Assembly: GCA_037576195.1 (NCBI GenBank)
Contig: CM075102.1
Location: 21,076,745 to 21,140,744, forward strand
Origin: Phytoseiulus persimilis
Lineage: Eukaryota > Arthropoda > Arachnida > Mesostigmata > Phytoseiidae
DNA length: 64,000 bases
Direction of reading: 5' to 3'
Below, piece after piece: positions 1-64,000 of this stretch. The position numbers were made by a program, and so were the translations under genes. Position 1 is the stretch's first letter. Every line of letters begins with the position of its first letter. A model generated the notes under the pieces. The model was not told the DNA's origin, made no database searches, and was given only the letters and a program-made list of their open reading frames with translations.

Positions 1-3000
1 TGATGTGCAAGCCTGGTGCTGGTTCGCTCACTCGAGCTTCAGTGACGCCTCGTTTTACTCCAATGCGGCCGTATGAAGCTTTCATGTGCGCGTAGATGGG
101 GAGCTGTTGTTGTTGTTCCGACGTAATGCGCGAGCGTTGTGTATGCAGGAGGCTGACATGTGGGCTATCTTCGAGCTCGACAAGAGTGGTTCGCCTGCTC
201 AGCGGCTCCCTCGTCCGTCCGTCGCTCCATGTGAGCGAGCCTGCCTGCCATCGTCCATCCGGTCGCCATTGGTCTACACTGGCCGGTGTCGGCTCGTGAA
301 GCTATCCGCTAGCTTGTCCTCAATGCTGTTGCCATAAGGGAGTTTTGCGCCAGCGCCTCGAGTTGTCGTCGTCGTCGTGTTGATCCTGATCATACTCCTC
401 TGTCCCTAAACGCCTAAGACGGATGACCGTGGCGCGTTGATCTTAATGCAGCCAGTGAAAGCAGTACCATCACAAGCAGTTTGGCCGGACGGTCAGCCGC
501 TTGCTCTGGTGGAGGGCAAAACCGCGGGAGGAAAACCAAAAGAGGATGAGGAAAGCGGAGGAGGGGGCGGCATGCTGCGTCTCCCGCGCACCGCTCCCGG
601 CCAATGCATTGTGGAACAGCGGGTTGGCTGTTCCTTGCTGGCGGTTTGGTTAGCTGGCGGGCCGTTCCAACCACCAACGGCCACCTGCGGGGTGCTGATG
701 GAGCACTTTGACATGGCGGCCGCCGCGTCGTCGGCAGCGTCGACGACAGCGAGGACGAATTCAATCCTGCAAAAGAAGTGAATGCACCTCGCAGCGGTAG
801 TGCGGCTATTACTTCATTGGACCGACTCGGCAGCACTTTCGTCGTCGCCGAGACAGCTTCCGCCGCTGGCAATATTGGTTCGGATTGTGAGGAAACACTT
901 TGACCGCCCACTGCGTACTCAACACAGGCAGAAACAGCATCATCGATTTTGAATCGACCGACTCAATTTATCTCGCCGTTAATCTTCATAACAGAGCTGC
1001 CTTGGAGGCCGCTGAGCTCGGTCTGATGTCGAGGGACTGTATTCCCCGCTCCGGACGTTTATTCTCGGATTGGATCGCTCGTTTTGAGTCGGGACGCTGT
1101 CAAGAAAAAAGAGAAATCTATTCCTTCCCGTTTTCTTGTCCCAATCGAACACTGACCGAGGAACCATTCAAAGGGGAGGCGTACGCGAACGAAGAATCGG
1201 AGCATCCCGATGCGGAACGTTGGAGAATCGCGAAGGGCTCCAGTGATGACGATGTAAGTACTGCTGATGGAAATGGGCAAGGAATGCTCGAGTACATCTA
1301 CCCGACTCGGAATTGATTATTTTTATGCTCTGGGTTACCCGACATCTCTGAAATGTTACCGCGATACACTGGTGGTTCTTCGCCCCGTCGCGGAACGCCT
1401 CCGATTACCTATCTCGTTGCACTGAAAACTGATTCGACGTCAGAGTGCCTTCCACGTGAACACGATGACATCTAGTGGTCGGCGAAGTTCGTCACGGGAA
1501 CGTGGCATCGGCGCGATGGCTGTCTCAGAAAGATGCAGCCGCCGTCAATTCCGGGCCCCGTCGTTGGTCTCCTCCTCTCGCTCATTGTCTGGCGAATCCC
1601 TGAACGATTCTCCCGGAATCAGAAAATTTCGAGGGGAATCTGCTGAGCCCAGCGTCTCAGCATGCGTGCGCGGACCGAGCCGGAGCGGACATGGCAGTAG
1701 CCGCAGCGGGTTAAACATGTTCCTCGACTCGCTCCTCGGTCGTGCGTCCAGACCCCTGACACGGTTCTTAGACGAGAACGCTTCTGCTGCGTGACTGGCC
1801 TTTTGTCCGGTGGAGAGCGGAGGACTCGTTCTCTCAGCCGACATGACGAATTTCGCCGGAGTGTTCCCTAGCGCACCAACGACGGATGGAGCAGGCGAGG
1901 AACGTACAAAACGGATATTGAAATTCGACGCCTTAGGGAACTTGAGCTTCTGACCGTAGGAAGGTTCTACGGAGATGGATTTGCAGATTGGCAAGCTTGC
2001 TTACCTTGCCTCCAGAATTGAGGAATCTCCGTCGATTAGAACCATCTTCCATCGTGAGAGGCCACTTGAGGAGGGAAATCCTGACAGAATCCCGACGTTC
2101 ATAATCTCTGACGGAAGCTCTGACGGTGGATCTTATTGCTGTAGACACTCCCGAAGTCTGCGGAAGTCCTCAAGGTCCTTGACACAGAGGTTGGAAGTGG
2201 ATCGGCGGCTTCGAGGCTTGACATCTCAAGAACATACGTCTCCATGGAATCAGGCAGTCGTCTATCCCCGATCGAGAATTTCGGTGTCTTTGAGAGGTCT
2301 GCCTCTTCGCTTTCGTTCGGACAGAAACCGTCGAGCACAAAGCTCAGTAGAACCCCAGCAAGCAAAGCTCTAAGAAGCTACCTTTGAGAAGAAGTTCAAG
2401 TTTGACTCAATGCTGGGCTCAACGTTCAGCGCTGCTGCAGGACTATTTCCCTTTCGAAGTCAAATTTCAGCTTGTTACAAACTTGCAGCATGGCAACTTT
2501 ATTTCTCTCTCTCCTACTCCATGCCTTGTTCCTCTCAATCGCTCTCGGAGACGCGGGCTCGCTCCACACAAGGGGAACTTTCGACGAGGCAGTAGCTCCC
2601 ACCACAAAAACCCGTGACCTAAGGGATTCATGGGCAACCCAGTCGCGGGCTGAAGCTCCGGGCCGCTGGATCTTCTCTCTCGGAAAATCAGCTCCTCTGC
2701 TCGCGCTCTCTACATGTTCAAACTTTCTCCCTGTGTTTCCGACTCCTCGGCTGATCCATGGAACAGACCAAACAGAGACGTAATTTCGAACATCTTCCTC
2801 GGTAGATGTGTGTGCTCGCGTTCAGGGTTCGTCTTGAACGAGATCTCCACAAACACTAGACCGTTCTTTTGGATCCCTGTCTCCGCCATGATGATGCCTC
2901 CCAATTCAATTTCGTCCCGAGGCACTTCTAGCACTCGGCGCAGTTTGAACGCTTCGTTTTTCCTCGAATGGCACATTGTGCGCGGGGAACGCAGATGTGG

Positions 3001-6000
3001 CCGCTCTCGGGCCCGGAGAGGATCTTGTTCAGCTGGTTTCGCACTTCGTTCTTCGGTCTGCCGACTCGGAATGGGATCTGAGCTGGAGCAGAAGCCAGAA
3101 AGCAGATGGCATGGGAGACAGCAAAAGACCCCGGAGTTCGTCCTGAGTTCTCGTTTTCTCCCAGGCTTTGCATTGTTTCCACTCATCTCAACAGCCCTCC
3201 AAGTTCACAGAATTCCATTCCGTCCTCTATAGCCCGCCCATCCATTTCCTCCTTTCAACGGTCACAGCACGTTGCGGTTGTTGCTCGTTGCTCCGCCACT
3301 CCCCCTGCGCCCCCTTTCCTCCTGGGATCTCCCTTTGTCGGCGCATCCTAGGCATTTTCCTATGTTGTTGGTCTTCATGACATCTTCATACGTACGTCCA
3401 TTAAAACTTGTAATGAACGGATCTCCAATCGCCCGAGTGCGACAATGCGTTTGTGAACAGCGAGCATCGATTGATTCGAGAGCCAGTCACAAGGGTTCCA
3501 GCCTGCTGCAGAACTGGAGCTCGGCTATGTCTCGCCAAGATTGACAGGTTCAACACCTGTCTCATATTCAGTGAAGTTTTCGAATGGCACGACGGAAGGC
3601 GTCGCTGACCAGTTCGTCCCTTTGATATCTTCATTCTACTTTCTGATCGAAGGTGAGGTGACGCGCCCTCCGATTCAGAGAGCGCAAGGAATCTACGTGC
3701 CTGGCGCTCCGATTTTTGAAGTTGTCCTCCTCTGCTCCCCATCGTCGGCGGCTTCCGAGACAAACCGAGTAGAAAAATTGTTCAGAGAATGAATTGCACG
3801 ATCGAACAACGCTCGACTACGTATGGCTGTTTGGCAGCAGTTGAGTTGAAGTTGGCTGATCCGTATGCTTTGAGTCGTCGTCTTTGTTCAAAAGCTGCGC
3901 CGCTCAGTCGAGTTTGTATCAATTCGATCGTACACAACATCTTCTTTCTCGTGCCCGTCTTTCCTTCTTCTACTCGTTCCAACAACGCCGCCGCCGGATA
4001 GACAAAAGAAACGGAAGTCAGTCAGCATCGAAACCCCGCCGCCGGTTGCAGCGGCAACGAATCCGGCGATCGCGGCCACTGAGCCGTTTTATGGACAGGG
4101 AAAGGGGTGGGGCACACACAGCCAAGAATCGCGATTGAAGTTTTTCTTGGCCGTTCTTCTTTCCGTGCATTTGAACCCCTTCCCAACACCCCCCCCCCTC
4201 TCGCGAATGCGTGTAACCCACACCTCCTCGATATCACCAGCCCCTAGGTCCCCCTCTCCGAAAGTGTAACGGCCGGATAGCAGTCCCCCCCCCCCCCACA
4301 GGTGAGGATCGTTCGATTCGCGGCTGTCGCAACTGTGTTCACAGGGAGTCGTCCGATCCGCGGAGCCGCGCGAACAAGGGTCTTGCTCGCAGACCGATTT
4401 CCATACGATCTATTCTTGTGTCTCCGGGGGGGGGGGGGGCGGCCAAAAATAAAGAACTGCGGGACGGTGCGCTCGTTGGAAAATCAATCGTGTTCGCTTG
4501 AGGGTTCTGTTGTGCCCACGACGGAGTGCTTGACTTAGTTGCGTCAACCCACTCCGCTCGTTCGATCGGCAATCGTTTGAACAAGTTGTCGGTTCCTTTC
4601 CTCATGAATTTCAATGCCGGTGGCGACGCACACGCCGCTGGTAGACCTGTGGAAACACCTGGAGAGGTGACCAGGAGGGCAGCCCCGGGGAAGGGGATCG
4701 GAGCCCGCGCGAACTGAATCGCGGCTTCGGAAAAGGAATCTCGATGGGGCATCAGGCGGTGTTCCAATATCGAATCGCACAGGTCGACATGGATTTGAGC
4801 GCATTTTCCCCGGACGTGGAGTTGGGTTCGGCTTTCATTATGGTCAATGGACTCGACTGATGGGGTTTTTCGCTCTCGATTCGCGCTTCTTCCCGACAAC
4901 AGATAAATCTGTCCCGGGCTCTCCGTCGGCATGAACCTCTCACAGATTGGGAAAGATTTCAAATTGAAATCGCCTCAGGGTGACCAGACCCACAGAGCAG
5001 AAGTCAAGAAAGGAATGGAATTCGGGACGCCTCGTGAGTCGAAAAGGTTCCTATGACGATGTCTGCTCCAACGGTTCGTTGGAGCGCCACGTCGTCGGGA
5101 GTTTTGCCACTCGAGAACGCGCGCCAACCATGGACCGTCCCGACATTCCGCAGGAGAAGCCAAGCTGACAGACAGTTCATCCCATCGTCTGGCAGCCCCA
5201 GTCCTCGCACTAGCTCGGGCCTCAATGCTCACTGTCGACCCCGTTCCCCTGAAGGTCCATGATTGTTCACTTCATAATCGTTCGGTCCAGCCGACGATTT
5301 CAGACGGGCAGCGAGTTTCGGCTGGACCTCGTGGAACTTCGCCAAAAAGCAATTTGAGGGGCCGAGCTTGATGGAATTACTCCTCCAATCTTCCTCCGAA
5401 CGGCTTCCGAACAATCTTGGGACGCTCCTTCGAACTTCGGGTCGGGCTGCTCTGTGGACGTCGCAAACTCGTATAAACGGATGATGTTCCCCGCTCACAG
5501 TTGACTTCCGTTTAACCGCTGGACCTCGGGATTCGTCGATTCGGATTCAGCTGTCCACTCGCGATTCGAACATCCCGAGGACGGAAAGAGGGAAAGGCGG
5601 AATTGGTTTCCAATCCCAAACTGTTCATTCTATTGTCAGAACGCGCGTTCTTCCGAGATTTATTCGAGACTGGACAGAACGAAATCCAGAGAGAGAGAGA
5701 ATCCTCCTCGAGTCCTGATATTCCTGCCGCTCTGGAATATCTCTGGAACTTCACCGTGCGCGTGCGATTCGCATCAGGAATCAGCGCAACATTCCTCTCG
5801 AGCGTGTTTGTCACGAATCCGTTCGAGTTGCTCAAGTTTGCCCGATGTTTGCGAAGCTGGCGGAGAAGGCACGAGTTCGTCCTCGGAAAAATTGGAATCA
5901 TTTTGCTGCAGAGGTGGTTTCGCTCGGTCCGCTCCGACCAACGAGAGCTCATGCGAGAATGCGCTCGCGTTGCGTACCAGCCACCCGAACTCGCCCACGG

Positions 6001-7395
6001 CATCGATTGAAACGGTTTTTTGCTCTTTGGATGGTTGCCACGCAGCTTGGCTCGTCGCTCCATGCTGACTTTCCGGCAGCGGGTGGCTCCCGGGCGGGCC
6101 GCTCGCTGTATAGGACTCTGCCTAGTCGCGGCAGACCGAGCGGCCAACCGAGCACGGGAGTCGCCTCGTACACCTACCCACAGTGAGATGAGGGAGTTCA
6201 CTCTACCGCCTCATGGGTTGGTTGCCTGCGAAGTGTTTTCTCGTTGTTCTATCTCCTCCATCTCGGCTTGCTCGCTGGTTCCTTCGTTCACTCAATGGGT
6301 GACTTGCTGGCTGGCTGGCTGGCTGGCTGGCCGGCAAGATTCCCACGACAATGGCCCAGACGCACAAAGCGAATTAGCAACTCAGCGAATTCTTTCGAAG
6401 CCGTTCCTCGCACCGCCTACCAGCTTCCAAGGGCGAACGTTTCCTCCCCGATGTTTCTGACACGAGAATGAGAGGAACGGAGAATATGGGAGGGAACGAG
6501 AGAATGACCTAGAGATTGATTGGAAAGAAACAATCGTCGAGAGGCTTCGAAATTTCGGATCGCCTGAATTGCGAGCTTGAGAATACACACCAAAACCAAG
6601 TGGATCCACGGAACGACTACGTGGAAGGTTCCATGGCGCTGATTTTAATTCGTGCCCCCCAGCCGATTGCGGGAATCAGGAGCTGGAAGACGAAGGGGAA
6701 AAATCCTCGACATCGCCCGGACGGAATGAGAATCACTGGAAGAGCTTAAACCGCTCGGTCGTCTCGGCGGTTCGCTAGCTTCCTGAGATTCGTTCCTTCC
6801 CAAACCCCGCTCGAATAGAGAAGTGGGTTCGGGATCTGAATTTGAGCTCCCGAACTTCTAGATGCTCAGATCCAAGGGTTGTGAAACATATTCGGATCGG
6901 TCTGGCGCGGATTCAGACAAAAGAAAGCCGAACAAAGTCACGTCTCGTTCCACGAAATCACAAAACGCGAAGTAGTATTTCGTCTGACTCCAAAAGTATT
7001 CGAGCAACCCTTTGCGTCCTCGCAGTTGGATATTCTTTCTGGCTCGACGAGAGACGGAGGATCATAAGCTTGAGGAGGAAGCGAGTAGAAACGATTTTAT
7101 CCAAAAGTTGTAGCAATCTTCGTCGCGGAGAGGAAATCTGACTCGAAGTGCACAAGGGCGGTACACGCTGACTGCGCCTCGCGTTCTGAGTCCGATGTCA
7201 TTTCTGCGTTTTATTCTTTCAAGCGAGAGAGAAACGTTCGCCCGAAGATGGCGGCCATCTGCACGGACCAAAAGGGATGGAGAATGGAACGGAAATATCG
7301 AGAAAAGAAAATATTCAGAGCACCGATGGAAAAACTGAGCGGAGACCGAACGGGCGTTGCATCCCACCTCTAACCGTTGGCTGTTCCTTTTCCAG
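1..7395. other. Upstream or intron sequence, no exon recognised
   Basis: The exon at 7396 begins with the last two bases of a split codon, so a coding exon must lie upstream. It should carry the N-terminal half of the same Ig domain, with the first cysteine and the core tryptophan. I found no such sequence with a matching phase-1 donor here. The best donor-like site, GTAAGT at 1254, follows a frame with no Ig motif. The stretch holds a 13-base C run at 4285-4297, a 14-base G run at 4426-4439 and a CTGG repeat near 6306-6331. It is probably intron, though alternative first exons cannot be excluded. Confidence 0.6.
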
Positions 7396-7560
7396 GTGAC
7401 GACTTCCAGTCGATTGCCTCCAGTCCGCGAATCCACGTCCTGGAGAACGGCTCTCTGACCATTCTCTCGGTGGAGCGTTCTGATCAGGGCCAGTACATCT
7501 GCGAAGCGAGCAACACAGTGGGCCCATCGGCGACCGTCGCAATCGCACTGTCCGTTAAAT
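7396..7560 (+). CDS. Dscam: Dscam exon A: C-terminal half of Ig8-like domain
   Basis: This exon encodes 54 full codons between a good acceptor (TTCCTTTTCCAG) and a GTGAGT donor, phase 1 on both sides. It shows the closing half of an I-set Ig domain: a run reading VLENGSLTI, then a spaced D-Q-G-Q-Y-I-C with the second disulfide cysteine, then A-S-N-T-V-G. This matches the end of the Ig8 domain of fly and human Dscam, which precedes Ig9 and FN1, and the next exons supply exactly those. The partner half with the first cysteine is missing from the window. The domain would be extracellular. Confidence 0.9.
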
Positions 7561-10500
7561 GTGAGTTTCCGCAAACCTTCGGCAGATCGTCTAAATAGAA
7601 AAAGCTTGCGGCTTCGTCCCCTTTTCGAAGGGGCTCGGCGGGATGATATCGCGCCGTTTGATAGAGATGAAGACAAACATCGACGTGAGGACCCCGAAGA
7701 GGAGTTCCTCGGGAAGGGCTCGAGCGTCTGACTCGACGAAGTCGCATCCTCCTGGATGAAGCTCGGTAATCCGCTCCAAACGAGAGAATCATTCGGTGTT
7801 CTCCGGTTGCGAGATTCCTCTTCTGAAACGACAGAAGCCAGCTGTGCTCACCTGAACGAGCCCGCGCCCCGTCATCGCGTTTTCGGCTGACGGCGGAAGC
7901 GGCCGCGCAGCACGCGGTAGTGATAAGCGGATTATCTCTGGGGATCAGCCGAACTTCGTCGAGCTACGAGCGTGATTTGACGAACGCCTCTGCGCATCAA
8001 CCAGAACGAATCTGGGTCGAGAGCGGTGCCGCGCAGCCTAACGCAGTGATCGTCGACGGAGCGTATTGACGGATTCACTCCGGATAACAATCCGTCTCCG
8101 AGAGGGAAACACTCCGGCCGTTCGGCAACGTCTGATCCCATATCACAGGGGCACGGTGCATACAATGTATCGATATTGTATCGCTCTCTGTTGTAAAAGT
8201 GCGAGAGATTCGAACGTTCCGCCGCATGATTTCCGTTCGCTCTCACGGAGGAGCTGGACAAAGTGATGACGGGAGGAGAGGGACGAGCCTACTCAGCGCA
8301 TTGACTCGACGGAACGTTGGGAGTCGCGAGAGCGACAGACGAGGAGCTGTTCTTCCGTGATTGTTTCCTCGTACTTAATCTATCACAGAGCGTGGATGGT
8401 TATGAGTTACATGGCTTCCTTCTCGTCGTAAAACGCTCCTTATTTCATCAGAAAAATGGAGCAGACCAGGCGGAGGAGGGCGCTGAAAACCCTCGTGGTG
8501 TCTGGGCTCATTTTCGAGATCTGGAACTTTGAAGTACGGCAGCTTGAGCTATACTGGGGTGATGGCGAAAAATCCGTGCTTGGAACTCGCGGCAAATGAT
8601 GCACTGTGAAAGGCGGAACGGAGCGAGACTGCTCGCCGAGGAATATCGGAATGGAAAAAGGCGATAGATTTTTTGCTCGCGAGAAACACAGCGGTGGAAG
8701 CAACACAGCTAGCAGGGCAGGCGAGCGAGCGAGCCGGCGAGCGGGAGCTCGGGCGGGCGAGTTGAAAGATTCGCTTTTTCCTCCGTGGTCGGCTGTTTTC
8801 GGGGACCTTGGTGATCGCTCGCAATCCATATTCTCCTCTCGGAGTCGCTCTCCTCCCAACTCTGTGGATTCCCCGCGGCCCGGACTCACTTTCCCGCAAC
8901 CTTCTGCTCGTCATCTCAACCCCCGCCTCTAAATCGCTCGCTCCATTGTCAGATAGTCATTCCTTTCAGTGGCACACTCTATGGCCTTGAGGCTTCCCCC
9001 CCCCCCCCCTACCCACTCCCTCGGCAGCCCGGCAACGGGGATTGAAGCCGTTCTGAACAAGCGGTCTTGACGGGATAGTCTGCCATCAAGTTATTGATGC
9101 GGCTCGTTTTTCCTCTTCGAGATTTCTCTCTTCAGCTCTGCTTGTCGAACGAATCCGAAATCGCTCGGCGTCGGCAGTCGGAACTCAACCATCCAGCACT
9201 CTGACAGAAGTCCGGTGGTGGTGGTTTCGTTCACGATCTCAGTCGACCGCCCGATGGTTCCCCGGCGCCGCTGCGTCGCGTCAACACATCGTCGACCACC
9301 CTCACGAGGATACCCTCCGAGATTCTCCTGATCGCTGTTTGCCTGGCTCATTTGATTCAGTGATTGCCGTGCAGGCCCCGTGTCCGCTCGGGCGCGGCTC
9401 CGCGGCGGAGCTGGATTCTCAATTTGTCGGCAGTGCTGAAACTTGTCTTGAGGAAATCACGATAAGGGGCGATTTCAGCGCGGGCGTGCGCGACGATTCG
9501 TTTCTACTTCACGCGGGAACGTCACACGAGCTCGACTTGGAACAGACTCTGACGCCGTTTCCTTGCAGCCATGGAAAAATGGAGCGCCGACCAAAACTCG
9601 ACTCTGAACACATCCACGAGAGCGATGCGTGAGGGCGAGCTCGCGCCGCATGGTTTCGAGCTGCGCGCATCAGTTGACTCCGGTGGCCGTCAGTAGGAGT
9701 GGGTTCAGTGGGTTCCGCTGGTGTCAGAAACTCACACCGTCCTGCTCAACTCCATTTCCTCCAATCGACTGGGAGATGGTGACCCCTGGAACCTGTTAGG
9801 CGATAAACCAGGCCAATGCAGGCCGAAGCTTTTTTTCTGGTTGTACGACTGGGCCTCGTGAAGTTGTCTAGTACAGAGAATTACTGACCAGCGATGAATG
9901 CCAACGAGACTCGACTTCTGGCGTTTGACTGCCGCATCCCTGTCGGGAGTGGAGCCCACTTCCTGCAGATCCGCAGCTTCAATCCTCATCGGCTTGTTGT
10001 CTTGAATCGATGTCGCGAAGCATCGAATTATTTCGTAGCAATGTCGCAGAAGTGTGTCTGTCCGGATCGGGGTTAGGGTCGGGTGTGCTCGCATGTGTGT
10101 GCTCAGACGTGTGAATCAAAACAGTGGGGACTCGACTACGGTCGTGTATCGGCCTTGCAGGGATGTCGTTGGTAACTTCGGGTCTCAATCGGAAATACAA
10201 TTTGCGCTGCTACTTGAGCGTTTGATGCTCTCGACGTGTTCTTCGCGGGCAGCGCTCCGTGGATGGGCCGTATGCGTTGACTGGTGGCCTTTGTTCCGTC
10301 GAGAGACTTTTAGAGTATAACTCGTCCCTCCCGTTTCTCGGAGGGCATCTTTTTCCTCTGCTCGAACGGGTGGCCTGTCCGTCCCTCCCACAACCGGCTC
10401 GAGTTGCAACAGGAGTCCTCCTGTGTAGGTTCCCGAGTCCCTAGACCCTCTTCACTCACTTTCCCCTCCATATTGAAATATCATCCATCGTCTGCTCAAA

Positions 10501-11330
10501 GGTATAGTAGCGTAGGCGGCTCCGGATTCAATTCCTTTCTTCGAGTGTTCCTCCCTTCCTCCTCATCGCCGGGTTGCCGAGTCGCAGCCTGGAAACACCC
10601 AGCCTTCGTTTGGTCGCCTCGAAGAGTCCCGCTTCTCCAGTACTCGCTTACCTTGCCAAACCGTCAGGCTTCGTCCCCTCCGCCGGTCCCCTCACATCTG
10701 TTTCCCGTTCTGACCTCCTCCTGATCCCCTTCGGAGTCGCTTCTGATGCGAAAGCGACCTATATGCCCCTCCTTTCACAGAAGTTCCTCTCGGCGTCTTC
10801 TTGAAGGTCTGAAACGCCTCGCTCGCGTCCCCTGCCGTCTCCGCTTTCTTCTCGATGAAACTCCTTGGCCGCCGTGGGCACTCCTTATTGGACTTCGCGG
10901 CGGCTTTAGAAGCTCCACTGACAGCTTTGTAGTCGTCTCCAAGGAGCAAACTAGCTCTTCTCCTCCTGCGTCTCGGGAGAAGACGGGCAGGCGTCGGGAT
11001 AGTTGGGCGACTGCTGTACGGTCAAGCGACAGTTCTCACAGATGTCAACCTTTCAACTCGGTCGGCTCCCTGTCGCAGATAGCCGAAAGTTCCCCGCGAG
11101 GGGTCTCGCTGCGGCCGGGCGCCTCTGTTTGATGAGTCGGCTCCCCGACCTTCGCGCGAAACTCTGTCATCTTTTTCTCGTCTTGAAACCAGCGCCTCCC
11201 TCACGTCGGTGCAAGAAGTTGGGGCGAAACGCCATCGATACCTCTGTCGGGTCGCTGCATCCGGTGTGAATGGAGAGCGCTTGCTTCGCACTTGGTGGCA
11301 ATTTGTGCACTTGTCGTCTCGTTTCCTCCC

Positions 11331-11357
11331 ACGACGACGACGACGACGACGACGACG
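11331..11357. repeat. (ACG)n triplet microsatellite
   Basis: About nine uninterrupted ACG units lie in the first large Dscam intron. The reverse strand reads as CGT units and creates a poly-valine stretch in a chance frame, which should not be read as a protein. Confidence 0.9.
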
Positions 11358-11976
11358 GCTCGCACAGCAAGAGTGAGTGAGTGAGTCTGCGAGCCGGCGG
11401 CCGACAGGCCAGCGTGCGAGCTGGCGCGGCCCACGGGGATATGCGTGTACACGCTTATTATTCGGCACGGCAACAATCTCATTATGCTTATTTATTACAA
11501 GTCTTTTTAGCTTTGCCACCGCCGCAACTGCCACCCACCCTGTTTGTCTCACCACACAGTCATTTGGCGGGTGCAGAAAAAAGAAACCAGAGAAAAACTT
11601 CGCCGCTCGCATCGTCGCCGACGCGACCACGACCGCCGCAGCCTTGAGTTGGTCCTCATCTGACTCGGGGTTCCGAAGCAACCACCCAGAGATCAGCTGT
11701 AGTTTCGGCGTGAGCACGGTGGGGAGCTTCACTCGTAGTAAGCTTTTCACAGGCGTGTTCGGTCAATCGCAATCAGCGTGACTATCTCGGACTCCTTGCG
11801 AGGAACTTCGTGATTGTGATCTTCGTTCTCGCACTCAAGTTCCACTCTTCTCATCTCGCAATGAAAAAATGACGCTTCAAAGAGCTAGGAATCACATGCA
11901 AAACAGCGACGGTGATCGACAATTTTCGGGAACACGTCTGACGTAGCTTCCAGTTCGCGTAGATTCCAAGTCGGGT

Positions 11977-12035
11977 GGGCGAGTTGCTCGAAGGATTAGA
12001 AGGTGGGCTCTCACCTCCCGATTCGAGTCCCGGAG
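11977..12035 (+). repeat. tRNA-Glu-like fragment (SINE head or tRNA pseudogene)
   Basis: The sequence contains a CTCTCAC segment at 12008-12014, identical to the anticodon loop of tRNA-Glu(CUC). It is flanked by partly pairing arms (GTGGG and CTCCC). It is followed at once by GATTCGAGTCCCGG at 12020-12033, a good internal B-box and T-arm. GGATTA upstream resembles the D-arm side of the same tRNA. There is no proper acceptor stem and the variable region is gone, so this is a decayed copy or the head of a tRNA-derived SINE, not a working tRNA gene. Confidence 0.45.
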
Positions 12036-13762
12036 CTGGAAATCCCTGGAGTTCGGGCTCCGTCGCATGCATTCCGATCGAATAACTGTCTGACCACGAG
12101 ATCCCAAGTGCTCGATATAGTATGTGGCTGACTTCCGAGCCAGATTTCGTTGGTGAGTTTGGCACCATTGATTCCTCTCGGCTTTGTTCCTTTGAATACA
12201 CAGCTATGTCGGGCGGCAAACTTCTATGCGCTCGGTGCGAATGGAGAGCAGAAAAGCGAACGATAGAAAGAAAGTGAAAGGAAGAAGTTGGACATCTGTC
12301 GCCTTTGTCGTTCCCGCTGCTGTTGGCAGTGTGGCGAGTAGCTTCACGCGTCTGTTCAGCCTTTTCGGCTGGCCTGTAGTTATGGGGAGTTACTTGTTTG
12401 CGAGCCCACACACCTCATCAGCGAACCCTATTGATTGTAGCCGGCATACATATGAACATAGCGCATCCCGCCAACTAACCGGCTGGCGGGCGGTGCAGTC
12501 GAGCAGCGGACAGGCGCTAGTCAGCGGAGCTTCGATGCGGTACCAGCGAAGACAAGTGAAGCATTGTGCCGGAGAGAAGGGACCCCTCTCGAGGAAGAAG
12601 AACGAAGCACTCACCGACGAGCCAACGGCCGAACTCGGGTCATTTGTCCGTTGCGGGGAGGGCGTAAACAGCATTGGCGGCCAACTTGGGAATAGGCTTT
12701 AATTACGACACAAACGACGCCTTTGTCCGACTCGCATTTCAATAAAGCAGCGGCAGCAGCAGCTGGAAAAGAAAAAGCACCCAACGGAGGAGCAGCCCGT
12801 AGCTGGCTGACTCTGCGGCCAGAACCGTTCGAGTTGCGAGTTCTTCGCCTCGTTTTATTTTTTCTCGCGATTCGATACGCGCCTACGTGTATGCGGTGTG
12901 AGTAAGTGAGCGCGGGTCACCTCCATTTTCCTGCCGGTCTATCGAGAACAATGGCTGTAGAATGCAATTTGCCAATAGCAATGAGTTCCGTATGAATACA
13001 CAGCGACCGTCCGGGTCGTTGGCTAGTCGCTTGGATGGCTTCGAAGTCCGGGTCCGACTTCGTTGCGTTGGCAGCTCCGTCCGTCCCCTGATTTCCTCTC
13101 TTCTGTCCCTCGAGAGTCGCCGCTGCCGCCGCCGCTTTGTGTCCCCACCAGCCACTCCATGCCGGTCCGAATCTCAGTCCTTCTCTGATCGTCGCTCCTC
13201 CACTTTTTCCTGCTGTTCGTCCATTTCTCCCCTCGTTGACTCCTCTCGGTTGTTCCCGACTGTTCAAGATCTCCCTATTCTCACTCAACCTCCCCCCCCC
13301 CCTTCTCCTCCGCCCAGTCTGCCTGGCACAAACGTCTGGCAGTCAACCTGCAATCGAAACGTCTTTGGCGCCACTCGACTGTTATCGCTCTCAGACCAGA
13401 GAGTTCCTCCGGGCGATCTGTGCCCAATGACTGCAGCTGAATGAAGTTGACTGCAGAGAGTCCTCGAGCTCTTTGCGCGATGTTCCGTTGTGAGTCTTGT
13501 GTTGTTTCTGCGCTGGAGTTGGCGTCAAAAAACCCTGATAAAACGTGTTTGCAGCGGAAGACGATACACCACCGATTTACGATAATAACTTCGCATCCAT
13601 CGCTGCGTCCTACAGATTCGACGACGCGTGAACTTGCGACTTTTGTTGGGTTTCAGTCCTGAGCCGGGCAAAGTAGCACGGCAGTGTTCGAGTCCGTGTG
13701 AGCCGGTTATTCCAGGCCAACGGTTTCGATCTGAAATTTTCATTCCTTCTCTCTTGTTGCAG

Positions 13763-13910
13763 CTAAACCGCACGTATCCGGTCTTCTCCAGTCCGTCAGC
13801 CTCAAGAAGGAGTCCCAGGCTTCCGTTCAATGCATCGCAACCGGTGATGCACCTCTCGAGCTCATCTGGAGCTTCAACGGAACCCTGATCCGACCGGAAC
13901 ACGATGTTCG
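13763..13910 (+). CDS. Dscam: Dscam exon B: N-terminal half of Ig9-like domain
   Basis: The exon runs from CTTGTTGCAG to GTAAGT, phase 1 in and phase 2 out, and gives 48 full codons. It encodes the opening half of an Ig domain: S-V-Q-C-I-A-T-G-D with the first disulfide cysteine, then L-I-W-S-F-N-G with the core tryptophan about a dozen residues later. The cysteine-to-tryptophan spacing and the G-x-x-P-L-x-L-x-W context resemble Dscam Ig9, where fly and human have C-E/T-A and a P-I-x-I/V-x-W. The domain is completed by exon C after a 9.4-kb intron. Confidence 0.9.
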
Positions 13911-16900
13911 GTAAGTGTTAGAATCCCCGGCCGATCTCCTGTTCTCTCCTGAGACAAGAGATGCAGTTTTGTGGCACTTCATCCTTTACGGAACGGAATC
14001 CGATTGAGCTCGTAACCGAGTCTCGTCCTCAAACTTTGCTGGAGATAGGCCGATTCGGTTCTACGTAGTTCCCTCTGGAACTCTGCGAAACGCGGCAAGG
14101 CCGTATAAAGTTTCGGTTCGACTCGGATCTTCATTCGATTGCCTGCGGCTCAGGTTATCGGACCCCTGATAGCCTCCGAAATCATCATTCTTGACCATTT
14201 CATTCGGCGCGAATGGGTATCGGCGCAGATTGGCTCTGACACCACATTCATCGAAGAGTCAAATCAAACGAGTTGTGTGCAACTCCTGGAGGGGTCACCG
14301 GGGGTTCACACGATGAATTCGGTGACAGTCGATCAGATGGAAACTGTGCCGCGAATTTCCATATCGATCGAAGGACTCAAGTCCGAAAGGAACTGACAAG
14401 CAAATCATCGGAATTCGCGAGCCGTGACTTTTTCTCGCAAAAGTCTTAAAAACGTGGAAAAAGGCTTCGAGAGAGACTTCCAGGAGATTTCTCTAGTGTT
14501 GCTGGACCGGTCTACCGTCCTGTCTCGAAATGAGCGTTGGCCCACCTTCAAAGTTCTTCTGACGGGCGATACTTGCCTACGACCATTAGACTGAGCGAGT
14601 TCTGAATGCAGAAAGTTGTTTCGAGTTCGGGATCTTGGAACAGCTTTTGACGCTCATTTTTCTGACACGGCTCCATTTTCTCGACACCTTTCTCCCTGAC
14701 GTCGTCGTCATCATCATCGCCGCCGTCGCCAACGTTGTCTACAGTCGACAACTCTGGGAGTAACTGAAGCAATCAATCAACTCTTCACATTGCTTGTGGT
14801 CGCCAGGAACTGTCGCGTGGAACATGCCTGGCAATGTCTAGGGACGCTCTTTCATTCCGTCCTTATGTTCGTGCTCCGAAACTGTTCCTTTTGCGGAGGC
14901 GACGTCTGCTCACTCCCATCTGTAATAAATCAAAGCCAGGAGGAGATAGAGGTGCTGTGGTTCCGTGCGATTTCGACCACGGAGCTTTTGTGTGCGCTGG
15001 CCCTGCGAGCAAGGCTATCTCATAACGGGAGAGCGCGGCGAGGAGAGTGTTACCACTTCGAGGACAAGGGCGGACCACACGCATATCTACCTGGAACCGT
15101 CGGAAGCCATCGGACGGGGGACAGGGGAGACACATAGCCAGAGAACGTTGAGGGGTTGTCGAAGCGTTGTGACGGCCGTCGTGCTGCTGTTGCCGTCGTT
15201 GTTGACGTTGGAGCTCGGGCGCACGACATAGACAACGCGTGCTGGAGTCCGCGAGATCCGGCGGATTCATAAAGTTTGTCCCGTCGCGAAACATGTATTG
15301 CGGAGAGCCCCAAAGTTCGAGAGCGGTTTTGAACAGAGGACAGCCGGAACCGAGTTTCGACGAGGACCCTCCTGCTCTTGAACAACGGGAACACGGGAAG
15401 AGAGTTTGCCCCGCTGTTACCATCGTCGCCACCAGCATTGTTGACAACAACGATGAGGATACGGAAAACTGTAAAACTACTGTCGACGACGGAACGAGCG
15501 CCCGGCCTTCCACAGCGTTGATTCTTTTCCGACTCGTTTGCATTTCTTCGGCGTTGTGGTCGCCATGCGGGTGTGAGTGTTTTGGAGAAAACTCGCTCGG
15601 AGAGGAGCGCGGACGAGCGACGTTCGAGAAAGTTGGAAGCGGGGTTAGGACCAGGGACGAGAAGGTTCAAGAAATGCTCGGACGACGCCGAGGTCGTATG
15701 TAGCGGAACTCGCGGCTCGTTGGGAACACAGAACAGAAATTCCGCGGTTGTGTTGACAACAACAACAAAAAAGGCATGACAAGCTTGCACGATTTGTTGC
15801 TCGATTCGCTTTGTCGCCACTTGCTTCTCGCTCGGCTCAGTCGTCCCTTGTTTTGCGGAGCGTTGGCGACGACAACAACCTCCGTGACGATGACAGGACT
15901 CGGCAGAGGACGGAGGCAGAGGGGAGAAGACGGGCGGCGTTTTTATGGTAGCAGCAGCAGCGGCGGCCTCGACGTCGAAGAGCCACATTTGTCTCTAGAA
16001 GTCTTTTCCGCCTCTGTGCGTAAATGATCACCTGGCCATCCCGGTCCATATTTGTCTCAGCTGTCTAACTGCCTTCACCGGTACCCCCATCCGCCCCCGC
16101 TCACCCCTTGAGCTCAGTTCGCGACCGGGTCCGTGTGCCCCCCCCCCCCTCGCCGAAACGACCATTTGCTCAGGTTCTGCCCTCCCCTTCTTCTAAATGT
16201 CATCACGGAACGGCTGTATCGTTCACGACTCATCGAACATGGAGTGGATTTAAATCGAGGAATTTCTTGTGATAAATTCCATCGTCAGGAGCAATGTTCG
16301 ACGCCATAAAGAACGGAGCAGTGAGGCCCGGACTCCCAATACGGAATATCGGTTGCAGTTGTGACCGTATTGAGCGTCGCCCTAGTGGCCATCGTTATGA
16401 CTACGATGTCGATGAGGTGGCGGAGCTCGCCCTGTCACCCGAGCGATCTCCAGAGCAGCACGGTCCCCTAGAGTCACGGTCGGCTCACGCACCTTCGGCA
16501 CGCTACGTCGTCTCGGAGTATGTCTTTCGACTCTGATCGAGACTGAGTGAAGTCCGATAAATCTGGCCGCAGCAGTCCGGCATGCGAATTCATGGAGTGT
16601 TCTCTTCCTTTCGTGGCGGAAATGTCCGAAGCTCGGCCACCTACGGACACCCGACGAGCTGGTCAACGTTGGTCCCGTTGGCTAGTTGCGCAGCACTCCG
16701 ATTCAGTGGTTCTAGTCCCCCTTATCCCCCCTCCCCCTCGGACTCGCTTTCCCCAATTAGAGGGCTTTCTCTAATCGACAAAAACGTTTTGTTTGTTGGA
16801 CAGTCCGCAGCAGCAGCGCGTGGATCCGATGAGAGTTCTTCTTGTGTTGGCGTTCGAGGAATCGACTGAAAAGTTTGAAGCTAATTTCCGAAAGTGCTGC

Positions 16901-19900
16901 GATGACGCTCCGGAACCGGTTCCAAAGTCTGCCGGCGTTGAACGCGCTTCATCTCTCCCGCGATGTCTCCTCATGCGAGGATGTGAGCGATCGGACTCCA
17001 TGGAAAGTTCTCCTGGGTCTGCATTTGAGGAATTAGCTGGTGACCAGTATCTGCGGATGCAAGAATTCCGCCAAAGTGCGCCAGCTCCATGCTCACTTCT
17101 TAGGGTCTCTCGAATATGGGTTCCCAACACGATTTCTTCTCGATTCGGCGAATTCACCAGGAACTCCGCAAAGATGATGCAAAACGTCCAACGCCCGATT
17201 CATTCCTCGCTGGAACGTCGCTCTCCTCATCTGTCCAAAACTCAGCCTCACGCGCCAGAGACAGTTTCGGCTCTGAGATCGGTTCCGAATCGATGCGCAG
17301 CTGAACGACGTGCCTTCACACGCAGGAGCCCCCCTGAGGAGCCCGATTATGATTCCGTGGAATCACGGCGTCCTTTGTCCGGTCGTGCAGTAGACGGGGC
17401 AGCATCGTGATGAGAGTTGAAGAGGACACTAAAATGGCACTAATGATCCACCGTCAGCTCATCTAGCAAAGCATCTCTCGTTCTGCAACCGTCGGACAGA
17501 TTGGCTGTGGTGTCACTAGACGGCCAACGGGACGATCCTCGCATCGAGCTCATGAAACAAACTTTGACCGTCGAGCCTGGAAAGAGCCGACGGTTTATCA
17601 TCAGCAGACATCCAGTTGGCCCAGCGATCGGGATAGCAATTCCGATAATGGCTCGAAGCGCATTGATCTCTTCATAAACGCGCGGTTTGCGGCGTTGTGC
17701 CAACCGACCGACCGACCGACCGATCGCGTATCCATGCATTGTCAATCCAGTTCTCGCTCGATTTCTCTCCGCCTTGTTCCCATCGGTGGGACCGCCAGAC
17801 GAGAGAGCTAAGAATACGATTTGCTCGCAACGGCGGAGCATTTCGTTTCGTCGCTCCGACGTTCGCTCGGATTTGTTCGTACGCGGGTCGGATCATGTTC
17901 TCGTGATTCCCGTCCGTGGAGAACCGCATTTGGACCGAGTCACCCCTCCGAAACGGCTCCGACCGACGGGCCCACTCTGAGGGGTCCGGGAACGATGGTG
18001 GAGGCTTCAAAGGTGTCCATTTGGCATCTGGCGAATGGCATTCATGACGAAAAGATTCAGATACAGCGTCGTTGAGCCACGCTAGCCATCCACCCATCCA
18101 GTCAGCGCGGTAGCAGGGCTACGACGACGCACGCTTCGAAATAGCGTGTTGATGTTACGCTTGCGTGCTTCGCCTATGGCACATAGCTTTACCTGCATGA
18201 AACATATACCCGAATTACAGGAGGCACGTCAGGAGGAACGAGAACCCTTGGCCCTATCTTTCCGCCACCCTCAATCCTGCCCCTCGCGCACACTTGCCAC
18301 CTCGCTCTCTCGCCGAGCACCTCCCGACCGCACCGCGAACGTTCGGGACCAACCGAGTCGGAATTCACGGAACGGAGCAAACGGGCTCGTTCGTGGATGT
18401 TCGTCGCTGGCTCGAGCAGATCCGAAGTTTTCGAATACTTCAAACTTGGCTGATGGTCGAAGTCTTCAATAATTCATTCAAATCGTTGACCCACCGTGTT
18501 TCCCGAACCTCCGAGCCGAACGGAACGATAAGGCGCGGGAAAACAGTAGCTGCCGTATCATACAATCTGGGCCAAACGAAGTCTGTGTCGGTCATTAGTT
18601 AATGCCAACTAGTTTGCCTTCATATTCCCTCATCCCTGCTTTCTTGCCAAGGCCCTTCCTCCCCCGCTTGGCCCACTCGACTACGCAAGAGCGGGCCGGC
18701 CGGCCGCCCGCTCGGCCGAATCTCTTCCTCCCGCGTTTTCCATTCCCCCTTCGGCCCGTATGCTCCCCGGAAGCTCTACAAACAGTCAAGCTGAACATAA
18801 TTCCGACGAAGCGTAATTACCGTCGACTAATAAGTTGAGCATTAACAAACTTCACCGTTCGAGCTAAATGGTCGAGAGTGGCTGCCGCTGTCCATCGACA
18901 TAACATGAGTGCTGAGCTTGGCACCGGGGCCCCGTCCTGCATCCAGATCCCTCATTGTTTGTGAAACTCACCCTTGTGGGCCTGACCCCTCCTTGCCTAC
19001 TCGGTTCTTGCGCTCGCGCCGTACTTCGCACAGGACAGGGAGGTTCCGTCACGCTGCAAAAAGCTGGCGCGGGAGAAGCAGCGCCAAGTCGGAGCTCGGA
19101 ACCGTGTTCATGGGGTGTTGTAGAGCCAGCTTGATGGGAGTTCTATTCGTCACCTCCCGACCCGGGCCCACCACCTACTCCGTCTATCCGGCAACCTCCG
19201 GCTCATCCACCCTGAGCCGCCGCTCCCACCTCTGCTGCCAAGTCTCACACTGTTCCTATCCGTTTTCCTATCCGAAACGGTTCCATCCCTCTGCCTCGAC
19301 AGCTTGCATAAATGAGATAGCAGTCACTCCCGACCCGGAGTCTGTGGATTCAAAACGCGTGATTCATACGTGAGCTCTTACGAGACCGCATAAGTACGTA
19401 AGGGACGAATCCTCGCATAGATGCCTCAGGAGAGTCTTCCCTCCTCGAGTATCGGTGTGCGGAGCCGGAAGCTTGGCATCGGAACGCAGCTAATAGGAAC
19501 CTGTTCTGTTTCGCTGGAGAGTATCCTTCAGAGGTTCTGCGGGCCCCACTCGAGGTCCGAGTCGGAGCGACCGAGCGTCACGGAACACCGTTCTGCCCCG
19601 CCTTGTGGTCGGCTGGGGGACGTTGGCGCTCGCGATCCGATACAACCACGAACGGAAGAATATGTAATGAGAGGTCGGGGGGTCGAGGCTGTCGCGACGA
19701 AAGGTCGAACGGTCGCTTTCAAAGGGGTCACGGGATGCTCGAGAGCGGCGGAGGAAGCAAACGATTGCGGGAAACTATAGTGGCGGGGCAGAGAGACGAG
19801 CGGAGGCGAACGTTTGAAACAGAGCAGACGCTTCCGCCCGCATGGGCCGAAACTCCCGTTTAATTAGCTTGGAATTGCACTTGCTCCACAGAGAGCTTCG

Positions 19901-22900
19901 AGGGGGGGGGGGACCACGGGGCCAGTTTCACCCCTTCCCGCCACTGCGGGGCCCCGTGGAGGGCCAGGCTCCCCCTGTTCCGGGGAGCGGTCGGGAATCG
20001 CGCGTTACTGATGCTGATCGGACTCTACGGGACGCTCGCAAGAATGACGTGCGACCAGATGACATGGGCGGTCGGAAGTAATTTATGCCCCGATCGCGTG
20101 AGCTCCCACCAGTTTATCATTGCAAGTGGACAAATCGCGGAGAGGCTTGCCCGCTTGCCACGCACTTGCACTCTTCTCCGAGGGAATATTCAACCAACGA
20201 CCATTTTTTCAAGGACGAACACAACTGCGCGACATCCGTTATCCTCTCCCACAGTTTCTTCTCTTTTGTGTAAACGTTGTTTGTTTGTTTGTTTGTTCGT
20301 TCGTCTCTCCTCCGCGGGAAAAGCTTCTCCCGCCCTGCAGATAACCTCGAACAGTTCTGAGCCATCCTTGTGTGAGCATGGAATGCTTGTTCATCCGTCG
20401 GAGGCGCCCCCGAAGCGTACGGGAGATCCTTGTGGATTCACGCGAGAACTCTCTCGTTCTCGACAACCCTGACAATATTGGCGTCGGTATCATCGCAACG
20501 CCGATCCGCGGGCTCCATACGGCCGTGTTCTGGCTTTTTGCTCCGCAATCTATTTCGGCAACAGGAGCCTCGACTCCGTTGTTCACGGAGCTCATTTCGC
20601 GCGGTGAGTTTCGCTCGATGGCCAGGACCACGTTATCAGGCTCGCGTCAGATATTCATCACGGGCTTCACTCGATCCCGCAAAGCAGATATTTATGGTCA
20701 CGGGTTTATTGCCACTCTAGCGTAGTGCCTGAGACCGAGTCCTAGCCGCGGAAACGACGGAACTAGGAGTGAAGGTCCCGGAATCCGAATGCCCGGCTCT
20801 TGAGCCCGCTCCACGAACGAACTCCGTGACTTTCGAAGAACTGAACTAGCTGTGTCAGTTACAAATGCCGGAGTGGTCGACGAGCAATTTGGATGAGTCG
20901 AGCCTCTGGTTGGCAACAGCAAGGAGGAAAAAGTGCCCCGGGTTCGAACCTTGGGGGAGATTCTCGAAACCGTCGGGTGGAAGAATCTTTCGGATGACTG
21001 TGGTACGTTCCTCGACAGAGTAGTGAGCGTCACGGATCTTCGATCGACTGACCAACCGTTCGTCGGGTCGACCCAGAGAGGCGTGCCTTGAGAATCGTTG
21101 TTGGAGAACACACGGAGAGAACGTGGCGAGATCCTCCGCTCACTTACCTCCTGAGCTCGGATTCGTGTCAATCGTTTCAGTCTCGACACTTCAGGACAAC
21201 CACCGAGCTGCTTCGCGGGCTGGGTTCGTGAGCTGTGCCTTTGAACATGACAAAGAGAGGGAGGAGTGGGGACGACTCAATCAGAACTTCAGAGAAGCTT
21301 CTGTGCTCCGTTTCTCATAGAAAACATCAGATTCGTTCCGCCCCAGGAGCGATCAGCGTGTTGCGAACGACGTGCGTACAGTACACCGTTCATCCCAGCA
21401 CGCGATGGACGGTTTCCAGGAGCTCACGCTCGAAACTGAGCTCCACGAGGGCCCGAGTTTGAAGAACTAAACCCTAGGACTTATTTTTCTGACACTTCCA
21501 ACTCGCTCGTTAAAGGTGTCACGGACCTAGTGCAGGAGCTAGACCTGATCAGCCCCGCTGGAAAGTTCCGACCTTGAGAGCTTCATTAATAGAAAGGCGG
21601 AACTCAAAATTTCCCTCGAATTGAAGAAGGGACCCGTCGGAAACACTCGGCAGGGACCAGAACCAAAGACGACGAGGGAAGGGGAGCGGGAACGATCGGG
21701 GCGGCAGAGTGTGTTGTTTGCGTCGCAGATTGGTCTGGGAGTGAGACTGCATTTAGATAATTAGAGCTGCAACGAAGGATTAGACTCGCGTCTGTCCCTA
21801 CGGGTGTGCCCCTCCTCCCCCACGATGGACTCCCAATAGGCGAAACACAAGAGGGGTTAAGAGAGCGGGATCTGCGGCCGTGGGTTGCGAGTTTTCGTTT
21901 GGACCATGTGTGGGCTCGAGCGAGGGATGCTTAACAATACGATTGGCTCGACTCGGGCGGAGAAACGCGCGGAATGTTGAGGCAAGCGGTCGAGTGGGGG
22001 AAGCAGCCGTCAGGGGAGAGGGGAGGGAGAAGGCTGACCGGCATGGTTTTGGGGAACTCCATTGAAGTAAATGGCTCTCGGTTCCGCCTCGTTGGCCCCG
22101 ACATCCGGTTCCTTTGCCACCGCCATCTCGGTCCATGTGTCGTATGAATGTCTGTTTGTCTATTCGAGCTCGAGGTAGCCGGCGGAAGCTTCATCTTCAC
22201 GCGAGGAGGTGCCCGCGTCGTTCGAGATCGTCGCAGCTCTGCAACTCGGCGAATGGTTCAGCTCCGTGAAAACGAAAGGAACGCCAGGAGGTTGTTGAAT
22301 CGCGAGGATCTGAGCTTCCTGTTTCCTGTTTTTTCGTTCGAGCTTTTTCGGGAGTAGCCAGAGTCGCACGAGGCCGCTTCCGCGACAAGTGGATTCCGCA
22401 CGACAAAGACAGCGAGAGCGGCCGGGGGACATCAACAACGAGAACAGTTGACGGCGGAGAGGACGTAATGGTTGTTCCGGTGCAGGTGGCTCTGGAATAG
22501 TTCGGCACAGCAAGTAAATGGAACATCGCCTGATGGACTCGGGACGTCACAAACAGCTGTTGGGGTCTACATGACTTGAACTTTCACACAAAACTGCAGG
22601 AAGACATCGGGGAAACGCCCACCTGACAACGAACAGAGTGGAGCCACATGAATCCTACTCGACTGCGATGATCGCGGGAAATAATCATGTGCCCGGGTGA
22701 TTCATGTTTTCCGCCTTCGAGCGCGAGCAACTCGAAGAATTGTTAACAACCCCTCCGCTCGAGGTAATTCGACCTGGACACTCAGGCTCCTGTGAAATAT
22801 GGTGGAATCTGCGGGAGGGGACTGGATTTGGAGAGGAAGGCACAGGGCATGGAATGAGAGTTTTCCGTGAAGGTTGCTCGGGCTCGTTGCGAGGCGTCAT

Positions 22901-23307
22901 TTCTTTTCCTTCTCGGGCAACTTCCCGTATCATTAATCAAGACTTCCCTGCTCGTCGCAGTCGCCGACGACAAAGCATGAAACAGAAGCGCGGTGGCTTC
23001 CACCCGAGGGGCACAAAGTCAAGAAGTCGTGGGTTTGGCCAAAAGTTCTCGGAAAGATTCACCGGCTGCGTAGGCAGCAGACAAGCTCAGAGGAAGGGCG
23101 CCGTCGCGAACCGCAATCCGGCTCTCTCGTCCGGAACCTTGAGGACATCTGACCGAAACGAGAGTTTTTCCCAGGGGTCAAGTAGTCACGATTTCGCCGC
23201 CGACGCTGCGAGTGTATGCGCGGTCGTCGTTGTAGGAAATCCTAACGCAGAGCCGTGCGAACCGTGGTGGCTGTCCAGTTCTAACGACAGACTCCCCATC
23301 TTTCCAG
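13911..23307 (+). other. Intron splitting the Ig9-like domain
   Basis: A 9.4-kb phase-2 intron, the longest in the gene and the only phase-2 intron in the extracellular part. I looked for duplicate copies of exon B or C (C-x-A-x-G, W-x-x-N-G, or Y/E-x-C-x-x-x-N motifs) and saw none. It holds C or G runs (16138-16149, 19902-19912), a CCGA repeat at 17703-17724, a TTTG repeat at about 20276-20304 and a T-arm-like GGTTCGAACC at 20941-20950. A 312-codon open frame on the minus strand at 15050-15988 is low-complexity and looks accidental. Confidence 0.75.
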
Positions 23308-23459
23308 GATCAGCATGGACGACCAGATGGTGACGGAGGACAAACTTGTGTCGAACCTGAAAATCGACCAAGTGAGAAAATCGGACTCGGGCGTTATAGA
23401 GTGCACAGTTACCAATCCGTACGGGAAAGAAAGTCTCCACACTCGCCTCATAGTACAAG
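23308..23459 (+). CDS. Dscam: Dscam exon C: C-terminal half of Ig9-like domain
   Basis: Phase 2 in and phase 1 out, from CATCTTTCCAG to GTGAGA, with 50 full codons. The reading ends the Ig domain begun in exon B: L-V-S-N-L-K-I-D followed by S-D-S-G-V-I-E-C with the second cysteine, then T-N-P-Y-G-K and a closing L-I-V-Q strand. Fly Dscam Ig9 has the same layout (S-S-L-S-I, R-S-D-S, C-x-A-T-N-x-F-G, M-I-V-Q). The tyrosine usual two residues before the cysteine is replaced by isoleucine, as it is by phenylalanine in fly and human Ig9. Confidence 0.92.
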
Positions 23460-24532
23460 GTGAGAGCTTTTCGAATGTTGGAATGTCGATGGAAACACGG
23501 CAAGATGGACGGATCGATCAGAATGAGAGCGCCGGTACGGTAGAATGGAGAGATGCTGCATACCACCCGACTACTCATCCTGGTCGCCACGATGGTTGGC
23601 TGCGGAAGAAAGGGAATCCTTTGACAGATTTCGTGAGGTTTTAAGAAACACTCCGGATTTGCCGCCTGCCCCTGCAACACAAACTCCTCTGTGAAGCCAC
23701 CAAAAACTCTCTGCTCGGCGGGCGAGAAGCCGACACAACTCAAGTCGGCGAAAGTCGAGGCGTGGGACGGCGGGCCGAGGGAGAGCCGCACGGGGGCGCA
23801 AGTCGAGTCGAGCGACGGCAAACTCAAGTCGTGTTCAATTAGCACAGAACACAATTCCGAGCCAGCCAGCGAGCGAGCAACCAACACGATGTCCCGCCTG
23901 TCAGGAACACCACCGACGTTCTGGTCGTGCGTGCGGAGAGAACCAGCTACCAGCAGGACCCAATAACCGGATTCACAAGCGAGCTCCTGCGCGACGAGGC
24001 TACATCATGGTCCTGTGTAGCCTTGTCGAAAGACACCTGTGTTGAAACATCCTCCTGGAGCGAGTTCACAACAGCAACGGCTTCTCGAGACGCCTGGGGA
24101 ACGCGAACACGGCCGCGATAGGAGCCTCTAAGACGATCGCAGCAGACACGTCATCCAGCTCAATTAGTTCCAGAGAGCGGTGGCCCGGGCGGTTCCGTTC
24201 CCTCGACAAACACTTGAGATCGGACAGGCCGGCTTAATCCGATCCCTCGTTGATAAAACTTTTGCCCACCCTCCCAGTTGGCCCCATCGAGAGTTAATGT
24301 TTAATGAGACAAGGTCTGGTTCCGGTTGCCGTTCGACCCTCGAATATTACGCAACTTTCGAGCAGTTCAGAAATATCCCGACGGACCCGGGACCGGTTCC
24401 CGCTCCGCACATATCAGGGAAAATAAACCCACGTGGGAGGAACGGCGAAGGTTGTGTTGTTTGTTGTCGCAGTTGATAATTGAACCGGCGCAAAGAAACA
24501 GACATCCAACCCTCCTCCGATCATCCTTGCAG
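23460..24532 (+). other. Intron between Ig9 and FN1 exons
   Basis: A 1.07-kb phase-1 intron. I see no repeat or second exon in it. Confidence 0.8.
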
Positions 24533-24658
24533 ATAAGCCGGAGCCTCCAGCCAAACTCCGAGTTATAGAGGCGACATCGAGCTCCATCACTTTGCAGTGG
24601 GAAACCCCGCCTGACGGCAACAGTGTCATCAAGAGCTACGTCATCAGCTACCGTCAAG
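24533..24658 (+). CDS. Dscam: Dscam exon D: N-terminal half of first FN3 (FN1-like)
   Basis: Phase 1 on both sides, from ATCCTTGCAG to GTGAGT, with 41 full codons. It opens with D-K-P-E-P-P, the usual proline-rich link into an FN3 domain, then an S-S-S-I-T-L-Q-W strand with the first conserved tryptophan, P-P-D-G-N-S and a Y-V-I-S-Y-R strand. The D-G-N-S after the tryptophan is shared with the first FN3 domain of fly and human Dscam, and its position right after the Ig9-like domain agrees. Confidence 0.93.
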
Positions 24659-27600
24659 GTGAGTGAAGGCATCTAGCCCGAGAGAGCAGCGTTGTAAGCC
24701 GATGCCGTGCCGCCGCGGCAAACTGTGGATTATGTACAAACGAGCGGGACGTTCATGTAAGGTATCTGCGGTAACCAAGCGGAGGGTTGCAAGCAGCGGA
24801 TCCTCGACTGGTGAGAGTTTGAGCCTGAGGTGGAAACATATTTTGAGGGGCGTCAGGCAGCCAGTTTGTCACTTCGAGCTCTGAAATTATGGCGCCGCTG
24901 AGATGAGACACCACGATGTCGAGACCACTGAGTTGACATGCATCTCGAGCGAAGAGCAGGAAGAGTTTTGGGAGGAAAATATCGATAGTTGACTCTAGCC
25001 TCCCTGATTACTGCCCGCTCAACTTCTCACAACCCTCCTCACAACCTTGCTGTTCCTTCCCCCGCTCCTCGGAGCGGCTCCATCGACACATGAGACATTG
25101 TTCCCTCCGACGAGACATCCGCAGTCCTATTCCATTCCGTGGCGGGAATTCATCACGGACTCCCCCACGGCGTTTCCTCCGTCTTGCCCAGTTTCCTGGA
25201 TCGCCGAATTACGGCACCGATCCCGGACAGAGACCGCTGTGGAGGCGTCCATTCCCTGATGCAGCTGCGCATCAGAGATATTTGCTGTCTTTTTGTGGTG
25301 TCCTCGGCTCACCTATCTAATCGTCATCCCATTTGATCGGCTCAGTCTCAGGATGTTAGAAATCACAGCGGTGCTTGTAATTGCTCTCTGGTACAAGTTG
25401 ATCAGGAGTAGATGACCGAGCGGAGGAATGTCCGAGTAGAAGTTGAGCTCTGACTCATGATCGGCTCAGAAGGCGGTCGGCTGGTCGGGTTTCCCGCCAG
25501 CTCGCAAGACGTAACACGACGGACAGATAAACGGCTTGGAGAGCCGGGAAGCGGATTGACAAGTTGTCAAGATAAAATTAGGTCCGCCCAAACGGTCGAG
25601 CCACCTCGGCAGGCAAGTGGTCATGAAACGAACGGTCACTCAGTCACTCAGTTGTACGGATAGATAGTCAGTTAGTGGGTCTGCACGAGCGGGTGCTCAT
25701 TTCTACTCCTATCGAAGCGACAATCGGAGAGAATCTCACCACAAGTCGATTACCGACCAGTCCGCCGATACCACCACTGATCACAGCGGAGCAAATGAGA
25801 AAGAAGTTGTATTCAGTTGGCATTCTACCGATCTCACGGTTCAGGTATCTTCGTCCATCATTCCTCTCTATTAGTTCCTCTCCATGTTGTTATCTATCAA
25901 CGCTCGCCTTAAGCGTGGGTCCCGACCAGCCCGTTGTTGCTCTACTTTCCTGCTCGTATACTCGGAGTCCTATATTTATTTGTCAATTTGGTCGTCTCGA
26001 AGGTCGCGGAACCCGGACTCCTCTCCTTCTTTCTCGACAGGAAGTTGCGAAGCACTAGTTCCGAGAATAAACCTGAATCTCCCTCGGCTTTCATGATTTT
26101 CTTCCGTCCAAGCGTCAGGAGTCGAGTGGAGCGGTTTTCCTCCACCTGATCAGCTCAATCCAGAGATCCTCACAGCTACTTTGAGGGTGCCCTCCATTTG
26201 GGGAAACACGGTCGAAGCTCGGCCGTATTTTTCGTGCCTGGAAGCGTACGTGTTTCCGACGCTCGATACCGCGGGTTAGCTCCGAGCACAGAAAAACGGG
26301 ATTGTAGCAGACAAGCGTGGAATTCCAACCGAAGAAATTTCATCGAAAGCGATTCTCCGCTTAGAAAGGCAAGCGATTCCCCAGCTGTCTGCCTGCCTTA
26401 CACTCAGCGAGGGCTACAGCGCCTCATTTTAGGGGGATAGTACCATATTCCTTCTCAGCCTCTCATTCGGCTGTAGAAATCGCCCGCCTCGAAAGAAGAT
26501 GAACGAGGGATCAAACCGAATATGTCGAGATCGTTATACTTCGAACTTGATACATACCGATCGGGAACTACTGCAACGTCTCGTTCCCGACTTCGCTGCC
26601 TGCAACGAGGGACCGGACTCGGCAGCCCGACTTTCTGGTAATTAAGTCGCCCGTTCCGTCCATTAACTCTGCGTCCACGGCGGCGTGAAGACGTTCCCAA
26701 GCAGGTTTTAGAGGGGCAACGGACGATGCTCTCCAGGAGGGCAGGGGCATTGTGTCGGCTGGAATGTAGCCAGAGCAGGGGGAAGGATCACAGAATCCAG
26801 AAAAGTTGTAGACAGAGAGAAGGAAGACTGAACAGGGCGCAACTTGATAATCATAAAGCTCCGCTGAAATATGCTCCAACACTTTTTTATACAGAAAGCG
26901 CAGAAGAAAGTTCCGCTGGCTACGGCTGCTGCCGCCTGCAGCTCAATTTTGGTCCGCTGATAAATCTCCGCCGCCACCCCCTTCGATTCTCCCTTTTCTC
27001 CTTTTTTTAGTCGAGTTTCCACATTCGTCCTGAAAGGCTGTGGAGCCGCGGGGCGTGCCGCGACGGGAGGAGAAAGGACACGCGGGGGCGAGATAACTAG
27101 AAAAAAAAGGGAAGCCTTTCATCTCGAGTCTGTTCCCTCGAAGATCTGAATGTTTTTTCGTTCCTGCTACTCTCAGAACCACTTTCACTGTCGATTGGCG
27201 AAGCCAGTCAACCACTCATCGGCTCCGAGTCGAGTCGGCTCTGGAGTCAACCGCTCAGTCAGCAAGCTCGCGTTCCCGCTGGCAGTCGTGAGAAGTATTT
27301 GTGCAACAGAACACAGAGAGAATGCGCGTCTCATTCGCAGAATGAGGTCTCTTCCCGAGCATGAGCCCGCCGCGTCAAAAGAGGAGATGCAGAGTTCAGA
27401 TGTATAACCCGAGAGTTTCACAGCTCGAACGAATTCCCCATGTGAACCTGTGCTATGCTGACTGAATTAAACTACGTGGTGATCGGGGCTGAATCAATAG
27501 ATCATGATATTGAAGCCGTCGTTCTGGCAGAGTTTCCGAGAAATATCTGGAATTGACACATCCGATCAAACGAGTTTGAAAGCAGTGCCTTCAACTCGTG

Positions 27601-27795
27601 GATAGCGTCCAGTGCGCGTCCCAGAAAGAGGCCATTTCTATCTCGTGAAATTGCTCGAGTGTGAGTAAGCACCATGACATCGGAGCGGTGATTAATTGAA
27701 GCGAGGCAGGCTCCGAGTATGCGAAGAAAAGTCTCGTCCCGCTTCTTTCACTCTCGTCCGTTCTCAAGAATCGCGTTTTTCTTTCTTCTCTCCAG
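24659..27795 (+). other. Intron inside first FN3 domain
   Basis: A 3.1-kb phase-1 intron. I see no coding segment or clear mobile element in it. Confidence 0.75.
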
Positions 27796-27987
27796 CTGAT
27801 TCAGCCACACCGGAGGAGTCTGTCCTATCTCAACATAGAGCGAGCTTCGTGTCCGACGACGGATCCCAGAGCGCAACAATAAAGAACCTTCTGCCGCGAA
27901 CAACTTACGAAATCTACGTCGCAGCCAGCAACGATATCGGCACGTCAAGGCCTTCGAAAACGGTTAACGTCACCACCAAAGTCGATC
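27796..27987 (+). CDS. Dscam: Dscam exon E: C-terminal half of first FN3 (FN1-like)
   Basis: Phase 1 on both sides, from TTCTCTCCAG to GTAAGT, with 63 full codons. It carries the second half of the FN3 fold: S-A-T-I-K-N-L-L-P-R-T-T-Y-E-I-Y-V-A-A-S, the hallmark leucine-proline-x-T-x-Y turn and strand, then N-D-I-G-T-S before the last strand. Fly Dscam FN1 reads L-S-P-A-T-T-Y-N-I-R-I-V-A-E-N-A-I-G-T-S at the same place. An acidic, serine-rich insertion precedes it. The domain is extracellular. Confidence 0.93.
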
Positions 27988-30900
27988 GTAAGTATTGTTT
28001 CTCTTCTCTGTGTTTTCTCTTCCAGAACCGAGTGCCGTTTCCCACGATGGTGCAAGCAAGCAGATATTTACTTTACGTGGCTACGAATTAACGAAGGCGT
28101 CCCCTTCCGGTGTCCCTCCCGCGTTCCTCGGTCCGCACCCCTCCCTCCTCCGTTCCGAAGGGCGGACGCCATCGCCTTTTGCCTCTGAAGCCGCCGCCGG
28201 GCTTCCCCTCCTCCGACCCCTCCTCCGTCACGAACACCTTCCCTTCACGCCACCCCTCCGAGCACCCGTCCCCAAGAGCTTTGTTGTTTGTGTTTGCGAT
28301 TTGGGGGCATTTCACCGCCCGCCTCCTCTCTCTCACGTGCTCAGACGGATTTCCCTCTGCCGTTCAGTCCCCCTCACAATCCCCCGCGAACTCCGTTCTT
28401 CGCGCGTTCGGAACTGATCCGGTACGGGAACAGAGGGGTATGCCGCGTCGAAGAAGCGGACGGAGCGCAACCAGAGCGAAACGGTTGCTGCTGATGCTGC
28501 TCTAAATCTGGAAGATAAACAAAGCGCGATCGTTCGCGGAAGTGGCAACAACGGTGACGACAAAGCAGACCAAGCGAGTTAATTCCCGATAGAATCCTGC
28601 GACGCCCAGCACCGTGCCAAAGGACAGTATTCGAGCGATACAGTTGCTGCTATTGGGAGCGTCGGAGGCCCTGGTCCGGAATCCGAGACGTTCGGCGATC
28701 ATTCCACAAGAATGACGCACGAAAACGTGGTCCACGGTCGTCGGAAACACAGATCAACCCTCGACAAATCGATGCTGGCTACCCGTGGTTGAGGAGTCTT
28801 CGAATTTCTTTACTGCACACATAGACGTTCCAGACTGTCACGGTCGGAGCTCCAAACAGGAGATCCTCGAAGCTCGCTGCCGCGATCTTATCAACCTTTT
28901 TCTGACTTGCGCCGCGAGATGAAATCGAGGCTTCACTGTGCTCGCAGCGGATTCAAAAACTCACAAACTTCGCTCTGGGCGATTCTGTGAGAGCGGGGAA
29001 CGCGAAAAAGAGGAAACGGGTGTCGCACTTTGTCTACGTCACAACGCGATCACGAGAGCCATGACCGACTTGTTAGCTGACTGGAATATCTCGTCGTTGC
29101 GACTTCGGTTGGAGTGTATGCGTGGCGTGCCGATTGGGTTCTTCGCGTTGGTGAGTCACTGCGATTTCCGACGAAGTTCTTCTCAGAATCGGCAATTCCT
29201 CTCGTTTCGGCGAACAAAAAAAAAGTCTCGTTTCGAGGGCTGCAGCCTGGCGGAGGAATAAGGGCAAATGCACGCTCCGAGTCGGCTTTCCCCTCGCTGC
29301 CTGGCCTCCTGTCGCCGTCTACTCACCCCTTATTGGTTTTGTCGAAAGCCAATCGGCCGGCGGTGCTCGCGTCCGCTCCTCTGTCTGTCTCCCTGGCTGT
29401 GAGCGAGTCGCTTTTTCCGGCGCATTTACATTCACTTCTACTCCGTCACTCAGTTAGCTGCCTCCGCCAATTCGCCCCGCCACGGGGCGGGTCCGTTTTT
29501 TCCAGCCGCACCGTCCTCAAACTTCCCGTTTCCACAGTGTCGCCCCGAGTCGTCTCCATTCCTAAACACCTCCGGCGGCGCCCAGCTGCCCGAGGAAGAT
29601 TTGCAAGCGGCAAACTGCCCTTGTGGTCTGAAAAGCCGCAGCGGTTGTCGTTCCCGCCGCCAGTCAGTTGAGGTGTGAATGAGAAGATTTAACTCGAGGA
29701 GCAGAACCACAGAAAAGACGACGGCGACCACGACGGCAGGGACCAACAGCAGCCAGGAGAACAGAAAAAGGAGAAATCCTTTTGTGTTCAAAAGAACCTG
29801 CCCGAACGGGAAGTCTTTCACACGGTGTGGAAAAAACGCGCGGAATGACCGCAGAACTGCAGGCACCGGCTGGCACACCGCAACCTCTTCGTCGCTTCTG
29901 TACTTTGTCTGAGCTTCGAGCGCGCCACTTTCCGCCGTCTGGTGATGATGATGATACTTCGCTCCTCTCGCGTCTCACGATTAATTGTGGGCCCGGCTTC
30001 CAGTGCGTGGGAACGTGTAGGAAAATGTCGTCGTCATCCTTCGCCGCATAATATGCTCTGCTCCTCAAGTGAGGTTTCGGATCGGCAATACGCTCGCTGG
30101 TGTCGGCGGAGTGGATGCGGGGTTTCCACTTCCTCCGTGCTCTGAGGGGGCCGCGATTCGAGCCAATGGCTTCACTTCCGGAGATATTCTTGCCGCGGAG
30201 CTCTTGTGCTGTGGCGACGGCTGCTGTAGACACCCGTTCTGCACGAGATCGTTGAGGTTTCTCCTCAGCGAGGGTTTCACGCGAGCTCCACACCGATCCG
30301 AACCGAGTTGGTATTTGTTGCCGATCGATCGAGCGGCGCGGCGGACCGGCGGGCCTCACGGCCTGTGCCTCGCTCGCAGGTGGAGTCTCGCTGGCGCGCG
30401 TTCGCGCTCTTCTCCGGTGGATGTTGTGCAAGAGCTGCACATTCTTACCATCCAGTCAGCTTGCAATCCGGCCGCCTCGCCAACTGAGCGGACGGACGGA
30501 CCGACGGAAGACGCACAGAAGTGAATGGTGCTTGCCAAGTTCAGCGCATCGGCATGCCGCCCGCCGCACAATAGCCCTCTGTAGAATCAGTGGATGCCGT
30601 CGACCGAACTCCTTCTAGCCGGGCACACCGCCGTGGGACTCACAAACTCGCGGACACGGTTGTACGTATGTACAGCGCGGGCGTACGCTCCCTTTTGTGT
30701 CCGCTGGATCCGGGTCTAGACACCCCGGCGGCCAAAGCACGCCACGGAATCCGCCGTCGAAGCCATTCCGGAATAGTTTCCGCGCACAAGTCGTTCGTTC
30801 GTTCGTATGATCTTCTCGGCGAAATGTTCTGCAGCAAAGACTCTATGATCACATCCACTGCACCTGCCGAGCTCCTGCACTACAGGTAACACACGAACGT

Positions 30901-31471
30901 CCGGTTCGTTGACCTCGGGGCTGCCGACTCGAAACAATTTTTCAGCGCGGCCCAGAGAGGGAAAAAGCAGGCTGTTGAGGAATTCGGAGGAAATTCCGGC
31001 CGCGAGGAATATCTCAACGCCAAGCGGCATTTTTCGCCGCCCGCGATCTGCCACGCACAGTGTCTGTTCTAATCTGTTCGCGATCCTGGTCGGGAAATTC
31101 CTCCGATCGAGTGATCACTTTTTCGTTCCGCTGACCTCTGGCGCTCAACGAGAGGCTTTTCGAGCCCAAAGCGCTGGGGTTCGGCAGCCGAGAGACCTCA
31201 GCCATGTCTTCGGATGGAATTAAGTTCGGTCGATTTCCCATCAGTACCTTTGGTGCACGAGAGCGGAATCGTCCGAGTTCGGTCCTGTCGAACGCAATTC
31301 ATTAAGAACAGTTTTCAGCCTCGAAGCGGTCCCGGGAGATTCATGGTGCGATTTAGCAACAACTTATCAAGTTCCGAGAGTTCATTCCCCGGGCGGCACA
31401 ACTTCCGAGCGATGTGTCTTCGGCGTGGCGATCGCTGAAGTATTGTTATTAATTTTTTTCCTCTCTCGCAG
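27988..31471 (+). other. Intron between first and second FN3 domains
   Basis: A 3.5-kb phase-1 intron, very pyrimidine-rich near 28080-28400, with a short TGA repeat near 29941-29955. No exon is seen. Confidence 0.75.
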
Positions 31472-31542
31472 CCCCTCAGAAGCCGCCAAGAGACGTCGAA
31501 GTGATTCCCATGGGTTCATCGAAGTTCCGGGTCCGCTGGAGA
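31472..31542 (+). CDS. Dscam: Dscam exon F: start of second FN3 (FN2-like)
   Basis: A 71-base exon, phase 1 in and phase 0 out, between a long pyrimidine tract ending CTCTCGCAG and GTAAGT. It encodes P-P-Q-K-P-P-R-D-V-E-V then a strand ending F-R-V-R-W-R, so it supplies the proline link, first strand and first tryptophan of an FN3 domain. The x-P-x-x-V-x-V-x-P and R-V-x-W spacing fits FN2 of fly and human Dscam. It is separated by only 188 bases from exon G. Confidence 0.9.
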
Positions 31543-31730
31543 GTAAGTTGCTACATTCATTGTTTGGCGAAGGAATGGGGAGTGGACACAAAGAGATAAG
31601 CGCCGGACGCCCTCCATGCTTCCGTCGGCCGCTTTGTTTTTCCATTATTGGCATTGTCACGAATCGCTCTTTGGCGTCCGACTGCTAAACCTCGCACAAA
31701 CCCTTCTAACTCGAAACTCGTCCTTCGCAG

Positions 31731-31971
31731 CGTCCGGTCGACCCTCAGCTGGTCCCCATCGAGGGCTACTACGTCGGGTTCAGGGCCAACTCGGAATCCA
31801 TCTTCGCCTACAAAACCCATTCGTTGTTGAACCTCGTACCGCGTGACGTCGAGGAGTTTGTGATCCAAGGCCTCAACAAACGAACGAAGTACTGTGTGAT
31901 CTGCCAAGCCTACAACGAGCAGGGAAACGGGCCGTCTTCGAAAGAGGTCTGCGCGAGTACGTTCGAATACG
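31731..31971 (+). CDS. Dscam: Dscam exon G: rest of second FN3 (FN2-like)
   Basis: Phase 0 in and phase 1 out, from CGTCCTTCGCAG to GTAAGT, with 80 full codons. It has I-E-G-Y-Y-V-G-F-R, an F-A-Y-K-T strand, F-V-I-Q-G-L-N-K-R-T-K-Y and V-I-C-Q-A-Y-N-E-Q-G-N-G-P-S-S. The G-Y-Y-V-G-Y/F, F/Y-x-T and V-x-x-Q-A-F/Y-N-x-x-G-x-G-P-x-S series is the signature of Dscam FN2 in both fly and human, so this domain is assigned as FN2 and not FN3 or FN4. Two extra cysteines in the Y-C-V-I-C strand are unusual. Confidence 0.93.
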
Positions 31972-33013
31972 GTAAGTGTTCTTCACGCATCACGTAATGC
32001 GAGACGTTCCAGGGCTCACTCATCCACCGTACCAAACGCGATCACCGCAAACAAAACTAAGTAGATCTCGATCGACGGTGCGATTTTCGGTCGTTGTCCG
32101 TTGGCACTTGCGACGTTCGCGGTGTCGTGGTACGTTCCTCTCGACGCTCACGGAGTCGCGTCAAATGCTCGCCGATTCATTCGTCCGGGGACTTCACAAA
32201 ATACCTGCTCTAACTCATGTTCTCCGGGACTGTTTGCGAATCGGTGTGAAAGCCTTCCGCTGCTGAATTCTGCGGTGCGGTGGAAATGGAGAGAAAGGGG
32301 ATCGCGGCCGTTCAAGCAGTCGTTGAAGTAGCAGTAGTTGGTGCAGTGTTGCAGAGCATCAACGGCAGCTCTTTGAAAACGCTGCTGCAAAGACGTGCGG
32401 CCTCAGAGAAGCGCTAGGTCGCGTTGAAGAAAGCCTTATCTCATGGAGCGTTTAACACACACCCCCGTTCTCTCAGCCGCTTCCCCCCGTCTTGATTCAC
32501 CCGTGCTCCCCCACCCCCACTTGGTCCTCACCACACATACACCACATAGACACGAGTGGAGAATAAAGGAAGGAACGAACAAGAATCTACGAAGCGGGCC
32601 AGGTATCCTTTGTGGGGAACTCCAAGCTCCAAGACACGTCACGCTGTTCGCGCACGAAATTTTCCCTCAAGATTTAATACACTCCTTTAGCCGGAAACTC
32701 TTTCAAACACTTGAATACAGCGCCATTTGTCAGTAGATAGAGCAGCGGACTTAACGCTGCGTGAAGATACCTCTTACGTTTTAGTTTCGAGTGGGTGCAA
32801 GACTGGATCGACGATTAGCCGGGCGGATATCCCTGACGTGAGCGACCTACCCCGATAAAATGTCAGGGAATCCTCGGCTTACCTCCTCATGGTCCCAGCT
32901 CTCGATTGCCAAGGCTTGAGAAAGAGTGTGGGTGGGTGGGGGCGTCGTCGTCGTCGTATTGGTGGAGAGAGCGGGAAGAAATCCGTGTAACTAATGAATT
33001 ACGCTTCCCACAG
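31972..33013 (+). other. Intron at the FN2-FN5 junction, carries a tRNA-like SINE
   Basis: A 1.04-kb phase-1 intron from GTAAGT to CTTCCCACAG. In canonical Dscam, FN3, FN4 and Ig10 lie between the domains flanking this intron. Read in all frames, it contains no FN3 or Ig segment. It does carry a tRNA-Leu-like repeat near 32725-32915. Confidence 0.8.
32725..32915 (+). repeat. tRNA-Leu-like SINE candidate
   Basis: The 5' part resembles a tRNA with a long variable arm. It has an A-box-like CAGTAGATAGAGCAG near 32731-32745, a perfect 6-base hairpin GCAGCG/CGCTGC (32742-32760) around GACTTAA, a short hairpin at 32760-32778 where a leucine variable arm would lie, and a B-box-like AGTTTCGAGTGGG at 32783-32795. 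GGACTTAA is typical of tRNA-Leu(UAA). A tRNA-unrelated part follows with a CCCTGAC/GTCAGGG inverted pair at 32831-32837 and 32862-32868. The loops are too altered for a working tRNA. The right end is uncertain. Confidence 0.5.
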
Positions 33014-33292
33014 ATCCGCCGGAATCGCCTCGGCTGAAACTGATCTCGTCAACCGCTTCGTCCCTGCACGTGTCGTGGGAGGCCCGGAAGGGGGATATCG
33101 TCCAGGGCTACATCCTGCACTACAAACACGGGAACGGTGGATTCATCGAGGAGCGCCTGGGCCGTCAGCTCAACTCGAAGATGCTCACAGGACTACAATG
33201 TGGAACCACGTACACGATTTACCTGACGGCTCACAATGACGTCGGCCACAGCGAGCCAGGAGAGTTCCTCGAAGCCTCGACTAATGGAAAAC
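33014..33292 (+). CDS. Dscam: Dscam exon H: complete third FN3 (FN5-like)
   Basis: A whole FN3 domain in one exon, phase 1 on both sides, from CTTCCCACAG to GTATGT, with 92 full codons. It reads D-P-P-E-S-P-R-L, then S-S-L-H-V-S-W, G-Y-I-L-H-Y-K, G-L-Q-C-G-T-T-Y-T-I-Y and N-D-V-G-H-S-E before an A-S-T-N-G-K end. Fly Dscam FN5, the domain after Ig10, starts P-P-Q-S-P-H-V, has G-Y-T-L-H-Y-K and G-L-L-C-G-S-R-Y and ends T-K-G-Q-K. The cysteine in L-x-C-G is specific to this domain, so the assignment to FN5 is strong. Here it directly follows FN2. Confidence 0.95.
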
Positions 33293-34607
33293 GTATGTTC
33301 GCGTGAAGCTCGGCCAGCGGGCACTGCCGAATAGCACTCTTGTGACGGGCCACCGAGCTCAACATGCCATCATGGCCGACAATTCCCCGGACAGAGCCCA
33401 TACCGTTCTCAGCGGCGCGTCGTCGAATGAATCTGCGGGAATCGATCGAGCACTGAATGTGCGCGAGCAACCAGATCACAACAAGCTCCTCTCCATCAAG
33501 CTGTTGGCACGCTCTGATAATGAGAAAACGGGTCTGGCGACACATCCAGCTTTTTTTTCCGGGGGGAGGGGGAAGGGACACTCTTGTCCCACCCCCCTCC
33601 CCTTGGGTACGTTACTGGCCGCATCTGAGCCACGAGCTCCGGGATTTGGGAAATTCCTCGAACCGAGTGAGAGCCACGAGCAATTTGGCGATGACCTCGG
33701 CGATTCTCGGAGCTCCGGTTCGGAATCTGAAGGCTTACGACACGCGTCCGGACACGCGTCGCGTGCTTCTGTCATCGACCTCTTTCCGCTCCGAGGGCAA
33801 TCGAGGAACCTCTGAAAGACAGATGGTCGATGCTTCGACTCGTTCCCTCAGTTCCAATCGAAACGCTTTATTTCTCCTTCAAGCGCTGCCATTGCACTTT
33901 CGGCCGGGCTCATGCTCTGAACCTGGATCAGATCAGCGCACTTCCAACTTGAGTCGCACACGTGGATGGAGACAAAACCCGGGCTAGTGGAATCCCGTTC
34001 GCTTGCTCCTCGTACCTTTTCTTCCCACTCGACTCGCCAAGAGCGAGGCCGTTCCGTCTACGTCTCATATGTTTGTCTATCTGTCGGTGTTTCCTCCTAT
34101 GGATCCCTCTCAACGGGCGAGGGGTATATAGAAACGTTGTAGGTTCCGGAACCCGAAAATAAATTTGACGGATCGTTCCCGAGCTGAACCGACGGCGGCT
34201 CGATGGGCTTAGAGGGATCTGAGACAGTTCGAATACATCGGAGGTTTTTCGCTCTATTGGTTGGCTCGCTGCGTTGCTCGAAGGACTCTTCCTCGTCGAG
34301 GATTTTCAGTCTGTCATACAACAGCTAGCGACAGAACAAAAAGACGCGGAACCAGTTTGTCGTTGTTGGTCGCTCGTCTGCGGAGAGTCGCCCGAGAGGA
34401 GGCGACTCCGAGTCAAACTGTTTCTTGTTACGAGTCGTGGCGGGAAAATGGGGGGGAAGGAGGGCAGGGAAGGAACATGTCCGTGCGCCGCGATGCAAAG
34501 CTCGAGCAATCTAGCTAACGGGTTGTCGTTTTCTCTATCCGCATTTTCTCCGGCGTCCTCTTCGGTCTCTCCTCCTCTCCGCAACCCCATCACGTCCCCG
34601 ACCTCAG
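33293..34607 (+). other. Intron between FN5-like and FN6-like exons
   Basis: A 1.3-kb phase-1 intron that ends in a pyrimidine-rich stretch. No feature is seen in it. Confidence 0.8.
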
Positions 34608-34786
34608 CTCCGGCTGCGCCCCCGATGGAGGACATGGTGGATACGAACCAGACGACGTTGCGTATCTCGCTGACCAAATGGCGGGAGGCGGGCTGCCCGA
34701 TATTATTCTACGTCGTTCGCTACAAGCCCAGGGACTTCATTGGCGACTGGATCGTTTACTCGAACCATATTCCTCCTGAACAGCAG
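34608..34786 (+). CDS. Dscam: Dscam exon I: N-terminal half of fourth FN3 (FN6-like)
   Basis: Phase 1 in and phase 0 out, from CCCCGACCTCAG to GTAAGC, with 59 full codons. It has L-R-I-S-L-T-K-W, E-A-G-C-P-I, F-Y-V-V-R-Y and D-W-I-V-Y-S-N-H. The G-G-C-P-I/M motif, here A-G-C-P-I, followed by a W-x-x-x-S-N-N strand is the mark of Dscam FN6, the last domain before the membrane, in fly and human. The upstream frame stays open across the acceptor, so the exon start rests on the splice site and the phase match with exon H. Confidence 0.93.
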
Positions 34787-35618
34787 GTAAGCACGGATAG
34801 TTGGTCCTGTACGGTGTCGTAGGTTTCGTTGATTTCAGCAGTCTATTTCCACGAACGAGATTCGAACTTCCGGAGCCGTAGTTCCTGGAGATGTCCGTGC
34901 CTCCACTCCGTCGAACTCGAGTCCGGCATCATGGAGGTCAGGGGAATTCCCCAAGACGGCCCTGACATTAAAGTACCATCGAGGGAGAACGACTTAGTCC
35001 AGCGTTTTCCGACTCAAAATCCACCGAGATCCCGGAACATGGGTTTTCTCGAGAAGATATTCGGCAGGGGGGAAACGTTCGTGGGCGGGAGAGCGGGAAT
35101 GTAGTCCATTATCAGAAATGAGGGCCTCGCGAAGGGCCGCAAGTGCGCGAAGATGTGCAGAGCAAACTTTTGAGAAGCAGGTGAAAGCCTGGTTGGTATG
35201 CGATGCGATGTTCGCTCGCAGTCTCTGGTGGGGGGGACGGAGGAATGGCGGCGAGGGGAGGGGGGTCGTTTCCGAGTGGATTTGGAGAATTTCGCTAGCT
35301 CACACCCACACGCACTTCAAAGAGCGGCAAAAGCCTCTGTCTCTGAGTGGGAACGTAGTTCACTCAGGGGCCCAAAAGACCCAATGAGAGTCGAGGGGGA
35401 AAGATGTTGAGTCTTCGCAGGAGCAGCTGGGGTGCGAAATGAACCCGGCTGGTGTTGCATCCGGTGCGCTCATTGGTTGCCTTACGGGAAAAGACCTCGT
35501 CAAGCGCCTCCGCGCGCGCCCGGAGAGTCGGCTGTTTGCGGGGACTAGCGAGACGGGAGCGTGAGAGATCGAGAACACAGAAGCCATAAACTTCAAAAGC
35601 ACACAATCGCACTTTCAG
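34787..35618 (+). other. Intron inside FN6-like domain
   Basis: An 832-base phase-0 intron from GTAAGC to CGCACTTTCAG. I see no feature in it. Confidence 0.8.
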
Positions 35619-35801
35619 GTGGTCTTCATCACTGACCTGACGCCAGCTTCCTGGTACGATATGTCCGTGTCGGGATACAGCGAGGCCGGCCATTCAGAAG
35701 CGGCCTACCTCGTCGGAACTCTAACTCCGGACGGTCGTAGATTGCCACCTCCTCCCGAAAGGATTAAGGAAACTCCGCGAGGACCGCTGCAAGGCATGCA
35801 G
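35619..35801 (+). CDS. Dscam: Dscam exon J: end of FN6-like domain and juxtamembrane stalk
   Basis: Phase 0 on both sides, from CGCACTTTCAG to GTGAGT, with 61 codons. V-V-F-I-T-D-L-T-P-A-S-W-Y-D-M-S-V completes the FN6-like fold; the L-x-P-A-T/S-W-Y strand is shared with fly and human Dscam. G-H-S-E-A-A-Y and G-T-L-T close the last strand. A proline-rich, charged segment follows (residues about 552-578) and forms the short stalk to the membrane. The next exon supplies the membrane span in the same phase. Confidence 0.93.
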
Positions 35802-38800
35802 GTGAGTTCTGCTGCACGGATTAGCGAGCCACGTCGTTCCAAGTTTTCCACTCGGAACGCGCGGGAGTCGTGAGCCAAGAAACGAACGGATCGAGGTAAG
35901 AACACTCCCCGCAGAAGTGCGGCAAAGCAGCACAAACGAGGAATAACAAGCGGAAGGGCACGTTGCATTGGGTGACAAGCCATTCCATGGGAACTTTCCT
36001 CCGTTATTCAAAAGCGCTTGCTCTGAAAGCGGCGGGCACGGGATTCTCACCGTGAGAGGAAACGAGTCGTTGCCCGCGTCATTGTTTCCATTTTCCACTC
36101 TCCCCGCTCCTAATCCCTCCGGCTGAATTACGGCCTCCACTCGCTTTGTCCCGCTGCGTAGCCCTCGCTCCTCCTCCAGTCTCCATCCATTCTCAAGGTA
36201 CTTCCGGTGCCCTTGACAAGCTTGTTCGGCCCGTCCGAAACTTTTTGAGTTTTGCTTTGGTACCGGCGTCTCGCCCGTTCCTTGGCCTGGACCAACTCGG
36301 CGCCTTTTCGCTCCCTCACTCCCCGCATCCTCGCGTCCTCCAGGAGGATCCGCTCGAACGTGCACCTCGTCGAGTTGGTTTCATCTCCCTGAAATTCTCC
36401 TGAGCTGTCTCCCGCTGCGTGCTTCTTGGTCGTCTCCGTTTATTTCTCTCCACCCTTGAATACTCCGATGTTTCCCCGAAAACTCCCCCTCGTAAGCTCT
36501 CGCGAAGGCAATGGTGGTAACGGCAACAACAACGACGACGGCGAGGGCGGCGGCGGCGAGCAGCAGTGCAATCTCTCTGCAACACAAAGGCCAAGCTTTC
36601 TGCATATTTCTGCTTGAAATATGTTCTCCAAAACACGTCCTTGTCCCATTTCATTCAGTCTCATTCTCTCTGCCAGCATTCGAAAACCATGTCGTTTCTT
36701 CCCTGGCTCGGGCGCTCCCCATTCCTCGGAGGCGGAGAGAAGAACAACGACGAAGAAACTTGAATGTGCTTGCCAAAAGAATGCCATGTCGACCGAGAAA
36801 ACGGCCAGCCGGCATTCAGACAAACAGCCATCCGAACTATAGGTAACAGAACGGTAACATCGGGACGCGAGTGCGGGCCAGCTGGCGACGGATTGTTACC
36901 GTCTTTCGTGGCGAAGAAAAGGAAACTGGCAGCGGGGTCAAGCGCGGGCGAAGGCTCGTTGTCGACAACGTTTGGTTAAATATGAATGAATCCCGTTGGG
37001 AAGGAACAAGAAGAGGAAGAAAATGAAGCCGGCTATTATTTACTCTGTTGGAGGGATCCGGAGGGCCTGGAGCGCTGCGCGTAGAGGCTAACAATTCCGA
37101 GACGGACCGAGACGGTCGGCCGTGAGGAACAGACGAGGCACGCAGGACTCCCGGCCGGTAGCTGAAGGCCATCACATCCAAGTTGCGTGAGAGCTAAGAG
37201 TCCAGCAGAGGAACACGAGTCCGCTCGGATGTGACCTGCTCACGGTCCGTCCGCGCGCCACCAGACGCCCCGACAGCGTCTCACATGTCGGTTCGCGACT
37301 GCTCAAGATTCACACTTCTCAGTGGGTCCGACCAGTTCCGCCCTTTCTTCCCTTCCTGGATGATGCATCTGCGCTCGCCAAGTCGCCAACAACGTTGCAG
37401 TTCGTACCGAATCACCCGTTGGGCGACGTGAGAGAAAAAATTATTAATGAACTCTGGGGGTGTGGATACTTCGTCTTGGACTCCTCGCCAAGCTTCGGGG
37501 CCCGGCCGACCGCAAAAACCGCCGAAGATGAATTCGTCGTAGCTCTCTTTGAAGACGAAACTCCTTGATGCCAACCTATCGCTCAGATCTATCGCGGAGG
37601 GATCGTAGCCTGGCTGAATCCCCGGGCCGAGAGAAGATGTCAAGCCCAGGTCCGCCCATTCAGAGCACTCATCGCACGGAAGTGCACAGGTCGTTTACGC
37701 GCTCCCTCATACTTGAGCTCGTTTTGTTCAATATCTCCGTGCTGCCTAGTTTTCGTCCGCTCGACGCTTCGAGTGTCGCAGCGTTAGACCGGTAAGCTTG
37801 GGTTGGAGCCGTTGGACTGAGGTTCGATGGTGAGTTCACGGACCTCCCGGACTCGGCCGAGAGTTCTTTCGTGCCCCGAGTTTCTTCCTAGAAATGTCGC
37901 GAGAAGCTGTTCTGTACCCCGTTTCGGTCGAACTGGAGCTGGAACGTGAGAAAACTTGGCGCAAGAATGATATCCCGATCCAATCCCATGACGAGAGTAC
38001 TCCGGACACGCACCGCCCAGAACCCCAGCCGCTCACTGTCGTCAGGCGACGTTTGGTAACGGACAGCTGAGGTTGGGGCGGCTCATCCACGCGGTTTCAG
38101 CCGTTGAGGGATGGTTTGGAAGCCCTCTTTTTCGTCCACTGGCAACGAAAAAAGTGTAGGCTACAATAGACCCCTCTCGCGTCGTAGGTTCATTGACATG
38201 GAAGTAGCAATAACCCCCTCGCCCCCAGGTTGGGCTCTGAGTGGTTCGCCTAACACTGCTCCAAGAACCCCACGCGTTAGTCTGCCTTCTTGCCGGCTCG
38301 GTTGGCTTAATAACAGCAGGATCAAAGGTGCTTCCCGTATGAATACTCTCCCGTGGGATGCCTCCGCTTCCTGCCGGCCCCCTACCCTGCTTTCCGCCGT
38401 ACCGTCCCCCAACCCATCCATTCCCGTTCGGCGTGCCAAGACTCCCCTCTGCAATTATGATAGCCATTATCGATGAAAGAGGTCGAACGTAAAAAGCAAA
38501 GGGTTCCCCAGTGGTGCTGGTGGTGGTGGTACCTGGCTTTCATGCAACCGCCCCTAGCGATCTTCTCGGCCCGCCATCATCATCTTCACCTCCGCCGCCG
38601 TTACCGCTACCACCAGCAGGCGACCCGCCGCTTATCCCGCGATAAGCCTCTAGAGAGAAGAACTGCCTCTGTTTCCCTGAGCTCATAATTGCGTTATTAA
38701 AGAGAATACGAATCGACCTCATTCATACCCAACACAGGGATGAAACTCGCGCAATACCTTCTGAGAATGAGACCCGGGACCCCGATGTATCGTTCCTTGC

Positions 38801-38935
38801 CTTCCCCGTAGTAAAGGTGCCTGAAGATTGTGTCAGATACGCATCGGCGTCGATCTAGGCGTTATACCCTCTAGGTCAGAAAGCTTCGTGATAGGATTAT
38901 TTACACTTGTTTGACTCGTTCTCTCTCCCTTACAG
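35802..38935 (+). other. Intron before membrane exon
   Basis: A 3.1-kb phase-0 intron. I looked for a second membrane-span exon, since fly Dscam1 has two alternative ones, and saw none with flanking splice sites. Confidence 0.75.
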
Positions 38936-39050
38936 AACCAAGCCTGGCTGGTACCGATGATGTGTGTGATTGTTGCAATTGTGGTCATCATCGCAGTGAT
39001 TTCGGTACTGGTCCTATGGACGAGGAAACGTGAGCGTCTACAGGAGTTGT
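38936..39050 (+). CDS. Dscam: Dscam exon K: transmembrane segment
   Basis: Phase 0 in and phase 1 out, from CTCCCTTACAG to GTAAGT, with 38 full codons. After N-Q-A-W-L-V-P comes a run of about 20 hydrophobic residues rich in V and I, ending V-L-V-L-W, then a basic stop-transfer T-R-K-R-E-R. This makes it a single-pass type I anchor. A second possible donor in the same phase lies 22 bases upstream (GTGAGC at 39029). The downstream one is preferred because it gives a tyrosine at the junction, making Y-N-Q-T just inside the membrane, as in fly Dscam1. Confidence 0.93.
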
Positions 39051-39569
39051 GTAAGTAGTTCCAGCGAGTGTTGCTGGGAGCAATCAGCTAAACTCCGGCG
39101 GAGCTCTCCTTTATGGCACAACCAGCAGAACTGCAGCTATCTACAACGTACCTGAAGGCTCTTTCGAGTGTTAGTCTGGTGGCCAGTCGGCGGCCCGGCC
39201 TTCATGCCGGCCTGTCATTCGCGCTCAGCGTTCTCACACATCGCATGGAAACACCACTGCATTAAGCGAGAAAAACGTCCCTCTCTGACTTGTTGCGGAA
39301 GATGCCCGTATCTCCCGTATAAGCTTGTGCCAAACAGGGCAGAATCGTTTCTTGTTCGCTGTGGCACTCGACGAGCTCAATATAGAATATCGGGCACAAC
39401 AATGTTTCATGGGGGCGAGGTTGGCGTCCTCGACCAATCCGTATCGAGAATATTCATCGGAAAAACGGCAGAGCCTTCAAAGGGCAGTCGGCCGTAAGAA
39501 GGGTCCCACACATAGGAAACTGTGGAAACACGCGTCCGTGATCCTGGAAGTGTTTTTTTTTTCGCGCAG
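39051..39569 (+). other. Intron after membrane exon
   Basis: A 519-base phase-1 intron ending in a T-rich tract and CGCGCAG. Nothing else is seen in it. Confidence 0.8.
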
Positions 39570-39760
39570 ATAACCAAACGGACACCGGCAACTCGATGAC
39601 GTTGAAAACATACCCGAACATGGCCTGCAAGACGTCGACGTGCAGTCGTAACGGGGCCCTGGGTCAGGCATTTTATTACCCCGAGAGTTACTCCACCACG
39701 ACCAGGGGGTTCTATCCCAACAACGATCGACACACCTATGAGGATCCCTGCAAACTGAAG
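39570..39760 (+). CDS. Dscam: Dscam exon L: membrane-proximal cytoplasmic tail
   Basis: Phase 1 in and phase 0 out, with 63 full codons. It encodes the first part of the cytoplasmic tail: Y-N-Q-T at the membrane side, several cysteines, a Y-Y-P-E-S and F-Y-P-N-N region and T-Y-E-D-P near the end (tyrosine at about residue 673). Y-E-D-P resembles the p-Y-D-E-P type site bound by Nck-family SH2 domains, and fly Dscam signals through the Nck homologue Dock; the link here is inference. If the donor is not used, the frame ends at 39781 after eight more codons. Confidence 0.9.
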
Positions 39761-41835
39761 GTGAGCTCACATACGTCGTAAATAATCACGGACGGGAAAT
39801 CCCTCTGCTTTCCTCGTCCTCCTCTGAATCCACGATCGCATGCCGTCGGAGGCAGTTCGCGATCGATGACGCCAGTGAACTCCGTTGAACACGGAGAGAA
39901 CTCCATCGAATCAGGAACTTCCGTGCACTATAGTCCTCCGGTAACGAGCGTACGGATGAGCAAAGTGAGCGGAAAATTCATGAACAGCGGAATGCATTCA
40001 TTCGTTCGTTCGTCCTCTGACGGCGGCTGCACAAGCAGAGAGCTCGTAAGCCCCGGAGGCAGCTTCACTAATACCTGCATTGCACTGAGCAAATTCAGCC
40101 GTTAACCCTTTCACTGAGTGAGCTCCTCATGAATATTAAAGCATCATTTCAACGTCAAGAGCAACAACAACGACTGCAGCAGCAGTGGCGTCAACAAATA
40201 TAATATATTAATAAGAGCACGAGCAGCCACAGCAACAACTACATCAACCGTAATGGGTTTGAGCCTAAGGCGGTCATTTCTCTCGTTGTTCCTCGTTTGC
40301 TTCGATCATCCCACCTTCCCAGAGTCGCTCGGGAATCCTATTGGGGTTTGAACAACAGGCTATGATGACGAATCGTTATCAGAGGTTGGAGCTGTCCGTG
40401 GTCTGGCAGATCGGACAGGGAAAGCGGAATTCCGAGTTAACACCAACAGAGTCGATTGCAAGATCATCATGGAACCATCTCGTGCCTTTGGCGCAAGCGC
40501 AGACAGCCCTGAGCGGTCGATGCTCCGAATCGGCCAATGTCTTCAGTTCCCATAGGGTGGAATTTGAAGATGACTGTCCAACTTCGAACCGGAGCATCCG
40601 GAAAGCATTCGGCTGCTTTCCCGCAACTTCGATCGAGGATCGCCCTTCTAAAAGGATAAAGGAAAAAAATCATCCCCGGATACATTTCGACAATTGGGGA
40701 AAATCCTGGGTCGGATAACAACGAGATCTGCTCTGTGCGGAGAAGCGAGCACCCTCCACTTCTGAAGCACTGCAGGACGCATCGGATATCGGACTCTGAT
40801 CGTTCCGTAGTCGACCCAGTGTTTCGTCTCTGAGGCTGCCCGTGCTCGGCAACCGGGATGTCGAGCTCAACTTGACGGTCTTTCGCCTCCTTTCGGGCCT
40901 TGTAGATGACTGCCAAATCGAGTTCTTGATTGACTCAGCCCTCGCAGCGATTCTTCGTTCGGTGAGCGGCTCGAATGGTTCCGTTGACAGCTCCCGACGA
41001 ATGGGAGCGAGAGACCAGACCGCTGTTTTCCAAATCCGCAATCGGTGAAAGAGGTAAACGAGACCGGACCTTCCTGCCTCGGATTATAACTGAGAACCAT
41101 TCCTTTGCCATTCGTTCGCAACCGGCTTGCTTTGTCAAGCGGCCGTGGTTGCGTGGTCGGTGGGGAAAGGAGGGCACTTCCCAGCGCTGCAATTCAAGTG
41201 ATCCACGATCCGATCATGAGCTCGATCAGGATTGTCACAAAGATCCCGCACCGTCAACACTCAGGTCGCGTCCTGGCAGGCTGCGAATCCGGGAGCTCTC
41301 CGGAATATTGGGACACTCGATGAGATGATGGAATTGCCGTTTGCGGGATCGATGATATTTCTGGTCCATGACGACCATGTTGGGGCCTACAGCCTGCGGG
41401 ATCAACGATCGCATCGCACTTCCCATCCGGTATCCTTCAGCCTCCAGCACCGATGTCTAGAATGTTAATGTTATTTACGGAGTAATTAGGGATGTGTTTA
41501 CCCAGCCATCCGTTTGTGTTCGCCTTCGTTTGTGTATTTGGGTTGCGACGATATGGAGACGCCCGGACGGAGCATGGAGGGCGCTAAGGAGGGAAAAACT
41601 AGAATAGATTACTCGCAGGGCCGACGAGTGTCGCCAATGATCCCGAAATCAATTACTCTCGACCGGATTGGGGGGCGGGGATCCGCGGTGGGGTTGAGCA
41701 AACGAGGGGCAAAGAGCATCGAGGGGAAGAGACGATCTGCGGCAGCAGCACCGAGATCGCTGAACAAGATCCACGTTCTATTCAATGGATAAACGGCAGC
41801 TTGCCGGATGACTAGGGGCAAGCGGACAATCCTAC

Positions 41836-41885
41836 GAGCGAGCGAGCGAGCGAGCGGGCGGGCGGTCTGTCTGTCTGTCGGTCGG
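41836..41885. repeat. Compound tetranucleotide repeat
   Basis: Consecutive blocks of GAGC, GGGC, then GTCT and GTCG units. A related GCCC/GCCT block lies 0.8 kb downstream at 42672-42712. Both are plain simple repeats in an intron. Confidence 0.85.
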
Positions 41886-42671
41886 GGTGAACGGCAAAGC
41901 GAAGGGCAGACTGTGCGAGCCAGTAGCGAACTTGTAATGGTGATTACCATAATACGCACTGCAAGCAAACAGCCTAATGGAAGCCAAGGAAAAGTCTTTT
42001 CTCTAATACCGACCTTCCGCCTGCTCGCCCGTCCAGTCAGTGTTCCGAGCCTGGCTTCTCTTCGTCTGTACTTCCAATGTACACAAAACGTCGGGTATGC
42101 ACCGGACACTTCTCCTCACCGAAAACTCCTGTACCGAGAGCGAATGCCCCCAAATATCGCGGAGATCCTCAGCCGGTGGCTGAGGAAGTGAAAAGTTACC
42201 ACCCAGTGGCCGAGTTCTGTCCCGCATCGCCAGGGATTTCAGGAGCTTGGATCCGGCGTGCGCCATGGATGGGGGTACGCATGCCGGTGCCATGCCAACT
42301 CGATCGTTCAATCACAGCACTCAGAATGCGTCTTCCACGGAGTGGACACCTCATGCAACTGGAGACCTCGAATCGGAGCGCGGCCCATCGAGTCCAAGCT
42401 TGAAGCGGTGATTATTTGGTGGAGGATGCTGCCCTTCGAGATCGCGGAAACTAGACCGGCACAGCGGAGCGAGCTCGACCCTCGAGTGGCGCTGCCTCCA
42501 TGTCCCAACATCGACATCGCGCAGTTGAGCGGAACCAAATTCCCAAGATACTCTTTCCGTTCACCACACGTGTTGCATGGGAAGTGTTTCCCAACACGTT
42601 CGTACAGGTCGACAAAGATAAAGGCGACGACGTGCGTTCTGACCCCTACTTCTCTCTCTCCTCCCTCGGCC

Positions 42672-42712
42672 GGCTCGCCCGCCCGCCCGCCTGCCTGCCT
42701 GCCTGCCTCGGT
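42672..42712. repeat. GCCC/GCCT tetranucleotide repeat
   Basis: Tandem GCCC units pass into GCCT units without interruption. Intronic simple repeat. Confidence 0.85.
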
Positions 42713-45207
42713 CGACTCGGTTCCACTCCGAGGCGAGCCGGTGCGTCAGCCATCCCTTGCTCCTTGAGCAGACCACCCGTTCCCGCGATCCACAGGCGGA
42801 ACGACAGGGAGCAGTGGTGGGCATTGAATTAACTGCCACGGCTATTAAGATGCCACCGACGACAAAGCCCGGGGGTCACGTCTACTGGACAAGGGCAAAC
42901 AAATACGATGGGGCGCTCCATTATTCACGGCCACGAAGCGTCTCCTGTCTGCCATTGAACTATCTCCGACCGTTTCTTCGGTATTCCAAGTCAAACATTC
43001 GGCTTCCCAACCTAATGACTCAATTCCTCCTCTCGCTTCTCATGGCCTCTTATTGCGTCGAATTAGCACAGGACGCTGCAAGGGCGTGGTTGCGCGGACT
43101 TGAAAAATATTACGATTAAAAACAGGGTCGCTCGATGACGCGCCCCAATTAGCTATAGAGGAAGCGATAGCGCGTGGGTCACGTTCCCGATACTCGACCA
43201 ACAAACGCTGAGTGCCCCTGGTGGTGCCCCTCTCCCCGCGGACGGAACCCTTTTCCAATGACGGGGGAGGCTGGTTCGGGCTAGCGACGCCGCTTCCCCT
43301 CGCTGCGCGAACGCCCCTAGAGGCCGTTGCTGCCGCCGAGGCTTCTACGACGATGTGCGCTGATCATTATTCTTGATTGGCGTGCAGAAAACGGGCCTCC
43401 ATCATTAGAACACAACCGAGCCGTCAGTCAGCCAGTCATCCAGCCGTCCCTACATCGAGTCCACCATTGGAAGCAACCGGCGAACGAGCGAACAAACCTA
43501 CTTGGAACGAGCGTGCGGAGGAGCTCGCGCAACGGTTCCACTCCGATGGCCAGGTGGTGGAAGTTGCTCCGGCTTACTCGTCGTCTACAGTGCTGCTTGT
43601 CTTCGTTGGTTGGTAAAGCCGGTTTTTCATGCCTCCGTTCGTCATTCATCCCTCCATTCCCCCGATCAAGATGCAGAAGATGATTCGCGCAACGGCTCCC
43701 GATGACTCTTCGAGGGCCTTGGTCGCAGCCGAAGCACAAACCTCGAGTCGATCGTTGAGGATGACCCAGAGTTCCATCGCTCGGTTTCCCGTCGGGCTCT
43801 CGGTTGACTTGTTCGCCTGCCACTACGGACACTCACTGCTCCGATTTCCTCCGAGTTCTCGGTCTCAGAGGTCGCTCGCTGTTTCGAAAACAGAAAGCTG
43901 CCATCGAGAATATCCGCTGAGGCGACGAGACGTTGTCCGCTGCAAGTTACTCGGAAGACATTAGGTAATGCTCTCCCCGAACCGACGCAGGAGGCCTTGA
44001 CCGGTGAAATAACAAAAGTCGGAAAGCTGTGCCGCGCCAATTGCTTCCCCGGTGAAAGTTTAAATCGCATTCGAACAGTAGCTAATCTGGGGTCTGGGTA
44101 AGTCCAGAGCTCTCAGGCGTACCGAGCCAACTCTCGCCCCGCTGCCCTCGACCGAGCCCCTCTGTCTGCCCCCCTCCCTCACTACAACGTGTGTTCTCGT
44201 ATTCCCAACCGTCGATCGTCCCCGGTTCTGGGCCCCGATCGCCTGGCTACCCGGCTGCTAATACTCTAGGGCTCCCGGGAGAGGCATTCGTCGTCAAATC
44301 TCGCATCGGCCCAATTCAATTTTCAGTCTGGGCTTAATTCTCGATTCTGCTCCGCTTGCTGCTGGTGCAGCTGCTGGAAGTTGGATCTCTGAAAGCCTGG
44401 GGCCAAAAGCTGTGAGGATTAAAAAAGGGGCTCGGATAGTTCGCTCTGTTACAAACCGAGTACGCTGGCCGGGGCCAGGGGCGTCGTCGCGAGGCGCGCA
44501 CGGTGAAGAGAGAGGAACGACTTGAAAGCTCAATGACAACGACGACAGGAGCGCACGCAAGGATTACGAAGCCTTACGGGAGGCTTCCGTAGCACGCTCG
44601 AGCAGTTGTTAACAATACCCAAACAAAAATATCCACTCGTCGCGAATATTCTATTCGGTGCGAGGAGACGTGAATCCCGGGAACCTTTTCCTCGGTGGAA
44701 AAAAAATGCAAATCATCAACGGACAAGTTAAGCGGCACTCGAATCGCGTAAAGCTCAACTCGTATGCATAAAGTGATCTCTCTGAATTCTCCGAATGTCC
44801 ACGGAGTGGTGGGGATTATCGGAAGCTGTTTCTGATATTGCACAAGCTTCATGCAATATAGCTACGCAACGAACCCCCAGACCGGGACGCTCGAGAGAGA
44901 TTTCTCTGCAAAGTCCTGGATGGTAGCTGTGCAGACCAGTTCGAGAGCAATAATCTAGGAACGTGCGCCTCTGCGAGGTCAAAGAGCCGGTCAGTGCTTC
45001 CGAGGAGACCACGTCGCGCTCCGAGAGAGATCTGGACTTCAATCAGATTTGAGTTTCGGTCTCCGCCGTGTTCTTCCTCTGTTGCAACTCCTTGTCGGCA
45101 ACAAAGCCTGGCACCATTCGTAATGAGTCATCGCAAACCTGATAAAGAGAAGATGGAATGCGACAAACTTTTAATGACGCACTGAAGTTCCCTTTCTCAT
45201 TTCGCAG

Positions 45208-45289
45208 GAACAACAAATGCGAGCCGCAACTGCGGCTGATAGCTCAACGTTGAAGAGGAAAGTGCAGATTGACGCCACAGCATTTGAAG
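45208..45289 (+). CDS. Dscam: Dscam exon M: candidate alternative cytoplasmic exon (82 bases)
   Basis: A segment with a good acceptor (TTCTCATTTCGCAG) and donor (AAG then GTCAGT). It is open in phase 0, matching exon L, and reads 27 codons starting E-Q-Q-M-R-A-A and containing a basic L-K-R-K. It leaves in phase 1, whereas the next firm exon N enters in phase 0. Joined to N it reads about seven more codons to TAG; joined to exon O it also stops within eight codons. Skipping it joins L to N in frame. It may be a cassette that gives a short tail, or a further exon may be unrecognised. If it is not spliced at its 3' side, the frame stops near 45341. Confidence 0.45.
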
Positions 45290-48200
45290 GTCAGTGTTCC
45301 CGAGGAAATCCTCCCCAGCTTCCGAGAAGCATCCGCTGAAGGGAAACACAGGTCTCCATAGCTCACCTGAAAGCTGCGGATCCGGTTCTCAGAGATTGAT
45401 CCCATCCCTGAATGGCACTCAGAAGGTGGCCGATGGATACTGGTCTCGGGCAAGGGCGAGATTGGGAGTGAACAGGGAGAATGTTCCGAATCGACATGTC
45501 TCTCATGAGGCTGTCAGGAATTCTTGGAAAGATCGGGAGAAGAGAAATCTGAACAAATAAAAACAAGAGTGACAACTCATAGGGAACAGGGGACAACGGA
45601 TCACGTATGAAACGATGTGTGCGGGCTTGTGTGAGTGAGTTGTGTCTCCATGGGTTTCGGAATTCTATTGCGCGACTGCAGACGGCGGCGTCCACGACTA
45701 CGACGACGGCGGAGGAGAAACAGTTTGAAACGTGGAATGTGTTCGTGCTATTTTCGATTCGACGTCTATCGAGATCCGACCGATTTGTGTTGGGTCTATG
45801 TCGGATGGATTGGGGACCAGGCGAAAGCAGAGGCAGGTGGGGACTTCGGGGGGCTACGAGTGGTCCCGAAAACAGGGGAGGACGAGAGGGACTGAAGACG
45901 AAGAGGCTCTGGGATGGTTGGAACTTTCGGGAAGGACAGGGGACTGGAAAACCACTCGAGCTTTGAGGCGCTAGAAATCGGAAAAGGAAGCCCAAGTCTG
46001 CTGCAGGGGACGAGCGATGTCTATGAGGGACCGAACAGGGAGGAGAAGAGGGAAAACTGTCAGCGGAGGTCAGGGGGTTGGAAGGGAAGGGGGAGGGCGT
46101 CGATGGGATGCTGTGCCTCTGTGCGCAACCCCTCTTTATGCGCATGCTGTTGCATACGACCTCTGTTGCCGCCGTCTTCGTATTTTGCTTTGCGTAGAAC
46201 CGAGGACTCGGATGAAGAAGAGAGGGGGAGCGGATGGAGCGTTGGCGTACAAAAACGGCGAAGCGGGGCTGGCGGGCATCGCAAGTAAGCCCAATTGTGA
46301 AAACTCAAATCTCGTCCGTATTCTTCCGAGCTCTCAGTTCGCCTACCATCGCATGCAGATTGTGTCAGACGCCTCTCTAGGCTGTACTACGTCACGCAAT
46401 GTGACGAATTTTGTTCGCAACTTCTTCTTTCCAGTGATGGAGCTAGAGCCCGAGGGTCAGAAATACAGGAAAATGTTTGGACTTATCTTTCATCATTCGA
46501 CTACCGAAAAGACGATATTGTTTGTCGTTGACGTGTACGCTGGCGGAGGAGTTGCTCTTTCGAGAGCAGCTCATGCTTATCAGGCTCTAAACGTTGCAAG
46601 CGAAGCTGTAAAAACTTCAATTAAACGTCTCAAGAGTCCAGACCTGACGCTCGACTCCTCGAGAACAGATTCAAAGGACCCAAGGCATCCGTGCCTAGTT
46701 CGCTGAAATCCGAGTTCCCTTTCCTGTGTACTACGCGAGAGTATCTACTAGGAGACAGAACCGAGGATGATGTACCACGCGAGAGTATCTACTAGGAGAC
46801 AGAACCGAGGATGATATTCGCAAGTTAGCGTTAACTTTTGGGCACCCCGTTCGCTCGCCCCAGCCGGCAACATCATATCCAGTCGTTCGGAGTGAATCGC
46901 TGCAGCCGTCGTTATCGGATTCTATTGCGACCGAAGGATGCTGAACAAGTCCCTGAGCTGACCTCGATGCCTGGGATCATGAGTTCCAATCCTTCGCAAA
47001 CTGTCTCGAGAAGTTTGGACGCATCTTTCTGAAAATATTGTACGCGTTGTAGAACCTCGATCGAGCGTCTCGAGCGGAAGGTCAGAGCGTGAACGACGAG
47101 TTCCACCCCTATCGCTGAGACTGCAGCCTGGAGGCTGCGCTCATGATCTAGGAATGGATTCAATGGTTAATACTACCATGGATGGAAGCACAAAACGGAA
47201 TGCAGCTCCGGGCGGAAGCTCGAGAATATACGCCCTCACAGAGACGCGCTATGGAAGATTAACGGGCGTAGTGCGACGGCGGATTCCTGATATTCTCCCC
47301 TGCATTGTCAGAATCGTGAGAGTATCAGATAGAGCTACCTTTGAGGATGTGAAGTTTCGATTTTGTTCTGAAAGCTGAGAATGAATGAAACCGAAAAACC
47401 TCCTCTTTGTAGTCACACCGGTGACTCCGAACCTATTTTGCCGCGAGTTTTCATTCTCCACAAAAGAAGGAAAAATGCTTCCAGCTTATCGACCTACGCG
47501 GGTTCCTCCCTCCTTCGATGAGCTCTATGACCCTCTCCGAGCCCCTTCTTTGGGATGGGTCCGGAACTGTCCTCGCAGTCAGGTCTATTTCGGAACCGTT
47601 CCTCTGTGTAGCCTCTCCCCCAGTTGATATCCCGTCTCTCTTCTCGCTCCTCGTTGCTTTTCTTCGCTCTTTTTTAGCCTCTTCCATCTACCAGTGGTAC
47701 TATTCCGGATGACGGCAGTCCGCGCGCCCGTTCCGACACTGGGACGGACCATCCTGATGATCTCAGGGTCTTTTGGTGCGAATCGACTCTCTCGTTCTCC
47801 GCCGAAGCTCACTCTGCCTCCGCCGCCCCCAAACCCCTTTATCCTCCCCTCCCTCTCGTTTGTTTCTCTCGTTGAATGTGTTCTCTCTTCGGTTGGCGAA
47901 GCTCAACCCACGACTAGCGAACCTTCCGCCCGAGTTCCGACCTTCACAAAAAGCTCACACTTCCATGTGATCGCTATAGAGATCATGATCATCGCAGTCG
48001 TCTACTGCTGGGCGAGAAAGAACGATTTTGGAGTGAAATATGGGAACGATTCATTTGAGAAACGTCCTCCTGGGGAACTCTGTTCAGCTGCGGTAGGAGA
48101 GGTACCGCTCATATAGGGAGGCGTTCTAGATGTTTGGAATTCGCTTTGCCGTCTATTGGAATAGTCTACTCAGAGCTCGCCTCTTACACGAGGTATTGCT

Positions 48201-50069
48201 GAAGAGGAAGAATCGTGGTAAACATCGAATGTTTGCTGAGTTTGCGAGCTCGGACTCGAGACAGTCTCGCCACTACGTACCCCGAATGCAATCCTCGAGC
48301 CGGATACAGTTCGAACGCTGCCCTGATTTTCTCGGAGACCAGTGAGTGCAGAACCACCGCCCTCGTGAGCTTCCACGAGACGATCCTGCTCTAAATAGTG
48401 TCCGTTCATCGAATCCGTTGCTCGGCCTAGATCGTACGCGATGAACCTGCAACTACGAGGTCCCTGCCCGCCAAATTTAGCGGGATGAGATCGGTTCCAC
48501 TCTGTTACCGAATCAAATGTTTCCTCGTTCTGATGCCTGTTCAACATCCTGGGCGGATCGACTGGGGAATATCAGCGGGAAGCTGTGAGAGGAAGCATCA
48601 TACAAGCACCCGGTCGGCTTCGTGTCAAAATCACCAGCCCCACGTTTTGCGAATGAATCAGTCGTCCGGTCGGGTGAGTGTTGTTGCTGCTGCATCTTCC
48701 ACGCCTCGCTTGACAGACGATGAATGTGGAGGCTCTATCGTGTCAATCATCAATTGTTCGCGCTCCGAGGCCAGATTGGCTGAGAAGTCTCCACCGGCCT
48801 GTCGCCCCCGCTCCGTCCCCGCCGTGCTGTCTCTGCGCACGCCGGCTTCTTTCCCATGAGTGGCCCGGCTCATCAGCCGGTGACGGGACAGTCGAACGCG
48901 TCGACTATTAGTTCGTGGAGCAGCTGTTCCCGTTACTCTCCATAGCCCTCGAGCGCTGTCATGTCTCCTCTCGTTTTCCCTCCTTCCTCAGTCGACCTTC
49001 GCAGAGGTTCTTTCCGTGGAGCCAACTCGATGGATTGTTGAGCGAGAGATCGAAGAACGTAGTTGAAGCTCGGCAAGAAGAGCATAAAGGAGAAGAGGAA
49101 AGGTCGAACAAGACGACCTGAAGGGCGCTGGCGAAAACGGCTATGGGAGCTGCCGTTATCGTTGTTGGTTCTTAGTGAGTGTCGGCTGGAGCCTATTCCA
49201 TCCAACTCGGCGTATTCATTCGCGTGCTTTCTCCCGAACCGAACAGATGGCAGCCTGCTGCGGGTCCTCTGTTCCTACGGATATTGACGGAATCGCTAGC
49301 GGCCCTTCCCTGGGAACTCTCCCTCTTTCTCGGGCTGCTGTTGCCGGTTCTCGAGCTTCTACCGCTCGCTCATATGACTTCGGACAGGAAATCCATGTTT
49401 TTCGTTCTTTTTTTCCGCTCTTCTCCGACGTCGAGGACTTTCGCCTACGCGTCGACGGTCGCATACTGCACGGCGCGCTCCATATCCTCAATAAAACCAG
49501 AGACAGAAGGGGAATGATTCGTAAGAACGGAGAACTTAGAAACCCAATCCAGGCAGCTGCCGTTCGGTTCCGCTCCCAACTGTCCCCAAGGCCACACGGA
49601 ATGTTCCGAGACTTGGAGTTGCTCATATTCAAGATGAACATGATGAATACCGGGCTCGTTAGAGCCGTGAACGATTGGGATTCTATCTTCGAATCCATCT
49701 TGCGAGGTTTCAGAGAGCCGTCGACCTCGCGTGCCCCGATATTGGCTCAATTCATTTGAGCACTTCGGTTGACAGCTGAGGTAAGCTCTCTGGTGGCCAA
49801 CCTTCTGTCCGTGGTCCCGCGGCGATGTTAACAGTGATTGCGGGCTATCGAGAAGGAGTTGGAGAACGGCCGCGAGCGGGAGCGGGTAAACTATCTAATA
49901 AACTGAACGAATTCCTCCCTGAGGCCCATAGCGAAGCGAGATACCGGGCAACTCTGAAACGGTTCCGACGCGACCCGGAGTGCAGCGGGCCCTCGCGGGT
50001 TTTATAGTTCGAAGGTAGGAAAGCTGCGATTGAGCGAGAGTTCTAAACTGACTGTTCTTCTTGTTACAG
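45290..50069 (+). other. Intron before exon N
   Basis: A 4.8-kb stretch. It holds a 44-base tandem duplication at 46727-46815 and a good acceptor at 46434 followed by an open frame to 46706. A short hydrophobic open segment lies near 47967-48116. An exon of phase 1 to 0 would be expected here if exon M is part of a full-length isoform; none is certain. Confidence 0.65.
46727..46815 (+). repeat. 44-base tandem duplication
   Basis: Two adjacent copies, 46727-46770 and 46771-46814, differ at one base (T against C at the sixth position). The near identity points to a recent local duplication. It lies just past the stop of an open frame, in an intron. Confidence 0.95.
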
Positions 50070-50113
50070 GCGGGAAGCATCAGATTGCAATATAGCGAAG
50101 AAACCAATCCACT
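50070..50113 (+). CDS. Dscam: Dscam exon N: 44-base cytoplasmic micro-exon
   Basis: A very small exon, phase 0 in and phase 2 out, between TTCTTCTTGTTACAG and GTAAGA. It encodes 14 codons reading A-G-S-I-R-L-Q-Y-S-E-E-T-N-P and the first two bases of a leucine codon. It fits exon L upstream (phase 0) and exon O downstream (phase 2) exactly, and the frame stays open for 120 more codons. The phase fit on both sides and good splice sites support it despite its size. In the other frames it contains a stop. Confidence 0.75.
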
Positions 50114-50753
50114 GTAAGACCATTGATTAGAAAATTTTCCTTCTCGAAGAAATTCATCCCAAGATGGATATAGGGTGATCGAGGAAAGAAACTTGAATTC
50201 AGTCGACGCAATGGCAATACAAAGATCGGCTGATCCGGTGCAGGAAGCTATGTTTCGTTTGCGGGATGATACGCGAACGGGAAGTTTGGAGGCGGAAGTA
50301 TCCCGGACGATGAACTGGACTCGGCGACACAAGGCGACTGTGGAAAAAGAATGAAAGGCGACGAAAGCCAGTCGCGAGGGGAGGGGTGTGGCGGAGGAAG
50401 GCGACTCCCGGAGAAAGTAGTGTTGGAGGAATCATCGGTCAACGGGCCCGAGACCGACGGTCGCCGTGATTCGTCATGGTAGCCGGCCAGTTCACTTCAT
50501 CTCTCCGTCAACGCGCGACGTTCGCTCAGCCGACTAGTACAGCTGCACAGCTACGAGCACTGCTCAGGCCATTAGCCACGAGTCTTTAGCCGCGCCTCGA
50601 ATCGATCAGCTTCCGTCTAATCAAAACAGTCGGCTGCCTTTCCCGCTTCTTCCTCGTTCAGCTAGTACTTGCTGGTCGAGCTCACCGAGTGATGCCGCCT
50701 CGCTCAGATTCACATTGGCGGCTCCGCTCACCTTATTTTTCTCCGATTTCCAG
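50114..50753 (+). other. Last intron
   Basis: A 640-base phase-2 intron from GTAAGA to CTCCGATTTCCAG. I see nothing else in it. Confidence 0.75.
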
Positions 50754-51117
50754 GGACAAGACGTCCTCGTTTCTAGGCACCAGCACCGGGATGTGTCGTC
50801 AGAACAGCATGGAGGAATTCGAGGAGATGTCCGATTTCGGTGACGGCAAAACCGCCTGCTACACTTCGTACGGCTACAAAGGTGACCCGCGCTCTGCCGA
50901 TATAGTGTCGAATACACGAGAGCTTCTGGCTACCCCAGCTCTTGGGAGTTGTCATCGCTCGATCTCCCACGAATCCCGTCCTGCTTTTGACGGAATGATG
51001 CGATTCAGCCAGACGTTGAGAAATACGAAAGATGCTCCTCTTTCAGTTCCTAAGCCGTATCCATCCACGATCAATGAAGAGTCTTCAATATACTCGGACT
51101 GTACATACCGCTCGTAG
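50754..51117 (+). CDS. Dscam: Dscam exon O: last coding exon, C-terminus
   Basis: Phase 2 in, from a clear pyrimidine tract (TTATTTTTCTCCGATTTCCAG) to TAG at 51115-51117; 120 codons after the split one. It encodes the end of the cytoplasmic tail. This part is rich in serine, with acidic M-E-E-F-E-E-M, a tyrosine-rich C-Y-T-S-Y-G-Y-K stretch and the end S-I-Y-S-D-C-T-Y-R-S. I recognise no catalytic domain. The last residues do not fit a class I PDZ-binding end. The tail totals about 210 residues, shorter than those I recall for fly and human Dscam. The tyrosines could be phosphorylation sites; that is inference. Confidence 0.85.
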
Positions 51118-52630
51118 GAGGACGCCGATTTAGGAACAGCAACGTTAACAACATCAAGAACGTCCTCACTGAATCAAACGAATGTTGTCGCACCCACACC
51201 TCGGAATTGGGTGTAGTGTTGCAATCGGGGCTGGCAGACAGCGGCGAACGGACCCTGGCGTGAAAACCAAATGCTCATATCCCCTCCTGAAGTGCCGGGG
51301 TGAGCCTCGGGTCCGACGGGTGTCCTGGAAGTCCCTCTAGATCACTACAGTATCTTTTGACGCTCCGACGTTGACATCAAGAGCTGTACAAAACTTGCCG
51401 ACATTTTTGAGCGCCCACGACCAGAGACTTCCTCTGACTCGCGGTTATCATTTGCGGGCGCCGTTCTAGAGCAGTCCGTGATGTCGACACACGTGTGCAA
51501 CCGAGACATCGACCTTGCAGTGGACCGTTACGTGTTGAGGAAAATTTCGAGGCATTTCGCCCGCTCCATTATTCAAGGCGGAGCTCGAATCAAACAGGTT
51601 CATGGCGGAAATTGATCCTAATGCGACCCAAGAATCAGGACTCGTAGGAAAGGAACGCGTAATTCTCCAATGCCAATTTGAAGGAATGAGCGGATTTTGA
51701 TCTCCGCACTGAGAGGAGGGACTCGGTGTAGATTCGAGTAGTGGCTCGTGATGAGTTCAAGATACAAAAATGTGGCGATTTTTTGAGAGTGCGAACAAGG
51801 AGGGGAGGCAAGGACTGGCTTTCCCAAAGCTAGGCAGAAGCAGAGCTCTCCGAGTAGTTCTGAAGAATATTCTCCTCGAAGTTTCATTCGGACTCGTCCT
51901 CCTTCTGTTCATTCCTATCGGGTCGTAGATAATACTCGGTGAGCCACGACACCTGGAAGTGCCTTCATATCGACGAAGTGGATCCTGTGATACGTCGTTT
52001 ATAGGAAAATATGGGACTCTAGTCGTGAGCGAGGGGACCAGGATGCTGAGCGAGCCCGAGGAAATCGAGGGAGAGGGTTAATCTTTCTCAAGCTTTGAGC
52101 TTAGAAAGTTGAATGTGTGGAAAAGTAGAATGAATGCTAAGGTGTGAGCCTGCTGAATGGTTCAAAGATCACGAGTGTACCTTGGAATCACTCGGTACAG
52201 CTGATGCATCCGAGGGTGTTTCGTTCGGCCACAGATTCTCGTTCACGAACGATTATTGTTTGCAGTTTGTGCGAGACAGCATGACAACAGCACTCTAGAT
52301 GTAAACGGATGACTCACTGACTGACCGTGCTCAAAACACGTTCGAAAAAAATCGATGGAAAAAACCAATGAAAAGAACAGAACTTCCCTGCCGCTAGATA
52401 AACTTGTTATCCAACTGAAGTGAACGTAAAAGTGTGCGTGTGTTTGTCCGTAGTTAGACATGTCGGGGTATCCGAAAACACGACGATGCCACCAATCGAA
52501 GCTTGCGATGGCGAGGTCGCCAGATGTCAGAACTTAGGGAAGGGATTGAGTTTGGACGTCGACCTCTCAACGGAAGCCTCTGTGCTCGATCATGATTGTG
52601 CCGTTAATAAAGTTTCGATGACGAAATTTA
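51118..52630 (+). other. Probable 3' UTR
   Basis: About 1.5 kb from the stop codon to just past the AATAAA at 52606. No coding segment is seen. The exact cleavage point cannot be read from the sequence. Confidence 0.6.
52606..52611 (+). terminator. Polyadenylation signal AATAAA
   Basis: A perfect AATAAA hexamer about 1.49 kb after the Dscam stop codon, followed by an A/T-rich stretch. It is the first clear candidate downstream of the stop. Confidence 0.6.
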
Positions 52631-54626
52631 TAAATTAAGCCCCGAATGAGTATTCTTTTTGCTTGCTTTCCGAATTTCAGGCCTCAGCGTAGCTCCGTCC
52701 CTCTGAACACTTCCAGTCAGAAACAACGATGAAGTGCGTAAGGGAAAACCCCACCTTTTCTCACAATACGGGGAAACTCGGATGTAGGGGTGCCACGAAA
52801 CTCGATCCCCTAAAAAGAGAGGGCTGCGCTTCCCCCCAAGCTACATCGAAGTGTCTTAGGGGTCAGTAGCCACGGGACGTTCGCATGCCTATTCTTCTCC
52901 GGCATTCAGATGGCCAGCCTCGATATATTTCCGTCTGCACTAATCTAACTTTCTCTCTACACCGATCATAGGAAGAGATCAATACTAGAGGTCGAAGAAG
53001 AACCTGAACACTGTCCACTTGCTATGAACCTTGGAATATAACAGGGAAAGCGACGGCTGTCAATGAGACAGTGTCTGATGCTCCTTTCCGGGAAGATCCT
53101 TGGAGCCATGCTCCCCGACTATTACAGGCCATGTAAACAAGGGTATAGCCTTCCTGTGCTCTCAGAGTTAGTGCTGTTGAAGCTCTGGCTTCATGCTATC
53201 CACGGCTCACGCACATACTTGATGCAATCTTCCGTCCCACCCGGAATCTTGGGTTGATGATCAGTACTGTCGTCGAAGAGATTAGAGCGATAGAAAGTAA
53301 TCTTTGGTCGTACGGATCGGCTTGGGACCCGCGTCGAATGCGAGATGATGTCCTGAGCGCATGACGCTCTTTCTCTGAGACATCACAGTGGAAAATCTCC
53401 CTGGAGTGGAAGTATGACCGAGATTTCATCTATCGCCCTCTCCACCTGAAGCGTCTCATCAGTGGTGAAGATTCTCAGAGAACGAATCATGCTGGCTGCC
53501 ATAATCCCTCTGCTAGAGATAACCTATGAAACAAATATCCGGCGTAGCATGTTTTCGCGTCGGAAGCGATCCTCCAACGGGCCTATGTTCGGAATTAATT
53601 GAAGTTCCTTGATAACAAAACACAGATTAGGCCATGAAGACCCTGCGTCGCCCTCCAGGTATATGTGGAAGCTTCATATTGTTGACATTCTCTCGCATGA
53701 GCTCAAAACGAGTTGCTCCCAGGGACGCTCGCTCGGCTCTCGACGATCTTCTGCGCCGCAATAAGCCTGAGGAGCTCATGCGGAACGTCCAGAATCAGAG
53801 GAGCCTCGAACTCAATCACATTCGTTCTTTTCCCTCAACATAAAACTCCAAGTTATAGTCTCCGACGTTGGCGTGCCCGTGGGCGCTCCAGAAACGCTAG
53901 CGAGCTCATCTGGTGCTGTTCCTAAGTTCTTTGATCTAGCTCTCGGATGACATCAAAATCATCACTCACAATTTTCTCTCGGAACTCAGCACACGCATCG
54001 GAGAAATCGGAGAGGTTGGCGAAAACCTAAACATTCGCGGATTTAGGGTGAATCACGCTGCTTGCGCACTTGCGTGCTGGTTCTGGTGCCCTCGGTTCCC
54101 GACGGAGGCTGCAACCTCTCACGACCCGATTCTTCGATTCCGAAGCATTTTGAAGACATCCACACTTTCTAGTGAAGACCCAGGTCTTTCGGAGATCGGC
54201 CAGAGTTGTCGCGAGGATAAAATTTCGTCCTGAAACTTGGACGAAGGCGGAGCTCCTGTTCTGGTGTGATTTTGTGGCTCTCTTCCCTGGATGCAGAATG
54301 GCACCCTCGATCAAGCTTTCGAAGCCCTCCTCCGTGACTCTCGAGACGTCTTGAAAGTGCTCTAGAATTTGAATTTCCGGCCTCAGGATGATGATCAGTG
54401 ATTCGCGAGCCATTGCGTAGTCCAGATCGATGAGTTCCGTATTTATACCGGCCTAAGGTCGGTAGCGTCCTTGTGACGAGCGGCGCACGAATGCTCGCGG
54501 AATCGTCCCGCGGAATATTGAGGAATACTTTTTTAGCTCGAAATCACCAGCTGAACAGGGGCATTCTTTGAGGCTGCGCAGCGTTTTTCGGTGGTCGGAA
54601 CGTATTCTCTGCCATTCCCTGTCTAG

Positions 54627-54643
54627 CCCCCCCCCCCCCCCCC
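54627..54643. repeat. Poly-C run, 17 bases
   Basis: The longest of several C or G runs in the window (others at 4285-4297, 4426-4439, 8996-9009, 13292-13302, 16138-16149 and 19902-19912). All but this one are in the gene or its upstream part, and none is in an exon. Confidence 0.95.
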
Positions 54644-55258
54644 TCCAAAATCAGTCATGGCTTTGTGCTGGAGATATTCGCCTCAACAACTCCAGTTTAT
54701 GATTCCTCCAGTGTTATATCCAACTGATTCTAGGTCTCACCTCGACACACCGAGATCATTTCTCGAGTGCTCAGCTGTCGCGAAGTCCCTGATGTTGGTT
54801 ATGATTTGGAGCAGCGAAGCCATAAACTCTGAACGATACTCCTTGACCCATTGGTACGCTTGTTCACTCGAGAAAGGCATGCAGTCCACGTGAGGTCGGA
54901 TATACATGTATACGAACATGAGGGAAAACTGTAAGCCTATCGGAGGTGGACTTTTCCTGGAATCAAACGCTCACGATACCCTCCTGAGGTAACTAGTTCT
55001 GACCTCTCCTGAGATGCATTCGCCCGAACTCACCAATTCCTAGAATTGCCAATGATTGAGCGCGTCAAGCACGTTCCACGTTCGGTATTCTGATATTCCA
55101 CTCCGATAAAGTCAGATATCTCTCAAACTCCAGGTCCTCTCGACAGACCATCGAATGGAGTCAGGAATCGGGAAGTTTGATAGATGCCATCCACAATGTG
55201 GGAGCATAGGTGGAAAATTTCGAGGTCGATGTGAATTCAGTCGAAGCCGCAAGCTCAT

Positions 55259-55501
55259 AATTGAAGAGCCCAGATGCGAAACGTCGCAACTCCGGATTTC
55301 TTCAAGTTGTCAGTCACATCAGTCATAGAACATTATTTTGCACATTCCTTGGCGACGCAAAAGGTGGAGGGAAACAGGAGTGAAGGGGTTCCGAAAAAAA
55401 CGCGAGATAACGGATCGGAAATCGGTTGGATGCATTCCTGACTGACAACTCGACTTTTGAAAATTCGGAGTTGCGACGTTTTGCATCTGGGCTCTTCAAT
55501 T
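55259..55501. repeat. Inverted repeat with about 60-base arms
   Basis: The left arm, 55259-55316, starts AATTGAAGAGCCCAGATGC. The right arm, 55439-55501, reads the same sequence on the other strand, with a few mismatches and a small insertion. About 120 bases of unrelated sequence lie between them. The transcript of either strand could fold into a long hairpin. It may be a miniature inverted-repeat element or a local inverted duplication. No flanking target-site duplication is clear. Confidence 0.85.
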
Positions 55502-58000
55502 TCGTGCAACGAAAACATGCTTCGGAACACCTCCCCATATTCCCCTCGGAAAATGGGCCTCGTTGGCATTCCTTCTACTACCTCCACCACTGATCAGAAG
55601 AGAGTTCACCGCAGGCCGAGCGAGCGTTCCGTTTCTGCGAAGTTTTGACGCAAGACTCTGCGCAATAGGGGCGACATCTTCTGTCAACGAACGCTTGCAT
55701 CGAGAAAACACAACCTCCAGTTCCGCGTGGGGAGCTCTCCGCGGGACCTAACACCCCGGTGTGTGATAAATTTATGCAAAAGAACTTGGGGCGGTTCGAG
55801 GCTCATACAGAAGCTCTCGCCGAACATGAAAACCCGACACATGCTTATTGCCCGAGCATTCCGTACAGGTCCCATTTCGAAGCTCGATCATCTGGCCGCA
55901 GAAGGACGCGAGGATCATTCTTACGACCAGAACGATTCTTGGATACAATTCTTGAGGTCCTCTAAGACATCGATAAACTGGATGCCAGGCGTGTTCCTCG
56001 CCGTTAGATGTTATCCTGACTGTCGACGCGAATACGTCGTTCCCTGTGACTTTGGTGCACTTTGCTAGCACTGCGTCATTTATGTAACGAATTTCGAGTC
56101 TCCGGTTTGTCCTCGAACTCCGCTCGTGATGAGCCGAGAACGATTCAATCTTTCAAAAGGGTCACAAATCTACTGGAGAAGCCCTCATTCAATTTTGGCA
56201 TTCACTCGAGCAATTTCAGATTGAGTCCAAGACCAATATGTGCACCCCCTCGGAAACCTCGGAAATTAGCATGAATAACCGTTTTTTCTCGGTTGGCCTA
56301 GAGACGAAGTGGAATCAATTGTGCAGGGAAGTGGACGCCCATATGAGCTACTCTCGGACCGCCCCTCATTCCTCTTCCAGGTTATTGAATCTATCATTTA
56401 TAGCACGAAAATCGGCCGCATCGCGGGATTTGTTAGGATGAATTGCATACGATCGGGGCGTCAGGTGCTGTGAGATTCTTTCGGGTTTCGAGGTCTCAAG
56501 ACCTGAATTCATATTCGACAAAATGGAGAAAAATTGATGACTATGGAAAAATGAAACCTCGAGGCCATCTGATACACGAAACTTAGCTGCTTGACATGAG
56601 GTCCCTGATCAAACAACGAGGTTCCTCCTCGAACAGTGGGGAGTTATTGATCTAGTACTGCAGGTCTCGGAGTATCGGTTAGAAATTTCGCATTACCTGC
56701 TCAAATTAGACTGCCACGCCCGAAAACCTCGAGTAGTGCTCAGCAAAAGCGGAGCGCTGAAAGCTTGGGGCCACCGAAGGACCCGAAGAAGATTTCAATG
56801 AATTGCTCCAGACATCGCCCCCTCGAGATGAAAAGGAAATCATGACCGGTTCGCAACTCACCTCACCAAGGACAACACAGCAACTACTTCACGTTTTCAC
56901 GCTTAGCAAGCGGTAGTATGTAATAGTAGCAACCCAGGATTTTTTTCTCAAGTGTGAATCACAGGCATCCATGCATGTCTCGTCTGTGTCTGAAATCGTA
57001 ACTCCGATCCATCTGCGGTCATGTTTTGCTCGAAGCAGTTAAGTATTTTTCCGAGTCGTCCCTGAGGATACTCAAGATCGGCGCCGTGCTCGGTATGAGC
57101 TCAGTGGCGTCTTAGACGCACGAAAATGCGGCCGGTCTCTCGCTGGGTCTGCTCGAGCTTGAAGCGGGAGGGTCATCCTCGGCGCCAACCCGGAAGCCCG
57201 TGGAACAACAGCGAACTCCAAGCAGACGCGCGCAAGGAAACGGAACATCCTATCCGATCCAAAACTGATGACGGAAGAAATCCACCTTCTCCTGCTGATT
57301 AAAGAGAATCGCCGGAAAATTTCGAAATGTGGTGATGCACGTCAAGCTGGCGAGGAGAGCGTCGAATTGTACCCACGGATCTGCTGGATTTTGAAGGCCC
57401 TAAAGAACACCGTGGTTGGTGTCTCACGCACGACCCAGACGGTTATGCTCATGTCGGTGAGTTCGACAGCGAATAGCGACGGCGGATATGGGACGTTTCG
57501 GAAATGTGCCAACTCGCGGCCGTTCGTTCAACCTTGTGAGTCAAAAGGGTACCTAGCAAGCTGTGAACAGCCAAAGTGTGACGACGTCTCATGAAATTCA
57601 GGATGAGTTCCGATTCTCTCTCTCATGCTCTGATTCCAAGTCCTGCTCGAGAGGCGAAGCCCTTGACTGTTATACGGGGATGACATGCTGTTCGGGAGCT
57701 TTCTTTTCGAATTTCCCTTCTCACAATTACAGTGATCCACTTGATTGATGACCTCACGGTGACGATGTTGAACTCCGGACAGATGCTTCATTCCTCGGCG
57801 AGCTGGGTTTTGAGGCTGCAACGACGGAAGACGTCAAAAGGTTCTGACGGAGCGCTTCCCTCAGAGGACATTCCCCGAGTAGAATAGCCTTGATATAACG
57901 ACAGATAACTCTCGAAGTCGACGAGCGCACTTCCAAGGGATGGATCGTTAAGAACAACGTTGTCCGCTCAGCTGCATGTTACGTCTTGCTGAGAAGTCAG

Positions 58001-61000
58001 ACAAACGTCCCAAAGTAACCTCGTTTCCGAATAACACGACAAAAGCAGAGGGAGATCTTGATACGCGAGGACGTCGTTATCTTCAAAAATGCTTCTCCGT
58101 CCCTCTACCTCCCCGTTCCGATGTTCTAGCGCTCTCGATCAAAAATAGACGTTCGTCTTCATTCCTGAGGGGAGTTCTCCGCGGAACGAAATGCCGGTGC
58201 ACGGTTGCAATTCGAGGGAAACAAGGAAAAAAAGAGGGCCGCTCAAGATGTAGATTTCTTTTCGAGCTCTGGCCACATAATTTCCCCAACTTGGCGGGCG
58301 AGCGTAGATCCTTCCGCTAGGAGGCCCGACGCTACGATACACGTACCGGATTTCCTCCGGCGGCGCCCGGACAGCGTGATTAGATGTTCGTCTCCAGAGA
58401 ACCAGCTCCGTCCGAATCTCACACAATCAGGCTACGTATCATGTACCGTGACGTGCACCGTAGTTAGGCTTCGGCCAACACCGAGATTTTTCCATTACCG
58501 GGTTACGCTGCCGCAGCACCTTGGAGGCCGCATCGTCGGCATTGAGGGAAAAAAACAGAAAAACCCACGTGCGCCCCCGCGCACGTCACACAGGCACGCA
58601 CACTTACACAAACGCACGCAACAGCGTAATTCAGTTTCGGAGAAGTGAGCCAGACTTGGCGTCGTTACAACAAGGTTGACGTTTGAAGTGTTGTTAAATC
58701 ATGGTGGGTCCGTGATCTTCTCGGTGTGCCTGGCTGGCCAACCAACCGGTCGTCCGCTTGAACTCGGTTGTCTGGTTGCTTTCGTTGAGGACCGTAGGGG
58801 AGTTGGGGACTAATAGGGCACCGCACTGGGGGTGAAAAAGGAAGTCTAAAGGACGCCGGTGAACCAAACCGTGAAACGAGCTTTGCCATAGACCCACGGA
58901 ACAAAGATCGCAGCGATGAGCCTCGAAAACGATACCGGCTCTGCACGGAGCCCCCCCGGTGGCGCCGACGCGAGACCGCACCGCGCGTCCGGCGCCCGGC
59001 TGCGAGAGCCTCTGAGGATTCACCCGACCTGCATGGCTCCTGAAATGCACACACAAATGCGCAGAACGTGCCCCGTCGAAGAAATATACGAGAAGCGCGG
59101 ATCAGCGGCGTGGTTTGAGTTGAGGGGAAACCAGGCGGACTGGTGCGGGAACGGCAAAGCTCCTTCAAGGGCCCGGCCGACGGCACGCGCCATAAAGCTT
59201 CAATAGAAACGAACGCCAACGACGTGGCAAAAAATCAGATAAACGCTTGTGGACATCGCCGGGATGTGGAAGCGACTCATCCTGGAAGGGACGGAGCCCG
59301 AGATGGCCATCGCATGGATGAATCGACGGACAGACGACCAAACGAACGAACGGACGCGGGTGAACCATCGAACAGTGGAGACACAGGACTTGAAAAGCCC
59401 AAACGAATCCCTGCGCCCAGTGGTTTTCTCCGGCGCTTCCCGCCGCACTCCCGGCGCCTCCTCCGGAAACGCATTGTGCACTGACTGAGTCTTTCCTCGA
59501 AGCCACAAGCGGCCTGACGAACCGGCCACCGTCGAAAGCAAACCGAGAGTACCGCTGCTGCCTGTCAGGCGAGCTCGACTTATCGGTGTCGGTTTCCTGA
59601 TTGTCCGGGTGGAAGCTGACCAATGCTACCGGTGGTTCTGGAGTCGAACGTTATGCGGTGCGAAGGTACAGGTGGCAGTCCCTGTATCCGACGAAACCAC
59701 CTCGATGCAGCCGCCTGGCGCTTCCTTCCTCGCTACCTGTCGCGTCAACCGCCGTCCGCCGATTTTGAACTCTTCTCGCACCGGAAGGGGATCGTGAAGC
59801 TTTCGAAAACACCTCGTCCGAGGCCCGCAAGAACGATGAGGCTGAAACATTGAATCCGCCTGTCCCGTTGGCACGAGACCTGTGGGATCTGCACTGTGAT
59901 TCTCAGAGGTTTGTTACGCAGTTTAGGTACGAACTGAATTGTTTGGTGGAGTGCTTCTCTTGAACAAATGGTTTCTCGGCAGTCCTTCCGAGAAGTTTTC
60001 TCTCACCAGCGACAACGATTCCCAATCATTACCAACCTGTCGCAGCCACGGACGGGCCGCTCGAAGTGAGTCGCTCATCGACAGGAACGGCGCACAGTCG
60101 TTCTTCTAATTTTCTCGCGAGCACCGGAGCTGGGCTCTTCTTCGAATTTCCTGCCGCTCGGATCGGAACGAATGGTTCTGATGCTTGTCTTCAAAGATGT
60201 CGGTCGTCGACCGGATGGGAGCGTTTCATGCAAAAGCCGCATCGATAAGATCTTCCCGCGACGACGATTCTCGTCATCTGAGCCGTAATTCGATGAACCT
60301 GCGAGAGACGATCTGTCATGTAAGAAAATTTTGTCACGTGAAGCTCATGTGACGCTCTCTTGCGATGATCTTCGGACTGTTCGCGAGACTCGCCCGGCAT
60401 TCTCATTCCAGTGAGCGACTGTTCCGGGGAGGGAAACTCGAGTACCGACCACCTAGTGTTCGCTTCTCGCGAATTCCGTTCGTGAGCGGGATGAAGTCCG
60501 GCGAGATCTCATTAAGATTAGGAATTGGAGCTCGTCGAGACTGAAGAACGCGGGAGGCTCGGCGCTCCTCCAACGACACTAATTGCGCTGCAATGAGACA
60601 AAAGTCGAACGAACGGCTTCCCGGGCTAGTGGTCAATTTATCATCGACTACACTCCCTGTATTCGGATTGCATCATCCGGTCTTCATTGATAGAACGACG
60701 CCCACCCGGAGCTCGGTCGACTGGAGTCAGGTGGACAACGAAAACAAGCGTCGGGAGGGAACACCGCGTCCCGCTTCCGTGGCATCCCGACTCCGACGCG
60801 GCGATCTGACGAGATTCTCGAAAGTCGTCCGCGACGATTGTTTGTCTTCGAGCGGGCTCAGTCAGTTGAATCAGGGCTCATGTTTGCAGAGTCAAGACAG
60901 ACCAGAGACAACGCAGAGAAGTTGTGAGCCTCCCAAAGCCTTCTCAACGGAGTGAGTGACATCGGCCGGGAGCCCCCCTAGCAGGCATCGCCTGAGCCGG

Positions 61001-64000
61001 AGAGAACGATGAGCAAGGAAAAGAAAGCTGTAAATGACTTGCGATTGAGCCCTAAAAGGGATTAGGGCCCGCATATTATGTCGTGTGCTGGAACGAGCAC
61101 GCGTGCCCCGAGGCACCACACTTACAAACACGCTCATTCACGCACATAGCCGCGCGCAGGACACGTACTTGCTGGCGCCATAGTTCGGGTATCGCTACAC
61201 GTCCGCCTCCTCCCATCGAAAGCAAATTTGTCATTTCTACATCTGGATGATGTGCCGCGACCTTGACGGACACAGCGCACGGAGCCATCTCTGACCGCTA
61301 GCCTCGAGCTCGCGCGGAATCCACGGCAATTTCTCTGCTGACTAGAATCCGTTCCATTCTGCGAGAAAGAATGTGTGACATTCGATCACTTTCGCGGATT
61401 CGAAGATTCTGAGCGTCGAGCCCGGAACGGTCATCAACGGCCATTCGTGAAACTGGTGAGAAGCTCGATCCAGAAGGAGCCGTGGTGCGAGGCCAGCTCG
61501 TGGAATTCTTGATCGTCGAAGAACGAGGAAACCCAAATTCGGGGAGTAAAGAGGAATTCGGAATGTGAATCTTTTCTATGGGTACGTGTCTCTCAAGGAA
61601 AGCTCCTCCATCAGGAGTCGCTGTCTCAGGTGCCATCCTCCGAAGCTCCCCGCTCTCGCCGAACTGAATCCTTCCAATGTACAGACCCGAGCGACAATAT
61701 GATCCAGCTGCCTGCAGGATGAGTGCAGAAGCGCATCAGGTACCAGAAGTTGACCTACCCTCGCTGTCTGGGCCCGAAAGCGCCAGAGGCCACCGAGGCG
61801 GAGCCCGCACCCGATGCCTCGAATGGAGACTGATGTTATGCGCCTACATTTCTTCTGCTCCAGGCCCTGTGGTGAGACTGGATAACATTCATCGCAACTT
61901 GAGAGCGCAATTCCTTTGTCGATGGAGGAAACTGCAGCTGTAATCTTTCGAAGTGCAGATTCCTCTCGGGTTCTCCCTTCCTTGCTGATTCAGGGTGTTA
62001 GCGCCTAGAAATCAGAGTTACGCACATATCTGCTAGATTCGGAGCACTGGTAACGTCGATATGGAATCGAAATTGCCCCCATGGGTGAGTTCCTAACGAC
62101 TCTGCTCTGCAGCTAAAACGTCGCTGACAACATGGGATTCAAATTCGACCCATCCATCTCGAAATGTTGGCTTATCCCAGGCCTGGTTATCATGGAGCCC
62201 TGCTGCCGCGGATAAATTCCAGCCTGACAGTGGCTCAAAGTCCCGTAGTCCTCCTCATTTCTGAGACGTCGCATTTGATGCTACCTCTGGATGCTCAGTC
62301 TTCTGAGGATTATGTTTCCGGAAAACTTTTGGAGGGCACAACTCGACTTACCTTATAGTGTCAAATAGGATTTCGGTACAGTTGGAGCCTGAATACCGAG
62401 GGTGGACCGGTCCTCCCTTGCAGAGCATCGTCCTGCGCCAAAGGTCGATGGGGGCCAGTGTGGTGGGCAGAGCGATGGGATGAGGGGGAAAATTCCCAAA
62501 ACAGATTTACATGGATGATCAATTCAGTTCAGGCATATCGACGAATGACCGACGGGAATCGGATCATTGTCGAGGGGGATAGTATCCCACTTCCCAGGCT
62601 CCTGTCCCGCTGAGTGCAGGTCATTCACATGGTATTCGGGGGATACGGAGGGGTGGGGGCATGAGATATGATGCCATTTCCGAAGCAGCGCTCTTTCCAG
62701 CACGAAAATTCCGCGCGAAACGCTCCCTCGGAACACCTCTCAACCCGCCCACCTCTCTCCAGGGCGACTTCCGAGTTATGAATAAGCATTCGGGGCCGAC
62801 AAGTTCGCACTCCATTGTTCGAGTGTTGCATTCATTGTTTGCTTTCTTGCACGGGTCTTCAGATAATCTTAATGAAAGCTCTCCCGCTCCTCAGCAGAGA
62901 GCCCAGTCGCACGCTATCACCCTGCAACTCCGGAGAGACCCCTCGAGAAACAAAACGACGGTTTTAATTTAGACCTCGCCTCACACCTAATGAGAAGCTG
63001 AGGAACAGGGAGCGATGTTTCAAACGATGCCGAGTCCGAGGCAAAGCGGAGCCTCGGAGCCCCACGAAGTGCGCACATCGCAGTGTGGCTTCCTATGCTA
63101 ATCCTTCCAGTTGCGGTCCGAGAACCGGGCAGCGATCCATAAGATGAATACATTGAGGAGTTCCCTCTGTGTCGTTCCACAAATGTCACCGTCGAACGAC
63201 CGAACTCTGCCAGTGCGTAGCCGACGATCGCAGCCAGCAGCGATTCCCGAAGAAGAAAGGAGCAGAAACACCAACTACGAGCCCACATCAGCATACGGAA
63301 GAGTCGTCGGATCGGACGACGCATCAATTTCTGTTCTACGAGGCTAATTCTCTCTCCCCCATCCCTGGTTTCGCAAAAGACGTTCGTCTCTCTTTCCCGT
63401 CGTCTGTCGAATCGTCTTCAACGATTTGAAGAACCCCAACGACCTCGGATTCGTTCTCTGTTCGCTCTCCATCCATGACTTTCTTCACCTTTCCCCTTCC
63501 CGCTCAGCTCCCTCCTTCGTCGGAACGATAATCACACCGGTGAGGCCTCTTTTTTTATTCGGTTCCCCATTTTAGTAGACTTAGAGGAATCGGATCTGGA
63601 AAGCCCAGACCAATCTCGAGCAGACCAATCTGCTCGCTGCACGGATGAGACCTCTCCCGTACGTTTCGCAATGAGCGGGTGATTCCGATCGCTTCACCCC
63701 GTTGTCGTTCAGCGCACATCCGTCGTTGTCCATCCCCTCCCCTCCTCTCAGGGCCGAGTCCCAATCGCCCCTTCGCAGAGCACGCATTATTTGTCGATGT
63801 GCCATCGGTTTGACGAGTTTTTGGCCCGCGGGTCCGGTCGAGAACTCCGACCACGTCTTCAAGCTCGTGACCTCGGATGGAATGTAGATTCAGATTCGCG
63901 CTGACTTCCATACTGCTGCAGATTGTCAATCCGACTGGATTTCAACCGTCGCCGGCGGGGGTCGGGGTCCGCAGACAGAGATCACCGGGCGGCGCAGGGT
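58001..64000. other. 3' flank to window end, nothing recognised
   Basis: Open frames of 60-184 codons occur on both strands, without domains, splice structure or compositional signs of coding. The last 70 bases follow an acceptor-like CTGCTGCAG at 63925 and are open in all three frames, which is too short to judge. No tRNA, rRNA or complete mobile element is seen. Confidence 0.55.

Follow-up and report, generated by a model that had tools for sequence, protein, structure and literature searches.

The locus described here raises the question of whether a Dscam gene of Phytoseiulus persimilis lacks three domains of its outer part, FN3, FN4 and Ig10, such that FN2 is joined directly to FN5, and whether a gene of this kind is already known. 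The window (the whole stretch of DNA analysed, 64,000 nucleotides) lies on contig C2, positions 21076745-21140744, and the entire genome (181 Mb in 127 contigs) was searched for related genes. The evidence presented below indicates that the window gene is almost certainly a chelicerate mDscam, i.e., a single-span adhesion receptor composed of N-terminal Ig domains and FN1-FN2-FN5-FN6, without FN3, FN4 and Ig10.

Exon structure of the window gene

The gene is carried on the + strand, and exons were seen for the second halves of Ig8 and Ig9, for FN1, FN2, FN5 and FN6, for the membrane span and for a cytoplasmic segment. The features, in positions of the window, are as follows:

7396..7560, + strand: second half of Ig8; AG/GT borders; Ig profile match at 7446-7535, E 7.1e-13
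23308..23459, + strand: second half of Ig9; AG/GT borders; Ig profile match at 23351-23449, E 1.9e-11
24533..24658, + strand: FN1 exon 1, phase 1 to 1; from borders and frame; FN3 profile, 1.7e-11
27796..27987, + strand: FN1 exon 2, phase 1 to 1; from borders and frame; FN3 profile, 2.5e-12
31472..31542, + strand: FN2 exon 1, phase 1 to 0; from borders and frame; aligns with the start of FNIII2 in 7y8s
31731..31971, + strand: FN2 exon 2, phase 0 to 1; FN3 profile, 1.0e-17; contains GYYVGF and QAYNEQGNGPSS; best full-length match FN2
31972..33013, + strand: FN2-FN5 intron, 1,042 bases; the position at which full-length Dscam has FN3, FN4 and Ig10
33014..33292, + strand: FN5, single exon, phase 1 to 1; from borders and frame; FN3 profile, 1.3e-20
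34608..34786, + strand: FN6 exon 1, phase 1 to 0; from borders and frame; Pfam PF25059, DSCAM C-terminal FN3, E 3.7e-45
35619..35801, + strand: FN6 exon 2, phase 0 to 0; from borders, frame and Pfam
38936..39029, + strand: membrane-span exon, phase 0 to 1; from borders, frame and hydropathy
39570..39760, + strand: first cytoplasmic exon, phase 1 to 0; in frame, AG/GT; cytoplasmic by position only

From FN1 on, AG/GT is found at all borders of the nine exons and the phases are compatible, giving a single open frame with zero stops, 519 codons long if the incomplete first one is counted, which runs from FN1 through FN6 and the membrane span to the first cytoplasmic exon. The mean hydropathy of the span is 3.22 across 21 residues at 38957. 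A single membrane span and an in-frame exon downstream of it are as an mDscam requires.

The original prediction had treated FN2 (31472-31971) as one block; these coordinates are right, but the domain is divided between two exons by a 188-base intron located between 31542 and 31731. The FN5 exon had been placed correctly, and its borders are AG/GT. As had also been proposed, FN2 ends and FN5 starts in phase 1; FN5 ends in phase 1 as well. In the gene model, as derived from genomic sequence, the direct joining of FN2 to FN5 is confirmed.

The further claim, that the intron of about 1 kb carries no Ig or FN3 segment, was borne out. Inspection of its 1,042 bases by eye in six frames revealed no segment of FN3, FN4 or Ig10, and profile scans gave zero FN3 or Ig matches at E up to 1, by a method that can overlook very short exons (the 71-base first exon of FN2 is itself below the reach of the FN3 profile and was overlooked). 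The profiles were home-made, grown from the window's own domains (98 positions for FN3; 34 positions, the second half of the domain, for Ig), and were scanned on six-frame reading frames of at least 25 residues. Two full-length Dscam genes of this genome serve as a positive control, since in each of them the same profiles pick up FN3, FN4 and Ig10 after FN2 and before FN5. In the first (L004/L005) the scans yield, in order, FN1, FN2, the second half of FN3, FN4, Ig10, FN5 and FN6; in the second (L012 4417-7298 together with L027 2419-3625) they yield FN2, FN3, FN4, Ig10, FN5 and FN6. In both, the Ig domain that separates FN4 from FN5 was named Ig10 on the basis of position.

These scans also bear on whether the window gene might be a full-length Dscam, the FN3, FN4 and Ig10 exons of which are located elsewhere or were lost by misassembly. 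We consider this highly improbable: the intron is a continuous sequence with no such exon, no additional FN3 profile match occurs within the window itself, and no FN3-type match occurs across the 100 kb upstream of it (L017-L026). One upstream Ig exon (L022) has its highest score with Ig10, but it stands before Ig4. Moreover, six other genes of this genome share the domain order, and the shortened layout was described in 2016-2018 as normal in chelicerates in the available text of the two reports concerned (PMC5775551, PMC4835542).

Assignment of the FN domains

The four FN domains were scored against a full-length yardstick, consisting of 11 FN3 domains from the two full-length genes, named by their order with Ig10 as landmark. 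Domain 1 scores 34.0 bits with FN1 (next, FN4 at 26.9), domain 2 scores 40.1 and 37.5 bits with FN2 (best FN3 26.3, best FN4 13.2), domain 3 scores 37.6 and 25.1 bits with FN5 (best FN4 11.4, best FN3 7.0), and domain 4 scores 57.6 and 40.3 bits with FN6 (next, FN1 at 13.2). The best scores thus agree with the earlier naming of domain 2 as FN2 and domain 3 as FN5. When paralogues are included in the comparison, each of the four window domains again has its highest score with a domain of its own number. The assignment is least certain for domain 1, where FN5 of one paralogue (35.4 bits) exceeds the full-length FN1; the scores of domain 1 with four paralogue FN1 domains (41.5-49.1 bits) are higher still.

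Pfam recognizes four fn3 stretches (E 6.1e-54) in the translation from FN1 onward, and the best stretch for the DSCAM/DSCAML C-terminal FN3 model, residues 315-406, falls within FN6. In addition, FN1-FN2-FN5 match 7y8s, the structure of scorpion sDscam FNIII1-3, over residues 6-296 of 298 (E 3.3e-42), and these three scorpion domains are equated with FNIII1, 2 and 5 of Dscam1 in the available text of PMC10154414. The full-length scores, the DSCAM C-terminal Pfam model and the 7y8s match support, at the level of sequence comparison, a numbering of FN1-FN2-FN5-FN6 in which FN3, FN4 and Ig10 are missing.

A tree of 43 domains, the check that had been proposed for this numbering, gave a partial answer: the window domains are grouped by number and the placement of domain 3 with FN3 is rejected, but that of domain 2 with FN4 is not. 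The FN6 group (100/100) includes the FN6 of the window; FN2 and FN3 are united at 97/99, the FN3 pair at 98/96, the FN4 pair at 98/98, and the window FN5 joins its nearest paralogue at 98/90. Other parts of the tree are weak: only 7 of the 40 inner branches are starred, and the bootstrap is unsettled. Neither FN2 nor FN5 forms a single clade, and the FN5 rows m3 and m8 (m8_FN5 being partial) lie closer to the FN2+FN3 group on weakly supported branches. Names of the m and s rows follow the order of the domains in their locus. All domains of L013 are missing from the tree, as are FN1 of L006, L014, L015 and the second full-length gene, FN2 of L016 and FN6 of L010. In seven of the 11 FN2 rows the first half is largely missing. 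Where two half-domain exons meet, the join was set by eye, and a few residues there are unsure.

If domain 2 were FN3 or FN4, or domain 3 were FN3 or FN4, a different segment would be missing from the gene. AU tests leave some room for such placements (domain 2 with FN4, p 0.129; domain 2 with FN3, p 0.220; domain 3 with FN4, p 0.195), as they do for a single FN2 clade (p 0.326) and a single FN5 clade (p 0.329). Domain 3 with FN3 is rejected at p 0.008, a rough value, as are the others, since it stands at 0.053 or 0.008 depending on one residue of row m1_FN2. The four alternative placements cost 8.4 to 19.8 log-likelihood units, and the full-length scores favour FN2 for domain 2 and FN5 for domain 3. 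We regard a different missing segment as the least probable of the readings considered. The numbering FN1-FN2-FN5-FN6 is based on the scores and the Pfam model; the tree alone would not decide.

Related genes and upstream Ig domains

A protein search of the genome produced 53 matches, the window's included, and 12 other gene places, chosen by hand, were examined in detail. Half of these (L001/L002, L003, L006, L008/L009, L010 and L011) are FN1-FN2-FN5-FN6 by order, and no FN3-type or Ig match was found between FN2 and FN5 in these six mDscam-like genes. Two are the full-length genes described above, and the remaining four (L013 to L016) show FN1-FN2-FN5, with FN6 not in the stretch read, and are sDscam-like. 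The genome therefore holds both mDscam-like and sDscam-like genes, classes which are reported from chelicerates only, according to the available text of PMC5775551.

Three further groups of FN3 domains were observed. Eight FN3 matches are spread over 57 kb of the - strand at C3:33082958-33139817, perhaps a further adhesion gene or cluster. At C3:22734517-22749886, a segment of about 15 kb has four FN3 matches of near-equal score, distributed over both strands, which are perhaps recent duplicates. The + strand at C2:23169964-23189893 contains densely packed FN3 domains in long open frames, which by their look may be of the titin/twitchin kind.

Five Ig profile matches were detected in the 100 kb upstream of the window (L017, L018, L019, L020 and L022). 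When compared with seven full-length Ig domains, L020 scores highest with Ig4, L019 with Ig5 and L017 with Ig7, and L018, at the place expected for Ig6, scores 14.4 with Ig4 and 13.4 with Ig6. L022 precedes Ig4; its top score is with Ig10 (22.6), but Ig1-3 are absent from the seven domains compared, and by its place it is taken as Ig3. Within the window, exon 7396..7560 scores 33.7 bits with Ig8 (next, Ig10 at 23.6) and exon 23308..23459 scores 25.0 bits with Ig9 (next, Ig10 at 16.4). Ig4, Ig5, Ig7, Ig8 and Ig9 are thereby ordered along the + strand by score; no Ig1 or Ig2 was identified with the Ig profile within the 100 kb upstream. From the common strand and the right order, we infer that the upstream Ig exons are part of the same gene.

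The nearly end-to-end match of FN1-FN2-FN5 to scorpion sDscam FNIII1-3 would suit an alternative in which the window gene is an sDscam, the short type with Ig7-9 followed by FN1, FN2 and FN5, published as being without Ig1-6 and FNIII6 (PMC5775551, available text). The gene is set apart from sDscam, however, because exons matching Ig4 and Ig5 are found upstream on the same strand and FN6 is present, and we judge this assignment very unlikely. An mDscam remains the preferred reading.

Stalk contacts, origin and comparison with known Dscams

In the scorpion, the FN1-FN2-FN5 part of sDscam is described as L-shaped and forming a cis dimer, and this cis interaction was weaker when N357A, Y420A or Q485A was introduced (PMC10154414, available text). 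We mapped 11 named interface residues onto the 7y8s chain, where all 11 letters fit, and then onto the domains of this genome. Four of the 11 are kept in the window gene (N357, L358, P395 and E486), D578 is replaced by E, and Y420, Q485 and R404 are not kept. N357 is kept in three of eight FN1 domains, the window's included, and Q485 in one of 11 domains (L015). Y420, the central tyrosine of the cis dimer, occurs in none of 11 FN2 domains, two sDscam-like ones included, in a region (417-420) where the alignment is uncertain, since seven of the 11 rows start nearby, two are gapped at 417, and the window residue is P in this alignment versus Q in the HMMER alignment to 7y8s. It is thus conceivable, albeit rather unlikely in our estimation, that the shortened Dscams of this species keep the FN2-FN5 join and not the scorpion cis contacts, and that chelicerate lineages differ in same-cell pairing on a shared stalk.

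A phase-1 donor ends FN2 in all nine genes examined, and the FN5 acceptor is phase 1 in the five genes examined in this respect (the window gene, L002, L003, L006 and L011). That phase-1 borders would permit the loss of whole exons without a change of frame had been argued from the window, and these phases are confirmed there and in the other genes examined. The shared FN2 donors and FN5 acceptors fit an ancient loss of complete exons flanked by two phase-1 introns, which would have left the frame intact and may have preceded the multiplication of the mDscam genes. As in other Dscams, the Ig domains would be expected to mediate homophilic recognition at cell contacts, here presumably on a shorter membrane-proximal FN stalk, and the role of the receptor may be mainly in the nervous system. 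In the available text of PMC5775551, 14 of 17 scorpion mDscams are markedly higher in cephalothorax expression.

A published gene type, with reports from chelicerates only, was recovered here from raw sequence alone. With all three types of gene (full-length, mDscam-like and sDscam-like) in a single assembly, it may become easier to estimate when the three domains were lost and to compare the pairing of shortened stalks.

That shortened Dscams occur in chelicerates had been noted as known, and the exact order is in print: mDscam "lacks Ig10 and FNIII 3-4" (PMC5775551; layout also in PMC4835542). The domain order is itself already known, and the window gene is a copy of a known kind. As far as the available text of the 2018 survey of six chelicerates goes (PMC5775551), mDscam genes are more numerous than the other Dscam classes, none is reported outside Chelicerata, and the species covered include the mesostigmatan mite Metaseiulus occidentalis. 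Excerpts of other reports describe 19 Dscam-like genes in the 173 Mb genome of the phytoseiid mite Neoseiulus cucumeris (PMC6902594), large sets of Dscams in trombidid mites and, in a tick, Dscam homologues of non-canonical type (PMC6275457, PMC4244043).

The outer part of the window gene is three domains shorter than fly and human Dscam. It resembles the full-length genes of the same genome (LDscam; L004/L005 and L012/L027) in its domain types and in the phase-1 FN2 donor; unlike it, they carry FN3, FN4 and Ig10 between FN2 and FN5. With sDscam alpha/beta (7y8s etc.) it shares the direct FN2-FN5 join, and it differs from them in FN6 and in the upstream Ig4 and Ig5. With chelicerate mDscam it shares the absence of Ig10 and FNIII 3-4, the retention of FN1, FN2, FN5, FN6 and upstream Ig domains, and the occurrence of several such genes per genome, in a set of surveyed species that includes a mesostigmatan mite. 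Compared by description and from Ig4 onward, the window gene and the published mDscam show no difference among the features tested.
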